Positions 1 through 64,000 of a stretch of DNA of 64,000 nucleotides are shown here, piece by piece (position 1 is the stretch's first letter; each line of letters begins with the position of its first letter). Made by a program: the position numbers and the translations under genes. The stretch is from Alkalibacterium putridalgicola. Lineage in GTDB: Bacteria; Bacillota; Bacilli; Lactobacillales; Carnobacteriaceae_A. The notes beneath the pieces were generated by a model, which saw only the letters and a list, made by a program, of their open reading frames with translations, was not told where the DNA came from and did no database searches. The stretch is taken from contig NZ_FOBL01000001.1 in assembly GCF_900109825.1 (NCBI RefSeq), positions 1 through 64,000 on the forward strand, given 5' to 3'.

Positions 1-202
1 CTGCCCGTTCAATTGTGACAACTTTCGGTGGATCATCAAGGGTCAATTTGTTGTAATCAAGCTTTGTGATATCTGTCCCTTTAGGTTGACGATCACCCGC
101 ATCTTCCAGCCAGGTAATATAATCATTTAAAAGTTGAATTAAACTGTTTTGCCACTTGATTTTATTAACTAAATACATGATAATCTGAAGTAGATTAGGC
201 AT
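1..202 (-). CDS. Partial gene of unknown function, cut by window edge
   Basis: An open frame runs from an ATG at 202 leftwards off the window, giving 67 codons without a stop. A good ribosome-binding site (AAGGAGTG) sits about 7 bases before the ATG, so this is very likely a real start. The N-terminus is short and hydrophobic-to-polar (MPNLLQIIMYLVNK), followed by a stretch rich in Lys, Asp and Pro (ITKLDYNKLTLDDPP). I do not recognise the family. Some insertion-sequence proteins begin with a short hydrophobic segment followed by a similar linker, and a broken ISL3 transposase lies 2 kb away, so a transposase is possible but unproven. Confidence 0.5.
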   Translation of the reverse strand, partial: MPNLLQIIMYLVNKIKWQNSLIQLLNDYITWLEDAGDRQPKGTDITKLDYNKLTLDDPPKVVTIERA

Positions 203-377
203 CTCTTTTCACTCCTTAAGTGATGAATGTTTGTTTTGGTGAACTTCATTTTATCAGATTAAGGGGGGAAGAGGTGCCTTTTTGCATTTTAATTGATAGA
301 GCAACGATAGTTGCATTAAAACAGCACGAAAAAACAAGAAAATTGGTAAGTACTTACTATAAAAAGGAGGTGAAATA

Positions 378-872
378 ATGAATTTTAAACAGATGATTCT
401 TTTAGAGCATGTTTTAGACATAATAAACTATGAACAAGATGGATTTGATTTAGCGTTGGTCTTCAAAATTGATAACATTCTCTACACTGGAAATTTCTTA
501 CAAAAAGTAAAAAACGGAGGATCTACTAAGCGCTTAGCTTTCAAGTCTCATCCCATTAAAGGTTACGAACTCAAAGATCATATTTTGCTATTTAAAGAAA
601 ATGATATGGATGAACTTATTAGAGATAGGTTCTTAAGAATGGCACATGTAGATGAAGATAAAAAGAAGCTCAAAACTCTTGTTGATAATCCATCAATTTT
701 ATTATCAAAATTAGTTGAGTTTGTTTACACATTAACACCCGATGATTATCTTGATCATAATTATCATATAACTAATTGCATTCACAAAATGTCTAACATA
801 GATAGTGATGATGAAATGTATTTTTATTATGTTGAAGAAAACATCTACCCAATTAGTTTAGTTACACTTTAA
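378..872 (+). CDS. Hypothetical protein, orphan, AT-rich
   Basis: This is a 164-residue soluble protein with no membrane segment, signal peptide or motif that I recognise. It is rich in Asp, Glu, Lys, Ile and Leu, with an acidic patch near the C-terminus (around residues 140-150). A strong ribosome-binding site (AAGGAGGTGA) lies 7 bases before the ATG, and a simple hairpin follows the stop. It is one of few plus-strand genes here and is divergent from the partial gene at the left edge. Its AT-rich codon use matches the neighbouring accessory genes rather than the core genome, which suggests horizontal acquisition. It might encode an immunity or antitoxin-like protein, but nothing in the sequence shows that. 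Confidence 0.65.
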   Translation: MNFKQMILLEHVLDIINYEQDGFDLALVFKIDNILYTGNFLQKVKNGGSTKRLAFKSHPIKGYELKDHILLFKENDMDELIRDRFLRMAHVDEDKKKLKTLVDNPSILLSKLVEFVYTLTPDDYLDHNYHITNCIHKMSNIDSDDEMYFYYVEENIYPISLVTL

Positions 873-887
873 TATATGAATATACCT

Positions 888-912
888 TACCGCCTTGAAA
901 AAGGCGGTTTAT
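888..912 (+). terminator. Rho-independent terminator between convergent genes
   Basis: The arms ACCGCCTT (889-896) and AAGGCGGT (901-908) form an 8-bp stem with a short loop, followed by a T-rich stretch. It ends the orphan gene at 378-872 and could also serve the RES-domain gene arriving from the other side, although that gene's stop is 60 bases away. Confidence 0.65.
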
Positions 913-967
913 TCATTTGCCTCACAGTTTGAGTTGAAACTTCCTCTTGTTATGTGATCATACATTT

Positions 968-1798
968 TTAATTTTTCATTATAGATACAAAACCTTTACC
1001 TTGACCTATTAAGTTGTTTCTCACATTAATTAAGATATCGCTGTCCACGTTTTTGTATCCATCAATTATCAATACATTTTGTAATTTTAATTTTTCTTTT
1101 GCGATGTCGGGTCTTAAACATAGATTGTGTGTTGGCTTGTTAGCTACAGATGGATACAGCCATGCATCTTGAACATCCCTTGGTGGGAGATCAAAATAAA
1201 ACTTAGCAATTATCTCAGAAACCTCATATAAGTGTTCTTTACCTTTACCTACATCTCTAGTAAACTCTTCTTTTAAAAAACCACTCAATATTCTTAATTT
1301 TAATCTCTCACCATTATCAAATGACGAATAGTCATTTTCAATGCCTATATTGATTGCTTTTATTTCATCTATAGATTCATAACAGATGAGAGCAAAAGCA
1401 TCTTCCTCATGAACTTCGGTTTCTTCGATAGCAGTTTCTAAATCAAAACAAGTATATAACAGGGATTCAAAAGTTTTATTGAGTCTCTGTCTCTTGACAA
1501 ATTTTCCAGGTGGATTCCATGCATCTTGTAATATTTTAAAATCTTTATTTGGAAACTCTGCGTTTTCTAGCTTTCTAATTCTGTAAAGAGCAGTTCCCTC
1601 TGGAATACTACTAATAAAAGATAAAAGAACACTTTTATTATCAAATGAAAGTACTTTATTAATTTCATTAGTGATATCCTGACGCTTCATTTTTCTTGTA
1701 TTTAGTTTTTTAAAAGAATCAATTTTATCTAAAAGTTCGTGTATTTCTACATTAAAAAGATACTCGCTCAATTGAACACCATATTTTTCTATACTCAT
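968..1798 (-). CDS. RES-domain protein (putative NAD+-degrading toxin or effector)
   Basis: This 276-residue protein has two parts. Residues 1-65 are a helical, charged N-terminal region. Residues 68-245 resemble the RES domain: LYRIR (Arg73) near its start, NPPGKF at 95-100, LLYTCFDLETAIEE at 113-126 (Tyr115 and the following Glu residues), and a C-terminal DAWLYPSV segment at 211-218 followed by Asn225. RES proteins studied elsewhere are NAD+ phosphorylases or NAD+-degrading toxins with an ADP-ribosyltransferase-like fold; that activity is inferred here. I chose the start at 1798 because a GGAGGGAAC ribosome site precedes it; an upstream in-frame codon at 1840 lacks one. A small gene lies 44 bases upstream on the same strand and probably forms a unit with it. 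Confidence 0.65.
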   Translation of the reverse strand: MSIEKYGVQLSEYLFNVEIHELLDKIDSFKKLNTRKMKRQDITNEINKVLSFDNKSVLLSFISSIPEGTALYRIRKLENAEFPNKDFKILQDAWNPPGKFVKRQRLNKTFESLLYTCFDLETAIEETEVHEEDAFALICYESIDEIKAINIGIENDYSSFDNGERLKLRILSGFLKEEFTRDVGKGKEHLYEVSEIIAKFYFDLPPRDVQDAWLYPSVANKPTHNLCLRPDIAKEKLKLQNVLIIDGYKNVDSDILINVRNNLIGQGKGFVSIMKN

Positions 1799-1842
1799 AT
1801 AGTTCCCTCCATAATAGAAGTATACTATACGCTGATTCACTT

Positions 1843-2094
1843 TTAAATACTTTCACATATGATAGGATAATAGTAACTCCAACCAACGCCGTCCTTTCCT
1901 TTACTTAGATATTCGCTATTATTAAGGTCATATTTTTCTAACCATTTATTGATGGCCTCATCTGAAGATTTCGCCAATATAATTAATGTTTTTTCGTTAT
2001 GAATTTCTACATCCTCCATGACACCTCCAACTTTAACAAACACTTTGTATTTATTTAACTTTTTTTCTATATAGATTGTCAGATTTTCCCCCAT
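1843..2094 (-). CDS. Small protein upstream of the RES-domain gene, possible cognate partner
   Basis: This 83-residue protein begins MGENLTIYIEKK and ends in a WSYYYPIICES segment. The start at 2094 is supported by an AGGAG site 6 bases upstream. It has alternating hydrophobic and charged residues in its first 50 positions, consistent with a small alpha/beta fold, and an acidic helix around EAINKWLEKYDL. I see no helix-turn-helix, so it is not the usual Xre/MbcA-type antitoxin paired with RES toxins. It stops 44 bases before the RES start on the same strand, so co-transcription is likely. A role as antitoxin, immunity protein or chaperone is inferred only from position. Confidence 0.55.
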   Translation of the reverse strand: MGENLTIYIEKKLNKYKVFVKVGGVMEDVEIHNEKTLIILAKSSDEAINKWLEKYDLNNSEYLSKGKDGVGWSYYYPIICESI

Positions 2095-2176
2095 AGCATA
2101 CTCCTGTCTTGACAAAATAAAAAAGCTGGTCACATATGACTACCTTCAAGCCAATGTATTTTAATTTACTCAACAA

Positions 2177-3149
2177 TTAGGTGGCCTTGAGCGTTGAATC
2201 GTAATCAAGTATTTCCGATAGAATAGCTGCTTCAGTTCGTTGACCGAACAGGCGGTAGAAGGTATAGGTAGTATAAGTGATATTGTTTTCTTTCTTAAGT
2301 AGCTTCTTCCAGTAGCGTTTTAACCGTCGATACTTTTTCTGATCTTCGCCATTTGAGTTATTCAGTTGGTTCATTATTGTCACCCGTGTATTATTCATGG
2401 AGCGATTAATATGTTGGATAATGTGGCAACGATCGATGATCACATGAGCGTTAAGAAATAGAGTGGGTATGAAGCTCATATAACTGGCATTCATGTCTAT
2501 CGTTATCGTCTTCACTTCGCTTCTTTGCTTGAGGCTGTACCGAGACAAGAAATGTTGAGTGACAAAACGACTGTCTTTAGAGGGCAAAATATCCATAATA
2601 TCGCCCGTCTCCGCATCAATATATTCGAAGGCCATGCGCCCACTGGCGTATTTAAATTCGTCAAAAGACAAGTTTTCGGGAAGTGAATAGTAATGTGGCC
2701 GGTAACGTTCATCTTCTGCTGTAAGGACACGCTGAACACTCGCTTCTGATACATTCGTTTCCTTGGCTATATCTTTGATCGATCGGGTTTCACCGGATTG
2801 AGTCAGAATTTGTACTTTTATGTAATTCGAGATGAAGCAATTACGTTCAACGATGGGTGTCCGAGCGGTAAAACTTTTACCACAGCCCTTGCACATAAAG
2901 CGCTGTTTTCTGATACGCAAGTATGTAGGCAAGATCCCCGCCATGGGAAAGATTACCCGAGAGGTCTGAGTGCCGTTTTTATAGATACTGCAGCCTACGT
3001 GAACATTCTTCAGGAACATAAGACAATGTGCAGTCAATGAAATTACATTTCCTCCCCTTAAAGTCACCTTTGGTGACACAATTACCAAAAAAAGTGAGAT
3101 GTTTATCTTGAATATCTAGAATGTTTCGCATATCATTTGTAGTAGGCAA
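2177..3149 (-). pseudogene. Broken ISL3-family transposase (frameshifted and 3'-truncated)
   Basis: The reading starts at a TTG (3149) seven bases after an AAGGAGG site, and begins LPTTNDMRNILDIQDKHL, typical of ISL3-family transposases. Around 3005-3010 it shifts frame; the remainder is readable in another frame, including a zinc-ribbon half FMCKGCGKSF, a helix-turn-helix region (SIKDIAKETNVSEASVQ) and the DDE-type segments TITIDMNASY and DRCHIIQHINR. The protein ends at LDYDSTLKAT, about 100-130 residues short of the usual length near 430, so the third catalytic acidic residue and the C-terminus are missing. I could not find terminal inverted repeats. The element is therefore a decayed remnant that marks the accessory region next to lepA. 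Confidence 0.85.
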
Positions 3150-3223
3150 GTGAGTTCCTCCTTAGGTGATGTTTTCGTCGACTATTATTCTACAGGAGAA
3201 CTCACTTGTTTTCTAATATAGAT

Positions 3224-3263
3224 AAAAGGACGTTAGTGAGATTCTCTCTCACCAACGTCCTTT
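3224..3263. other. Strong hairpin next to the IS remnant
   Basis: The arms AAAAGGACGTT and AACGTCCTTT flank a second short pairing (GTGAGA with TCTCAC), giving a nearly continuous stem of about 17 bp. It lies between the transposase remnant and the lepA terminator. It could be a terminator, or a piece of the insertion element's end. Confidence 0.5.
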
Positions 3264-3274
3264 ATTGTACAACC

Positions 3275-3324
3275 AAAAAACTTCCACCAATCGCCGTCTA
3301 ATGATGGCAAAATGATGGAAGTTT
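3275..3324 (-). terminator. Terminator of lepA
   Basis: On the minus strand AAACTTCCA (3316-3324) pairs with TGGAAGTTT (3278-3286) and runs into a T-tract. The loop is long (about 29 bases) and contains CCATCATT-type sub-repeats. It is about 50 bases after the lepA stop. Confidence 0.55.
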
Positions 3325-3372
3325 CCAATTTATAAGGTTAATCAATTGTCAAATCTATTGATATATCAACGT

Positions 3373-5196
3373 TTAGTCTTCATCCAGGTCAAGAACGGCC
3401 ATGAAAGCTTCCTGCGGGATCTCTACATTCCCGACATTCTTCATGCGTTTCTTACCGGCTTTCTGTTTCTTCAGAAGTTTCTGGCGACGTGTGACGTCCC
3501 CGCCGTACAGCTTGGCTGTAACATCTTTACGGTAAGCTTTAACAGTCGAACGGGCGACGATGCTCTGTCCGATAGTCGCCTGGATCGGGATCTCGAACTG
3601 CTGTCGTGGAATGGTTTTCTTCAACTGTTCAACGACTGAACGTCCGCGGTCATAGGAGAAGTCTTTATGCACGATAAAGCTCAATGCATCCACTCTTTCT
3701 CCATGGATCAGGATGTCCATCTTCACAAGATTACTCTGACGGTACCCCGCTTCACTGTAATCAAGCGAGGCATAGCCTTTGGTACTTGATTTCAGGCGGT
3801 CAAAGAAGTCATAAACTATTTCAGAAAGCGGAATGTTATACATGACATTCACTCGGACGTCATCAAGATATTCCATTGTCAAGAATTCTCCACGCTTACG
3901 CTGAGAGATCTCCATGACTGCTCCAACGTAATCATTGGGAACTGTGATGGTGGCCTTGACATACGGTTCTTCGATCGTCTCGACTTCCTGAGGTTCCGGC
4001 ATTTCTGACGGATTGGAAACCATGATCGTTTCACCGTCCGTCTTATTGATCTTGTAGATAACGGAAGGCGCGGTCGTGATCAAGTCCAAGTTGAATTCAC
4101 GTTCCAGTCGTTCCTGGACAACATCCATATGCAGCATACCTAAGAAACCACAGCGGAAACCGAAGCCTAATGCCTGAGATGTTTCTGCTTCATACTGCAG
4201 AGCTGCATCATTCAGCTGCAGGCGTTCAAGCGCTTCTCTTAAATCTTCATATTTTGAAGAATCAGTCGGATACATTCCGCAGAATACCATCGGATTCATG
4301 TGACGGTAACCTGGAAGTGCTTTTTCTGTTGGGTTGTTGGCTAAAGTCACCGTATCACCGACACGTGTTTCACGAACGGTCTTGATATTCGCTGTGACAT
4401 ATCCTACGTCACCGACCATCAAGTAATCCCGTTCGATCGGCTTAGGCGAGAATACCCCGACTTCTGTGACTTCAAAGGTCTTGCCGTTACTCATCAGTTT
4501 GATCGTGTCGCCTTTTTTCAGTGTGCCATCCATCAGACGGATACTTAAAACGACGCCTCTATAAGGATCGTAAGCTGAGTCAAAAATAAGAGCTTTCAGT
4601 GGGTTGTCGATATCCCCTTCAGGTGCGGGAACTTTCTCGACGATCTGTTCCAGGATCTCTTCGATACCGATCCCGGTCTTGGCACTCGTTAATACGGCTT
4701 CACTGGCATCGAGTCCGACAACGTCTTCGACTTCTTTACGGACACGTTCCGGATCGGCAGCGGGCAAGTCGATTTTATTGATGACTGGCAGGATCTCCAG
4801 ATCATTATCCAAGGCTAAATAAACGTTGGCTAAAGTCTGTGCTTCCACGCCCTGAGCTGCATCGACGACTAAAACGGCCCCTTCACAGGCAGCCAGACTT
4901 CTGGACACTTCATACGTAAAGTCCACATGCCCCGGTGTATCGATAAGGTGCAGGATATAGGTCTCGCCATTTTTGGCTTTATAGATCACTTCAACTGTAT
5001 TCAATTTGATCGTGATACCACGTTCACGTTCCAAGTCCATCGAATCAAGTAACTGGTCCTGCATTTCACGGTCAGCAACGGTGTGTGTCAGCTGAAGAAT
5101 ACGGTCAGCAAGGGTCGATTTCCCATGGTCGATATGTGCGATGATAGAAAAGTTTCTGATTTGTTTCTGTCGTGCTCGCGCTTGTTTTTTATCCAT
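3373..5196 (-). CDS. lepA: Elongation factor 4 (LepA), ribosome-associated GTPase
   Basis: This 607-residue protein is full length for LepA/EF4, a cytosolic GTPase that acts on elongating or stalled ribosomes and influences ribosome biogenesis. The N-terminal G domain shows AHIDHGKST (G1), the RGITIK switch, DTPGHVD (G3) and NKIDLP (G4). Domain II, the EF-G-like domains III and V ([15 protein letters not shown]), and the LepA-specific basic C-terminus ([17 protein letters not shown]) follow in order. It is transcribed alone, about 390 bases downstream of dnaJ, with its own terminator. The left side of lepA is the border between the core chromosome and the AT-rich accessory region. Confidence 0.97.
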
Positions 5197-5280
5197 TTCT
5201 CTGTTTCCTCATTCCTCTAAAACATTCCATCCTATTATACCAACGATTAAGGCAGAGTACAATTACTTTCACTAAGACAA

Positions 5281-5328
5281 AAAGAAGGGGAACACTCTCA
5301 AAATCGCTAAGAGTGGCCTCTTCTTTTC
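5281..5328 (-). terminator. Terminator after the dnaJ 3' region
   Basis: On the minus strand AAAAGAAGAGG-CC-ACTCT pairs with AGAGT-CC-CTTCTTTTT around an AT-rich loop and ends in a T-run. It lies 260 bases after dnaJ and 85 bases before lepA, so it probably closes the heat-shock operon after a long untranslated tail. Confidence 0.6.
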
Positions 5329-5335
5329 AAATAAC

Positions 5336-5586
5336 ATGTTATTTACCTTGTTTCGCTTTTCCTGTCCAGCGAAAACTAGCCTGACCTCTCACAAAAAAGA
5401 GAAATATGCTACCAGTTTATGCATGTTGACCGACTACACTAGTGAAACAATATCAAGCTTTGTGATCGATTAAAAGGTAACCACGGTCGCTATGCTCCCC
5501 TGGTACTTTTCAACTAAGTAGGAACATGCTAGTTGAAAAGCAATTTTTGTCGAGGTCAAAACGGCTTGTTACGCTTTTCCTGAAAT
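5336..5586. other. Gene-free stretch between dnaJ and its terminator, with several dyads
   Basis: No gene is seen in these 250 bases. Visible dyads are TTTCGCT (5351-5357) with AGCGAAA (5368-5374); AAAAGGTA-CCA (5473-5484) with TGGTACTTTT (5501-5510); and an 11-bp perfect pair CTTTTCAACTA (5506-5516) with TAGTTGAAAAG (5530-5540), which is followed by CAATTTTTG on the plus strand. The short string CGCTTTTCCTG occurs at both ends (5354 and 5572). It is either a structured 3' untranslated region of the dnaJ transcript or a decayed repeat. Confidence 0.4.
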
Positions 5587-6747
5587 TCAGCGTTTGTCTT
5601 TAAAGGCGTCTTTTACTTTCGAAAAAAATGAGCTGTCTCCTTGTTCAACGACGTTATCGTAATCACTGGCTTCAGCAAATTTTCGCAAGTGTTCAGCCTG
5701 GTCTTGAGTCAGCTTGTCCGGTACGACGACCTTCACTTTGATGTGCTGATCCCCGTTGCCCGTTCCTCTAAGGCGTGGTGCGCCTTTTCCTCTTAAACGG
5801 AAAGTCGTGCCGGGCTGGGTTCCAGCCGGTATCTTAAACTTGACTTTGCCATGTACGGTCGGCACTTCCAGTTCGTCACCCAGAGTCGCCTGCACCATGT
5901 TTATCGGCAGTTCATAGTAGATCTCTGACCCTCTGCGTTCGAATGTTTTCGATGCTTTCACTCTGAAAATGACATACAGATCGCCGTAAGGTCCGCCGTT
6001 TTCACCCGCATCTCCCTGATTCTGAAGACGCATCTGATTACCGTCTTCCACACCGGCAGGTACCGTCACTTTTACAGAATGCTGCTGTTTCGTGTGTCCG
6101 TCACCGTGACAGACCGGGCATTTTTCTTTTATTTCTTTTCCTGTTCCATTACATGTCGGACAGACTTGCTGTGTCATGACACGGCCGAATGGTGTGTTTC
6201 TTTCAGCATTCACTTGCCCGGCACCATGACAGGTTGAACAGGTCTGTGGACTTGTTCCAGGTTTTGCTCCACTGCCGTTACAGTTATCGCATTCTTCTTC
6301 TCGGTTATAGCGGATTGTTGTTTCTTTTCCGAAGATCGCTTCTTTAAATTCCAGATCCATTACATATTGCAGATCTTCACCTTGACGCGGAGCGTTCGGA
6401 TTTCTTCGTCTTCCGCCACCGCCAAAGAATTGTTCAAAGATGTCTTCGAAACCGCCGCCGCCAAATCCGCCGCCAGCGCCTCCGAAACCACCACCGAAAC
6501 CGCCGCCGGCTCCAAAGTTCGGATCGGTAGATGCATGTCCATACTGGTCATATGCTGCTCGTTTCTGTTCATCGCTTAATACTTCATATGCCTCAGATAT
6601 CTTCTTGAACTTATCTTCCGCATCGTCTGCTTTGTTGATATCCGGGTGATATTTCTTTGAAAGCTTGCGGTAAGCTTTTTTTATTTCATCCTGGGAGGCA
6701 TCTTTCGAGACACCAAGCAGGTCATAAAAATCTTCTTTCTCAGCCAT
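5587..6747 (-). CDS. dnaJ: Chaperone DnaJ (Hsp40)
   Basis: This 386-residue co-chaperone stimulates the DnaK ATPase and delivers unfolded clients. The J domain (residues 1-70) has the HPD motif in KKYHPDINK; a Gly/Phe-rich linker follows (about 75-115, with many GGGFGG runs); then come four zinc-binding CxxCxGxG repeats ([32 protein letters not shown]) and a C-terminal substrate domain. A GGAGGAATACT ribosome site supports the start. It is the last gene of hrcA-grpE-dnaK-dnaJ, but a terminator-like hairpin separates it from dnaK, so its mRNA level may be lower than that of dnaK. Confidence 0.98.
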
Positions 6748-6820
6748 AGTATTCCTCCATCGTTATGATCGATCCGGTAAACCATCTCTCACGTCGATAA
6801 AGAACGATCAGATGGATACC

Positions 6821-6864
6821 AAAAAGAAAGAAAGCACTTTTGAAAACTTAAACTAAGTGCTTTC
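6821..6864 (-). terminator. Terminator between dnaK and dnaJ
   Basis: On the minus strand GAAAGCACTT (6855-6864) pairs with AAGTGCTTTC (6830-6839), followed by a T-rich run (TTCTTTTTGG). It sits between dnaK and dnaJ within the operon and would let only part of the transcripts continue into dnaJ unless dnaJ has its own promoter, which I could not place. Confidence 0.65.
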
Positions 6865-6885
6865 TCCTTTTTGTTATCGACTTTC

Positions 6886-8724
<1,839 letters not shown>

Positions 8725-8747
8725 TTATCTCACCTTTACTTTGATTT

Positions 8748-9329
8748 TTATAATGTAACAGATACTTTTGCAGCACGTAAGACACGTTCGTGCAGTTTAT
8801 ATCCTTTTTCAAATACTTGAGCGACTTCATTGCTTTCCTGACCTTCATTAGCCGGTACTTGCGTATAGGCTTCATGATAGTTAGGGTCGAACGGTTCGCC
8901 CAACGGATCGATCACTTCGATCCCTTCTTTTTCAAAAGCCTGAAGGAAACTGCTGTGAACCATTTCGATTCCTTTTTTCAGGTTCTCTCCAGCTTCAGTA
9001 TCAGCTTCTATCGTCAAGGCTCTTTCCAGATTATCCAGAACAGGAATAAGTTCCTTGGCCAGTGACTGAGAGCTGAAACGACGCAGATCCTGACGTTCAC
9101 GCTCCTGGCGCTTGCGTATGTTAGCCAGTTCTGCCTGAAGTCTAAGGTAACGGTCAGTCACGTCATCCAGTTCTTTGTAAACTTTATCCAGTTCACTCTG
9201 TTCTGATTTTCCAGCTGGATCTGTGCCTGCTGTTTCTTCTTCGATGATCACTGATTCTTTCTCAGCAGCATCTTCCTGTGACGTTTCGTCTGTCTCTTCC
9301 TGCTTGCGCTTCTCTTTATTATCTTTCAC
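8748..9329 (-). CDS. grpE: GrpE, nucleotide exchange factor of DnaK
   Basis: This 193-residue factor releases ADP from DnaK. The start is GTG at 9329, preceded by GAGGAA. Residues 1-60 are a highly charged low-complexity extension (EEETDETSQEDAAEKE-type), followed by a long coiled-coil helix and the conserved GrpE core LIPVLDNLERAL and the C-terminal beta domain (PNYHEAYTQVP, GYKLHERVLRAAKV). It sits 20 bases after hrcA, in the CIRCE-controlled heat-shock operon. Confidence 0.97.
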   Translation of the reverse strand: MKDNKEKRKQEETDETSQEDAAEKESVIIEEETAGTDPAGKSEQSELDKVYKELDDVTDRYLRLQAELANIRKRQERERQDLRRFSSQSLAKELIPVLDNLERALTIEADTEAGENLKKGIEMVHSSFLQAFEKEGIEVIDPLGEPFDPNYHEAYTQVPANEGQESNEVAQVFEKGYKLHERVLRAAKVSVTL

Positions 9330-9349
9330 AACTCTTCCTCATTTCCTGA

Positions 9350-10378
9350 TTATTCTAAATAATACTCCAGTAGTGTGTGTGTCAACTGTTTTCTAAACAC
9401 ATCAAGTACACCGAACGTTTCGTCATAAGCCATACTCGTTGGTCCAAGTACTGCGATGACACCTTTTCCATAGCTTCTCACGTTGTAGGTCGTCGTGACC
9501 AGACTGAAGTCTTTCAGTAAGTCATGATTTATTTCTTCCCCGATTTTTACAACGAAGTCATCATTGATCTGATCGACCAGCGCGTATAGATCGCCACTGC
9601 TGTCCAGCATCGTATACAACGATTTCAGTTTTTGGGTGTCAATATTCTCAGAAAAATCCAGAATATTCAGTTTGCCGGAAATGTGATGTCTCGACTCAGT
9701 TGATTCTTTAAAGACTGATTCGATGGATAAAAACATTTCTGCGGCATTTGACGCGTATTTCCTGATCAAGAGAGGAATGTCACGCTGGAGTCTTCTGGCC
9801 ACTTCAGTTAACGTATGACCAACTAAATGGTGGTTGAATATGTTAGTGACTTTTACCAGATCAGCCTCATTGATCGTCTTAGGCATGCGGAATACTTTAT
9901 TTTCTATCGTCCCTTTGTCTGTCTGAATGATAGCCATGACATGGTTGTCATTCAATGCCAGAAGTCTAAACCCAGTCAGGCGACTTGTTTCAGCCCTTGG
10001 TCCCAAGACAATAGCCGTGTAATTTGTCAGATCAGACAATAGCTGAGCCGACTGATGCATGATATCGTCCATTTGCTTTACATGGTTCCCTAATACGTCA
10101 CTGATGATCTTCATCTTATCCTTAGCCACTTCCTGCGGCCGCATAAGATGGTCGATATAGAAACGGTATCCCTTGAGAGAAGGTATTCTTCCAGACGACG
10201 AATGTGTCTTCTGAATGAATCCCAGCTTTTCAAGCTGACTCAGTTCATTTCTTATCGTAGCTGAACTGGCTTCGATAGCCGTGTCGATCAGAATGGTTTT
10301 CGAACCGATCGGCTGACCCGTTGATGTATACAGTCGAATGAGAGCATCTAGAATAATTAATTGTCTCTTTGTTAACAT
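9350..10378 (-). CDS. hrcA: HrcA, heat-inducible transcription repressor
   Basis: This 342-residue repressor binds CIRCE and shuts off class I heat-shock genes; its folding depends on GroE. The N-terminal winged helix (residues 1-80) contains SSATIRNELSQLEKLGFI and the HSSSGRIPS wing; GAF-like and dimerisation regions follow. It is the first gene of its own operon, 95 bases after a CIRCE element, so it is autoregulated. The leader carries a perfect hairpin TGATGCA/TGCATCA (10393-10409) just before the ribosome-binding site, and a larger imperfect one (10422-10451), either of which may affect translation. Confidence 0.98.
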   Translation of the reverse strand: MLTKRQLIILDALIRLYTSTGQPIGSKTILIDTAIEASSATIRNELSQLEKLGFIQKTHSSSGRIPSLKGYRFYIDHLMRPQEVAKDKMKIISDVLGNHVKQMDDIMHQSAQLLSDLTNYTAIVLGPRAETSRLTGFRLLALNDNHVMAIIQTDKGTIENKVFRMPKTINEADLVKVTNIFNHHLVGHTLTEVARRLQRDIPLLIRKYASNAAEMFLSIESVFKESTESRHHISGKLNILDFSENIDTQKLKSLYTMLDSSGDLYALVDQINDDFVVKIGEEINHDLLKDFSLVTTTYNVRSYGKGVIAVLGPTSMAYDETFGVLDVFRKQLTHTLLEYYLE

Positions 10379-10472
10379 GTGTAATCACTCCTTGATGCAT
10401 CCTGCATCATTAGAGACTAGGCAAAGCACAGTAAAGGTCCTCTGCGCTTTGTTTCTGTGAGCTTTCATTAAA

Positions 10473-10499
10473 TTAGCACTCGAAGTTATCGAGTGCTAA
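10473..10499 (-). promoter_or_regulatory. CIRCE operator of the hrcA-grpE-dnaK-dnaJ operon
   Basis: TTAGCACTC (10473-10481), a 9-base spacer and GAGTGCTAA (10491-10499) match the CIRCE consensus exactly. It lies just downstream of the -10 region, where HrcA binding would block transcription. Confidence 0.98.
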
Positions 10500-10508
10500 C
10501 ACATCTAT

Positions 10509-10537
10509 AATTTAACAAATCTATTGATTACTGTCAA
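10509..10537 (-). promoter_or_regulatory. SigA-type promoter of the hrcA operon
   Basis: On the minus strand TTGACA (10532-10537) is followed after 17 bases by TAAATT (10509-10514). It lies directly upstream of CIRCE and only a few bases after the ribF stop. Confidence 0.7.
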
Positions 10538-10540
10538 CAA

Positions 10541-11497
10541 TTAAATCTGATTTATTTTGACCTTTGACAAACTTTCTTTAGCATCCAGTTCATCCTGGTC
10601 CAGTCTTTCGATCAGCTCTTCGGCAGAATTGAATTTTACTTCATCTCTCAGATAATCGACCCATTTCACTTTGACGTCCTCGCCGTATATATCTTCATTG
10701 AACTCAAAGATATGTACTTCTATGGAATAACTTGGTCGATGTCCGAATGTTGGGTTGTAACCGATCGATGCCATCCCATCCAGCCATTTTCCGTCTACCC
10801 ATAATTTAACGGCATAAACTCCGCGTTTAGGTACCATAACATAGGGGTGAGGATAGATGTTTGCAGTCGGGTATCCAAGGTCTCTTCCTCTGGCATCTCC
10901 GTGAATGACGAATCCGCTCGTTTCATAGATATAACCGAGGAGTTCATTCGCCTGTTTCAGTTTTCCTTCACTGATATACCGGCGGATACGCGTTGAACTG
11001 ATTTTATCTTCTGCATCGACTTTTTTATCCACTTTGACGATTTCAAATCGCCCTTTTGCATATACCGGCATGGTGTTCATATTCGCTTCTGCTGCTTTTC
11101 CGTAGGTATAATCAAAGCCGGCGACAACGACTTTGGCATTCCATCCAACGATATACTGATCGACAAAGTCCTGAGGAGACAAGCGGCCAAAGCGTGCAGT
11201 GAACGCCACTTCATAAAGAATATCGACATCTAAATTTCTGATGATCTCTTCTTTACGATCAAGAGGCGTCAGATACGTATGTTTATCCGGATCGAAACTG
11301 CGGTAGACAAAAGCAGGGTGCCGGTTGAACGTCATGACAGCACATTTCAGTCCTTTTTCCTTTGCTATTTCTACACCTTGGCTGATAACCGCCTGATGCC
11401 CTCGGTGTACGCCATCAAAAAAACCTAAGACCAGAACGATTTCTTCGCTGCCTATCTCTTCTTTTTTATAGGGATGATGAATTCTTCTGATATCCAT
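10541..11497 (-). CDS. ribF: Bifunctional riboflavin kinase / FAD synthetase (RibF)
   Basis: This 318-residue cytosolic enzyme phosphorylates riboflavin to FMN and adenylates FMN to FAD. The N-terminal nucleotidyltransferase domain shows GFFDGVHRGHQ and the later SSTRIRRYI segment; the C-terminal flavokinase domain shows GDARGRDLGYPTANI and the Thr-Ala-Asn/GVYAV pattern. It follows truB by a few bases, the usual truB-ribF pairing in Bacilli, and probably shares its transcript. The start at 11497 has a GGTGGTG site. Its stop is almost against the heat-shock promoter. Confidence 0.97.
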   Translation of the reverse strand: MDIRRIHHPYKKEEIGSEEIVLVLGFFDGVHRGHQAVISQGVEIAKEKGLKCAVMTFNRHPAFVYRSFDPDKHTYLTPLDRKEEIIRNLDVDILYEVAFTARFGRLSPQDFVDQYIVGWNAKVVVAGFDYTYGKAAEANMNTMPVYAKGRFEIVKVDKKVDAEDKISSTRIRRYISEGKLKQANELLGYIYETSGFVIHGDARGRDLGYPTANIYPHPYVMVPKRGVYAVKLWVDGKWLDGMASIGYNPTFGHRPSYSIEVHIFEFNEDIYGEDVKVKWVDYLRDEVKFNSAEELIERLDQDELDAKESLSKVKINQI

Positions 11498-11499
11498 CT

Positions 11500-12423
11500 T
11501 TACACCACCATTTCATTTCTCAAAACCTTTGCCGGTTTTATAAGGTCTTTCTTGGTCGGGTGGACCTTATAAATGGCTGCGGCCTTGTCCATATAATAGA
11601 AGACGATTTCGTCTTCTTTATTTTTCATATACTTCTCCCGTTCAAGACGGCTTCCGTTTTTGACCAGAAGGTATTCTTCTTTAGTCAGATCATATCTCGG
11701 CATATGAACGAGTGCACGTTCAAGCGGAAGAATGTGATCATCAATGCTGCCAGCATCGACCAGTGACTGGATCTGAGTGAGCGTCAATGCTTCTTCTCGG
11801 TCAAAGCCACTGCTTGCTTCTCTGGTCAGATCTGACATATGTGATGGAACACCCAGTTTTCTGCCGACATCGACTGCAAGGGTCCTCACATAGGTTCCTT
11901 TGCCGCATACGACCTTGAAAGAAAAAGACAATGTGGCGTTCTCCTCATCCCTCTTTACGTCGGATGTCCGGTCGAAGGAATGGATCATCACTTCTCTGGA
12001 AGGTCTGTCAATGACTTTTCCTTCTCTGGCATATTCATATAAGCGTTTGCCGTTTATCTTCACTGCGGAATACATCGGAGGTGTCTGCGTGATGACCCCA
12101 TCGAATTCGGATAATACCCTGTCGATAGACGCTTCATCGATTTCACTGCTCACAGGTTCCTTTTCAACGATCTCGCCCGAACGGTCTTCTGTCGTCGTTG
12201 AGAATCCAAGCGTGATCTCTCCGGTATAGATCTTTTCAGAATCCATCATGTATTCGATGACTTTTGTTGCTTTACCGATCGCTACTGGCAAGACTCCGTC
12301 AACATCCGGATCCAGCGTGCCGGAATGGCCGATTTTTTTCATTTTAAGTATTTTTCTTAATTTAAAAACACAATCGTGACTTGTCATGCCTCTTTCTTTC
12401 CATATAGGTAATAATCCTTCCAT
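11500..12423 (-). CDS. truB: tRNA pseudouridine-55 synthase (TruB)
   Basis: This 307-residue enzyme makes pseudouridine 55 in the T-loop of tRNAs. The catalytic motif IGHSGTLDPDVDGVLP carries the nucleophilic Asp at residue 38; the conserved YSAVKINGKRLYEYAR segment and KGTYVRTLA follow, and the protein ends with a PUA-like region. The ribosome site AAGGAGG is 5 bases from the ATG. A strong terminator lies between rbfA and truB, so truB-ribF may depend on read-through or on a promoter in the 36 bases after the hairpin. Confidence 0.97.
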   Translation of the reverse strand: MEGLLPIWKERGMTSHDCVFKLRKILKMKKIGHSGTLDPDVDGVLPVAIGKATKVIEYMMDSEKIYTGEITLGFSTTTEDRSGEIVEKEPVSSEIDEASIDRVLSEFDGVITQTPPMYSAVKINGKRLYEYAREGKVIDRPSREVMIHSFDRTSDVKRDEENATLSFSFKVVCGKGTYVRTLAVDVGRKLGVPSHMSDLTREASSGFDREEALTLTQIQSLVDAGSIDDHILPLERALVHMPRYDLTKEEYLLVKNGSRLEREKYMKNKEDEIVFYYMDKAAAIYKVHPTKKDLIKPAKVLRNEMVV

Positions 12424-12459
12424 CGTATCCTCCTTGATCTATTCCATATTAAAAATTTA

Positions 12460-12513
12460 CAAAAGAAAAGAGAATCAATGTTCACTAAACAAAGATTCTC
12501 CTCTTTTCTTTTG
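12460..12513 (-). terminator. Terminator after rbfA
   Basis: A long stem: on the minus strand CAAAAGAAAAGAG-AGAATC (12494-12513) pairs with GATTCTCTTTTCTTTTG (12460-12476), with one bulge region and a 17-base loop. It lies between rbfA and truB. Confidence 0.75.
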
Positions 12514-12547
12514 CTAAGAAAAACGACTTCAAATCTTACTTATAGAC

Positions 12548-12904
12548 TTATTCGTCTTGCTCTTCTTTTATTTTGTTCAATAACTGATCGATCTTGCTGC
12601 CGTATGCAACAGATTCGTCGCGGGCAAACGTTAATTCAGGCGTCTTATAAAGAGACAGTCGATTACCCAATTCTTTCCTGATCAGACCTGTCGCTTTTTC
12701 AAGACCCGTCTGTGTCTGATTGACGCTGTCTTTGTCGTCAGAAAGTGTGCTGTAATAGATCGTTGCCTGCTGCAGATCACCTGTAACATCAACGCCCGTT
12801 ACGGTCACACCTTCGACACGCGGATCACGGACACGCTTGCGCAGGATGTCAGTGACTTCCTTCTGTATTTCCTGTGATACTCTACCCACTCTATAGTTAG
12901 GCAT
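12548..12904 (-). CDS. rbfA: Ribosome-binding factor A (RbfA)
   Basis: This 118-residue factor binds the 30S subunit and helps 16S rRNA 5'-end maturation and cold adaptation. It is a single KH-like domain: YRVGRVSQEIQKEVTDIL at the N-terminus, then VTVTGVDVTGDLQQATIYYS and a C-terminal helix region with PELTFARDES. I chose the ATG at 12904 because AGGTG is at the right distance; a GTG three codons upstream is too close to it. It ends the rimP-nusA-infB operon. Confidence 0.95.
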   Translation of the reverse strand: MPNYRVGRVSQEIQKEVTDILRKRVRDPRVEGVTVTGVDVTGDLQQATIYYSTLSDDKDSVNQTQTGLEKATGLIRKELGNRLSLYKTPELTFARDESVAYGSKIDQLLNKIKEEQDE

Positions 12905-12933
12905 ATTATTCACCTGTCCTTAATTTCTTCGTC

Positions 12934-15366
12934 TTATTTTTTGATTTCGACCATTTCAAAGGCTTCGATAACATCATCGACTTCGATATCATTGTATCCT
13001 TCAATCGTCAGACCACATTCGTAGCCGTTTCTGACTTCTTTCGCGTCATCTTTGAAACGCTTCAGACTTGAAAGTTCGCCTTCATGCTTCACTACGCCGT
13101 TTCTGATCAGACGGATAGAACTGCTGCGCTTGATGACACCGTCTGTAACGAAGCAACCGGCGATCGTTCCGACTTTAGTTACGTCATACGTTTCACGAAC
13201 AGTAACTTGACCAGTCACTTGTTCTTCGTATTCCGGATCGAGCATACCCGTCATTGCCGCTTCGATTTCATCGATGGCATTATAGATAACATTATGCGTT
13301 CTGATATCTACTTCTTCACGGCTCGCGCTTTCTTTGGCCTGAACGGTTGGACGAACATTGAATCCGATAATGATCGCTGAACTTGCAGAGGCAAGTGTCA
13401 CGTCACTTTCGTTGATCGCTCCGACTCCTGTGTGGATAATATCGATCTTGACACCTTCGACTTCGATTTTCTCAAGACTGGCTGCTAAAGCCTCAGCTGA
13501 ACCTTGTACGTCAGCCTTGATAATAACATTAACTGACTTCAGTTCGCCTTCTTCAAGACTTTCAAACAGGTTCTCAAGTGTGACTTTATTCGTCGTTGCA
13601 CGCTGCGCTTCTGTTGCAGCAGCTGCTCTGGCTTCACCGACTTGTCTCGCTGTCTTTTCATCTTCAAAGACGACGAAGCGGTCTCCAGCTTGAGGTGTGT
13701 CGTTCAAACCAGTGATTTCAACTGGTGTGGATGGTCCTGCTTCTTTTACTCGGCGTCCCTTGTCGTTGGTCATCGTTCTCACGCGACCGAACGTATTTCC
13801 GACAACGATCGGTTCACCTTGGCGGAGTGTACCTTCTTGTACAAGCAGCGTGGCAATAGAACCTTGCGCTTTGTCTAAACGGGCTTCGATCACTGTACCG
13901 ATAGCTAGACGCTTAGAATCTGCTTTAAGTTCTTCAACTTCAGCAACAAGCAGGATCATTTCAAGCAGTTCATCCAGGTTCTGGTTGAATAAAGCTGAAA
14001 TCTGAACGAAAATCGTTTCTCCGCCCCACGCTTCTGGAATGAGACCATATTCAGTCAATTCCTGCATCACACGGTCCGGATTTGCTCCCGGCTTGTCCAC
14101 TTTATTGACTGCAACGATGATTGGTACTTCGGCAGCTTTAGCGTGGTTGATGGCTTCAACGGTTTGCGGCATGACGCCGTCATCGGCAGCAACGACGATG
14201 ATCGCAATATCCGTGACATCTGCACCGCGTGCACGCATTGTTGTGAACGCCGCGTGTCCAGGAGTATCAAGGAATGTGATCGTCTTGCCGTTCTCTTTGA
14301 CCTGGTAGGCACCGATATGCTGTGTGATCCCGCCGGCTTCGCCTTCGGTGACTTTGGTTTCACGCAGGCTGTCAAGCAAGGTCGTTTTACCGTGGTCGAC
14401 GTGCCCCATGATCGTAACAGTCGGTGGACGTGTGACCATGTTTTCTTCATTCGGTTCCTGATCAAAGAACGTATCGAAGTCAGTCAGATCGACCTGTACT
14501 TTTTCTTCTGTTTCAATGCCGTATTCAGTAGCCAGAAGTTCGATCGTGTCTTTATCCAGCGACTGGTTCTGTGTAGCCATGACACCCATCATGAAGAGTT
14601 TCTTCACGATTTCAGCCGGTTCACGGTGAAGCTTTTTCGCTAATTCAGCAATGGTCATGCCGTCAGTATATTCCAGCACGTCCGGCAGCTCTTTATGCTT
14701 ACGCGGTGTCGCAGGCGTCTGCGGCTTCTGATTCTTTCTGCCTTTGCGTCTTCTAGCACCGGCAGGTCCGCCATGGATCCCTCTGTGCTGTCTGGAGTTA
14801 CGTCTGCGTTTGTTTTCAAATGACTGTTTCTGCTTCTCATCAGTCGTACGCTTCGGCAATTCCGGCGTCTGGCTCTTGCTGGCCTTAGGCGCTGCTTTTT
14901 TTGTAGTGTTTTTTGGTTGAGATGACGTTTTTTTATTATTTATATTCTTTTTTCCTTTACTGTGTTGAGAATTTTTCTCATTATTTTTGTTTGACTGGTT
15001 AGACTGGGATGTTTGTTTTGCTTTGTTAGCCGGTTTGGACTGACTATTTTGACGCTGATTCGTATTTTGACGCGCGTCGCGTTTGCCGGCCGGTTTTTTT
15101 GAGTCACTCGACTGCTTTGCCGGCTTGTTCTGTTTCGGCTGACCCTGTTTTTTAGACTGGCTCTCTTGCTTAGCCGGTGTCTCTTTTTTCGTGTCCTTTT
15201 TAGTCTCTTTCTGGCTGAAAGCTTTCTTCAGTTCTCTGACCTCGTTGTCTTCCATCGACGTCATATGACTGCTGTAGTTGAATCCCATGTCTTTTGCTTT
15301 ATCCAACACGTCTTTGCTAGCCATGTTGTTTTCTTTTGCGAATTCATAGACTCTCTTTTTGCCCAT
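12934..15366 (-). CDS. infB: Translation initiation factor IF-2 (InfB)
   Basis: This 810-residue GTPase places initiator tRNA on the 30S subunit. Residues 1-50 are the IF2N domain. Residues 55-215 are a long, very basic low-complexity linker full of Lys, Gln, Ser and Asn (for example [19 protein letters not shown]), typical of Gram-positive IF-2. A second IF2N-like segment ([20 protein letters not shown]) follows, and then the G domain with GHVDHGKTT near residue 320, DTPGHAAF and NKVDKP. Domains II-IV complete the protein. The operon position after ylxQ and before rbfA is the standard one. Confidence 0.98.
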
Positions 15367-15388
15367 ATAATCACCTTCCCGTTCTTAA

Positions 15389-15688
15389 TTAGAGCAATTT
15401 TTGAAGGGAATGCTTGAAACCATCATCCATGAGGGCACATACTGTCCGGTCCTTCCCCAAAGCATGAGAGATCTGTTCCCGCGTAAATGCTGTTACGAGG
15501 GGCACATCATAATACTCACACTTATTCAAAAATTGTTTTGACGTATTGTCGCTTGCGTCAGACGCAAGACAGACGATCTTCGCCTTGTTCGATCTTACGG
15601 ATTGAAGAACTAATGCTTCACCTGAAATCAGTTTGCCAGCACGCTGCGCTAATCCTAAAAGATTCAAACCTCGTTCTTTATTGTTCAT
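15389..15688 (-). CDS. L7Ae-family RNA-binding protein (YlxQ-like)
   Basis: This 99-residue protein belongs to the L7Ae/L30e/Gadd45 family. The N-terminus NLLGLAQRAGKLISGE is the family signature, and VCLASDASDNTSKQ and CEYYDVPLV follow. Relatives bind kink-turn RNA; the precise job of YlxQ is not settled. I place the start at 15688; it overlaps the end of ylxR by 11 bases, which suggests coupled translation. A longer reading upstream has no ribosome site. It sits in its usual place between ylxR and infB. Confidence 0.9.
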   Translation of the reverse strand: MNNKERGLNLLGLAQRAGKLISGEALVLQSVRSNKAKIVCLASDASDNTSKQFLNKCEYYDVPLVTAFTREQISHALGKDRTVCALMDDGFKHSLQKLL

Positions 15689-15974
15689 TTTCGATTTCCA
15701 TTCTTGCCTGCTTGTATTCAATGTAGTCGACGAGTTCGTCATAGAAAGAATCATCGACCTGTGCATTGAGTGCCTGGTCAAGGCTTTTCTTTTTCTTTGC
15801 TTTTTTCACGAGTTCAGTGTCAAGGGAAACATAAGCCCCGCGTCCGTTTTTCTTGCCTGTCGGATCGATGGAAACTTCTCCCTCTTTGTTTCTGACGATG
15901 CGGACCATTTCTTTCTTTGGTTTCATTTCGCCAGAGACAACACATTTTCTCATAGGTATCTTACGCTTCTGCAT
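15678..15974 (-). CDS. ylxR: YlxR / RnpM family RNA-binding protein (DUF448)
   Basis: This 98-residue basic protein has the family hallmarks RKIPMRKCVVSGE near the N-terminus and the GRGAYVS motif around residues 44-50. Members have been linked to RNase P regulation and nucleoid-associated functions in other Firmicutes. The C-terminal 25 residues are more acidic than in most relatives (VDDSFYDELVDYIEY). It is between nusA and ylxQ in the standard operon. Confidence 0.93.
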   Translation of the reverse strand: MQKRKIPMRKCVVSGEMKPKKEMVRIVRNKEGEVSIDPTGKKNGRGAYVSLDTELVKKAKKKKSLDQALNAQVDDSFYDELVDYIEYKQARMEIENEQ

Positions 15975-16000
15975 AATTCCCCACCTTATTCAGCTTTATA

Positions 16001-17536
16001 TTATTTTCCAATCGTTTCATCATCTGAGAAGGTCGTCTCCTGATTCTCCGGGAATCTTCTTTCCTCGTTATCAGTAAACGGCGGTTCGCCTTGTCCACCG
16101 CTTGTAGGTGTCGGCTCATCGTCTTCTGAAAAAGTCGCTTCTTCAACTTCTTCCATTGACGCTTCATAACCTTCTTCTTCGCCCATGCCGTCTCTTTCTT
16201 CTGCGAATTCGATCAAGTCTTCGGTATCATTGGGATCAAGTTCGCCGGTCTGAAAGTCTGTTTCCATGACTGGTTCTCCAGGCTGTCTGTCCATCTGATT
16301 ACTGTCTTCGGCTAATACAGTTGAATCTGCATCATCCGATACATTGTCATCATTGTAGGCTTTTACATCTGTAGATTCGTCATCTTCAAATAGTGAAGGT
16401 GCCTCAGAGATCGATTCAAGGTCATTCGCTGCATCCGCATCGTTTTCACTCAACGCTTCAAAGAATGAATCATCTTTCAATTCATCAGACTCTTCCGCCA
16501 GAGCTTCCATGTCGGATTCAGATTTGATATCGATCTTGAATCCTGTCAGTTTCGCTGCCAGACGCACATTTTGACCGCGCTTGCCGATCGCCAGCGACAG
16601 CTGATAATCCGGAACGACGATGACGCAGGAGTGCTGGTCTTCGTCAAACTGAACATCAACGACTTGCGCTGGATTCAGAGCATTCTTGATGTAGACTGAA
16701 GGATCTTTGTCCCATTCAACGATATCCATGTTCTCACCGTTCAGCTCGTTTACAATAGCTTGTACACGTGAGCCTCTTGGCCCGACACAGGTACCGACCG
16801 GATCAACGTTCTCATCACGGGAGAAGACAGCGATCTTGGAACGGTCGCCGGCTTCACGGGCGATCGACACGATTTCAACGATGCCATCATATATCTCCGG
16901 CACTTCCTGTTCAAACAGACGTTTGATCAGGTTAGGATGTGTACGGCTGACAAAAACCTGCGGGCCTTTCGTCGAGTTTTCGACCTTGCTGACGTAGACT
17001 TTGATGCGGTCATGCGTTTCATAGGTTTCATTCTCGATCTGGTCACGCTTGGACAGAACGGCTTCAACTTTACCTAGGTTGATGTAGATGAACTTGTTGT
17101 CCTGTCGTTCTACTGTCCCAGTCATCAGGTCGTCTTCATACTGAATGTATTCATTGTATATGATCGAGCGTTCAGCTTCTCTCATACGTTGCATGATGAC
17201 CTGCTTGGCCGTCTGAGCAGCAATACGTCCGAAGTTGTTCGGCGTGACTTCGAATTTGATCTTGTCTCCGATTTCATACGCTTTTTTGCGTTCACGCGCT
17301 TCTTCCAAGCTGATCTCAAGCTGTGAGTCATAGACATCTTCAACGACTTCCTTGACCTGATAAACAGTGATCGAGCCTTTCTTCTCATTGAAATCGACTT
17401 CAACGTTCTGAGACGTCCCATAATTGCGCTTATACGCTGATACAAGGGCAGCTTCAAGTGCATCGATAACAACCTCTTTAGAAATACCCTTTTCTTTTTC
17501 TAAAGTCTCAAGAGCAGATATTAATTCTTTACTCAT
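16001..17536 (-). CDS. nusA: Transcription factor NusA with a long acidic C-terminal extension
   Basis: NusA modulates pausing, termination and antitermination. Residues 1-125 are the RNA-polymerase-binding domain, followed by S1 (TGTVERQDNKFIYINLGK), KH1 (DPVGTCVGPRGSRVQAI) and KH2 (LAIGKRGQNVRLAAKLTG). I chose the start at 17536 because AAAGGAGT precedes it. The length of 511 residues exceeds the roughly 350-400 usual in this group. From about residue 360 the chain becomes an extremely acidic low-complexity tail of about 150 residues (Asp, Glu, Ser, Thr, Pro), without a clear domain. The gene is in the rimP-nusA-ylxR-ylxQ-infB-rbfA operon. Confidence 0.97.
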   Translation of the reverse strand: MSKELISALETLEKEKGISKEVVIDALEAALVSAYKRNYGTSQNVEVDFNEKKGSITVYQVKEVVEDVYDSQLEISLEEARERKKAYEIGDKIKFEVTPNNFGRIAAQTAKQVIMQRMREAERSIIYNEYIQYEDDLMTGTVERQDNKFIYINLGKVEAVLSKRDQIENETYETHDRIKVYVSKVENSTKGPQVFVSRTHPNLIKRLFEQEVPEIYDGIVEIVSIAREAGDRSKIAVFSRDENVDPVGTCVGPRGSRVQAIVNELNGENMDIVEWDKDPSVYIKNALNPAQVVDVQFDEDQHSCVIVVPDYQLSLAIGKRGQNVRLAAKLTGFKIDIKSESDMEALAEESDELKDDSFFEALSENDADAANDLESISEAPSLFEDDESTDVKAYNDDNVSDDADSTVLAEDSNQMDRQPGEPVMETDFQTGELDPNDTEDLIEFAEERDGMGEEEGYEASMEEVEEATFSEDDEPTPTSGGQGEPPFTDNEERRFPENQETTFSDDETIGK

Positions 17537-17576
17537 ATTTTTACTCCTTTTAATCATTTCCTGACGCAGTGTGGAT

Positions 17577-18053
17577 TTAAAATTCGATAGCTAATCGAGC
17601 CTTAGCTATGTGTTTCTTTTCGATCTCCAAATCTTTACGTCTGGTCTTATCTTTGATGGTCAATATGATATGACTGTCGTGCCACTCTTTCAGTGTGCCT
17701 TCATAGGCATTCTGGCCATTTATTTCACCATGTAACTTGACATGGATATACTGACCCACTGCGTTTTTCATATCTTCGTCTGAACGAAGCGGTCTTTCAG
17801 CACCTGGAGAAGAGACTTCCAGATAATAAGCATGAGGGATCGGGTCTGGTTCGATCGCATCCAACATTTCTCCAACTTTTTCACTGAACAGAGCACAATC
17901 ATCCAGATCTACGCCGTTTGCTTTATCGATATATAAACGTAAAAACCAGTTTTTACCTTCTTTTACATACTCGACATCGACTAGCTCATACCCAAGGTCT
18001 GCTGCCACAGGTCGAGATAATTCTTTCACTTTTTCCACTGTATTCAACGACAT
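17577..18053 (-). CDS. rimP: Ribosome maturation factor RimP
   Basis: This 158-residue protein assists 30S assembly. It shows the N-terminal domain (LGYELVDVEYVKEGKNWFLRLYIDK), the DLDDCALFSEKVGE segment, the family motif YYLEVSSPGAERPL, and a C-terminal SH3-like barrel. The ATG at 18053 is preferred because the GAGAGGAG site is at the right distance; a GTG two codons earlier is too close. It is the first gene of the nusA-infB operon, and a terminator-like hairpin lies in its leader. Confidence 0.95.
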   Translation of the reverse strand: MSLNTVEKVKELSRPVAADLGYELVDVEYVKEGKNWFLRLYIDKANGVDLDDCALFSEKVGEMLDAIEPDPIPHAYYLEVSSPGAERPLRSDEDMKNAVGQYIHVKLHGEINGQNAYEGTLKEWHDSHIILTIKDKTRRKDLEIEKKHIAKARLAIEF

Positions 18054-18107
18054 CTTCACTCCTCTCAGACATACTGTCCGGTTAATTTCTTTTTAAATAA
18101 AGGCTGT

Positions 18108-18138
18108 GAAAAAGAGTGAGCGGATTCGCTCACTCTTT
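18108..18138 (-). terminator. Terminator downstream of polC, inside the rimP leader
   Basis: A perfect 12-bp stem AAAGAGTGAGCG (18111-18122) / CGCTCACTCTTT (18127-18138) with a 4-base loop, followed on the minus strand by a T-run. It ends polC. It also lies downstream of a good promoter at 18168-18196, so it could act as an attenuator for rimP-nusA. Confidence 0.85.
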
Positions 18139-18167
18139 CCTCAGTCTATCTCGCTCGATTCGTTATC

Positions 18168-18196
18168 AGTGTACCATAGATACGACGCTGTCGCAA
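18168..18196 (-). promoter_or_regulatory. Promoter of the rimP-nusA-infB operon
   Basis: On the minus strand TTGCGA (18191-18196), 17 bases, TACACT (18168-18173). It lies just after the polC stop and before the hairpin at 18108-18138. Confidence 0.6.
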
Positions 18197-18212
18197 CTTT
18201 GACACTTTTACA

Positions 18213-21200
18213 TTACAAATCAAATAACGATAATTGATTCTCATCAGGCAGGCCTACCAGCGCCTGATTGGTTTCCAGGTATTCCATGACTGTTTTAGAG
18301 ACTTTCCCTCTTCTGGATAAGTCCTCTTTAGACAAGAAAGGTCCGTCTTTTCTGGCTTCCACGATAGCATTGGCCACACTTCCACCAAGCGAAGGGACAG
18401 CTCTGAACGGTGCCAGCAGGGCATCGTCCTGGATCAGAAAATCTTTCGCGTCCGATTCATCGATGTTGACCATCTTGAATGAAAAACCGCGTTCGACCAT
18501 TTCATTCGCTATTTCAAGCACAGTTAAAAGGTTCTTCTCTTTCGTCGATGCATCCATGCCTTTAGCGGTGATTTCCTTCATACAAGCTTTGATGCCTTCT
18601 TTCCCTTTGGACATGGCTTCCAGGTCGAAGTCACTGGCCCGAATCGAAAAGTAAGCCGCGTAATAATATAAAGGATGGTGCACTTTAAAGTAGGCCACAC
18701 GCAGAGCCATAAGGATATAGGCAGCGGCATGGGCTTTAGGGAACATGTACTTGATTTTCAGACAGGAAGCGATATACCATTCCGGGACGTCATTGTTTCG
18801 CATTTCTTTCTGCCAGTCATCAGGGATCCCGCGACCTTTTCTGACATATTCCATGATCTGAAAGGCCAGACCGTCTTCCAATCCCTTATGCTGCAGATAG
18901 ATCATGATGTCATCTCGACACCCGATAACTTCCGACAAGGGGATATTGTGCTGTCTGATCAGTTCTTCAGCATTCCCAAGCCATACATCGGTCCCGTGAG
19001 ACAAACCTGAGATCTGGAGCAGTTCCGCAAAGGTCGTCGGTTTCGTCTGTTCCAGCATCTGACGAACGAAACGCGTACCGAACTCGGGGACGCCTAACGT
19101 TCCGGTTTTTGAGAAGATCTGCTCTTCTGTAACGCCCAAAACTTCTGTCCCGCTGAACAGTTTCATGACATCCGGATCATTGACCGGGATGTCTAATGGA
19201 TCGATCCCCGATAAGTCCTGGAGCATACGGATCATACTCGGATCATCGTGACCCAGGATATCCAGTTTCAGGACATTGTCATGGATCGAGTGGAAGTCAA
19301 AGTGGGTCGTTTTCCATTCGGACTCCTGATCGTCCGCGGGGAACTGGATCGGAGAGAAATCATAGACATCCATATAGTCCGGGATAACGATGATCCCGCC
19401 CGGATGCTGGCCTGTCGTCCGTTTGACACCAGTCAGACCTTTGGACAACCGGTCCACTTCAGCCGAACGGTAATTCAGCTGATGGTCGCGTTCGTAGCCT
19501 TTGACGAAGCCGAATGCTGTCCGGTCGGCAATGGTACCGATCGTGCCGGCACGATAAACATACTCTTCTCCAAACAGTTCCTTCGTATACAAGTGGGCTC
19601 TCGCCTGGTATTCACCGGAGAAGTTCAGATCGATATCGGGAACTTTGTCTCCATTAAAGCCCAGGAATGTCTCAAAGGGAATGTCCTGACCATCTCTGTA
19701 TAAAGACTCTCCACACTTGGGACAGGCTTTTTCAGGGAGATCGAAACCGGAGCCGTATTCACCGTTCGTAAAGAATTCAGAGTGCTTACATCCAATACAG
19801 CGGTAATGCGGCGGCATGGGATTGACTTCGGTGATCCCTGTCAGGGTAGCGACCAGACTGGAGCCGACCGACCCCCTGGAACCAACCAGATAGCCGTCTT
19901 CCACACTTTTATGCACCAGTTTCTGAGAAATCAGGTAAATAACCGAGAAGCCATTCCCGATGATACTGTCGAGTTCCTTCTCGATCCTGGCTTCGATGAT
20001 TTCCGGTAGATTTTCACCATACAGTTCATGCGCCTTATCGTAGCTCATTTTACGGATCTCTTCTTCGGACCCTTCCATTTTCGGCGTGTACAGGTCCTGT
20101 TTCACAGGTGTGATATCATCCGTGACACTGTCGACAAATTCATTCGGATTGGTGATCACCACTTCTTCTGCTGTTTCCTCGCCTAAAAAGGCCAGGCTTT
20201 CCATCATTTCATCCGTGGTCCGGAAATACACCGGCGGATTCTTATGCTGGCTGACATGCGATTTATTTTGTGTTTCAAGCAGGATATCGCGGTAGACACC
20301 GTCTTCCGGGTTCACGAAATGCACGTTTCCGGTCGCGATGACCTTTTTGTCCAGTTCTTTACCCAGCTTCACGATATTTGTGATGATGTCTTCCAGGTCA
20401 TCTTTATTTCTGACCAGTTCGCGGTTGATGAGATTCAAATAGGCTTCTTTAGGCATGATTTCAAGGTAATCGTAATAAGCAGCTTTCTTTTTGGCTTCTT
20501 CATACCCGCGCTGCATCATGGCTTCAAAGACTTCGCCCTGTGCACAACCGGATCCTATGATCAGACCTTCTCTGTACTTGTCCAAAAATGACCGCGGTAC
20601 CCGAGGCACCCGGTAGAAATAATCGACCAGCGAACCGGAAATTAGCTTGAACAGGTTTTTGAGCCCGGCCTGATCTTTTGCCCAGATCGTGACGTGACTG
20701 GGACGAGATTTTTTATAAGCATCTCCCCCGCCCATATATTGGTTCAGTTCACTGTGGCGTTCGATATTATATTCTTTCTTTGCCATTTTCACAAAGATCC
20801 AGAGCAGCTGTCCCGTCGTCTGTGAATCGTAAATGGCCCGGTGATGCTGTTCCAGATTCACTTTGAATTTTTTCGCAAGGGTGTTCAGGCGGTGACTTTT
20901 AAAGGTCGGATTGATGAAGCGTGAAAATTCAAGGGTATCGATGACCGGCAGTTCAGACATCGGCATATCATGCTTTTTATAGGCGGTGTTCAAAAAGCCC
21001 ATATCAAAGGTTGCGTTATGGGCAACTAGAATGCTGCCTTCTGAAAAGGCCTTGAACTGTTCCAGCACGTCTTTTTCCGATTTCGACCCGCGGACCATTT
21101 CATCCGTGATCCCTGTCAGATTGATAGTCGTATTCGATAAACGATGTCCAGGATCGATGAATTCCTGAAACTCTGCCACCACGTTCCCTTTATGCATCTT

Positions 21201-22544
21201 GACAGCGGCCAGCTCGATGATGTTGTCATAAATAGCTGACAAGCCTGTGGTCTCCACGTCAAACACGACATAGGTGGCTTCATGCAGATCGTCTTCTGAT
21301 TCATTATAGGCAATGGGCACACCGTCATCCACCAGATTGGCTTCCACGCCGTAAATGATTTTGACATTGTTCTTGCTGCCGGCAGAATGAGCTTCCGGAT
21401 ACGACTGAGCAACACCATGATCCGTTATGGCTATAGCCTTGTGTCCCCACTCAGCCGCCTGCTTGACAAGATCTGTTGCACTTGGTGTGGCATCCATCTG
21501 ACTCATGTTCGTGTGCGCATGCAGCTCGACCCGTTTTCTATCTTCCGGATATGTATCTTTTCGGCTCGCATGAAAAGTCTGAGTGATATCCTGGACGTTC
21601 ATGACCAGATCGCGCATAAAGGTGTCTTCCTGAATGCTTCCTCTGACCTTGACCCAAGTCCCCGGTTTGATCCGTTCGAACATGGCTTCGTCCTGTTCAT
21701 TATTGGAAAATCGTTTGCATGAGAAGGACGAGGAGTAATCTGTGATCTTAAAAATAAGCAACTTGCGGCCTGAGCGCAGTTCTCTGATTTCCGAATCGAA
21801 GACATACCCTTCCAGGGTGACGCGACGCTCTTCTTCTTCAATGGCTATCATTTGTTTGATTTCTTCATTCGCGGGGATCGGTCGTCCCAGCTTTATCGGA
21901 CCATCCGCTTTGATTTCTTTGTTCTCTTCTTTTTTCTTTTCAGCTTTTTCTACCAGACGCGTGTATTCCTGCGCCATGATCTGGTCGTCTTCTTCTTTTT
22001 GAAGCTTGAACTGCTCGACTTTTTTCTGGTGAGCATGGGAATCGACGACAGGTGTGAGTTTGAACTGCTTGGGGAAGCCCAGCTGATGATAACTCTGAGA
22101 GATTTTAGGAAGAAAGTCATTCTCGTATTTATCTTTAGCCAGTTCCTGATCGATCAGAAAGACCCAGTGATTGCCGTCTTTCGTCGGATAGTTTTCCGCA
22201 AATGCCCGGTTACAGATCGGCGAATCCACCCCACTCAGGTGACAGGCATATTTCCAGTAATGCTGGACTTTTTCTTCAGTGACTACCGGCTCTTCCGTCT
22301 GTATGGACAATTCGATCTCGGATAAAACATCAAAAGAGGCTTTTAATGCATTTTTCAGAGACAAGAAGAGAGAAAAAGGCAAAATGTTCATCAGTTTTAA
22401 GGTGATGTGCCATTTTCTCTGTTTTTTATATACGGTCACGGATTCTACTTTTCCTTCTCTCAGCCATTCCGCTTCCTCTGGAGAAGGAGAAAATCCGATT
22501 TGTTTCAAGAGGGTTTGAAATAATTCCTGTTTACTTAAGCTCAC
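18213..22544 (-). CDS. polC: DNA polymerase III, PolC-type alpha subunit
   Basis: This 1443-residue replicative polymerase has the 3'-5' exonuclease built in, as in Gram-positives. In order: an N-terminal domain, the OB fold (around residues 235-330), the first half of the PHP domain ([16 protein letters not shown]), the exonuclease ([24 protein letters not shown]), the remainder of PHP, a zinc-binding Cys cluster (CIGCKHS...KACPKC), the polymerase core ([11 protein letters not shown]) and C-terminal helix-hairpin-helix regions. The start is GTG at 22544 after AAGGA. It follows proS, the usual rseP-proS-polC order of Bacilli. Confidence 0.98.
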
Positions 22545-22596
22545 ATTCGATCCTTCTTTCTAAAGTCTTCGCTCGTCTTAAGATAATAGCATAGAA

Positions 22597-22621
22597 AACT
22601 GAGACATAAAATGCCTCAGTT
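22597..22621 (-). terminator. Terminator after proS
   Basis: AACTGAG (22597-22603) pairs with CTCAGTT (22615-22621), followed on the minus strand by TTCT. It is short and of moderate strength, located between proS and polC. Confidence 0.6.
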
Positions 22622-22631
22622 CTCTCTTTGC

Positions 22632-24368
<1,737 letters not shown>

Positions 24369-24375
24369 TCAATGA

Positions 24376-25644
24376 TTAATTTAAAAAGAATGTCTGTATA
24401 TCATTCCATGTGACAAGCAGCATGAGGATAAGCAGGAATAAAACGCCCACCAATGTGATATAACCCTCTTTTTCCTGACTCAAAGGCTTTTTACGGACGC
24501 CTTCGATAATATTGAGTAACAACTTGCCGCCATCTAAAGCCGGTATCGGCAGAAGATTCATAATGCCTAGATTGACACTTAAAAAGCCCAGCCAGCTGAT
24601 CAGTCCAACGGTTCCAGCCTGCACGACCTGTTCTGTCGTAGCATAGATCGCAACAGGACCACCAAGCTGATCGACACTGAACCCTCCGGTAAAGAAGGAC
24701 GCAAGCAGCGTAAAGATCTGACTGATGATAAAGAAGGTCTCAGTGAAACCATAAGTCAGTTTGGCTCCGAAATCGTCTTCCATGTAGGCTTCTACTCCGA
24801 TCCTTCCAACGGTGTCTCCTTCTACCTCCACCCCTGAAGGCACGATCGTCTCTTCATAGACGTCACCTTCTTCAGTTTCCAGGGTAAAGGAAAGTTCTTC
24901 GTTCGGATTCTCCTGAATGATCATGACCATTTCATTCCAGGAATCGACGTCCTGACCATCTATAGACAAGACTCTATCTCCTGTTTCGACGCCAGCTTCG
25001 GCCGCAGGGGTATTTTCTTCCACATTCCCGAACCTAGCTTCGTCCGAGCGTACACCGCCCTGAACAAAAGCCAAGAGTGTAAAAGCAACAATAGCTAATA
25101 TAAAGTTATTCAATGGACCTGCAAAGTTCGTCAGCATGCGGTTAGGCAACGAGGCACTCTGGAACTGTCTGTCTTTAGGCGCGATCTGTAGGATCGTTCC
25201 GTCTTTTTCCACCAGCAGGGCATCGCGATTGACATTGAAGGTGGTTTCTTCTGTATCCATGCCGACTCGTCCCGTCAGATACATTTTTTCATCAAAGTCA
25301 AAAGAGGAAACTTCAACAGGCACTGAATCGACCGATTCGTCAGAGCCCTGAATGTCTATTTTTTCAACATTGTCCTCTGCATCAAGTGACAGCTGGACAG
25401 CCATCCCGGGTCTCAGATCGGCCTCTTCTTCATAACCGGCCATTCTGACATACCCGCCGACCGGCAGCATGCGCACAGTATAGGTCGTCTCCCCTTTTCT
25501 GTGATAAAAAAGTTTCGGTCCGAAACCGATCGCAAATTCACGTACAAGTATGCCGGCTCGCTTGGCAAAATAAAAATGCCCGAACTCATGCACCACTACG
25601 ATGATCCCAAAAACTAAAATAAATGCTAAAATATTTTGAATCAT
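24376..25644 (-). CDS. rseP: Site-2 protease RseP / Eep-type intramembrane metalloprotease
   Basis: This 422-residue membrane protease cuts substrates inside the bilayer; relatives process anti-sigma factors and, in enterococci, pheromone lipoprotein signal peptides. The zinc site HEFGH is at residues 19-23 in the first membrane segment. A membrane-embedded loop and PDZ domain (around residues 205-280, with TPAAEAGVETGDRVLSIDG) follow. The second catalytic segment NLLPIPALDGGKLL is near residue 360. The insertion between residues 75 and 155 is highly acidic. The gene is in the uppS-cdsA-rseP-proS cluster. Confidence 0.96.
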   Translation of the reverse strand: MIQNILAFILVFGIIVVVHEFGHFYFAKRAGILVREFAIGFGPKLFYHRKGETTYTVRMLPVGGYVRMAGYEEEADLRPGMAVQLSLDAEDNVEKIDIQGSDESVDSVPVEVSSFDFDEKMYLTGRVGMDTEETTFNVNRDALLVEKDGTILQIAPKDRQFQSASLPNRMLTNFAGPLNNFILAIVAFTLLAFVQGGVRSDEARFGNVEENTPAAEAGVETGDRVLSIDGQDVDSWNEMVMIIQENPNEELSFTLETEEGDVYEETIVPSGVEVEGDTVGRIGVEAYMEDDFGAKLTYGFTETFFIISQIFTLLASFFTGGFSVDQLGGPVAIYATTEQVVQAGTVGLISWLGFLSVNLGIMNLLPIPALDGGKLLLNIIEGVRKKPLSQEKEGYITLVGVLFLLILMLLVTWNDIQTFFLN

Positions 25645-25663
25645 ATCAAAACTCCTTTATAGA

Positions 25664-26443
25664 TCATACGACACCAAGAATAAACAACACATTCAAAACA
25701 AGGAGCAGACTGTCAAAACGATCGAGTATGCCTCCATGTCCCGGCAATATCGTGCCGGAATCCTTAGTATGGTACTCTCTTTTTATCTTGGATTCAAGTA
25801 GATCTCCAACTTGTCCAGTAATGGATATTACGACCATCAGTAAAAATGTAGCAAAGACATGTTCTGACTGAGGGAAGTACTGAAGAAAAATGAAGACCAG
25901 CACTGACGCCAATACCGTACCTCCCAGCGCACCTTCCACCGTTTTATTGGGGGAGATTGCTGGAGCCAGTTTTGTTCTGCCTATTTTTCTGCCGATCAGG
26001 TAGGCTCCGGAGTCGGTTGCCCAGATGACCAGCAGGATCAGAACGAGCAGGGATACATTAGTGAGTCTCAATGAGACAAAGGCATAAAAGCCTATCCCAA
26101 TATAGATCATCATCAGGATCATCTCTGCGACATCCTTTGTGGTCGTTTCCTGAAAAGCGAGTGAATATAAAAAGAGCAGCACCATGGTTAAAATAATGAT
26201 CCGCGAGAATACTTCCACTGCAAAGAGGATCGGAAAGTAAATAGAGAGAACCATAAGGGCTACGCCGATCAAAGAAAGTACCGCAGGGGGTGAAGACATT
26301 TTCATTTTTTTCATGTGAAGAAATTCTGAAAGACCAATGACAGCTAGTATGGCCATTCCGATAACAAGCGGCCATGACCCAATCCATATCAATGGTATAA
26401 ACAGTGCTACAGCTATGAGCGCTGTAATGACTCTAGTAAACAT
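25664..26443 (-). CDS. cdsA: Phosphatidate cytidylyltransferase (CdsA)
   Basis: This 259-residue polytopic membrane enzyme makes CDP-diacylglycerol, the precursor of phosphatidylglycerol and cardiolipin. About seven or eight hydrophobic segments are seen. The signature region is ATDSGAYLIGRKIGRTKLAP and then ISPNKTVEGALGG, with the C-terminal KDSGTILPGHGGILDRFDS. I prefer the ATG at 26443, seven bases after GAGG. It is 24 bases after uppS and 19 bases before rseP. Confidence 0.96.
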   Translation of the reverse strand: MFTRVITALIAVALFIPLIWIGSWPLVIGMAILAVIGLSEFLHMKKMKMSSPPAVLSLIGVALMVLSIYFPILFAVEVFSRIIILTMVLLFLYSLAFQETTTKDVAEMILMMIYIGIGFYAFVSLRLTNVSLLVLILLVIWATDSGAYLIGRKIGRTKLAPAISPNKTVEGALGGTVLASVLVFIFLQYFPQSEHVFATFLLMVVISITGQVGDLLESKIKREYHTKDSGTILPGHGGILDRFDSLLLVLNVLFILGVV

Positions 26444-26467
26444 ATGCAATCCTCAGCTTTCTGTATG

Positions 26468-27190
26468 TTAAATTGCTCCGTATCGTCTTTGTCTTTTCTG
26501 GTATTCCAGGATAGCCTGATCAAAAACTTCACCATCGAAGTCAGGCCACAGTAAGTTTGTAAAATAAAATTCACTGTAGGCATTCTGCCACAGTAGAAAA
26601 TTACTTAACCTCTGTTCGCCGCTGCTTCTGATGAGCAAATCAACATTCTGGTATGGAGCGATCGATCGTGTAAATAAATGTTCTTCAATGCGTTCTTCAG
26701 AAATATCACTGCAGGAGATTTCTTTATTCAAAACCTTCTGGCACAGAGCCTGTGTCGCCTCGACGATTTCAGCTCGTCCACCATAGTTGAAGGCAAAGTT
26801 CAGTACCATTCCTGTATTGTCTTTGGTCTGATCCATTGCTCTGCTGATCGCTTTCTTAGTAGAATGAGGAACTTTTTCTTCAAACCCGATCATATTCACT
26901 TTAACATTTTTTTCCTGCAGTTCAGGTACGAAACGGTCAAAGAAGCGGATAGGCAGCTGCATGAGAAAATGAACTTCCTGAGGAGGCCTTTTCCAGTTTT
27001 CAGTTGAAAAAGCATATAGCGTGAGCACTTTTACTCCTCGTTCACTCGCACGCATCGTTACTCTGCGTATCGCTTCCATACCTTCTTCATGTCCAAACTT
27101 TCTAGGCTTCCCTTGCTTTTGAGCCCATCTGCCATTGCCATCCATAATGACTGCAACGTGATCTGGAATGTTTTTTTCTTGTTCACTCAT
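26468..27190 (-). CDS. uppS: Undecaprenyl diphosphate synthase (UppS)
   Basis: This 240-residue cis-prenyltransferase extends farnesyl diphosphate with isopentenyl units to make the lipid carrier for cell-wall synthesis. The catalytic Asp is at residue 17 in VIMDGNGRWAQ; later signatures are YAFSTENWKRP, NFAFNYGGRAEI and DLLIRSSGEQRLSNFLLWQ. There is no ribosome-binding site directly before the ATG. The only one, AGGAGG, is 31 bases away, separated by a small dyad and a five-codon in-frame reading that ends in TAA. The annotated start is still the best fit to family length. Confidence 0.97.
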   Translation of the reverse strand: MSEQEKNIPDHVAVIMDGNGRWAQKQGKPRKFGHEEGMEAIRRVTMRASERGVKVLTLYAFSTENWKRPPQEVHFLMQLPIRFFDRFVPELQEKNVKVNMIGFEEKVPHSTKKAISRAMDQTKDNTGMVLNFAFNYGGRAEIVEATQALCQKVLNKEISCSDISEERIEEHLFTRSIAPYQNVDLLIRSSGEQRLSNFLLWQNAYSEFYFTNLLWPDFDGEVFDQAILEYQKRQRRYGAI

Positions 27191-27229
27191 AATAATCGGT
27201 GCTTAGACTAACTGCACCATACCTCCTAA
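27190..27229 (-). promoter_or_regulatory. Unusual uppS translation start: distant ribosome site with an intervening hairpin
   Basis: On the minus strand AGGAGG (27222-27227) is followed by TAT, then GGTGC (27214-27218), an 11-base loop and GCACC (27198-27202), then GATTATT and the uppS ATG. If the 5-bp hairpin forms, the ribosome site comes to about 10 bases from the start. An in-frame mini-reading MVQLV ending in TAA overlaps the hairpin. Confidence 0.5.
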
Positions 27230-27398
27230 AGTCTGTGACATCTCTTCTATTGTAGTAAAAAAAAGCATGAATTACCATTAAATATTATATAAGAATAAAC
27301 CGTCCTGATCCTAATAGTTTATCAGAAAAGGCTGGTTTGCTATACTATATGTAGAAATATTGTCGTTTTAAAAAGTTTATAAAGGGAGGAACGCCCAC

Positions 27399-27488
27399 AT
27401 GAAACGTATAAGTAAATACCTGATGGGTTTAGTTGTGACGGCTGTTGTCACTAAACTCGTCAATAAATACATCATCGATAAACTGTAA
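27399..27488 (+). CDS. Possible 29-residue hydrophobic small protein
   Basis: This short reading begins MKRISKYLMG, continues as a hydrophobic helix (LVVTAVVT) and ends in a Lys/Ile tail. A GGGAGG ribosome site is 10 bases before the ATG, and a strong terminator follows. Two basic residues before a short hydrophobic stretch suggest a membrane-associated peptide. It is divergent from uppS and convergent with frr, so it would be its own transcript. A possible promoter is TATACT at about 27341. It is not a family I recognise, and could be chance, but signals on both ends favour a real gene. Confidence 0.5.
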   Translation: MKRISKYLMGLVVTAVVTKLVNKYIIDKL

Positions 27489-27500
27489 TCAAAAAGAAGA

Positions 27501-27590
27501 AAAAGGAGAGTAAGCTCATAAACTTAGAGAATGACACCTTGAACGGGCATTCTGTTAAGTTTCCCTGTGCTACTCTCCTTACTTTTTTAA
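27501..27590. terminator. Bidirectional long hairpin terminator between the small gene and frr
   Basis: The outer stem AAGGAGAGTA (27503-27512) / TACTCTCCTT (27571-27580) encloses an inner stem AAACTTA-AGAATG (27520-27533) / CATTCT-TTAAGTTT (27548-27562). A T-run follows on the plus strand (ACTTTTTT), and a T-rich stretch follows on the minus strand. It is longer than ordinary terminators, so it may be a stable small RNA. Confidence 0.65.
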
Positions 27591-27599
27591 CCTTCGATC

Positions 27600-28157
27600 T
27601 TAACCTTCAATAATTTCTTTTTCTTTTTCGGAAGATAATTTGTCGATAGCTTTGACACTTGCATCTGTCAGTTTCTGAACTTCCTCTTCATACTGGCGAA
27701 GATCATCTTCAGTCAGATCGCCCGATTTTTCTGCTTTTTTAAGTGAATCCATGGCGTCACGACGAATGTTACGTACCGCGATTTTTGCATTTTCAGCTTC
27801 TTTGCCCACTTGCTTGGCAATTTCTCTACGGCGTTCTGCAGTCAGCGCAGGAACAACTAATCTGATAACGTTCCCGTCATTGGAAGGTGGAATACCGACA
27901 TCCGACTGGTTGATCGCTTTTTCAATGTTACCTAAAGCACTTTTATCGTAAGGCGTGATCAGAAGCACACGAGGCTCAGGAACAGAAATCTGTGCCAGCT
28001 GGTTAAGTGGTGTCGGTGCCCCATAATACTCGACATTTACACGGTTCAACAAACTTGGATTAGCGCGCCCGGCTCTGATCGAACCTAATTCTCTAATATA
28101 AGCCTGTTCTGATTGTTTCATACGTGCCTGTGTTTCTTTCAAAATTTCCTGTGTCAT
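27600..28157 (-). CDS. frr: Ribosome recycling factor
   Basis: This 185-residue factor splits post-termination ribosomes together with EF-G. It has the characteristic sequence: [28 protein letters not shown] near residues 28-55 (shown as [10 protein letters not shown] then [14 protein letters not shown]), [14 protein letters not shown], and a long antiparallel helical domain. The ATG overlaps the pyrH stop (TAATG), so translation is probably coupled. The gene is in its standard place after pyrH. Confidence 0.98.
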
Positions 28158-28882
28158 TATTTTTTCCTCCTGACAGTTGTTCCGATCGTTTCTCCCAGAA
28201 CAACACGCTTGATATTTCCTTTTTCATTCAACTTGAATACGACTAGAGGGATATCATTGTCCATGCTTAATGATGAAGCCGTTGTATCCATGACCTGAAG
28301 TGATTTATTTATAATATCGAGATAAGTCAGTTCCTCATATTTAACGGCATCGACATCGATGTTCGGATCCGAAGAATAGACCCCATCCACATTGTTCTTA
28401 GCCATCATGATGACATCCGCCTGCATTTCAGCAGCTCTGAGTGCCGCCGTTGTATCTGTAGAGAAGTACGGGCTTCCCGTTCCTCCGGCAAAAATCACGA
28501 CTCTGCCTTTTTCCAGATGTCTCAATGCTTTTCTTCTGATATAAGGTTCTGCGACCTGACGCATTTCGATCGATGTCTGTACACGTGTAGGTACACCAAT
28601 GTTTTCAAGAGAATCCTGCAGTGCCAGTCCGTTCATGATCGTAGCGATCATTCCCATATAATCTGCCTGAGAACGTTCCATTCCCATCTCTGCCCCAACA
28701 TGACCGCGCCAGATATTTCCGCCACCCACTACGATAGCTATCTCAATGCCCAGTTCATGTACTTCTTTAATTTCCTGACAAATTTCGTGAATGGTTGGTG
28801 GTTGTATACCAAATCCGGTATCACCAGCAAGTGCTTCACCACTTAGTTTCAATATAACGCGTTTGTATTTCGGCTCATCCAT
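28157..28882 (-). CDS. pyrH: Uridylate kinase (PyrH)
   Basis: This 241-residue hexameric enzyme phosphorylates UMP to UDP. It shows [15 protein letters not shown] at the N-terminus, the [11 protein letters not shown] loop, [15 protein letters not shown], and the [15 protein letters not shown] segment. I chose the start at 28882, nine bases after GGAGGG; an upstream ATG would give 14 extra residues before the conserved start. A terminator separates it from tsf, and it is coupled to frr. Confidence 0.97.
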
Positions 28883-28977
28883 AAAATCTTTCCCTCCATC
28901 ATTCATACACAATAATTTTACCATATTTAACAGGTAGCGTCATTAATAAATCTTACAATCATAGCGTTATCACTCTA

Positions 28978-29011
28978 AAAAAAAGCAGGGATAGTTAACT
29001 ATCCCTGCTTT
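28978..29011 (-). terminator. Terminator after tsf
   Basis: A perfect 30-base palindrome (28982-29011), with arms AAAGCAGGGATAG / CTATCCCTGCTTT, followed on the minus strand by a T-run. It ends the rpsB-tsf operon. Confidence 0.92.
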
Positions 29012-29018
29012 ACTCTTC

Positions 29019-29900
29019 TTATTTTTTACCTAATTGACTTTGTACTTCAGCAGCGAAGTCTTCAGAACGTTTTTCAATTCCTTCTCCGACTTCATAGCGG
29101 ATGAATGATTTGATTGAAGAGTTGTTCTCTTTCAAGTATTCTCCAACTGTCAAGTCAGGATTTTTAACGTAAGGCTGATCGACCAAGCTTACCTCAGCCA
29201 ACCATTTGTTCAAACGTCCCTGAACCATTTTTTCAACGATGTTTGCTGGTTTGCCTTCATTTTTAGCTTGTTCAGTCAATACACTTAATTCGTGATCTCT
29301 GTCTTCTTGAGCTACATCTTCACGTGTAATGTATTTAGGATTGATAGCTGCAACGTGCATGGCAACGTTACGTGCTACTTCTTCGTCAGCGCCTTCTAAT
29401 ACAGTCAACACAGTGATACGTCCACCCATGTGCTCGTAGTCACCAAACACATCGTTGTCTGTTTTTTCAACGACTGCAAAACGACGGAAAGTGATTTTTT
29501 CACCGATCGTTGTTGTTGCTTCAGTGATCGTGTCCTGGATCGTTTCACCATTCATTTCCAGTTTCAAAGCATCTTCAACAGAAGCAGGGTTTTCCTGTGC
29601 CACTGTTTTAGTGATACCTTTAACTAGGTTCTGGAATTTATCGTTTTTAGAAACGAAGTCCGTTTCAGAGTTGATTTCAGCGATCGCTGCAACATTACCT
29701 TCAACGTGAATGTTTGCTAATCCTTCAGCCGCAATACGGTCTGCTTTTTTAGCTGCTTTAGAAACGCCTTTTTCTCTTAGGTAGTCAACAGCTGCGTCCA
29801 TATCGCCATCAGTTTCCACTAATGCTTTTTTCGCATCCATCATACCTACGCCTGTTTTATCACGTAATTCTTTAACTTGAGCCGCTTTAATATTTGCCAC
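29019..29900 (-). CDS. tsf: Elongation factor Ts
   Basis: This 293-residue factor recycles EF-Tu by exchanging GDP. The N-terminal UBA-like domain ([19 protein letters not shown]) is followed by the core with [12 protein letters not shown] and the coiled-coil and C-terminal modules. It is 49 bases after rpsB, and the two are co-transcribed, ending in a strong palindromic terminator. Full length for Bacilli. Confidence 0.98.
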
Positions 29901-29949
29901 TATTTTTCTTCCTCCTCAGTAGATTATGATTCTAACCTGTAAGTTTAAA

Positions 29950-30708
29950 TTATTCGTTGTCGCCTTCTACAACTTCAACGATTTCATCTAAAGAATCAGA
30001 TTTAGCTTCTTCTTCAAAGCCTTCTTCTCCCTGGTTACCTTCGATAACAGCGTCAGCCATTGTTTTAGTTAATAATTTAACTGCACGGATAGCGTCGTCG
30101 TTTGAAGGGATGATGACATCGATATCATCTGGATCACAGTTTGTATCTACCATTGCAACGATAGGAATGTTCAATTTTTGAGCTTCTTTAACTGCAATGT
30201 GTTCTTTACGAGGATCTACAACGAACAAGACATCTGGTTTGCCAGGCATGTCTTTGATTCCGCCTAAGAATTTGTCTAAGCGGTCACGTTCTTTGATCAA
30301 TAGACCAACTTCTTTTTTAGGTAAGACTTCGAATGTTCCGTCTTCTTCCATTTTTTCTAAATCTTTCAAACGTTTGATACGTCTTTGGATCGTGTCCCAG
30401 TTAGTTAACGTTCCACCCAACCAACGGTGGTTGATGTAGAAAGCGCCGGCTCTTTGTGCTTCTTCTTTGATCGCATCTTGAGCTTGTTTTTTAGTTCCTA
30501 CAAAAAGAACAGTTCCGCCATCTTCTGCAACTTCGCGTACATAGTTGTAAGCTTTGTCGATCAGCTTAACAGTTTTCTGCAAGTCGATGATGTAAATACC
30601 GTTTCTTTCTGTAAAGATGAAAGGTTTCATTTTAGGGTTCCAGCGTCTAGTCTGGTGTCCGAAATGTACCCCTGATTCTAATAATTGTTTCATTGATACT
30701 ACTGCCAT
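29950..30708 (-). CDS. rpsB: 30S ribosomal protein S2
   Basis: This 252-residue protein is the last to join the 30S subunit. Recognisable segments are [40 protein letters not shown] and [16 protein letters not shown]. The C-terminal 25 residues are an acidic extension ([20 protein letters not shown]). The GGAGGA ribosome site is 7 bases before the ATG. It is preceded by a leader of about 125 bases and a good promoter. Confidence 0.98.
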
Positions 30709-30832
30709 TTGTCATTCCTCCATTTGGTTTTTGTATTTTCCTCCCCTGACGTCATCTGCCTGAACACTCCATGGCATACAGAGCACCATTCAAGGCATCG
30801 GTCAAGGTGTGAAATCAGTGCGTTATGCACCG
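30709..30832 (-). promoter_or_regulatory. rpsB 5' leader, possibly structured
   Basis: About 125 bases lie between the predicted transcription start and the rpsB ATG. On the minus strand the leader begins with a GTGC/GCAC hairpin, then has further partial dyads around CCTTGACCGATGCC and GGTGCTCTGTATGCC. Leaders of rpsB are autoregulated by S2 in other bacteria; I cannot match this one to a named family. Confidence 0.4.
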
Positions 30833-30838
30833 CCATTA

Positions 30839-30867
30839 AGTATACAACATTCATCAGCATAATGCAA
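30839..30867 (-). promoter_or_regulatory. Promoter of rpsB-tsf
   Basis: On the minus strand TTGCAT (30862-30867), exactly 17 bases, TATACT (30839-30844). Confidence 0.75.
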
Positions 30868-30885
30868 TAAAGTGTTAAAAAAATC

Positions 30886-30914
30886 TTGCTAATTCGACTA
30901 ACCTATCGCATACT
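30886..30914 (+). promoter_or_regulatory. Promoter of plsC
   Basis: TTGCTA (30886-30891), 17 bases, CATACT (30909-30914). It diverges from the rpsB promoter. Confidence 0.6.
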
Positions 30915-30946
30915 ATTAGAAGAAATATGAAAAGGAAGTGACGACT

Positions 30947-31534
30947 ATGTTTTTCTCATTTGTACGCAGTATCATTCTGGTACTTGTCTGGATACTGAAT
31001 GGCAAGTTTAAGGTGATCGGCAAAGAGAACCTCCCACAGGATGACAATTACATTTTAATCGCCCCACATCGTTCATGGATCGATCCGGTCTATCTTGTTC
31101 TGGCGACCACGCCCAAGCAGTTCAGTGTCATGGCCAAAAAAGAACTGTTCAAGAATCCAGTTTTCAGATGGATCATTACGCACATGAATGCTTTCCCGGT
31201 CGATAGAGACAATCCCGGCCCAAGCGCCATCAAAACCCCTGTCAAATCCTTAAAAGAAACCGATCTGGGATTGCTTATCTTCCCAAGCGGCACTCGGCAT
31301 TCAAATGAACTGAAAGGTGGCGCCGTGACTATAGCCAAGTTGAGCAAGAAACCGATCGTCCCTGCTGTATACAGCGGTCCTTTAACCTTCAGTGACTTGG
31401 TGAAACGTAAAAAAGCTGTTGTCCGTATCGGCGAGCCTTTCTATGTGGAACGTAAAGTCGAAGGCATTAAAGACACGAACGCATACTATTCTGAAAAGAT
31501 CCAGCAGGCGTTTGAAGAACTCGACCGAAACTAG
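30947..31534 (+). CDS. plsC: 1-acyl-glycerol-3-phosphate acyltransferase (PlsC)
   Basis: This 195-residue membrane-bound acyltransferase makes phosphatidic acid from lysophosphatidic acid, supplying CdsA in phospholipid synthesis. An N-terminal hydrophobic helix (SFVRSIILVLVWILNG) precedes the catalytic HRSWID box (the HX4D motif) and a FPSGTRH box, where Ser stands for the Glu of the common FPEGTRS version. The ATG at 30947 is preferred over the GTG three codons upstream, which overlaps the AGGAAG ribosome site. It is transcribed alone, divergent from rpsB, and ends in a clear terminator. Confidence 0.93.
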   Translation: MFFSFVRSIILVLVWILNGKFKVIGKENLPQDDNYILIAPHRSWIDPVYLVLATTPKQFSVMAKKELFKNPVFRWIITHMNAFPVDRDNPGPSAIKTPVKSLKETDLGLLIFPSGTRHSNELKGGAVTIAKLSKKPIVPAVYSGPLTFSDLVKRKKAVVRIGEPFYVERKVEGIKDTNAYYSEKIQQAFEELDRN

Positions 31535-31552
31535 AATCTTATACTTGATCAG

Positions 31553-31585
31553 AACAGGCTGGCGCTGCTGCGTCAGCCTGTTTCA
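31553..31585 (+). terminator. Terminator of plsC
   Basis: AACAGGCTG (31553-31561) pairs with CAGCCTGTT (31574-31582), with a GC-rich loop. The following T-tract is weak. Confidence 0.65.
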
Positions 31586-31638
31586 TTATAAAGGTTCATT
31601 TATGCTGAAATAATGAAACGATCGTTGCGCTATATATC

Positions 31639-32000
31639 AGTATTTCCTTCTATTTATGACGGTATTGTTCGCTCACGGACCACTACACTCATCAGTGAAC
31701 AGATTCCGCTCTCAAATGTCGTGCTAGGTAAGCATCTGAACCATGAGTGAACACTTTCTGCTTCATGATGTCGCACCCACGAACCACGACTCCCCCCAGT
31801 GAACAGTTTCCTCTTCAGAATGTCGTGCTCACAGACCACACCTCTATCCAGTAAACAGTTTTTGCTTCCGATTGTCGTACTCACGGACCACTACTCTCAT
31901 CAGTGAGCAGTTTCCTCTTCAGAATGTCGTGCTCGGTAAGCGTCTGAACCATGAGTGAACATATTCTGCTTCATGATGTTGCACCCGCTCACAGTATCTC
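31639..32000. repeat. Tandem array A: 52-base degenerate repeat
   Basis: The anchor AGTGAACA or a near match occurs at 31694, 31746, 31798, 31850, 31902 and 31954, that is at exactly 52-base steps six times, with a partial copy before. A unit roughly reads: anchor, TTTCCTCTTCAGAATGTCG, TGCTCACGGACCAC, TACTCTCATC. The copy at 31954 is almost identical to that at 31746, four units away, so there is a higher-order pattern. 52 is not a multiple of three, and no reading frame is kept, so it is not coding. It sits between the convergent plsC and ABC-exporter ends. Confidence 0.85.
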
Positions 32001-32420
32001 TTTGATTTGACACTTTTCATCACTCCCCCCTCTTTATATGACCAGCTCGTCAGATTTCCGGCGATGACTTTGTCATTTGCAGCATAAAATGACAAGCTCA
32101 TCTAAGCTTTATTCCTGACTGTGCCATTCTTGACGCAAAATAGCACAGTCAGGAATAGTTTCACTCTGGGCTTGTCATTTCAGGGGTACGATGACAAGCT
32201 CATCATGACTCCCATCCTCGACTCTGTCATATTTATTCCAAAATGACAAGCTCAAAAATATTTTAACCATGACTCTGCCATTTCTGATTCAAAATGACCG
32301 GCTCAAAATATTTTCCTTCTCCACCTGGTCATTTCAAGCTTAGAATGACAAGCTCGGCAACATTCGACGCCTGACACTGTCATTCCGAGCATAAAAAGAC
32401 AAAGTCATCCAATAAATCCT
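32001..32420. repeat. Tandem array B: 51-base hairpin repeat
   Basis: The anchor TGACAAGCTC (or variant) occurs at 32039, 32090, 32141, 32192, 32244, 32295, 32346 and 32397, at steps of 51 with one of 52. Most units contain an inverted repeat of the kind TTGTCATTT / AAATGACAA, for example 32070-32078 with 32087-32095, and GCTTGTCAT / ATGACAAGC at 32170-32178 with 32191-32199. The unit at 32111-32156 has different arms, ATTCCTGACTGTGC / GCACAGTCAGGAAT, that still pair perfectly over 14 bases. It adjoins array A and ends near the ABC-exporter terminator. Confidence 0.88.
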
Positions 32421-32452
32421 GCTCACTTTGCCGTCTGAACTTCAGAACCAGC

Positions 32453-32495
32453 AAAAAAGCAGCGGAACGTTCATCCTAAGATGACGTTCCGCTGC
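32453..32495 (-). terminator. Terminator of the ABC exporter operon
   Basis: GCAGCGGAACGT (32459-32470) pairs with ACGTTCCGCTGC (32484-32495), followed on the minus strand by TTTTTTGC. A strong terminator. Confidence 0.9.
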
Positions 32496-32515
32496 AGTCA
32501 TGCGTTCTTATTCTT

Positions 32516-34309
32516 TTATTGTGTCTGTAACCCAAGATTCTGAAGTTCGTACATGTCTTTATATTGTCCACCGCTATCGATGAGCTCATCATGTGTGCCG
32601 CGTTCAATGATATGTCCGTTATCCAGTACGAGGATCTGATCAGCATCTCTGATCGTCGACAATCTGTGAGCGATCGCAACTGTGGTACGCCCTTTTCTCA
32701 TTCGCTGTAGACCTTCTTGAATGAGTGCTTCGGTTTCCGTATCGATATTGGCCGTCGCTTCATCCAGTATAAGGATCTTCGGATCTCTGACGATCGTACT
32801 GGCAAACGAGATCAGCTGCTTCTGTCCACTTGAGAAGCTGGCTCCACGTTCGACCACTTTGGCATCATACTGTCCCGGAAGTTCTTCGATAAATTTATCT
32901 GCCTGAACGAAACGTGCCGCCTCAATGATTTCTCTGTCGGTGATCGATTCATTCAGCAAACGGATATTATCTTTGATTGTTCCGTAGAAAAGGAAGGAAT
33001 CCTGAAGGACGAGTCCGGTACGCTGACGCAGTTCACGCATGGGAAACTCTTTGATCGATCTGCCGTCGATCAGGACTTCCCCTTCATCAAAATCGTAGAA
33101 ACGCATCAGTACATTGATGATGGAAGACTTCCCGCTTCCCGTATGGCCGACCAGAGCGATGGTCTCGCCTGGATTGACGGTGAAGGAAATATTTTTCAGT
33201 ACGTTGTTCTTGCCATCATAAGAAAATGATACATTCTTGAATTCAATTTTTCCTTCTTCGATATGCGCGTCTTCCTTATCCAGTTGCGCCGGTGCATACT
33301 GCTCATTGTCCATGACCGTCAAGATCCGGCTGCTTGAAACGATACCGTCCTGGAACAAGCTCATGCTGTCCATAAGGCGTGTCAGCGGCCGGAAAAAGTT
33401 GTTGGCGTAAGTCGTGAATGCATAAATGATCCCGACTTCGACCGGACCCGTCAGTGCTTCTAGCCCAAAAATCGTCAAAATAACGACGACTGACAAGGTA
33501 TAAAGCAGATTGATGACCGGGCTCAAAAGCAGGGCATTGATTTTCGTCATTGAAAAACGCGAATCAAAGTAAGACTGGTTCGTCTCCTCGAATTCCTTCT
33601 GAAGACGTTTCTCCTGACGGAACTGCTGGATGATCGAGATCCCATTGATCGTCTCAGCCAGCTTCGTATTCAGCAGACTCAGTTTCGACTTCATTTCACT
33701 GTATGTCTTTGAACTGTAAACCTGATAGATACGTATCACGATGAGTAATACCGGTGCAAAAATCAGGATCCAAAGTGTCACGGTCACATCCAAGAGGAAC
33801 ATCGCTCCTAATGAAATGACGACACCAAAGACTCCCTGCATGATGTTCAAAAAGACATTCCAGAAATCTTTCATCGCTTCCGTATCATTAGTGACACGCG
33901 TGATGAGCCAGCCTGTCGAGGTCTGGTCAAAGAAGCGCATCCCCAGTGTATGAAGCTTTTCAAAAAGCTGATTACGGATGTTCTGGACCGTTTTCTCTGA
34001 AGCCATATTGAAAAGATACAATTCCAGATACCAGACAGTCAACCGGATCAGCGTCACACCAAAGTGCAGCCCTGCAAAGGTTAGAATGATCGAAAGTGAC
34101 AAATCGCCTGTCGTCAAATGATTGTCGATAAACAGCTGAATGATACGCGGTAGTGCAGCTGTCGATATAGCAAGAGCGACACTGAAAAAGATAGCAACAG
34201 CAAACTGCTTCTTATATGGCTTGCCGAAGGTCATGATGCGTTTCAGGATATGCATCTGCTCTTTGAAAGGTATGGATCGTCTAACTGACAACTCTTTCTG
34301 TTCCATCAT
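32516..34309 (-). CDS. Heterodimeric multidrug-type ABC exporter, subunit 2
   Basis: This 597-residue half-transporter has an N-terminal six-helix membrane domain (about residues 30-320) and a C-terminal ATPase domain. Walker A is GHTGSGKSS, and Walker B is ILILDEATANID with the canonical catalytic Glu. The signature is FSSGQKQ, which departs from LSGGQ. With the partner (normal signature, Asp in place of the Glu) it fits the asymmetric BmrCD/LmrCD/YheHI type, with one working and one degenerate ATP site. The ATG overlaps the partner's stop (TAATG). Substrate is unknown; drug or lipid export is typical. Confidence 0.92.
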   Translation of the reverse strand: MMEQKELSVRRSIPFKEQMHILKRIMTFGKPYKKQFAVAIFFSVALAISTAALPRIIQLFIDNHLTTGDLSLSIILTFAGLHFGVTLIRLTVWYLELYLFNMASEKTVQNIRNQLFEKLHTLGMRFFDQTSTGWLITRVTNDTEAMKDFWNVFLNIMQGVFGVVISLGAMFLLDVTVTLWILIFAPVLLIVIRIYQVYSSKTYSEMKSKLSLLNTKLAETINGISIIQQFRQEKRLQKEFEETNQSYFDSRFSMTKINALLLSPVINLLYTLSVVVILTIFGLEALTGPVEVGIIYAFTTYANNFFRPLTRLMDSMSLFQDGIVSSSRILTVMDNEQYAPAQLDKEDAHIEEGKIEFKNVSFSYDGKNNVLKNISFTVNPGETIALVGHTGSGKSSIINVLMRFYDFDEGEVLIDGRSIKEFPMRELRQRTGLVLQDSFLFYGTIKDNIRLLNESITDREIIEAARFVQADKFIEELPGQYDAKVVERGASFSSGQKQLISFASTIVRDPKILILDEATANIDTETEALIQEGLQRMRKGRTTVAIAHRLSTIRDADQILVLDNGHIIERGTHDELIDSGGQYKDMYELQNLGLQTQ

Positions 34310-36060
34310 TAGTAATCCTCTCCTTCCAGTTTACGTTCCAGCTGCTGCTGATTATACATATCTTCATACCAGCCGCCATGAGCAAGCAGTTCGCTGTGCG
34401 TGCCTCGCTCGATGATCGTGCCCTTCTCTATAACGATGATTTCTTCGGCATGCATGACGGAACTGATCCGGTGCGCCGCAATGATCGTTGTCTGACCTTC
34501 CCGGATCTCTTTCAAGCCCGATAAAATCGACTCCTCGGTTTTGGCATCCACTGCAGATAATGAATCATCCAGGATCATGAGCTCAGGGTTGATCAGAATG
34601 GCGCGCGCAATGGAAATACGCTGTTTTTGACCGCCAGAAAGAGAGACGCCTCGTTCTCCTACTTCGGTATCATAGCCTTCTGGCAATTCCATGATATCGT
34701 CATGAATATCAGCCAGTTTAGCAGCTGCTTCGACAGCTTCCTGGGACAATGTCGGATCAGCAAAGCGGATGTTTTCTCTGATCGTTGTCGAAAAGAGATA
34801 GTTATCCTGTGGGACATAACCGATCTGTTTTAAAAGAGCATCAAGTGTGTAATCCTTGATATCGTACCCGCCATAACGGATCGTTCCTTTATAGTTATCA
34901 TATTCGCGCAGGAGCAGTTTCATGATCGACGTTTTGCCGGCACCGGTTTTACCGACGATCCCTAAAGTCTGCCCCTGTTCGATATTGAATGACACATGAT
35001 GCAGAGCAACCATTTCGTCGTCCGGATAACTGAAAGCTTCGATATCGAATGAAAGTGTGCCTGAAATAGGTTCATCGATCGCCCCTTGTCTTTCATTGAT
35101 CGCACTGTCTTCTCTTAAAAGATTTTCAATACGGTCATAGCTTGCCGATCCGCGTTCGATGATGTTGAACAAACGTCCGATAGCGAACATCGGCCAGACC
35201 AGCATACCGATATAATTGATGAAGGTGACAAAATCACCGATAGAAATTTCATCTCCCATAATAAGGTATCCACCGACAATGATCGTCAGGACATAAGAGA
35301 GCCCCATGATCAGCGTGATAGCCGGGTCAAAAAGCGAATCGATTTTATAAACTGCTTTGTTTTTCAAAACGACATTATCCGTCTGATTCTCGAATTTCTC
35401 GACATCTTCCTTTTCCTGACCAAACGTCTTCATGACTTTGATCCCTTGAATGCTTTCCTGGACTTTATCATTCAACTGAGAAAAGGCAGCTTGAGCATCC
35501 CTAAACCGCAAGTGCAGACGCTGGCCTAGAATACGTGACGTCAGTGCCAGAAATGGCAAAGGAATGACGGCGATCAGTGTCAGACGCCAGTCAACGACGA
35601 ACAGCATAGCCAAAAGCGTTGTCAGCCCTACGCTTATGGCATCTGCCATCGTCAGGACTCCCCCACCGGCGACCATGCGCAGTCCACGCAAGTCGTTGGT
35701 TGCATGCGCCATTAAATCGCCGGCTCTGTATTTCTGGAAAAATGTATTATCCATGTTTGTAAAATGGTCGTATAACTGTTTTCTGACTATTTGTTCCAGC
35801 TTGGCGGCATTCCCCCATATATTCACACGCCACATGTACCGCAAAATATACTGAAGCACAGCTGTAGAAGTCAAAATGAGCATCCACTGCAATAATGATT
35901 GTTCAGTCAAGACATCTGTCTCGATCTCATCTACCACGATCCCGATAATCCGAGGCGGTATCAGCTGCAGAACAGCCACGATCATTAAACCTGCGACCCC
36001 TAATAAATAGGATTTTTTCTCTTGTTTGAAAAACCATCCTAACCGTTTAAATATATCCAT
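34309..36060 (-). CDS. Heterodimeric multidrug-type ABC exporter, subunit 1 (degenerate-site partner)
   Basis: This 583-residue half-transporter has six membrane helices and a nucleotide-binding domain. Walker A is GKTGAGKTS, the signature is LSGGQKQR and Walker B reads LMILDDSLSAVD, with Asp where the catalytic Glu is expected; this is the hallmark of the non-catalytic partner in heterodimeric exporters. The start at 36060 is supported by GGGAG nine bases upstream; a longer reading has no site. It is the first gene of the operon, and a 13-base palindrome lies 52 bases upstream. Substrate unknown. Confidence 0.92.
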   Translation of the reverse strand: MDIFKRLGWFFKQEKKSYLLGVAGLMIVAVLQLIPPRIIGIVVDEIETDVLTEQSLLQWMLILTSTAVLQYILRYMWRVNIWGNAAKLEQIVRKQLYDHFTNMDNTFFQKYRAGDLMAHATNDLRGLRMVAGGGVLTMADAISVGLTTLLAMLFVVDWRLTLIAVIPLPFLALTSRILGQRLHLRFRDAQAAFSQLNDKVQESIQGIKVMKTFGQEKEDVEKFENQTDNVVLKNKAVYKIDSLFDPAITLIMGLSYVLTIIVGGYLIMGDEISIGDFVTFINYIGMLVWPMFAIGRLFNIIERGSASYDRIENLLREDSAINERQGAIDEPISGTLSFDIEAFSYPDDEMVALHHVSFNIEQGQTLGIVGKTGAGKTSIMKLLLREYDNYKGTIRYGGYDIKDYTLDALLKQIGYVPQDNYLFSTTIRENIRFADPTLSQEAVEAAAKLADIHDDIMELPEGYDTEVGERGVSLSGGQKQRISIARAILINPELMILDDSLSAVDAKTEESILSGLKEIREGQTTIIAAHRISSVMHAEEIIVIEKGTIIERGTHSELLAHGGWYEDMYNQQQLERKLEGEDY

Positions 36061-36098
36061 AATTCTAATCTCCCACATTTTACATTTTTCTACCGGTT

Positions 36099-36124
36099 AC
36101 ATTCTTCAATGTGACAATATGTCA
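36099..36124. promoter_or_regulatory. Candidate operator upstream of the ABC exporter
   Basis: Two adjacent dyads: ACATTCTTCAATGT (36099-36112) and TGACAATATGTCA (36112-36124). They lie between the yneF terminator and the exporter start, where a local repressor would bind. There is also a direct repeat of TTACATT near 36080 and 36097. No regulator gene is adjacent. Confidence 0.35.
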
Positions 36125-36137
36125 TATTGGGTTAAAG

Positions 36138-36166
36138 TTGAACGGACAGGCTATCTGTCCGTCAAT
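36138..36166 (-). terminator. Terminator of yneF
   Basis: TTG-ACGGACAG (36138-36149) pairs with CTGTCCGT-AA (36155-36165), with a 5-base loop. On the minus strand CTTTAA follows. Confidence 0.65.
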
Positions 36167-36171
36167 TCAAC

Positions 36172-36417
36172 CTATTTCTTTTTGTTTTTTGTACTTTTAC
36201 TTTTCTGTTGCGTCTTCATCTGGCTCATCATCTGATTGATTTTTCTTTCAGAAGGTTTCTGACCCATCTGCATCATCATCATGCGCAGCATGTTTTCATC
36301 GATAGGAGGATTTTTCTCAAAGTAGTCCATCATATATTTTCTGGCAATGAAGAATCCACCAGCAAGTCCACCGATCAGTGCCAATAAAATTAATACTATC
36401 GCTAACCACATATCCAT
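36172..36417 (-). CDS. yneF: YneF family membrane protein (UPF0154)
   Basis: This 81-residue protein has a single N-terminal membrane helix ([20 protein letters not shown]), the conserved [15 protein letters not shown] segment, and a Met-rich stretch [13 protein letters not shown]. It ends in a basic Lys-rich tail that would stay in the cytoplasm. The function of the family is unknown. Its position near tkt and lexA matches the Bacillus lexA-yneA-yneB-ynzC-tkt-yneE-yneF order. AGGAG supports the start at 36417. Confidence 0.93.
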
Positions 36418-36582
36418 ACATATTCACTCCTCTCAGCTATTACTTGTTACTAATAAACCTGTCGCCCGTTTTATACATTCCAATAAAACTGCTCACTGAA
36501 CTATTTTACACAATTAACATGGAAAAATAAACCTATAAACGTAATTTAGTGTATATTATACGTTTGATTCAAGATTTGATTT

Positions 36583-36624
36583 TTAAAAAACTTCCTTTCA
36601 ATTAAGAAATTGAAAGGAAGTTTT
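36583..36624 (-). terminator. Terminator of tkt
   Basis: AAAACTTCCTTTCAATT (36587-36603) pairs with the complementary arm at 36607-36624 around a 3-base loop, followed on the minus strand by a T-run. Strong. Confidence 0.92.
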
Positions 36625-36652
36625 CCAGATCTTTATTCAGTATTTGAACGAT

Positions 36653-38653
36653 TTAGCTGTTTAAAGATAGAAAAGTGTTCACAACGTTCTCAGGTGTAAA
36701 GCCGTAAGCTTCAACAACTGCTTCGCCGTTACCACTGGCACCGAATTTATCTATAGCCATCACTTTACCGGCATCTTTGACATATTTATGCCAGCCGAAT
36801 GATGAGCCCATTTCGATCGCTACACGATTTTTAACAGCACTTGGAAGAACTGACTCTTTATACTCGTCAGACTGATCTTCAAACAAGTCGAAACTTGGCA
36901 TTGAGACGACTGATACGTCTTTGCCTTGTGCTTTAAGCTCTTTTTGAGCATCCATTGCCAATGAAACTTCTGACCCAGTCGCGATCAGGATGCCGTCCGG
37001 TGTTTCTTTGTCAGCTGGTGACAGGACGTAGGCACCTTTTTTAAGGTTCTCTCTAGCCAATTCTTTTGAACCGGCAAGGACTGGAAGATTTTGACGAGTC
37101 AACACAAGCATGGTTGGTCTGCTTTGTGAAGTCAGTGCAACTTCCCATGCAGCTGCTACTTCGTTGCCGTCAGCAGGTCTCACAACAGATAAGTTGTGCA
37201 TGCCGCGGAAACTTGAAAGCTGTTCGACAGGCTCGTGTGTCGGACCGTCTTCACCTACAGCAATAGAGTCATGTGTCATGACATAAATAGCTGGGATTTC
37301 TGATAAGGCAGCTAAACGGACAGCTGGTCTCAAGTAGTCAGTGAATACGAAGAATGTTGAGACGTAAGATTTAGTCCCTCCATGCAGCATGATACCATTT
37401 AAGGCAGCAGCCATGGCAAATTCACGTACACCGTACCAGATGTTGCGTCCTTCATATTGTCCAGCCTGGAAATCTTCAACACCGTCGATGGTTGTTTTGT
37501 TAGATCCAGACAAGTCGGCAGATCCGCCCCATAGGTTAGGAACAGCTTTAGCGATGGCATTCAACACTTCACCACTTGTTGAACGTGTAGCAGCAGCCCC
37601 GTCGCCTTCTGAAAAGACTGGCAGTTCTTTATCCCAGTTCTCTGGTAATTTACCAGACAATGAATCTTCAAACTGGGCAGCTAGATCTGAATGGGTATTG
37701 CGATAGTCTTCAAGCTTTTTGTTCCATTCTGATTCAAGTTTATCGCCTTTATCGATCATGTGCTCTTTAAAGCGTTTAGCTACTTCTTCAGGGACGAAGA
37801 AATCTTCGCCTTCCCATCCGTAAGCTTTTTTAGCTGCTTCAACGCCTTCAGGTCCTAATGGTGCACCGTGGACATTATGTGTTCCAGCGTTGGGCGCTCC
37901 GAAGCCGATAACTGTTTTGATTTCGATCAAGGTTGGTTTGTCTGTTGATTCTTTTGCTTTTGTGATCGCTTTGTCGATAGCGTCCAGATCGTTGCCATCT
38001 TCGACTAAGATATGTTCCCAGCCATAAGCTTCAAAGCGTTGGCCGACATCTTCCGTGAAAGCCTTAGATGTTGGTCCGTCCAGCTGAATGTCGTTGGAAT
38101 CGTATAACATAACCAGTTTACCCAACTTAAGGTGTCCGGCAAGAGATGCAGCTTCTTGAGATACACCTTCCTGAAGATCGCCGTCTCCACATAATGCATA
38201 GGTGTAATGGTCGACGATAGAATGGCCCTCTTTATTGTAAGTAGCTGATAAGTGTGCTTCAGCCATTGCCATACCTACCGCATTCGCGATACCTTGTCCA
38301 AGCGGTCCAGTTGTTGCTTCCACGCCGTCTGTGACATGTACTTCTGGGTGCCCTGGTGTATTGCCTTCAAGTTGACGGAAATTTTTAAGATCGTCAACAC
38401 TGACCTTGTAGCCAGACAAGTGAAGCAAGCTGTAAAGCATCATAGAACCGTGTCCTGCACTTAATACGAAACGGTCACGGTCGAACCATCTCGGGTTTTT
38501 AGGATTGACATTCAAGTGACGTGTCCATAATGTATACGCCATTGGTGCTGCCCCCATAGGTAACCCCGGGTGACCTGAATTTGCTTTCTGTACGCCATCG
38601 ATACTTAATGTACGAATCGTATCGACTGCCATTTGATCGGTTTTATCGAACAA
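36653..38653 (-). CDS. tkt: Transketolase
   Basis: This 666-residue thiamine-diphosphate enzyme transfers two-carbon units in the pentose phosphate pathway. It shows [12 protein letters not shown] near the N-terminus, the cofactor-binding [13 protein letters not shown], the pyrimidine-binding domain with [14 protein letters not shown], and [11 protein letters not shown]. The start is an uncommon TTG at 38653, nine bases after AAGGA; the nearby ATG is in another frame. It is transcribed alone from the promoter at 38700-38728, although ynzC lies just upstream on the same strand. Confidence 0.98.
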
Positions 38654-38699
38654 TGAACTTCATTCCTTCCGTTTGTTTAAAATTTAAACTCACTATATT

Positions 38700-38728
38700 A
38701 GTGTACTATCATTACGCTTTCATTTCAA
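38700..38728 (-). promoter_or_regulatory. Promoter of tkt
   Basis: On the minus strand TTGAAA (38723-38728), 17 bases, TACACT (38700-38705). The spacer resembles a cre-like TGAAAGCG, but the other half does not fit. Confidence 0.55.
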
Positions 38729-38765
38729 TGTAAACTCTATCAATAGAAGAAAACGTAAGTGGCGT

Positions 38766-39008
38766 TCACCCACGATCGTGAAGGCCTTTATCTTTCTGGA
38801 TTTCCTTCACTTTATCAGGAGTCACATCGTTTCCGTCAGGATCTACTATTTTCATGCCTTCTATATGGTTTCTCATACCAGAACGGAACGCTTTGATGTA
38901 CTCGTCTCTTAAACCTTTTTGTTCCTGCTTTTCCTCATCAGTTAAGCCGTCATTGCGCTCTTTTCTTACTAATTCATTGATGCGGTCGAGCTTTTGTTTC
39001 TCAAGCAT
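38766..39008 (-). CDS. ynzC: YnzC family protein (DUF896)
   Basis: This 80-residue protein has the family pattern RINELVRKERNDGLTDEEKQEQ and LRDEYIKAFR, two helices forming a hairpin, then a short acidic tail with VDPDGNDVTPDKV. The family is linked to the SOS regulon of B. subtilis; its molecular job is unknown. It lies in the divergent position to lexA, and the yneA and yneB genes that normally lie between are not here. AAGGAGG supports the start. Confidence 0.94.
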   Translation of the reverse strand: MLEKQKLDRINELVRKERNDGLTDEEKQEQKGLRDEYIKAFRSGMRNHIEGMKIVDPDGNDVTPDKVKEIQKDKGLHDRG

Positions 39009-39170
39009 GTTATCCTCCTTACACCATTTAAGTCATTTATTTCTCACATTACCTATCATACCATTTGTGACAATAAAGTGGTAGTTATAGATAGCATTCT
39101 CATTTATTTATCAAAATAATGACATTTTTCCAGGTATAGCTTCTAAGAATTCCACTCCCCTCCTTTTATT

Positions 39171-39184
39171 CGAACATTCGTTTG
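39171..39184. promoter_or_regulatory. LexA box 1 (lexA/ynzC intergenic)
   Basis: CGAACATTCGTTTG matches the Gram-positive SOS box CGAACNNNNGTTCG at all but two positions, and overlaps the -35 region of lexA. Confidence 0.7.
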
Positions 39185-39210
39185 ATTCAGGGTATATACT
39201 ATGCTATACT
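39182..39210 (+). promoter_or_regulatory. Promoter of lexA
   Basis: TTGATT (39182-39187), 17 bases, TATACT (39205-39210), flanked by the two LexA boxes. Confidence 0.65.
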
Positions 39211-39223
39211 TTAATAAAATATA

Positions 39224-39235
39224 GAACGGTTGTTC
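39224..39235. promoter_or_regulatory. LexA box 2
   Basis: GAACGGTTGTTC is a perfect GAAC-N4-GTTC dyad just downstream of the lexA -10 region. It gives autorepression. Confidence 0.8.
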
Positions 39236-39269
39236 CATATACTGAACAAATAACAGAGAGGGTTTTAGT

Positions 39270-39905
39270 ATGACGACAAGAGGGCGTAAAGGTGAGAAAC
39301 AGCTGGAGATCCTGAATTTCATCTATAAACAAGTAAAAAAGAAAGGTTATCCACCTACTGTTAGAGAAATCGGTGAAGCCACGGCACTATCATCTACCTC
39401 TACAGTGCACGGACACCTGGCCAGACTTGAAAAAAACGGCTTTATCCTGCGTGACCCTTCTAAACCGCGAGCCATTGAATTTACTCCTTTAGGACTGGAT
39501 AAGCTGGGCATCGACCCGGACGAGGATAAGATCCCCCTTCTGGGTATCGTCACAGCCGGGGAACCGATCCTTGCGATCGAAGAAGCAACGGACTACTTCC
39601 CTATCCCCAATGACCTTGAGATAGAAAAAGGCAATCTGTTCATGCTGACCATTCGCGGAGACAGTATGATGGATGTCGGCATTTTAGACGGCGACCAGGT
39701 CATTGTCAGAAAACAGGAAGCTGCCAATAATGGTGATATCGTTATCGCTATGACTGATGAAGATGAAGCGACCTGTAAACGATTCTACAAAGAAGCCAAT
39801 CATATCCGATTACAGCCGGAGAATGAAACGATGGCTCCTATCATACTTAATGATGTAAAAATCCTTGGGAAAGTTGTTTCATTATACAGAAGTCACATTT
39901 TTTAA
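39270..39905 (+). CDS. lexA: LexA, SOS response repressor
   Basis: This 211-residue repressor cleaves itself when stimulated by RecA filaments. The winged helix-turn-helix (residues 1-68) has [20 protein letters not shown]. The cleavage site is Ala96-Gly97 in IVTAGEP, with catalytic Ser132 in RGDSMMDVG and Lys170 in EATCK. The promoter carries two LexA boxes, so it is autoregulated. It is divergent from ynzC, as in Bacilli but without yneA and yneB between. A TTGGGA-type terminator of the AAAAAGGCTGGG class follows. Confidence 0.98.
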
Positions 39906-39923
39906 GAAATATCATACGAAATG

Positions 39924-39955
39924 AAAAAGGCTGGGATAAAAACTCCCGGCCTTTT
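39924..39955 (+). terminator. Terminator of lexA
   Basis: AAAAAGGCTGGGA pairs with TCCCGGCCTTTTT around a short A-rich loop. Strong. Confidence 0.88.
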
Positions 39956-39989
39956 TGCTTTTTTGAAACTGTTGGAGAGTGAGGACATT

Positions 39990-40215
39990 CAGATGAGTGA
40001 TTTCGCTGCATGACAACCACTTCCTAGTGAATCACGGTATCAACTGGTCACTATAAGGGGATTGAGACTACTTTCTGTAAAAACACAGCATAAACTGGTC
40101 ACTAAAACGTTATTGTGACTACTTCCTGTAAAATCACAGCATAAACTGGTCACTAAAACGTTATTGTGACTACTTCCTGTAAATTTACGGTGTGAACTGG
40201 TTACAAAACTGCAGG
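39990..40215. repeat. Tandem array C: 51-base repeat
   Basis: The anchor ACTGGTCAC (or ACTGGTTAC) occurs at 40043, 40094, 40145 and 40196, steps of exactly 51, with a partial copy before. A unit reads: GGTCACTAAAACGTT, ATTGTGACTACTTCCTG, TAAAATCACAGCATAAA. The segment GTCAC ... GTGAC in the middle copies could pair. Because 51 is divisible by three, an open frame of 88 codons appears on the minus strand, but it runs through a terminator hairpin and is not credible as a gene. Confidence 0.85.
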
Positions 40216-40243
40216 AGGAATGTTTTTCCTTGACTAAACGTAG

Positions 40244-40279
40244 GAAAGAGGCTGGGGCAGAAATGTCCCAGCCTCTTTC
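40244..40279. terminator. Strong hairpin, second terminator-like element
   Basis: AAAGAGGCTGGG (40245-40256) pairs with CCCAGCCTCTTT (40267-40278). It resembles the lexA terminator at 39924, and may be a dispersed hairpin of the same class. It separates arrays C and D. Confidence 0.7.
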
Positions 40280-40440
40280 GTGTTTCCTTATCGATTCCTC
40301 CCGCAAACGCGTGATAAAAACCAGTCCGTCTTCCGCTTTATCGTAAGTCGATGCTTTGCCGTATTACATGAGATAGCTAGATCTCCTGCAGGGCTATAAA
40401 AGCTATTTCCGTTAAGGTTACTCTTGATCGCTCCAGCCGC
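40280..40440. other. Gene-free stretch with loose dyads
   Basis: No gene is seen. Dyads are GATAAA (40313-40318) with TTTATC (40337-40342) and ATAGCT (40373-40378) with AGCTAT (40401-40406). Spacing between them is 61-72, not 51, so I do not include it in the arrays. Confidence 0.3.
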
Positions 40441-40760
40441 CTTAGACGATTAGGATCAGGTATCGTTTTCCTAAGTGACGAATAAAGCAAACTTCGACAG
40501 ATAGGCTGGTTATATTTTTTTCTAACTGTCGAATTCTACTGTTATTCGGTCGATAGGGTTAGCTGGCAGTAACCTAATTACCGAAGAAGGCTCACTTCGG
40601 TAATTAGGTTGACAGGATGAGTTTCAATGTGTCGAGTACAGGTCCACTTCGGTAATTAGGTGCTGCTCTTTATTCCCTACTTACTGAATATTGAGAACTT
40701 CGGCAAGTTCTTTTCGTAACCCAAATCGTACTTACCGAATCAGCTGAAAAGCTGAAGCTT
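40441..40760. repeat. Tandem array D: 51-52-base hairpin repeat
   Basis: The anchor ACTTCGG (or ACTTCGA, TATTCGG) occurs at 40491, 40543, 40594, 40646 and 40697, steps of 52, 51, 52, 51. A second string, TTACCGAA or TTACTGAA, is at 40578, 40681 and 40732 with matching steps (103 and 51). The two are complementary; AACCTAATTACCGAAG and CTTCGGTAATTAGGTT (40571-40611) form a near-perfect stem. The CTAACTGTCGAA / TTCGACAG pair at 40491-40532 has another sequence. No gene is seen. Confidence 0.75.
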
Positions 40761-40824
40761 TTTAGGTTCAGACTCTAACTCTAAGCCTTCTTTAAGACCT
40801 CTTTCCCCTTACTATGCTTAAATA

Positions 40825-40863
40825 AAAAAAACAGGTAAAAACCACCCTCGTGGTCTTTACCTG
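40825..40863 (-). terminator. Terminator of apt
   Basis: CAGGTAAA-ACCAC pairs with GTGGT-TTTACCTG (40832-40863), loop of 4, followed on the minus strand by TTTTTTTT. Strong. Confidence 0.92.
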
Positions 40864-40881
40864 CAGATTTCAGAATATCTA

Positions 40882-41394
40882 TTAATACTTCATCAATGTG
40901 AAGATATCGTAACCTTTGATTTTGTCTCGGCCTCTAAGCTCTTCCAATTCAATAAAGAATGCTGCACCAACGACGACGCCTCCAAGTTTCTCTACGAGTT
41001 CGATCGTAGCAGCGATGGTCCCACCAGTTGCGAGAAGATCATCTGTGATCAGCACTTTCTGACCAGGTTTAATAGAGTCTTTGTGTAATTGCAAAACATC
41101 GGTACCGTATTCAAGACCGTAGTTTACTTCGATCGTTTCTCTTGGCAGCTTCCCTTTTTTACGGCAGGGTGAGAAACCAATTTCCAGCTCATAAGCTACT
41201 GGGCATCCTACGATAAAGCCTCTTGCTTCAGGACCTACGATCATTTCAACGCCTTTGTCTTTAGCATATTCAACGATTTTATCCGTTGCGGCCTTATAGG
41301 CTTCCCCATCTGCCATCAATGGTGAAATATCTCTAAATATGATACCTTTTTCCGGAAAATCAGGAACATCCGCAATATATTTCTTAAAATCCAT
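40882..41394 (-). CDS. apt: Adenine phosphoribosyltransferase
   Basis: This 170-residue purine salvage enzyme converts adenine and PRPP to AMP. The PRPP-binding motif is [16 protein letters not shown]; other signatures are [11 protein letters not shown] and [13 protein letters not shown] chose the start at 41394 after GGAGGA; the in-frame ATG 33 bases upstream would overlap recJ and lacks a site. It follows recJ, as in Bacilli (recJ-apt). Confidence 0.97.
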
Positions 41395-41426
41395 TTGTCT
41401 TCCTCCATCATTTGAATCGTTCATCA

Positions 41427-43733
41427 TTATTTTTTCAGGTAAGCAAGCAACTCTTTAAAAGAACTGTAGACAAGTACTTCTTCTGCTTCTATCTGCTTCA
41501 GCCTTTTTTTATAAGTCAGCGTATCTTCCAGCTGTTTTTTACTCGGATTCGACACTAAACTCAACTTCCCATCTTCCATTGTAACAAATTCGTTCTCTAA
41601 AAACACCATTAACATGAATTTTAATGTATCTTTATCTAAATTCATACTTTTCACCATGTGTTTCGTGTCTTTAGACAGAACGACTTCCTGCTTTTTCATC
41701 AACCACTTGTATAATTTCTGAAAATGCTGTTTTTTGGGCATCCCCTTCAGATAATAGTCATTAGGCGAATGAAAATAGAGGTAGATCGGATGTGACTGAT
41801 ACGTCTGATAAATCGATTTGAAATGTTCAACATCTTCTGGGGTATCCACGATGATGATCGGCGTCCCGGAAGGAATTTCTTTTAATTCTGATTCACTGTC
41901 TGCGATTTGATGAGTGGACCCACTATCGATACGTGGCGTCCATTGTGCGGCAATTGCTTTCTGGAAAAAGATGAAATGAACATTTGATGCTTTAAACATC
42001 TTGTCCTGAATGGCACTTTTCCGCTGATCAATGATCAAGGGTTCTTTTGACTTGTAGTCGAGAGCCTGAAGCTGTACTTTTCTGAATCCGTTCCATTCAT
42101 TTATCGACAAGTAACCGATGATATCGATTTCCGGCGAGGACTTCAGGATGTCAGACCAGTCTGCGCTGTTAAAGGCGATCATGTCCAGCTGGCTATCGTC
42201 TTTTTGTAAAGTGGCTTTGAAATGCGTCTGATTCGCGCCGATTTTTTTTGTATTTTCAGGAAAAACTGACCCGATTTTCACCAGTGGTTTCGTGTTATCC
42301 TGTCCGAACGGTTTCAGCTGCTCGATGTCTTCGATAGTTTGCGTATCGATATCTCTCCAGTCGATTTCAGTTGCGATATGAAACGTTTTTTCACTTTTAA
42401 GTGAACCTGACAGCTGTTCCGCTTTTTTGTTGACTTCTTCTGTGAATTCTGACAAGTAACTTCGATCCAGGCTGAGACCGCAGGCCATTTCGTGCCCGCC
42501 AAAACTTTGAAGTTTATCCCTGAAGTCATTAACGCACTCATAAAGATTGAACCCTTCAATACTCCTGCCGGAACCTTTTATTTTGTTTTCAGCTTCATTG
42601 ACTGTTAGAACGAGTACAGGTTTATGAAATTTCTCAGTGATCTTACTTGCAACGATCCCCAAAACACCTTCGTGCCAGTTTTTCTTTGCCAGAACCATCA
42701 GGGACTGATTTTTTTTATGTTCAGCCATGATCATCGCTTCTTCAGTAATCGCCTCGACAATAGCTTTCCGCTCATTATTTTTCGCCAGGATCTCATTGCT
42801 CAATTTAAGTGCTTTTTCTTCATCGAAGGTGGTCAGCAAATCTACGACCAACGAGGCATCCCCTAACCGTCCCACTGCATTGATGGGGGGAGCCAGTTGA
42901 AAGCCTACTGTTTCTTCATCCACTGATTCAGGTTTGATATTACTGGCCTGCATCAAAGCGATCAGTCCCAGACGCTGCGTCTGCTGCAGGACTTTTAAAC
43001 CATAGTAAGCGATCGCTCTATTTTCTCCGGTCAAAGAAACCAGATCTGCGATCGTACCGATAGCTGCCAGTTCAAGAAACTCCATTGAATTTTCACCAAG
43101 CAGAGCCTGTGCCATTTTCATACTGACTCCCGCTCCGGAGAGGTCCGGTGTTGTATAATGTTGTTCCGGATGTCTAGGATGTATGACCGCATAGGCCTCC
43201 GGGAGAACATCCGGACATTCGTGGTGATCCGTCACAATGACATCCACGCCTCTGGACCGAGCATGTGAAATAGCCTCATGACCAGATACACCGTTATCCA
43301 CGGTCACGATCAAGTGTGTTCCATTATCAATTAACTGATCAAATGCTTCGACATTCGGACCATAGCCTTCTTTGAATCGGTTGGGAATAAAATAATCGAC
43401 TTGTCCCCCGAGCAGTTCGATGGCTTCATAAAGAATGGCCGTACTCGTTACGCCATCGGCATCATAATCACCATAAACAGTTATCTGCTCATGACTTCCC
43501 ACAGCAGCCATTATCCGCTCTACTGCTTTTTCCATATCATAAAATAAAAAAGGGTCTCCGATCAGATCCATACTGGGGGTAATAAACTGTTCGACCGCCT
43601 CTTTCGTCTCCAAGCCTCTTTTCAAGCACAGCTCTGCGAATGTTTTTGATCGACCAAGTTCTGATGCCAGCTGATCACGTTTTGCTTCGTCTATCTGTTT
43701 ATTCAATTTCCATACAGTTTTTTTATTTTGCAT
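41427..43733 (-). CDS. recJ: Single-strand DNA exonuclease RecJ
   Basis: This 768-residue 5'-3' exonuclease acts in recombination and repair. It shows the DHH-family motifs [17 protein letters not shown] and VTDHHE, and the DHHA1-type [10 protein letters not shown]. The OB-fold and a long C-terminal extension specific to Firmicutes (residues 550 on, with [10 protein letters not shown]) follow. The start at 43733 is chosen because GAGGAG is six bases upstream. It precedes apt, with which it is probably co-transcribed. Confidence 0.96.
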
Positions 43734-43773
43734 TCTGTCACTCCTCGTATTACTCACAGACTTATATTATAAC

Positions 43774-43813
43774 AAAAAAAAGACACAATAAAGAATAGAC
43801 TTCATTGTGTCTT
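43774..43813 (-). terminator. Terminator of degV
   Basis: AAGACACAAT (43780-43789) pairs with ATTGTGTCTT (43804-43813), followed on the minus strand by a T-run. Confidence 0.88.
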
Positions 43814-43837
43814 GAAACATTTCTATTTTCAGACTGA

Positions 43838-44701
43838 TCAATCGAGAATCTGTACCCCGATACCGATCAGTCCAGGACCAGTATGGACACCTAAAGCAGG
43901 GCTGACCTGATCATAGTAAAAATGTTCGTAGTGCGGTAATAACTCTTTCATTTCTTCCCTGATCGCTTCAGACTCTTCACGTGCGGATTCCCCACCGTAA
44001 GCGATAGCTAAATTATATTTTTGAGACCCTTCAGCAAATTCCTGTACGAGCTCAAGTGTTTTCTTCACTGATTTAGACTTTCCTCTGACTTTAGCGACAG
44101 TATGATAAATGCCTTCGTCATTACACGTAATAATAGGTTTCAGATTCATCATACTTCCGACAATAGACTGAACAAGTCCGATTCTTCCACCTTTTTGGAG
44201 ATATTCAAGTGTAGGGACATGGAAAAAGATTTTCGCCTTGTCTACACCTTCTTTAAGGTTCGTTTTGAGTGTTTCCCATTCGACTCCGCTGTTGGCCTGT
44301 ATGGCAGCTTCTGCTACAGAAAACCCAGAGCCAATACCAATATTTTTCGTATCCAGCACGAAGACATCAAGACCTTCATATTGTTCGGCAACGACTCTTA
44401 CCATGTTATTCGTTCCACTTAAGCCACTTGAAATAGTCACGGCAACCACTTTTTCATAGCCTTCAGCTTTGATTTCATCAAACATTTCTTTGATCATTTC
44501 ACCATCAGGCAACGACGTTTTTGGAATTTCCTCTTCCATACGATCATAAACTTCCTGAGCTGTGATGGTTTTTTTGTCGATATATTCCCCATCACTGAAA
44601 ATGATTTTCAGCGGAATGACTTTCACATCATACTTTTCTTTGATTTCTTGAGGTACATCTGACCCTGAATCAGTTAAGATAGCAATTTTATTTTCATTCA
44701 T
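43838..44701 (-). CDS. DegV family fatty-acid-binding protein
   Basis: This 287-residue protein binds fatty acids; FakB-type members present exogenous fatty acids to FakA kinase. Signatures are AILTDSGSDVPQE at the N-terminus, VTISSGLSGT (loop contacting the carboxylate), and HVPTLEYLQKGGRIG. The start at 44701 follows GGGGGAA. No fakA gene is in the window. It lies between recJ and a LapA-type gene, so the usual yrvD-recJ neighbourhood is interrupted by it. Confidence 0.93.
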   Translation of the reverse strand: MNENKIAILTDSGSDVPQEIKEKYDVKVIPLKIIFSDGEYIDKKTITAQEVYDRMEEEIPKTSLPDGEMIKEMFDEIKAEGYEKVVAVTISSGLSGTNNMVRVVAEQYEGLDVFVLDTKNIGIGSGFSVAEAAIQANSGVEWETLKTNLKEGVDKAKIFFHVPTLEYLQKGGRIGLVQSIVGSMMNLKPIITCNDEGIYHTVAKVRGKSKSVKKTLELVQEFAEGSQKYNLAIAYGGESAREESEAIREEMKELLPHYEHFYYDQVSPALGVHTGPGLIGIGVQILD

Positions 44702-44730
44702 GCTTATTCCCCCTACCATAATTTTCAGCT

Positions 44731-45087
44731 TTACACTAAGTCATCATCCTGTGACTTGGACTTTGAATCAGGCTCATCGCTATTCAGTTTATCCTTGGCA
44801 CTCTTATCTGAACGTGTCGTTCTTAGTCCTGGCCCCTCACTGGCATCTGTCTTATCAGTTGAGTTTTTGTGTTTGTTTTTACGCTGATCCTTGAATGCTT
44901 TGTAAGTAGACAGCAAGGTTGCGATCAGTGCTCCAAGTAAAACGGATACGAATATTATGACGATCAATGGCCATTCCACGACAGCAAATCCGAAATTAAC
45001 AGGTACAGGATCAACATTTAATACAGATAGAATAGCGACCCCTAAAAACAATATGATAGCACCAACCATACTCCATTGTTTTTTCAT
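44731..45087 (-). CDS. LapA-domain membrane protein (YrvD-like, DUF1049)
   Basis: This 118-residue protein has two membrane helices (about residues 8-25, MVGAIILFLGVAILSVL, and 42-65, WPLIVIIFVSVLLGALIATL) separated by DPVPVNFGF, the usual DUF1049 pattern. The C-terminal 50 residues are a hydrophilic, charged tail (Lys, Asp, Ser). The function of YrvD is unknown; E. coli LapA/LapB regulate lipopolysaccharide, but this lineage has none. GGAGGA supports the start at 45087. Confidence 0.85.
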   Translation of the reverse strand: MKKQWSMVGAIILFLGVAILSVLNVDPVPVNFGFAVVEWPLIVIIFVSVLLGALIATLLSTYKAFKDQRKNKHKNSTDKTDASEGPGLRTTRSDKSAKDKLNSDEPDSKSKSQDDDLV

Positions 45088-45161
45088 TTCGTTCTCCTCC
45101 AATACACCACTTTATATACATAAGAATAACACATATTTTTTAGATATTACATTGATATATA

Positions 45162-45953
45162 TTACTTTTTATCGAATACGTGCTCGACAAAAAAATCGCC
45201 CAGAACAGGAAAGAGAGAATAAAATTTGGAAGATACTTCCAGCAGTTTCGGTATATTGACTTCTCTCTTGTTCGTTCCAATAACAGCAATCGTCTTTTCT
45301 GCTACTTTTTCAGGAGTCAGCACGAACGGTTCCACTCGTTCCAGATAACTTCCTTCAGGATCGAATGTATCAAAGAAAGCTGTATCCACTGGTCCCGGAT
45401 TGATGGTCGTCACTTTAATGTTGTGTTTACGGAGTTCCAGTCTCAATGCATCACTGAATCCGATCACTGCAAACTTGGAAGATGAATAGACTGCAGACTT
45501 GGGTGTAGCAATTTTTCCGGCGATCGAAGCAATGTTGATGATATGACCGGAACGGCGGTCCGCCATTTTACCGGCAACCTGCTGTGACATATACATCAGT
45601 CCCAGTACATTGACTTTGAACATATTTTCGACCTTGGAAAAATCATAATCGATAAAGTTCTCAGTATGTCCATACCCTGCATTGTTGATCAGCACATCGA
45701 TCTTATCCAGTTTTGAATAAAGGATGTCCATCACACGATCGATCTCGCTTCTGTCTGAAACATCCAGCGGACAGACGATCACCTGAGCGTCGTATCTCCT
45801 GACACATTCCTGTTTCACACGTTCCAGCTCTTCTTTTCTTCTGGCACTAAGTATGAGGATGGCACCTTCTTCAGCCAGCCCATAAGCAAGCGCCTCTCCT
45901 ATACCTGAAGATGCTCCTGTTATCCATACTGTTTTATCTTTTAATGAACGCAT
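45162..45953 (-). CDS. Short-chain dehydrogenase/reductase
   Basis: This 263-residue protein has the classical SDR fold. The cofactor loop is ITGASSGIGEAL at 11-22, NNAGYG near 90-95, and the catalytic Ser in IASIAGK with YSSSK. The YxxxK pattern here reads Y-S-S-S-K. A C-terminal region, residues 215-263, is longer than usual. It is next to rnz, as in many Firmicutes (obg-rnz-SDR). Substrate cannot be told. GAGGG in the rnz tail gives its ribosome site. Confidence 0.9.
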   Translation of the reverse strand: MRSLKDKTVWITGASSGIGEALAYGLAEEGAILILSARRKEELERVKQECVRRYDAQVIVCPLDVSDRSEIDRVMDILYSKLDKIDVLINNAGYGHTENFIDYDFSKVENMFKVNVLGLMYMSQQVAGKMADRRSGHIINIASIAGKIATPKSAVYSSSKFAVIGFSDALRLELRKHNIKVTTINPGPVDTAFFDTFDPEGSYLERVEPFVLTPEKVAEKTIAVIGTNKREVNIPKLLEVSSKFYSLFPVLGDFFVEHVFDKK

Positions 45954-45954
45954 C

Positions 45955-46893
45955 TCATCCCTCTTCTCTTTTTAGTGGAATAGAAACTTCTGTTAAATCG
46001 TTCATGACAAAGGCATTTGGAAACTTCTCCTGTGCAGCTTTCTCCATCAGTTTACTTTCAGCATAAAGATAGCGTGCACTGATATGCGTCAACAGAAGTT
46101 TAGCTGCTCCGGCCTTTTGAGCAACCGTGACTGCTTCGAGATTAGTCGAATGATTGTAACTGTGTGCCAGATCTTTATCTTTATGCATGAACGTACTTTC
46201 ATGTACAAGAACATCAGCATTTTGAGCCAGTTCGATACTGCTTTCACTGTACTTAGTATCTCCAAGAATAGTGACGATGCGCCCTTTTTGCTTGGCCCCG
46301 ATAAAGTCTTTGCCACTGATTTCCTGCCCATTATCCAAAGTGATCGTTTCACCTTTTTTCAGCCGGCCGAACAAGGGACCAAAAGGCACACCTATCTCAT
46401 GCAGTTTATCTGCCATGAGTTCACCTTCGCGGTCCTTTTCGACGATCCGGTATCCATAGGATGGTATACCATGATGCAATCGCTTAGTTGTAACAACAAA
46501 CTGTTCATCCTCAAACAATACGCCATCCTTTTCGATCTCAACAAAGCGTATACCGTATCTCAAACCAGACTGGGACAACTTTAACGTCATGGTTACGTAC
46601 TGTTTTATCCCCTTAGGTCCATATATCGTTAACGGGGTGTCTCCCCCCTGGAACGCACGGCTGCTTAAAAGTCCCGGCAAACCAAAGATATGATCACCAT
46701 GCATATGCGTGATAAATATCTTATCGATTTTCCGTGGTTTGACCGTTGTGTTCAGGATCTGATGCTGCGAAGATTCTCCGCAGTCAAACAGCCACATACT
46801 GTTTCTTTCATCAAGCAGTTTCAGTACAATGCTTGACAAATTTCTGTGTTTCGCTGGAACGCCTGACCCGGTACCTAAAAATAATAATTCCAT
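45955..46893 (-). CDS. rnz: Ribonuclease Z
   Basis: This 312-residue metallo-beta-lactamase-fold nuclease trims the 3' end of pre-tRNAs. The zinc motif THMHGDHIFGLPG is clear, with ILGDT and a C-terminal LLTHISARY. The flexible exosite arm lies near residues 150-190. Full length. It is 21 bases after obg and overlaps the next gene's ribosome site. Confidence 0.95.
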   Translation of the reverse strand: MELLFLGTGSGVPAKHRNLSSIVLKLLDERNSMWLFDCGESSQHQILNTTVKPRKIDKIFITHMHGDHIFGLPGLLSSRAFQGGDTPLTIYGPKGIKQYVTMTLKLSQSGLRYGIRFVEIEKDGVLFEDEQFVVTTKRLHHGIPSYGYRIVEKDREGELMADKLHEIGVPFGPLFGRLKKGETITLDNGQEISGKDFIGAKQKGRIVTILGDTKYSESSIELAQNADVLVHESTFMHKDKDLAHSYNHSTNLEAVTVAQKAGAAKLLLTHISARYLYAESKLMEKAAQEKFPNAFVMNDLTEVSIPLKREEG

Positions 46894-46913
46894 AAAACAT
46901 TCCTTTACTTTCT

Positions 46914-48215
46914 TTATTCTACAAAATCAAATTCAAAGTTATCGATTCTGACTGTGTCGCCATTACGGGCACCTCGATCTCTAAGTGCCTGATCGATCCC
47001 CATCCCTCTTAGCTGACGGGCAAATCGCATAACAGACTCATCGAACTGGAAATTGGTCATCTGATAAAGTTTCTCGACTTTATCACCAGATATCACCCAT
47101 GTACCATCAGGTTCTCTTGTAATAGCATATTCTTTATTTTCAGGTATGAATTTATAAAGGACTCGTTCTTCTTTCTCCGTCTCTTCTTCATACATAGGAA
47201 ATTCAGGTGTGGTTTCCAGCAGCTCAGCCGTCCTTGACATCACAGTGTTAAGACCTGTTTGAGTCAGGGCGGAAACTTCGAATATCTCAACATCCTGATC
47301 ATCTTTCTCAAGAGCTTTTCTGAAGTTCGCCAGATTCTCTTGCGAGTCAGGCATATCCATTTTATTAGCGATCACTAACTGAGGTCTTTCACGCAGTTTC
47401 AGATCATATTCTTCTAGTTCCTGATTGATCGTGTAGTAGTCTTCGACAGGGTCTCTGCCTTCCACTCCACTCATATCGATCACATGCAGAAGGACACGGG
47501 TTCGCTCGATGTGGCGCAGGAATTCAATACCCAAGCCGACACCTTGAGAAGCTCCTTCGATCAATCCAGGCATATCTGCCAGGACAAAGCTTCGTCCGTC
47601 TTCTGTTTTGACCATTCCAAGATTGGGAACGAGTGTTGTAAAGTGGTAAGCCCCTATTTTAGGACGGGCTGCAGACACGACTGATAATAGAGTTGATTTC
47701 CCAACGGAAGGGAAACCTATCAGACCGACATCTGCCAACACTTTCAATTCCAGCTCGATTTCTTTTTCTTCCCCGGGTTCGCCGTTTTCAGCAATTTCCG
47801 GAGCAGGGTTTCTTGGAGAAGCAAATCGGATGTTGCCTCTGCCTCCGCGTCCACCTTTAGCAATCACTGCTTTCTGATCATGTTCCGTCAAATCAGCATA
47901 CATCGTTCCTGTGACCGCATCTTTAACGATCGTACCGGGAGGAACTTTAACGAACAGATCTTTTGCTCCTCTACCGTGCATGCCTTTAGACATACCGTTT
48001 TCACCATGTTCTGCTTTAAAATGACGATTGTACCGAAAATCCATTAGCGTTCTTAATCCTTCATCAACGATGAAAATGACATCTCCGCCTTCGCCACCGT
48101 CTCCACCTGCGGGTCCACCGTCAGGTACATATTTTTCACGTCTGAAAGCTACCATGCCGTCTCCGCCATTACCAGCTTTTACATTAACTTTAACTTGATC
48201 CAAAAACATAGACAC
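46914..48215 (-). CDS. obg: Obg/CgtA GTPase
   Basis: This 433-residue GTPase acts in 50S assembly and stress response. The glycine-rich Obg fold ([20 protein letters not shown] then [11 protein letters not shown]) comes first, then G1 [21 protein letters not shown] and NKMD, and a C-terminal OCT domain ([12 protein letters not shown]). The start is most likely GTG at 48215, with AAGGG seven bases upstream; an ATG two codons in is an alternative. Confidence 0.97.
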
Positions 48216-48302
48216 TTATATCCCTTCTTTCTATAAAACACTTCTCTACCATCTATTCATTTTACACTAAATGACAGGTGATATCTAATTGGATTTATTA
48301 CG

Positions 48303-48333
48303 AAAAAAGAAGAGTCATCGGCTGACTCTTCTT
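48303..48333 (-). terminator. Terminator of the ysxC-HemA-like operon
   Basis: AAGAAGAGTCA (48307-48317) pairs with TGACTCTTCTT (48323-48333), followed on the minus strand by TTTTTTCG. It overlaps the stop of the gene. Confidence 0.88.
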
Positions 48334-49459
48334 ATACTTTATAACTTATTCTTTTGATAAAGCTGACATTATGACTGGCCGGCTCTCGCAAAGGCAATAA
48401 TCTGGTTTTATCTTCATTTTTCCGATTGAAGATTTCCATGAATTCATTCGTCTTACTGCTTAAATACTCCTCATAATACGTTCTGGCTTCTTCGATCTTC
48501 TCCAGGGAATAGTCCTGCTCAGGAGTGTCACCGATTTGAGTATACTTTAAGGCAGGATAATCAGAAAAGAGTGTTTCATCCTGAGACCCGCACAAATCTA
48601 TGATCAGCTGTTTCTTTGCTGTCGGCCTCATTTCGAACATATCATCCAGCAGTTCTTCAGAAAGCCAGGCATTTTGAATAGACGGTCCTATGATCACTAT
48701 ATCGGCTTTTGATAAACGATAGACCAGCTGACTCAATTCAACGGACTGGATCTCGCTTTCCCATCGGCTGTCACTGGTAAGGCTCATCCATTTTTTTATA
48801 TTTGCTACCATTGCTTTCGACTTTTCATTCTTTTCCAGAAAGGTCAAGTAGGCACTCGTTTTTCCAATAATGTACTTGGTTATCTGATTTATACTGTCAT
48901 TGTTTCCTATTATAAGGAAATTCATATCCTCTTTTATGGGATAATACTGTTTTAGTGACTGAATAGTCCTGGTTTCATATCCGCTCACGATCGGATATAA
49001 GGTTTCATTATCAAACAGTGAAAGCGAGAACTCTATGGCCTTCTTGAACAGACCGGTCAGTGTGTCTCCGGCTGTTCCCTGGATACTACTCTCATATAAG
49101 GCCTGCTCCAGTACATTCACCGACTCTGACTGTTCATTTGCAGCACTAGTCAAAGTGAATAAATGCTTCACCACATCGTGATTGAATTTACTGTAAGTCT
49201 CCAGGATGATTTCTTCCAAACACTTCCCTGTGTGAGAAGACAGATATCTCAGCAAGTCACCATGCCTGAAACTCTGTTCATCGATGTATAAATAATATTC
49301 GTTTCTATTATCTGTAGTGACCAGAACGATTTCAGAAACCCCGTCAAATCGACTGATGTCATTTAAATGACGCATGCGCAGCGATTCATCCAGTCCATAC
49401 TTATGAATGTCAACGGAAGAAACAGTATCCCGGTTCACACCATACATAATCAGCTTCAT
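48332..49459 (-). CDS. HemA-like protein (glutamyl-tRNA reductase homologue lacking catalytic Cys)
   Basis: This 375-residue protein aligns in order with glutamyl-tRNA reductase. In true enzymes the catalytic loop is STCNRTE with Cys at about position 50; here it reads [10 protein letters not shown] with Asp at 50. The GETQILGQ region after [10 protein letters not shown] has become [14 protein letters not shown] Rossmann-like segment ([10 protein letters not shown], residues 184-193) remains. ysxC just upstream overlaps by four bases (ATGA), the Bacillus ysxC-hemA order. It probably cannot make glutamate semialdehyde. It may be a relic or a protein with another role, since the open frame is intact. 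I see no other haem genes here. Confidence 0.75.
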
Positions 49460-50064
49460 GCATTCTCATCCTTTGATATATGTGCCAGAATAGCATCCCA
49501 GACCTCTTGTCTTCCTTCTCTTGTAAACGAAGAGAACGTGAAGAATTTGTCCTCAGAACTGATCTTAAGCGTTTTTCTGATCAAACTCTCATGTTTGTTG
49601 TATTTAGATTTTTTAATTTTATCTGATTTTGTAGCCACAACAAACACCGGCACATCATAATGTTTGTAAAAATCATACATCAAGATATCGTGTTCTGAAG
49701 GTTCATGTCTGAAATCGACGAGCAGTATCCCCAGCACCAGTTCTTCACGAGTGGAAAAGTAATCTTCCATCATGCGTCCCCACTTTTCCTGCTCCGCATT
49801 AGAAGCTTTGGCATAGCCATAACCGGGAACATCTACAAAGAAGAGTTCGTTTTCAATATTGAAAAAATTCAGAGTTCTTGTTTTCCCGGGTTTTCCGGAA
49901 GTTCGCGCAAGCTTTTTTCGATTGACCATTGTATTTATAAATGAAGATTTCCCGACGTTGGAACGTCCTGCTAATACGATTTCTGGTAAGCCATCTTCCG
50001 GATATTGAGTAGGAGAAACTGCACTTATTGTTATTTCAGCATAATCTATTTTATTGCTATTCAT
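49456..50064 (-). CDS. ysxC: Ribosome biogenesis GTPase YsxC (EngB)
   Basis: This 202-residue GTPase is needed for 50S assembly. G1 is [14 protein letters not shown], then [11 protein letters not shown] and [11 protein letters not shown]. The start at 50064 has AAGGAG at the right distance; the ATG two codons earlier is too close. The stop overlaps the next gene's ATG. In Bacillus it follows clpX-lon; here lon is absent and two metabolic genes lie between it and clpX. Confidence 0.96.
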
Positions 50065-50392
50065 TGTCATCTCTCCTTGAATCGTTTAATAAATCACTTG
50101 TTAGTATACCACATTTTCGAAAAACATAAAGATAAATATTAAATATTAATGACAAATATGTTTTCTGTTACAAAACAGTGTCAAAAACCATTTGACGATC
50201 CAGAGCTATTCTATACCCGATCTGTTTCTTCTTAAAACCCGGAAGCCATCTCCACAGCAGTCAGCTCTATAGACTAAATGCGACCTGTAATGTGCTTTAC
50301 TACACGTTTTTTATGACTAGTGATAAACTGAGATTAGGAGATTTTTCTTTCATCACTTACAGGAACACACAAACTCTAAAGGAGCGGATATA
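50065..50392. other. Divergent intergenic region between ysxC and the aldolase gene
   Basis: No gene is seen. The region must hold promoters for both sides; I see TTTACT with a following TGATAA near 50299-50330 as a weak candidate, and no clear operator or repeat. Confidence 0.3.
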
Positions 50393-51286
50393 ATGAGAGA
50401 GAATCATTTTGATAACGTTTCAAATGGTAAAGGTTTTATAGCAGCTTTGGATCAGAGTGGCGGCAGCACACCAAAAGCACTTGCAGCATACGGCGTCATG
50501 GAAGAGGCCTATTCTACTGAAGACGAAATGTTCGATCTTATCCATGAAATGAGAACGCGGATCATCACGGCCCCCGCCTTTGATTCGGAACATATTTTGG
50601 GTGCCATCCTGTTCAAGCAGACGATGGACAGCAAAATAGAAGGAAAATATACGGCGGATTATCTGGCGGAGGAAAAAGGGATCGCCCCTTTCCTTAAAGT
50701 CGACAATGGACTGGCCGAAAAATCTAAAGGCGTTCAGATGATGAAACCTATCCCGAACTTGAAAGACATGCTTGTTCGTGCCAACGAACGTCATATCTTC
50801 GGTACAAAAATGCGTTCAGTGATACATGAAGCAAATGCCGAAGGAATCAAAGAAATCGTGGATCAGCAGTTCAAATTTGCCAAAGAGATCACCGATGCCG
50901 GCCTGGTCCCTATCGTTGAACCGGAAGTGAATATCCACAGTAAAGAAAAAGAAGAAGCCGAAAATATCTTAAAAGATGAGATCATGAAACATCTTGATAA
51001 GTTGGCTGAAGATGAAAAAGTCATGTTGAAACTGACACTTCCAGAGACACCAAATCTCTATAAGGAAGCCACCGAACACCCTCGTGTGGTTCGAGTCGTT
51101 GCCCTCTCAGGCGGATATACACGGAAAGAAGCAAATGAAAAACTCAGACATAATGAAGGCGTGATCGCCAGCTTTTCAAGAGCACTCACACAGGATCTGC
51201 GTGTCGACCAGTCCGATGAGGAATTCAATGAGTCATTGAGAAAAGCAATCGAATCCATTTATGATGCGTCTGTCAACAAAAAATAA
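50393..51286 (+). CDS. fda: Class I fructose-bisphosphate aldolase (Fda type)
   Basis: This 297-residue enzyme splits fructose-1,6-bisphosphate through a Schiff-base lysine and needs no metal. It resembles the staphylococcal Fda type: [19 protein letters not shown] near residues 13-30, [13 protein letters not shown], then MLKLTLPE with the Schiff-base Lys, and [16 protein letters not shown] supports the start. It is on the plus strand, alone, next to a flavoprotein reductase gene. A class II aldolase for glycolysis may also exist outside this window. Confidence 0.94.
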
Positions 51287-51416
51287 GGGTTTCAATTAAA
51301 AGAGTTAGTCGAGAGAAAGATCAATCTCCCCTATATAATACTAACAGTTCGTGTCTTTTTCATATCAGGTCTCTGCGCAAATATCACACGTTTAAGATAC
51401 TAGACACAACTTACTA

Positions 51417-51438
51417 TCCGATCAGACATCGGACGCTT
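51417..51438 (+). terminator. Weak terminator after the aldolase gene
   Basis: TCCGAT pairs with ATCGGA (51417-51433) around a 5-base loop, followed by CGCTTTTAAG. Weak; its position 130 bases after the stop makes it uncertain. Confidence 0.35.
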
Positions 51439-51500
51439 TTAAGACTAACCTAGCTTTTCATGGAGACCCTTCATTCAACTACAATCAAGGAGATGATACG

Positions 51501-52838
51501 GTGAAAAAGACATATGATATCGTTGTGATCGGCAGTGGTGTTGCCGGAAAGGCAGCCGCATCGGGGCTCGCTTCTACTCAAAGAAAGGTAGCTGTCATTG
51601 AAAATGACCTTTGGGGAGGAACGTGTCCGAATCGCGGCTGTGACCCCAAAAAGGTCCTCGTTTCTGCAGTAGAGGCTCAAACCATGGCGGCACAGATGAA
51701 AGGAAAAGGAGTCACCGATACACCTCCAGTCAATTGGCCGGATCTGATGGCGTTCAAAAAGACCTTCACAGATCCTGTACCTGAACGGAGTAAAGAGAGT
51801 CTGAAGTCTGCCGGGGCAGATGTCTATACCGGTACGGCCGAATTCCTAAACGAAACTTCTCTTCAAATCAATGACGATGTACTGGAAGCTGAACGCTTTA
51901 TTATTGCTACAGGTGCACACCCGTTTATTTTAGATATCAGGGGAAACGAACATTTCCTCACGAGTGATGACTTTCTGTCTCTGGCTGACATGCCGGAAAC
52001 CATCACATTTATTGGTGCTGGTTATATCGCCTTTGAATTTGCGGCGATCGCTTCTGCTGCCGGAGCAAAGGTGCATGTGATCCAGCATAACTCCACACCG
52101 CTTAAAGAATATGATCAGGTATTTGTAAAAGAAATCATGGATCAGTTGGAATCCAAAGGTGTCACCTTTCATTTAGATACCAACGTTACTGAGATCAGTA
52201 CCAAGGCGGACGGGTATCTGCTGAGTGGCAACAACAATTTTTCACTCCACACAGACCTGGTTTTCGGCACGACTGGCCGCGTGCCCAGTGTCGAAAAACT
52301 GAATCTGGAAAAAGCCGGAGTCGGCTATGATAAAACGGGTATCAAAGTCAACGATCATCTCCAGACGAGCAATCCTGCCGTGTATGCGATAGGTGATGTC
52401 TTGTCTAAAAAACAGCCTAAACTGACCCCTGTCTCAAGTCTGGAAGCCAGCTTTATCCTCTCTCAGTTTACAGGTAAGAAAGAGGACCCCCTCGTTTACC
52501 CAACTATCCCAAGCATCGTCTTTACGAGCCCTAAACTGGCTCAAGTCGGTGTGACGGTAGAAGAAGCAGAAGCGGACGACACGTATGAATGTTCAGAGAT
52601 CGATGCAACGAGCTGGTTCAGTTACGCAAGAAAAAATGAACCGGTATCCAAAGCAAAGGTCATCACTGAGAAAGGATCCGGACAGCTGGTCGGAGCGACT
52701 TGCCTGAACAGCGAAGCAGATGAACTGATCAACTACTTCAGTATACTTATAAATAAAAAAGTGAAAACTGAAGAGCTGTCAGACATTGTGTTTGCTTACC
52801 CGACCATTGCCAGTGATTTATCCTATTTTTACAGCTGA
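51501..52838 (+). CDS. Pyridine nucleotide-disulfide oxidoreductase (glutathione-reductase-like)
   Basis: This 445-residue flavoprotein has the FAD-binding VVIGSGVAGKAAA at 8-20, the redox disulfide CPNRGC (Cys42 and Cys47) in GGTCPNRGCDPKK, an NAD(P) site (FIGAGYIAFEF) and the second FAD motif VYAIGDV. The C-terminal dimer domain ends FAYPTIASDLSYF, where glutathione reductase would have a catalytic His-Pro; here it is different. The disulfide substrate is unknown. It starts at GTG 51501 after AAGGAG. It ends in a bidirectional terminator shared with clpX. Confidence 0.9.
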   Translation: MKKTYDIVVIGSGVAGKAAASGLASTQRKVAVIENDLWGGTCPNRGCDPKKVLVSAVEAQTMAAQMKGKGVTDTPPVNWPDLMAFKKTFTDPVPERSKESLKSAGADVYTGTAEFLNETSLQINDDVLEAERFIIATGAHPFILDIRGNEHFLTSDDFLSLADMPETITFIGAGYIAFEFAAIASAAGAKVHVIQHNSTPLKEYDQVFVKEIMDQLESKGVTFHLDTNVTEISTKADGYLLSGNNNFSLHTDLVFGTTGRVPSVEKLNLEKAGVGYDKTGIKVNDHLQTSNPAVYAIGDVLSKKQPKLTPVSSLEASFILSQFTGKKEDPLVYPTIPSIVFTSPKLAQVGVTVEEAEADDTYECSEIDATSWFSYARKNEPVSKAKVITEKGSGQLVGATCLNSEADELINYFSILINKKVKTEELSDIVFAYPTIASDLSYFYS

Positions 52839-52845
52839 GACTTGA

Positions 52846-52889
52846 AAAAGCCCTGCTTCTCCGTCAATCGGATAAGCAGGGCTTTTTTC
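52846..52889. terminator. Bidirectional terminator between the reductase gene and clpX
   Basis: AAAAAGCCCTGCTT pairs with AAGCAGGGCTTTTTT around a 17-base loop. T-runs lie on both sides. Strong. Confidence 0.92.
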
Positions 52890-52905
52890 GTTAAAGTCTA
52901 GTCAC

Positions 52906-54159
52906 TTAACTGACCATTTCTCCGTCTTCGTTATAGAAAACAGGATGTTTCTTTGTTTCGACCGTTTCTTCAGTGATACGGACTTTCTTGATTTCTGATC
53001 GGCTCGGTACTTCGAACATGATATCCATCATGATGCTTTCAATGATCGAGCGTAGACCTCGTGCGCCTGTGTCTCGTTCGATTGCTTTTCTGCCTATGCT
53101 GCGCAAAGCATCTTCTTCAAATTCCAGGTCGACATCGTCGATTTTAAGGAGTTTTTTGTACTGCTTGACGAGCGAATTCTTCGGTTTAGTCAGAATCTCG
53201 ACTAAATCATCTTCATCCAGCTTATCAAGAACAGCAGTGATCGGCAGACGGCCAATAAACTCTGGGATCAGTCCATATTTCAGGAGATCCTCCGGAATGA
53301 TCTGCTGCATGATGCTGCCTTTATCTTCAGCATCTTTACGTTGCGTTGACGCCCCAAAACCGATGACTTTATCACCTAAACGGTTTTTAACGATCGTTTC
53401 GATACCGTCAAAAGCTCCACCGACGATAAATAGGATATTCGTCGTATCGATCTGGATCAGTTCCTGATGCGGGTGCTTACGTCCGCCTTGAGGAGGAACG
53501 CTGGCTGTCGTGCCTTCTAAAATCTTCAAGAGCGCCTGCTGGACCCCTTCACCACTCACGTCACGTGTGATCGAGACGTTTTCTGATTTACGCGCGATTT
53601 TATCGATTTCATCCACGTAAATGATGCCGTGCTGAGCTCTTTCTACATCATAATCAGCAGACTGCAGGAGTTTGAGCAGGATATTTTCGACATCTTCACC
53701 GACATATCCAGCTTCCGTCAAGTTCGTCGCATCTGCGATAGCAAACGGTACATTCAATAAACGGGCAAGTGTCTGAGCCAGATAGGTCTTACCAGACCCA
53801 GTCGGACCGATCAGACAGATATTGCTTTTCTGCAGTTCGATATCATCGTCCTCCGCATCAACCATGCTGTTGATACGCTTGTAATGATTATATACGGCTA
53901 CAGATAACGTTTTCTTGGCAGACTCCTGACCAATAATGTATTCATTTAAAATCTCTCTGATTTCAAATGGCTTGGGTACAGTCATGTCGCCTTCAAACGA
54001 TTGCTTACTGAACTCTTCTTCCATAATTTCCTGGCAGAGATCCACACACTCATTACAGATGTACACTCCGGGACCAGCGACGATTTTCTTCACTTGGTCT
54101 TGTGATTTTCCGCAAAAAGAACATGAAATATTGCCGTTTTGTCCTTCATCATCAAACAT
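52906..54159 (-). CDS. clpX: ATP-dependent unfoldase ClpX
   Basis: This 417-residue AAA+ protein unfolds substrates for ClpP. The N-terminal zinc domain has CSFCGK and CNEC; Walker A is GPTGSGKT, Walker B is [11 protein letters not shown], and the GYVGEDV and [10 protein letters not shown] loops, including the pore loop, are present. The start at 54159 has AGGTG upstream; a GTG four codons earlier overlaps that site. It follows tig, as usual (tig-clpX). No CtsR box was seen nearby. Confidence 0.98.
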
Positions 54160-54212
54160 TTTTTTGGTCACCTCGTTTCAAGTTTGTTCCTTGATTTTTT
54201 GTTCCTATTAAG

Positions 54213-54247
54213 AAAAACGGGAATGCTTTATCAGCATCCCCCATTTT
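54213..54247 (-). terminator. Terminator of tig
   Basis: AAACGGGAATGCT pairs with AGCATCCCCC-TTTT (54215-54247), 5-base loop, then a T-rich run on the minus strand. Confidence 0.7.
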
Positions 54248-54257
54248 ATTTAAAAAA

Positions 54258-55568
54258 TTATTCAGAGTCAGAATCTTCTTTAGATTCTAAAGTTTCATTA
54301 GCCGTTGATGTTATCAGATCGATGGCTTTTTTCAATGAGATATCTCTATTTAAAAGTTGTGGAGAAAGAACATTACGTACCTGTTCAACGTCCATATTAT
54401 ATTGTTCAGCTAATTCGGAAATTTCTTTTTCCATGTCTTCTTCAGTCGCTTCAAGGTTTTCTTCTTCAACGATTGCTTCCAGAACTAAGTTTGTACGAAC
54501 GTTGAATTCAGCTTCGCCTTCGAACTGCTTGTGCAGGTCAGCTTCCGTAGAACCTGTCATCTGATAGTACATGTCCGCTGAGATACCTTGCTGTTTCAAG
54601 TTGTTCAGGAACATTTCCATTTGACGATGCACTTCTTCGTGTGCCATTTCATGTGGGATTTCTTCGATTTTTGCGTTCTCTACAGCTTTTCTGATTGCTT
54701 CATCGTCGCGGGCATCATTTGCAGCTGTTTCTTTACGCTCTTCAAGCTCTTTGCGAGCTTTTTCTTTTAATTCATCCACAGTTTCAACGTCTTCGTCCAA
54801 GTCTTTAACGAATTCATCATCTAATTCAGGTAATTCTTTAGATTTGACTTCATGTACTTTGACTTTAAATGTTGCTTCCTGTCCAGCTAATTCATCTGAA
54901 TGATACTCTTCAGGGAAAGTCAAGTTGACTTCTTTTTCGTCACCGGCTTTAACGCCAACTAACTGCTCTTCAAATCCGGGAATGAAAGAATTTGATCCCA
55001 GCTCTAGTGAATGGTTTTCACCTTTGCCGCCTTCAAATGCTTCTTCACCTTTAAAGCCTTCGTAGTCGATGACGACTGTGTCGCCTTCTTCTGCAGCGTC
55101 TTCTTTGATGACAAGTTCTGCCATGCCTTGACGACGTCTTTCGATGCTTTCTTCAACTTCTTCTTCTGTTACTTCTCTGTCTTGTTTGACAACATCCAGG
55201 TCTTTGTACTGACCTAATTCAACATCAGGTTTCAATGTCAATTCAGCGACTAATTCCCAGTCCTGGTTTTTACCTACTGATTTGATATCGATATTGGGCT
55301 GAGCCACTGGTTCAACATCCACTTCATCGAGTGCTTTAGAATAAGCATCAGGTAAAAGATCATTTAATGTATCTTCATATAACGCTGCTTCACCATACAT
55401 TTGATTGAAGATACGGCGTGGGACACGTCCTTTACGGAAACCAGGGACATTCAGGTTTTTCTGAACTTTTTTAAAGGTTTTGTCCAACCCTTGTTTAACT
55501 GTTTCCTGATCAATTGTAAATTCTAAGCGACCAGTAGTTGGCCCAGTTTTTTCAAAATTTGTTTCCAT
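54258..55568 (-). CDS. tig: Trigger factor
   Basis: This 436-residue ribosome-bound chaperone meets nascent chains. The ribosome-docking signature is VPGFRKGRVPRRIF near residues 43-56; the peptidyl-prolyl isomerase domain (GDTVVIDYEGFKGEEAFEGG) is about 160-240; and the long helical C-terminal arms follow. It is strongly acidic. The GGAGG ribosome site is good and a promoter is placed at 55684-55712. Confidence 0.98.
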   Translation of the reverse strand: METNFEKTGPTTGRLEFTIDQETVKQGLDKTFKKVQKNLNVPGFRKGRVPRRIFNQMYGEAALYEDTLNDLLPDAYSKALDEVDVEPVAQPNIDIKSVGKNQDWELVAELTLKPDVELGQYKDLDVVKQDREVTEEEVEESIERRRQGMAELVIKEDAAEEGDTVVIDYEGFKGEEAFEGGKGENHSLELGSNSFIPGFEEQLVGVKAGDEKEVNLTFPEEYHSDELAGQEATFKVKVHEVKSKELPELDDEFVKDLDEDVETVDELKEKARKELEERKETAANDARDDEAIRKAVENAKIEEIPHEMAHEEVHRQMEMFLNNLKQQGISADMYYQMTGSTEADLHKQFEGEAEFNVRTNLVLEAIVEEENLEATEEDMEKEISELAEQYNMDVEQVRNVLSPQLLNRDISLKKAIDLITSTANETLESKEDSDSE

Positions 55569-55683
55569 TACTATTAACCTCCGACATTGTTTTTATTTTA
55601 AACGTTATAAAAGGATGTATCCGGACAAAATTCTTTCCAGTTACGATCGATTTATTACACATATTAATTAAACATACTTACAT

Positions 55684-55712
55684 ATCATACAATATTTAAG
55701 CACAGATGTAAA
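55684..55712 (-). promoter_or_regulatory. Promoter of tig
   Basis: On the minus strand TTTACA (55707-55712), 17 bases, TATGAT (55684-55689). It lies immediately after the upstream gene's stop. Confidence 0.6.
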
Positions 55713-55718
55713 CTGTGG

Positions 55719-56678
55719 TTACTCAAATCTAAGCAATTCGCTATGGATTTTTTCGATCCAGCTTAAAATATGATCAGAATCCCTACTTTCATTCATCTCA
55801 GCGGATTCGAAAGTCGGATCGATCGTCCGGATAACAGACGTGACCCATGCTTTTTCTTCCCCCGGAGCAATGATTTCAGCCTCGAACGGATACAGCATCA
55901 ACAAGACCGTATCGACCTCATTTTCAGCCAGCTGATACAGCGACGGATTTTGAGACAGGCATTCGTTCAGATCGGCAGCGATCGCTTTGGCAGTCGGATG
56001 CTGCTCCAGGGGATAGGTTTCGCTAGGGGTCGCTTCTTTGACCTCACCAAACCAGAGATACGGATAAGAGTCATCCACGCCCCTTTCTGCCAGTAGAGAA
56101 AATAAGGTCGCACGGACCAGCGGATGAACATAAGGATTGATCAGTAGCTGCGGTGCGAGCTGTTTCAGTTTGGCATTCGGCAAAGTGTAGACGTTTTTCA
56201 TCGCAGAAAATTGTTCAAGCGTATTCAGCGATGCTAAGGAGAAGAGCTGCTTAACGATCCTGTCTTCTTCTTTTCGTTTGTTCTCTTCCTGCACTCTTTT
56301 TATTTCAGCAAGCTGACTGTCCAGGCGATTCCAGGAGTCGGCATACTTGACTGCCGTACTCTCCAGCTGCTCTTTTATGTGTTTTTCTGACTGGAGTATC
56401 TGGTTGTTCTCCAGCAGTACCTCGACGTAGATGAGCAGTCTTTTTTCATCGGATGTATAAAAGTCATTCTTCTCATCGGCCAGCCGCAGTGCCTCTTCAT
56501 ACTCGCCCGCCTGCAGAAGTGAAGAGACGAGCAGGACATTCAAGCTGTCTTCATCTCTGATGGTGTAAGCTTTTTTCATATAGTCAATGGCCTCTACAAC
56601 ATTCCCTTTTCTTAAGTGTTCCATGACCTGTGACATATACATGTTGAAGTTTTTTGGAAATTCTATCTGTTCTCCCAT
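55719..56678 (-). CDS. Tetratricopeptide-like helical protein
   Basis: This 319-residue protein begins with two or three TPR-like helix pairs (GNVVEAIDYMKKAYTIRD and AGEYEEALRLADEK, residues 20-95), then a charged coiled coil (about 110-150), and a C-terminal domain of unknown type with several acidic helices. It resembles TPR proteins near tig in other Lactobacillales, whose role is unknown. I chose the start at 56678, after GAGGTG. It follows accA, but a hairpin and the spacing suggest separate regulation. No membrane segment. Confidence 0.75.
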   Translation of the reverse strand: MGEQIEFPKNFNMYMSQVMEHLRKGNVVEAIDYMKKAYTIRDEDSLNVLLVSSLLQAGEYEEALRLADEKNDFYTSDEKRLLIYVEVLLENNQILQSEKHIKEQLESTAVKYADSWNRLDSQLAEIKRVQEENKRKEEDRIVKQLFSLASLNTLEQFSAMKNVYTLPNAKLKQLAPQLLINPYVHPLVRATLFSLLAERGVDDSYPYLWFGEVKEATPSETYPLEQHPTAKAIAADLNECLSQNPSLYQLAENEVDTVLLMLYPFEAEIIAPGEEKAWVTSVIRTIDPTFESAEMNESRDSDHILSWIEKIHSELLRFE

Positions 56679-56730
56679 GTTTTCTTTCACCTCTTAACTA
56701 GTGTATCATATCTTTTTCTAGAAGAGACGA

Positions 56731-56764
56731 AAAAAAGCAACAGGATCGTGCTGCCCCATTGCTT
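56731..56764 (-). terminator. Terminator of the fatty-acid operon
   Basis: AAGCAA (56735-56740) pairs with TTGCTT (56759-56764), with inner pairing of GCAGCA and TGTTGC, then a T-run on the minus strand. It overlaps the accA stop. Confidence 0.6.
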
Positions 56765-57545
56765 AAAAGTTTCTGAATCTCTGATATCTGTTTTCGAGTA
56801 AGTACTCTACTGGCAGTGCTGCAAGTTCATTCAGTTTTTTTGTGATGTCACTTTTCATCTGTTTCATCAGCAGCTGTTTGTCGATCCACTGATCATTATT
56901 TTTCTCATTGATGACTTTTTCTACGATCCCTAGTTCTTTTAAATCGTAACTCGTCAGCTTCATCAGATCGGCTGCTTCAGATGACCGTTTGGCGTCTTTC
57001 CACAGGATAGAGGCAAACCCTTCTGGAGACAGGATAGAGTAAATGGAAAATTCCATCATCCACACTTCATCTGCCAGGGCTAAAGCCAGCGCTCCACCAC
57101 TCCCGCCTTCTCCCATGATGATGGAGAGAACTGGTACCTTAAGATTGCTCATCTCAAAAAGATTGGTGGCAATGGCTTCGCCCTGTCCCCGTTCTTCCGC
57201 TTCCACACCACAGTAAGCACCGGATGTGTTGATGAAATTAACGATGGGACGATTGAATTTTTCAGCCTGCTTCATCAGTCTTAAAGACTTGCGGTAGCCT
57301 TCGGGATGAGGGGAACCGAAATTGCGTCTGACACTTTCATTGACGTCCGTCCCTTTCTCATTTCCGATGACCGTTACCGGCATGCCGCTGATTTTACCTA
57401 TGCCACCGATGATGGCTTCATCGTCTTTATAGAGCCGGTCACCATGCAGCTCAATGAATCCTTCAACTAATCCAGTCGTTATATCCTTCATGCTGAGCCG
57501 GTCCGTTCTGCGGGCCTGATTGACGATGTCCATTGCGTTACTCAT
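56763..57545 (-). CDS. accA: Acetyl-CoA carboxylase carboxyltransferase, alpha subunit
   Basis: This 260-residue subunit forms the carboxyltransferase with AccD, moving CO2 from biotin to acetyl-CoA. Crotonase-like segments are [59 protein letters not shown] (fragmented) and [12 protein letters not shown]. It is of the shorter Gram-positive type. The start at 57545 lies inside the end of accD (overlap 8 bases). Last gene of the operon. Confidence 0.96.
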
Positions 57546-58407
57546 CGTGATCACCTTCTTTTCCAGTTGGATACGTATGCATATCGATGAGATCTGTGAT
57601 GACTTGCTTGAGTTTCTCTCTCTCGACGATCTGATCGATAAACCCGTTTTTCATGACTGTTTCTGCTAGCTGAAAGTCATCCGGCAAAGAAGCTTTGATC
57701 GTCTGTTCGATGACACGCTTGCCGGCAAATCCCACGAGAGCACCTGGTTCAGCTAAAATGATATCGCCCTCCATGGCAAAACTCGCCGTTACACCGCCCG
57801 TTGTCGGGTCGGTAAGTACAGTCAGATAAAACAGCCCTTTATCGGAAAAGCGTTTGATCGCTGCACTCGTCTTGGCCATCTGCATTAGAGAAAAGATCCC
57901 TTCCTGCATCCGTGCTCCGCCTGAAGCGGTAAAAAGCACGACCGGCAGATTTTTTTCAGCTGCTCGTTCGAATAAGCGGGTGATTTTCTCCCCGACAGCC
58001 TGCCCCATGCTCCCCATAATGAAATGAGAATCCATGATGCCGATAGCCGTTTCATGTCCACCTATACGCGCTTCTCCTGTCATCACTGCTTCACGCAGAC
58101 CCGTTCTGATCTGTATTTTGGCTATTTTATTTTCATAGTCAGGAAAATCAAGCGGATTACCTGTCGTGACTTCCGTATCCCATTCATTGAATGAAGAAGC
58201 ATCCACCGTGATGGCCAGTCTTTCCTGTGCACTGATCCGAAAAGTATAGTGACAGTTCGGGCACCGTCTTGCTTTACCTAATGATTTGACATAGATCGGT
58301 TTCTGACAGTTCGGGCATTTTTCAAACATGCCGTCCGGTACCTGAGGACCATTCTGTGCCTCGGTCTTCTGCAGGGATATATAAGGCCGTTTCTTGAATA
58401 ACCTCAT
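57538..58407 (-). CDS. accD: Acetyl-CoA carboxylase carboxyltransferase, beta subunit
   Basis: This 289-residue subunit has a zinc ribbon near the N-terminus (CPNCQKP and CPNCHY, residues 32-55), and the carboxyltransferase fold with [20 protein letters not shown] and [15 protein letters not shown]. The ATG overlaps the accC stop (ATGA), and its end overlaps accA, so accC, accD and accA are probably translated in step. Confidence 0.97.
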
Positions 58408-59780
58408 CCATTAGCCTCCTTGCTTTTCAGCCAGTCGGGAATAATGACTTGTGAAAGCGTGTCAGTGGTGTATCGGCCGTTTCTAAAGTGCTCATCATGA
58501 AGCAGATCGATATGAAAGTCCAGATTTGTCTGGATCCCTTCGATCACCATTTCATTCAAGGCACGTTTCATCTTACTGATTGCTTCATCCCTCGTGTTGC
58601 CATGGGTGATGACTTTAGCTACCATCGCATCATAGTACGGCGGGATCACAGATCCGGCAAACATCGCTGTATCCACACGCAACCCTAAGCCACCCGAAGG
58701 TATGTTCAGAAAGTCTATATTCCCTGGAGACGGCGCGAAATTGAACAACGGATTTTCAGCATTGATCCGGCATTCTATCGCATGTCCCGTTAATGTCACA
58801 TCGTCCTGGGTGATGGACAGACGTTCGCCGGAAGCGATCCTGATCTGCTCTTTAACGATATCGAAAGCAGTGATCATTTCAGTGATCGGATGTTCCACTT
58901 GGATCCGGGTGTTCATTTCCATAAAATAGAAGTTCTCATCCGTATCCACCAGGAATTCGATCGTGCCGGCATTCTCATACCCCACTGTTTCAGCTGCATC
59001 CACAGCACTCTGACAAATACGCTGCCTTGTTTCTTCCGATAATGTCGGACTTGGTGCTTCTTCCAGTATTTTCTGATGATTCCGCTGCAGCGAACAGTCA
59101 CGTTCACCAAGATGGATGACATTCCCAAAATGATCGGCTAATATCTGTACTTCGATATGTTTCGCCGGTGTGATGATCCGTTCGACATACATCCGGTCAT
59201 CATCAAAAGCCGCTTTCGATTCAGACTGAGCCTGGAGGAACTTCGCTTCAAGGTCTTTTTCCTCAAAGACCATCCGCATACCTTTTCCGCCACCTCCGGC
59301 TACAGCTTTAATAATGACGGGCATGCCGATCTCATCGACCATTTCTTTGACATCTTTGAATTCTGTGATGGCATGATCACTTCCCGGAACGACCGGGACA
59401 TCGGCTTTTTTCATCATATCCCGTGCATTGGATTTGTTGCCCATCTGATCGATGACTTCTTTTTTCGGACCGATGAACGCGACATTGACTTCCTCACACA
59501 TGGCCGCGAACGTACTGTTTTCCGAAAGAAAACCAAAGCCAGGATGGATCGCTTCTGCGCCGGTCAGAACCGCTGCACTTAGAATATTATGTATATTCAA
59601 GTAGGATTCGTTTGCTTTAGAAGGGCCTATGCACACCGCTTCATCTGCCAGCTGCATATGAAGAGCATCCTTATCCGCCGTTGAGTATACAGCCACTGTT
59701 TTTATATTCATTTCCTGACATGCCCGAATGATCCGGACAGCGATTTCTCCTCGATTGGCTATAAGTATTTTTTGAAACAT
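58404..59780 (-). CDS. accC: Acetyl-CoA carboxylase, biotin carboxylase subunit
   Basis: This 458-residue ATP-grasp enzyme carboxylates the biotin of AccB. It shows [13 protein letters not shown], the Gly-rich ATP loop [13 protein letters not shown], and [15 protein letters not shown]. The start at 59780 is chosen because GGAAGG is seven bases before; a longer reading at 59801 has a weaker case. Part of the accB-fabZ-accC-accD-accA series. Confidence 0.97.
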
Positions 59781-59819
59781 GCACATACCTTCCTTATACA
59801 TTTTTAAGCGTCAAACAGA

Positions 59820-60251
59820 TCATCTTCCGATAATGAATGTCAGTTCTGCTTCACATACTTTTTTGCCGTCCACATATGCAACACCTTTACCGATACCAGC
59901 ATAGTCTTTCAGCTTAACGATGTCCACTTTAAGTTCCAGGACATCACCCGGCTGGACTTTTTTTCTGAACTTGACTTTGTTCAGGCCGCCCAGATAAGCA
60001 GTCTGAGATTTGAAGCGATCCAGTTTCAAAAGCGGGATCGATCCGGCTTGAGCCAGACTTTCCACGATCAATACACCAGGCATGACAGGGTCTCCCGGGA
60101 AATGACCTTGGAAAAATTCTTCGTTGATCGTGACATTCTTGATCGCTGTCACATGTTCTCCAGGAATCAGTTCAGTCACTTTGTCAATATAATAGATGGG
60201 ATAACGATTCGGGATCAGTTTCTGAATCTCCGCAATATTCATTGTTGTCAT
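59820..60251 (-). CDS. fabZ: 3-hydroxyacyl-ACP dehydratase FabZ
   Basis: This 143-residue hot-dog-fold enzyme removes water from 3-hydroxyacyl-ACP. The catalytic His50 is in FQGHFPGDPVMPGVL, with Glu in the next helix (VESLAQAG). AAAGGAG precedes the ATG. Between accB and accC, as in other Lactobacillales. A second FabZ/FabN isomerase may be elsewhere; not in this window. Confidence 0.97.
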   Translation of the reverse strand: MTTMNIAEIQKLIPNRYPIYYIDKVTELIPGEHVTAIKNVTINEEFFQGHFPGDPVMPGVLIVESLAQAGSIPLLKLDRFKSQTAYLGGLNKVKFRKKVQPGDVLELKVDIVKLKDYAGIGKGVAYVDGKKVCEAELTFIIGR

Positions 60252-60263
60252 TGTATTCTCCTT

Positions 60264-60755
60264 TTAATTGGCTTTGATTTTTACAAGGGTCTGATCAAAT
60301 TCGATGGCCTGTCCGTCTTCGACAAGTATTTCCTCTACCGTCCCCTGGACATCACTTTTGATCTCGTTCATCACTTTCATGGCTTCGATGATCAGAATCG
60401 TCTGTCCTTCTTCAACGGTATCTCCTACTTTGATAAAAGCTGGAGAGTCCGGTGAACTGGACCGGTAACTCGTACCGACGATCGGTGAGTTGATTAGATG
60501 AAAGTGTTCGTCTTCTGCATTGACTGCGTCAACTGAATCAGCTTCTACTTCCACTCTATCTGATTGCTGCATAGAGCTTTCCGGTCTAGTTAATGCAGTC
60601 TGATCATCGGATCTGGATGATTCGATTTTCTGACTGTCTTCGCCTGATTCACGCTTACTGAGCGTCAATGAAGCCGATGCATTCTCAAATTCAAAATGCA
60701 TCAGGCTCGACTGGTCGATCAGATGGATCAGTTCTTTTATTTCTTTGTTGTTCAT
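60264..60755 (-). CDS. accB: Biotin carboxyl carrier protein AccB
   Basis: This 163-residue protein carries biotin between AccC and AccAD. The biotinyl domain (residues 85-163) has the target Lys127 in IIEAMKVMNEI, with Val rather than the more usual Met after the Lys. The first 85 residues are an N-terminal region with Ser, Asp and Glu, probably a flexible linker. Its ATG overlaps the fabF stop (ATGA). Confidence 0.96.
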   Translation of the reverse strand: MNNKEIKELIHLIDQSSLMHFEFENASASLTLSKRESGEDSQKIESSRSDDQTALTRPESSMQQSDRVEVEADSVDAVNAEDEHFHLINSPIVGTSYRSSSPDSPAFIKVGDTVEEGQTILIIEAMKVMNEIKSDVQGTVEEILVEDGQAIEFDQTLVKIKAN

Positions 60756-61996
60756 TCAGAGTCACTCCATTTTTTAAAGCAGGTCACAGCATTATGTCCG
60801 CCAAAACCTAGAGAGTTGTTTAAGGCAAACAGATAATCTTTTTCGCGGGCTTCTCCAAGGATATAATCCAGATCGCAGTTTTCATCCAGTTCTTTCGTGT
60901 TGATAGTTGGAGGCAAGATGCTTTCCTGCAGAGACATCACAGTTGCAATAGCCTCTATCGCACCTGCTCCACCTAACAAGTGACCTGTCATACTCTTCGT
61001 ACTTGAGACAGCCACCGTTTTGGACGCTGCTTCACCAAGAGCCATTTTTATCGCACTTGTTTCAGCGGAGTCGTTTGCCGGTGTCGATGTGCCATGCGCA
61101 TTGATGTACCCAACTTCACCAGGTTCGATTCCGGCCTCTTTCATTGCCAGTTTCATCGCTTTAGCAGCTCCTTCGCCGTCTGGTGTAGGAGCTGTCATAT
61201 GGAAGCTGTCTCCCGTTGCACCGTATCCGACGATCTCGGCATAGATATGTGCGCCCCGTTCTTTAGCAGAGGTCAGGCTCTCAAGAATGATCACGCCCGC
61301 CCCTTCGCCCATGACGAAACCATGACGGTTTTTATCGAAAGGTATTGAAGCAGCATTGACATCTTCACTTGTTGACAAGGCATTCAGTGCGGCAAAACCC
61401 GACATGCCGATTTCATTCACACTGGCTTCCGAGCCGCCGGCCAGCATATAGTCTGCATAGCCATGTTTGATTTGTCTGAAGGCTTCGCCAATGGAATTAT
61501 TCCCTGAGGCACATGCCGTCACGATGGATAAATTTGGTCCTTTGGCGCCTGTTGCTATAGAAATGTTTCCGGCGACCATATTACCGATGGCTTTCGGCAC
61601 AAAAAGCGGTTCGACTCTGTCGAGACCCTTTTCATGCATTTTAATGATCTGACTCTGCATTGCTGACAATCCGCCTATACCTGATCCTACGATCACGCCT
61701 AAACGGTCGGCATCGAATGCATAATCATCCAAACCGCTGTCTCTCATCGCTTCAAGTGCCGCTGCGACACCATACTGCGAGAAGGGATCCATTCGCTTAG
61801 CCAGTTTTCTGTCCATTAATTCCTTGGCCACGAAATCTTTCACTTCGCCGGCAACACTTACATTAATGGCTTCTCCATCAAATTTAGTTAAAGGAACGAT
61901 ACCGTTCCTGCCAGTCTTTAATCCTGTCCAAAATTCTTCAACTGAGTTTCCTAAAGGAGTAATAGCCCCTAGCCCAGTAACGACAACTCTTTCCAT
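60752..61996 (-). CDS. fabF: 3-oxoacyl-ACP synthase II (FabF)
   Basis: This 414-residue condensing enzyme elongates acyl-ACP with malonyl-ACP. The nucleophile is Cys162 in VTACASGNN, with the two His residues in NAHGTSTP and TGHLLGGAGAIE. Full length. It is 17 bases after fabG and overlaps accB by four bases. Confidence 0.98.
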   Translation of the reverse strand: MERVVVTGLGAITPLGNSVEEFWTGLKTGRNGIVPLTKFDGEAINVSVAGEVKDFVAKELMDRKLAKRMDPFSQYGVAAALEAMRDSGLDDYAFDADRLGVIVGSGIGGLSAMQSQIIKMHEKGLDRVEPLFVPKAIGNMVAGNISIATGAKGPNLSIVTACASGNNSIGEAFRQIKHGYADYMLAGGSEASVNEIGMSGFAALNALSTSEDVNAASIPFDKNRHGFVMGEGAGVIILESLTSAKERGAHIYAEIVGYGATGDSFHMTAPTPDGEGAAKAMKLAMKEAGIEPGEVGYINAHGTSTPANDSAETSAIKMALGEAASKTVAVSSTKSMTGHLLGGAGAIEAIATVMSLQESILPPTINTKELDENCDLDYILGEAREKDYLFALNNSLGFGGHNAVTCFKKWSDSE

Positions 61997-62012
61997 TTAT
62001 ATCCTCCTAGAT

Positions 62013-62747
62013 TTAACCATTCATGACCATTCCACCGTCAACGTGCAGGACTTGACCGGTGATATATTTCTGGTCGCTCAAAAAGTTCACTAATTCCGCA
62101 ACTTCTTCTGCTGTACCCAGCCGTTTAAGTGGTATGGACTGTAAAGCCTGTTCCTTGATATCATCCGTTAAGCTCTCAGTCATGTCCGATTCTATAAATC
62201 CAGGTGCGATCGCATTGGCAACGACTCCACGTGGTGCGAGTTCTTTTGCAATGGATTTAGTGAAGCCGATGACTCCAGCTTTACTGGCTGCATAATTCGC
62301 CTGGCCGACATTTCCGACTGTACCGACAACGCTTGAAATATTGATGATATGTCCGGAACGCTGTTTCAGCATCACTTTTGCTGCTTCTCTTGCGGTAAAG
62401 AAGGTCCCTTTCAGGTTGACGGTCAGTGTAGAATCAAAATCTTCTTCCGACATGCGGATAAGCAGATTATCTTTGGTACGTCCGGCGTTATTCACAAGGA
62501 CATCGATTCTCTTATATGTTTTTTTCGTTTCTTTTATCATCTCCTTGACAAACGACTCATCACTGATATCTCCAACGATCGGGTGGACTTCTCCTCCGAG
62601 ACTGTTAAAATAGTCCATCAGTTCAGGCGTGAACTCGCTTCGACCATTGACGACGACCGTATGTCCCTGTTTTAAGTACAAGGTCGCGATCGCTTTACCT
62701 ATACCTCTTGAACTCCCCGTCACAATAACAACTTTTTTATTGTCCAT
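62013..62747 (-). CDS. fabG: 3-oxoacyl-ACP reductase (FabG)
   Basis: This 244-residue NADPH-dependent SDR reduces 3-oxoacyl-ACP. The cofactor loop is VTGSSRGIGKAIA; VNNAGRT and the catalytic Ser (INISSVVGTVGN) and YAASKAG (Tyr and Lys) follow. AAAGGAG precedes the ATG. Confidence 0.97.
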   Translation of the reverse strand: MDNKKVVIVTGSSRGIGKAIATLYLKQGHTVVVNGRSEFTPELMDYFNSLGGEVHPIVGDISDESFVKEMIKETKKTYKRIDVLVNNAGRTKDNLLIRMSEEDFDSTLTVNLKGTFFTAREAAKVMLKQRSGHIINISSVVGTVGNVGQANYAASKAGVIGFTKSIAKELAPRGVVANAIAPGFIESDMTESLTDDIKEQALQSIPLKRLGTAEEVAELVNFLSDQKYITGQVLHVDGGMVMNG

Positions 62748-62758
62748 ACTCGACTCCT

Positions 62759-63691
62759 TTAAGACTGTATTACTTTCCTGATCGTATCTATTTGTTTGAC
62801 TTTTTCTATGTTCTTGACTGCGACACTTTTATCGATGCTTTTAACAAATGAACGCAGTGTTTTTCCTGGTCCTATTTCGATAAAGGTCGTCACTCCATCA
62901 GAAATCATCTGGCTGACCATCTGTTCGAACTTCACCGGCGAAGAGATCTGTCGGGTCAGAAGTGGTTGTATCGCTTCTGTATCCGGATAAACGTCTGCCG
63001 TTACATTAGAATAAACAGGGACAGTGAATGCTCTGAAATCGACTTTTTCAAGGCTTTTTGAAAAGGCCTGTCCTGCCGGCTCCAGTAGTTCAGTATGAAA
63101 AGGTCCGCTCACATTAAGTGGGATGGCTCTTTTCGCTCCCTGTTCCACTGCTTTTTCCATGGCTTTTTTAACACCTGCGGCCTTACCGGAAATAACCAGC
63201 TGGGCGGGTGTATTGAAGTTGGCGATGGCCACATAGGACTCTTTGGATACTTCGTCACATATCTGAATCAGTGTTTCAGCTTTCAGACCAAGAATGGCAG
63301 CCATTGCCCCTTCACCAGCCGGGACAGCTTTCTCCATCAAGGATCCGCGCTTGTGCACCAGCGGCACCGCTTCTTCAAAACTTAAAGCTCCAGAAGATAC
63401 CAGAGCTGTATACTCACCTAAACTCAACCCAGCGACAGCATCCGGCGTAATGTCCATAGACTTTTTCAGGATGTGTTCGATCGCATAGCTGACAGTCAAT
63501 ATAGCAGGCTGTGTAAAAGGTGTTTCGTTGAGTCGGACATCACTATTGAAACATATCTCAGCTAGGTCCGTATCCAGCTGTCTGCTTGCTGAATCAAAGA
63601 TTTCTCTGACTTCACTGAATTCATCATAGAAGTCTTTCCCCATCTCATTATACTGTGCACCTTGTCCACTGAATAAAAACGCTGTTTTCAA
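62759..63691 (-). CDS. fabD: Malonyl-CoA:ACP transacylase (FabD)
   Basis: This 310-residue enzyme loads malonyl onto ACP. The nucleophile is Ser90 in AGLSLGEYTAL, and His199 in GPFHTELL completes the site. The start is TTG at 63691, after GGAGC. It lies 77 bases after fabK with no terminator between, in the fab-acc operon. Confidence 0.97.
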   Translation of the reverse strand: MKTAFLFSGQGAQYNEMGKDFYDEFSEVREIFDSASRQLDTDLAEICFNSDVRLNETPFTQPAILTVSYAIEHILKKSMDITPDAVAGLSLGEYTALVSSGALSFEEAVPLVHKRGSLMEKAVPAGEGAMAAILGLKAETLIQICDEVSKESYVAIANFNTPAQLVISGKAAGVKKAMEKAVEQGAKRAIPLNVSGPFHTELLEPAGQAFSKSLEKVDFRAFTVPVYSNVTADVYPDTEAIQPLLTRQISSPVKFEQMVSQMISDGVTTFIEIGPGKTLRSFVKSIDKSVAVKNIEKVKQIDTIRKVIQS

Positions 63692-63768
63692 GCTATCGCT
63701 CCTGTTCTTTTAGTCAACTTCATTCTGATAAGCTTACTCGTTATTAGTTTGATAATCAAAGTAATAGT

Positions 63769-64000
63769 CTAAAAAAGTCTCGGATGTCTAACCAGTTCAT
63801 CATATTCACTCATTAGTTCCTGAATGATGTCATGACAGCTCTGCTCTTTTTTGACCAGTCCAGCGATCTGACCGGACATGAATGAGCCGCCGTCTTTATC
63901 TCCCTCAACGACCGCTTTTCTCAAAGCACCTTTAGCCAGTACTTCAAGACGGGAAAAGTCAGGATTCTCATCACTCGACATTTCTTTTTCTACTTTTAAA
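63769..64000 (-). CDS. fabK: Partial enoyl-ACP reductase II (FabK), C-terminal end
   Basis: The open frame continues to the window edge; 77 codons are visible. The end of the chain contains GALRKAVVEGDKDGGSFMSG and QIAGLVKKEQ, typical of the FMN-dependent FabK, the trans-2-enoyl-ACP reductase in streptococci and enterococci. It is upstream of fabD, as usual. The ATG at 63981 is internal, not the start; the start is beyond the edge. Confidence 0.85.
   Translation of the reverse strand, partial: LKVEKEMSSDENPDFSRLEVLAKGALRKAVVEGDKDGGSFMSGQIAGLVKKEQSCHDIIQELMSEYDELVRHPRLF

Follow-up and report, generated by a model that had tools for sequence, protein, structure and literature searches.

Intergenic dyad arrays of differing sequence share a 51–52-bp spacing in Alkalibacterium

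The window analysed here (64,000 nucleotides, positions 1 to 64,000 of contig NZ_FOBL01000001.1) comes from Alkalibacterium putridalgicola, whose genome (G000) is close to that of Alkalibacterium subtropicum. Four tandem arrays, A to D, lie in two gaps between convergent genes, with A and C between a plsC-like acyltransferase gene and an ABC exporter gene, and B and D between lexA and an apt-like gene (Table 1). At 981 and 976 bp these are, as originally predicted, the longest gaps in the window, with genes taken from a simple in-house caller rather than from annotation and barring a false gap at 2095–3372, where the caller misses a 303-aa ORF. Terminators had also been predicted to flank both gaps, and a terminator scan was positive at the lexA/apt gap but found none at the plsC gap. 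Two GC-rich hairpins can be seen by eye in the plsC gap, at ~31553–31583 and ~32459–32495.

Table 1. Features of the two array-bearing gaps and their flanking genes (positions in the window)
Feature	Position	Strand	Description or basis
Acyltransferase (plsC-like), flanking	30938..31534	+	Pfam
Array A	31660..31990	+	Six recognisable dyad units, TGAGTGAACAnTTTT-N6-AAAATGTCGnACTCA plus linker, period 52
Array C	32020..32430	.	~7 dyads (by eye), arms of type CTCTGTCATTT ... AAAATGACAAGCTCA, period 51
ABC exporter, flanking	32516..34309	-	Pfam
lexA, flanking	39270..39905	+	Pfam (LexA)
Left edge of element B: terminator-like hairpin downstream of lexA	39924..39956	+	Terminator scan
Left leader of element B	39957..40021	+	Shared with other copies
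Array B	40022..40215	+	GGTCAC ... GTGAC dyads, period 51
Right leader of element B and second terminator-like hairpin	40216..40279	+	Hairpin GAAAGAGGCTGGGGC..GTCCCAGCCTCTTTC at 40244–40279
Array D	40470..40770	.	TTACCGAAG ... CTTCGGTAA dyads, 103-bp two-dyad period
Terminator-like hairpin of apt-like gene	40831..40864	-	Terminator scan
Phosphoribosyltransferase (apt-like), flanking	40882..41427	-	Pfam

The periodicity of all four arrays is confirmed. When lags of 20–120 were compared with 300 dinucleotide shuffles, array A (31660–31990) gave lag 52 (z 13.3), array C (32020–32430) lag 51 (z 9.5), array B (40010–40215) lag 51 (z 14.4) and array D (40470–40770) lag 103 (z 7.4), with further signals in D at 51 (z 4.3) and 52 (z 3.6); no shuffle (0/300) came up to any of the observed values. 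The steps in D alternate between 51 and 52 and so make up the 103-bp pair. Tandem Repeats Finder by itself detects just A and B. The array A pattern, a consensus derived in the window's own genome, starts at 31695, 31747, 31799, 31851, 31903 and 31955. Dyads had been predicted within the units of B and D and, less clearly, of C; by folded profile (200 permutations) this stood for C and D (p 0/200), and the core of A was also symmetrical (p 0.025), but symmetry was not significant for the long core containing array B.

All gaps of ≥120 bp were then surveyed in samples from five Alkalibacterium genomes, 1.77 Mb in total. Periodicity was found in 43 of 674 gaps, in a sample much of which was picked knowing of array hits, and 42 of the 43 fell at 51–52.5 bp or its double, the lone exception having a lag of 46 (G000 C51:66012, z 4.6). 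Contig C41 of G000 was included in full; C51, C63, C54 and C39 were picked because hits on them were already known, and the G001 and G003 contigs were drawn from the family A hit list. In the portion picked independently of hits elsewhere (C41, C20 of G011 and pieces of G004), 7/287 gaps were periodic, at lags of 51, 52, 103 or 105; two of these belong to the window itself and a third is the matching gap, in A. subtropicum, of one of those two, so that four remain. Gaps below the threshold (z 3.7–4.5) were divided, with 6/13 lags in the 51–52.5 or double class and 7/13 scattered. The mean lag spectrum of 303 gaps of ≥250 bp peaks solely at 51–52, 102–104, 153 and 156 within lags of 20–170, and none of 885 shuffled gaps was periodic (177 G000 gaps, five single-base shuffles each). 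The 51–52-bp spacing looks like a genome-wide rule, and the original prediction of unrelated unit sequences with one common spacing holds beyond the window, with periods that do not vary widely. Gap types are unequal, arrays being present in 22/68 convergent, 18/479 co-directional and 2/127 divergent gaps; the predicted preference for convergent sites is borne out, but arrays are not confined to them, 18/42 lying in co-directional gaps.

Dyad symmetry was significant (p≤0.05) in only 29 of 45 cores, drawn from all families, the 45 including C and D, which are sub-arrays of gaps counted already. At least nine types of half-site, distinguished by eye, have the common spacing, and most are built from a dyad of ~34–36 bp and a linker of ~15–18 bp (lengths likewise read by eye). 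An outer TGAG...CTCA was seen by eye in several families, which may hence share descent and cannot be counted as wholly independent cases of the period. Among sampled gaps of other genera, periodicity was found in 0/23 (G019), 0/51 (G024), 1/18 (G013) and 1/40 (G026). The G013 gap, with a lag of 45, looked by eye like a coding repeat that the gene caller had missed. The G026 gap, from the sister genus, has lag 52 and a new sequence, and family A in G024, from that same genus, again has 52. Outside the bacterial family, family A gave one two-mismatch match in each of 3/268 genomes.

How exactly the spacing is kept can be seen in family A, whose pattern matches the window's own genome 66 times, whereas its reverse does so 3 times. 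Of 153 neighbouring pairs, 111 are spaced at 52 and 42 at 51, with none at 50 or 53, and inter-unit distances below 120 bp are 51, 52, 103 and 104 and no others, under a search pattern that fixed the loop length and left the linker length alone free. Both 51 and 52 occur, and the phase is accordingly tolerant by one base; D-type arrays step 51/52 alternately in G003 as in G000. Information across 45 family A units is high in the arms and approximately zero in loop and linker, and 57 of the 153 pairs keep the 51/52 spacing despite a loop and linker identity below 45%. These pairs bear on the possibility that the period is set by the copying of units, in which some recombinase, or slippage over DNA wrapped on protein, would yield copies of one fixed length, with the arrays as selfish REP-like DNA of no benefit to the host. 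Unconstrained linkers should gather indels, yet the spacing is exact, which argues against copying and likewise against a pure form of the slippage origin suggested earlier. Some features do favour copying: units can be seen to have duplicated in tandem, singly or in pairs (the 102–104 peaks), and array interiors turn over while their flanks stay. On balance we regard copying as the source of the period as rather unlikely, although it is the foremost of the alternatives.

Turnover is evident in the comparison with A. subtropicum, in which the plsC gap has conserved flanks and a turned-over interior, array C comprises ~1.5 units (by eye) and array D is present but shorter. Type B is dispersed; it is at lexA in the window's genome and absent from that site in A. 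subtropicum, where a single terminator-like hairpin stands without array B. The left leader (query 39951–40045) matches contigs C27 (93%) and C10 (91%) and one place in A. subtropicum (78%), and was found in 0/10 other Alkalibacterium genomes. At least type B is found at several sites, leaders and flanking terminators included, and dispersal with conserved leaders is again in keeping with copying. An autonomous partner for element B was rejected on the distribution of the leader, which occurs at three places in the window's genome and at a single one in A. subtropicum.

A second alternative is that the arrays are transcribed hairpins, serving to stabilise 3′ UTRs or as small RNAs in tandem, with stem size setting the period. 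Dyads located behind genes would suit such a role, and two C units and one of two D units form RNA folds better than those of shuffles (z -2.3 to -4.6). However, five A units fold worse than shuffles (z +0.4 to +1.6) and two B units no better than them, and no clear covariation was found between family A arms in either register (p 0.036 in 1/11 position tests, ≥0.15 in the others) or in D, whose arms have 17 C.A mismatches and 12 T.G pairs (association, Fisher p 0.22). Orientation is independent of the gene, family A arrays running 11 along and 7 against their co-directional neighbours, which overturned a first impression of strict orientation with transcription gained from four G003 arrays. 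Within arrays orientation is mostly uniform: of 39 listed family A entries (two of them single units, and at least one array counted twice), 35 of the 37 multi-unit entries have all units on one strand and two are mixed (L015, L033). The arrays at lexA sit past a terminator-like hairpin, promoter predictions were not above shuffles in either array gap, and an Rfam search of the window gave 0 matches above the gathering score. Transcribed hairpins are improbable on these grounds, and the small-RNA arrays first envisaged are not supported.

BOX and ERIC are dispersed intergenic repeats with dyads, and would differ from the present arrays in being built as fixed modules of other lengths. The closest known kinds are REP/BIME and STAR elements. 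The E. coli REP/BIME-2 elements are likewise short imperfect dyads, dispersed, extragenic and in arrays of ~45–51 bp per dyad, and the Alkalibacterium arrays share with them imperfect palindromes that are scattered outside genes in large number. BIME palindromes alternate in orientation, whereas family A units run head to tail. BIME spacing is not constant (periods of 102, 93, 89 and 91 in four K-12 arrays, two of them selected because they are named in PMC6379681), in contrast to many families with one spacing here; a universal spacing shared with E. coli, which the first BIME (102/104) had suggested, was dropped when further K-12 arrays gave 93, 89 and 91. A scan of K-12 found 3/152 gaps periodic, two BIMEs and one tRNA pair. 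Y1_Tnp was present in G004 and G011, with six pieces in the window's own genome, and was not found in 6/8 genomes (G001, G003, G007, G010, G024, G026), mostly drafts in which the gene may fall in an assembly gap. A RAYT/REP origin was rejected when the Y1 transposase was not detected in two array-rich species, A. gilvum (G001) and G003; this, together with the varying BIME periods, excludes the arrays from REP, and the same absence, of the sole recombinase type searched, weighs against copying.

STAR elements of Staphylococcus aureus are similarly direct repeats in intergenic DNA, with a motif that is conserved, spacers that have diverged, a number that varies by locus and a function described as unknown (PMC3532100), and offer a parallel for copying. 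The hairpin next to array B is similar to their start signature GTGGGACAGAAATGAT, and they have one 14-bp GC-rich motif, T(G/A/T)TGTTG(G/T)GGCCC(C/A), with 40–44-bp spacers, so 54–58 bp in all, as described in PMC3532100. That motif had no exact match in 268 loci and one two-mismatch match in the window (1.9 expected), outside the arrays. A CRISPR-like array of repeats with acquired spacers would explain why conserved arms go with linkers that are constant in length but unrelated in sequence; however, linkers in adjacent units are frequently related or shared, not unique, none of the four flanking genes examined is a Cas gene, and there are many dispersed sites per genome, leaving this explanation very improbable.

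Taken with the free orientation, the absence of clear covariation and the poor folding of A point to an array that acts at the level of DNA, on one helix face, and not to small RNAs. The reading we prefer, to which we give an even chance, is of DNA-level arrays of inverted half-sites, chained by a putative common protein, with a probable topological or insulating job at the ends of transcription units. Successive dyads 51–52 bp apart, near five helical turns, would lie on what we infer to be the same face of the helix, the arms and their spacing being observed, and would most likely be bound as a regular chain by a putative protein, or protein machine, that these genomes have in common. The arms may drift to new sequence families where the spacing may not, and the arrays would expand and contract as single units or pairs of units are duplicated locally. 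Their position behind gene ends, mostly between converging genes, makes a topological or insulating job the likeliest where transcription units end, and a candidate role is that of a gyrase or nucleoid-protein site by analogy with E. coli BIME-2, described as gyrase sites in PMC6379681. The phased protein binding suggested earlier is something we infer. The pattern suggests that spacing rather than letters is read by something in the cell. More tentatively, and with somewhat less confidence than in the DNA-level arrays themselves, one machine or related DNA-binding proteins would recognise inverted half-sites chained at five-turn intervals behind gene ends, with the letters diversifying and the spacing as the conserved code.

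Repeats outside genes, REP and STAR among them, are usually grouped by their sequence, and what they are for is a long-standing question. In the open-licence literature no paper was found joining Alkalibacterium with intergenic tandem repeats, and among the matches listed there no title or opening of an abstract concerned such arrays. In Alkalibacterium the sequences vary while the spacing holds to within a base or two across five sampled genomes of the genus, with 52 recurring in the sister genus, both in new sequence and in family A. The fixed spacing is a sharp handle for finding a protein that needs five turns, and the rule would let such elements be found in other genomes by period, not by sequence.

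Each of the four window arrays, tested singly, repeats at about 51–52 bases as the original prediction had it (0/300 shuffles each), with steps of 51 and 52 lying beneath the 103-base period of array D. D-type arrays of other contigs, and of the Alkalibacterium genome G003, likewise alternate steps of 51 and 52. The window is C41:1-64000 in a draft genome (G000) of 2.60 Mb, whose nearest relative in the set is A. subtropicum (G011; LexA 98% identical). Of the terminators thought to flank both array-bearing gaps, a scan found hairpins at the lexA gap and none in the plsC gap.

Arrays, gaps and related features (window positions unless a genome, contig or locus is named)
Feature	Position	Setting	Period or step (bp)	Basis
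plsC gap		acyltransferase vs ABC exporter, convergent; arrays A and C		Pfam
Array A	31660-31990	plsC gap	52	
Array C	32020-32430	plsC gap	51	
lexA gap		lexA vs phosphoribosyltransferase, convergent; arrays B and D		Pfam
GAGGCTGGGACA...TGTCCCAGCCTC hairpins	39924-39956, 40244-40279	flanking B		
Array B	40022-40215	lexA gap	51	
Array D	40470-40770	lexA gap	103 (51 + 52)	
GGGCACGC... arrays	G003 C6:83523-84155; G001 C42:3576-4277	divergent gaps		by eye
Hairpin AAATAAGGAAGAGAGATGGCCATCTCTCTTTTT	L005 (G000 C31); G003 C2:46220-46260	between array and next gene		
E. coli K-12 BIME arrays	L256:11053-11296, L260:5765-5997, L267:3241-3514, L268:6030-6458		102, 93, 89, 91 (two REPs)	

Samples from five Alkalibacterium genomes (446.8, 387, 359, 200 and 372.3 kb; 674 gaps), picked in large part by known array hits, were surveyed by autocorrelation at lags 20–120 in all gaps of 120 bp or longer (threshold z 4.5), with genes from a simple codon-based caller. 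The threshold was exceeded in 43/674 gaps, and the period did not vary widely: the best lag was 51–52 or 102–105 in 42 of them and 46 in one, while shuffled gaps of the window's own genome gave 0/885 periodic. The mean spectrum of the 303 gaps measuring 250 bp or longer (lags 20–170) rises only at 51–52, 102–104, 153 and 156. Nor were arrays spread evenly, being present in 22/68 convergent, 18/479 co-directional and 2/127 divergent gaps. Among gaps of at least 400 bp the figures were 19/34, 18/95 and 2/28, so the convergent preference goes beyond gap length alone; co-directional and divergent gaps did not differ significantly (p 0.24–0.28). Both arrays in divergent gaps are by eye of the GGGCACGC type, the sole type found there, which may have another role. 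Many contigs of the window's genome (C16, C19, C42, C46, C47, C49, C54, C63, C10, C35, C57, C58) have array hits no more than a few hundred bases from an end, and arrays therefore probably break the draft assembly and are under-counted.

Unrelated unit sequences under one spacing are also borne out, with 45 array cores falling into 27 single-linkage clusters (BLAST, E 1e-4; the clustering over-splits) and at least nine half-site types by eye. In most types, judged by eye, the dyad spans about 34–36 bp and the linker about 15–18. Several also show by eye an outer TGAG...CTCA, and some of the set may therefore come from a single ancestor. Dyads within units are common among the cores, not universal (folded profile; 29/45 significant at 0.05, 23/45 at 0.01).

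Spacing was followed most closely in family A, the arrays with array A's half-site type (arm, six-base loop, arm, linker; loop length fixed by the search pattern). In 45 units of the window's genome the arms are information-rich, with loop and linker near zero. Neighbouring units lie 52 apart in 111 of 153 pairs and 51 apart in 42, never 50 or 53, and distances under 120 bp are 51, 52, 103 and 104 with no others. The plsC gap of A. subtropicum holds the same array at the same position between conserved flanks; by eye the linkers are unalignable between the two genomes, and the arms and 52-bp step are retained. Array spacing is thus maintained, not merely born that way. Birth by slippage alone, an earlier suggestion, is disfavoured by the 51/52 spacing of the 57 pairs whose loop plus linker are less than 45% identical.

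The lexA gap is short and array-free in eight Alkalibacterium genomes among those listed (G001, G003, G004, G006, G007, G008, G009, G010), and in A. subtropicum it holds D without B. Array B is bracketed by a pair of GAGGCTGGG-type hairpins, against a single one at this place in A. subtropicum, and copies on C27 and C10, more loosely C29, have left and right leaders and hairpins in common with it. At the site of a second B array in A. subtropicum, the aligned blocks are no more than about 46 bp apart in the window's genome. Arrays are hence gained or lost as blocks, besides changing in unit number (array C by eye about 7 units vs 1.5 in A. subtropicum). Further copies of the GAGGCTGGGACA...TGTCCCAGCCTC hairpins stand at several places, and these hairpins resemble the signature with which staphylococcal STAR elements start, as a section of PMC3532100 gives it. 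Another hairpin, AAATAAGGAAGAGAGATGGCCATCTCTCTTTTT, is preceded by AAATAAGG at different loci in two species.

Small RNAs had been proposed as products of the arrays. Across loop and linker, changes in one A arm were not clearly matched in the other (11 position tests, one at p 0.036). Left/right pairs in D arrays were C-G 28, C-A 17, T-A 14 and T-G 12 (Fisher p 0.22), a mismatch thus being as frequent as a wobble pair. Five A and two B units fold no better than shuffles; better folding was seen for two C units and for one D unit of two. With both neighbours called, A arrays run 11 along and 7 against co-directional neighbours, and 10 lie in convergent and 0 in divergent gaps. The arrays more likely act as DNA than as RNA.

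Family A occurs in 5/12 genomes of the genus (G006 by one weak match) and in 3/5 of a sister genus (G025 by one match); a reversed control pattern gave one match in all, in G026 of the sister genus. Outside the family, 3/268 genomes of the order had one two-mismatch match each. Five A units in G024 are spaced 52 apart, and in G026 a convergent gap holds an array that also has a 52-bp period but again a different sequence.

In placement and build the arrays resemble BIME-2 of E. coli, described in part of PMC6379681 as gyrase sites. The failure to match them to REP stands as to membership: K-12 periods vary, against 51–52 or double here, orientation alternates in BIMEs, and G001 and G003 yielded no Y1 transposase, the enzyme linked to REPs in a portion of PMC2817692. 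With STAR elements the arrays share a GGGACAGAAAT start and the combination of constant motifs and freely varying spacers, but STAR steps are 54–58 bp in the same section of PMC3532100, and the STAR motif is absent from Alkalibacterium arrays. On these differences the arrays are classed beside BIME and STAR, not within them.

Conservation is seen in the arms and the spacing, the letters differ, and the arrays lie mostly behind genes. This agrees with the phased protein-binding arrays first envisaged, on which a chain of protein would run along one face of the helix. Speculatively, gyrase or a nucleoid protein might form this chain, and the arrays may serve a topological or insulating purpose.
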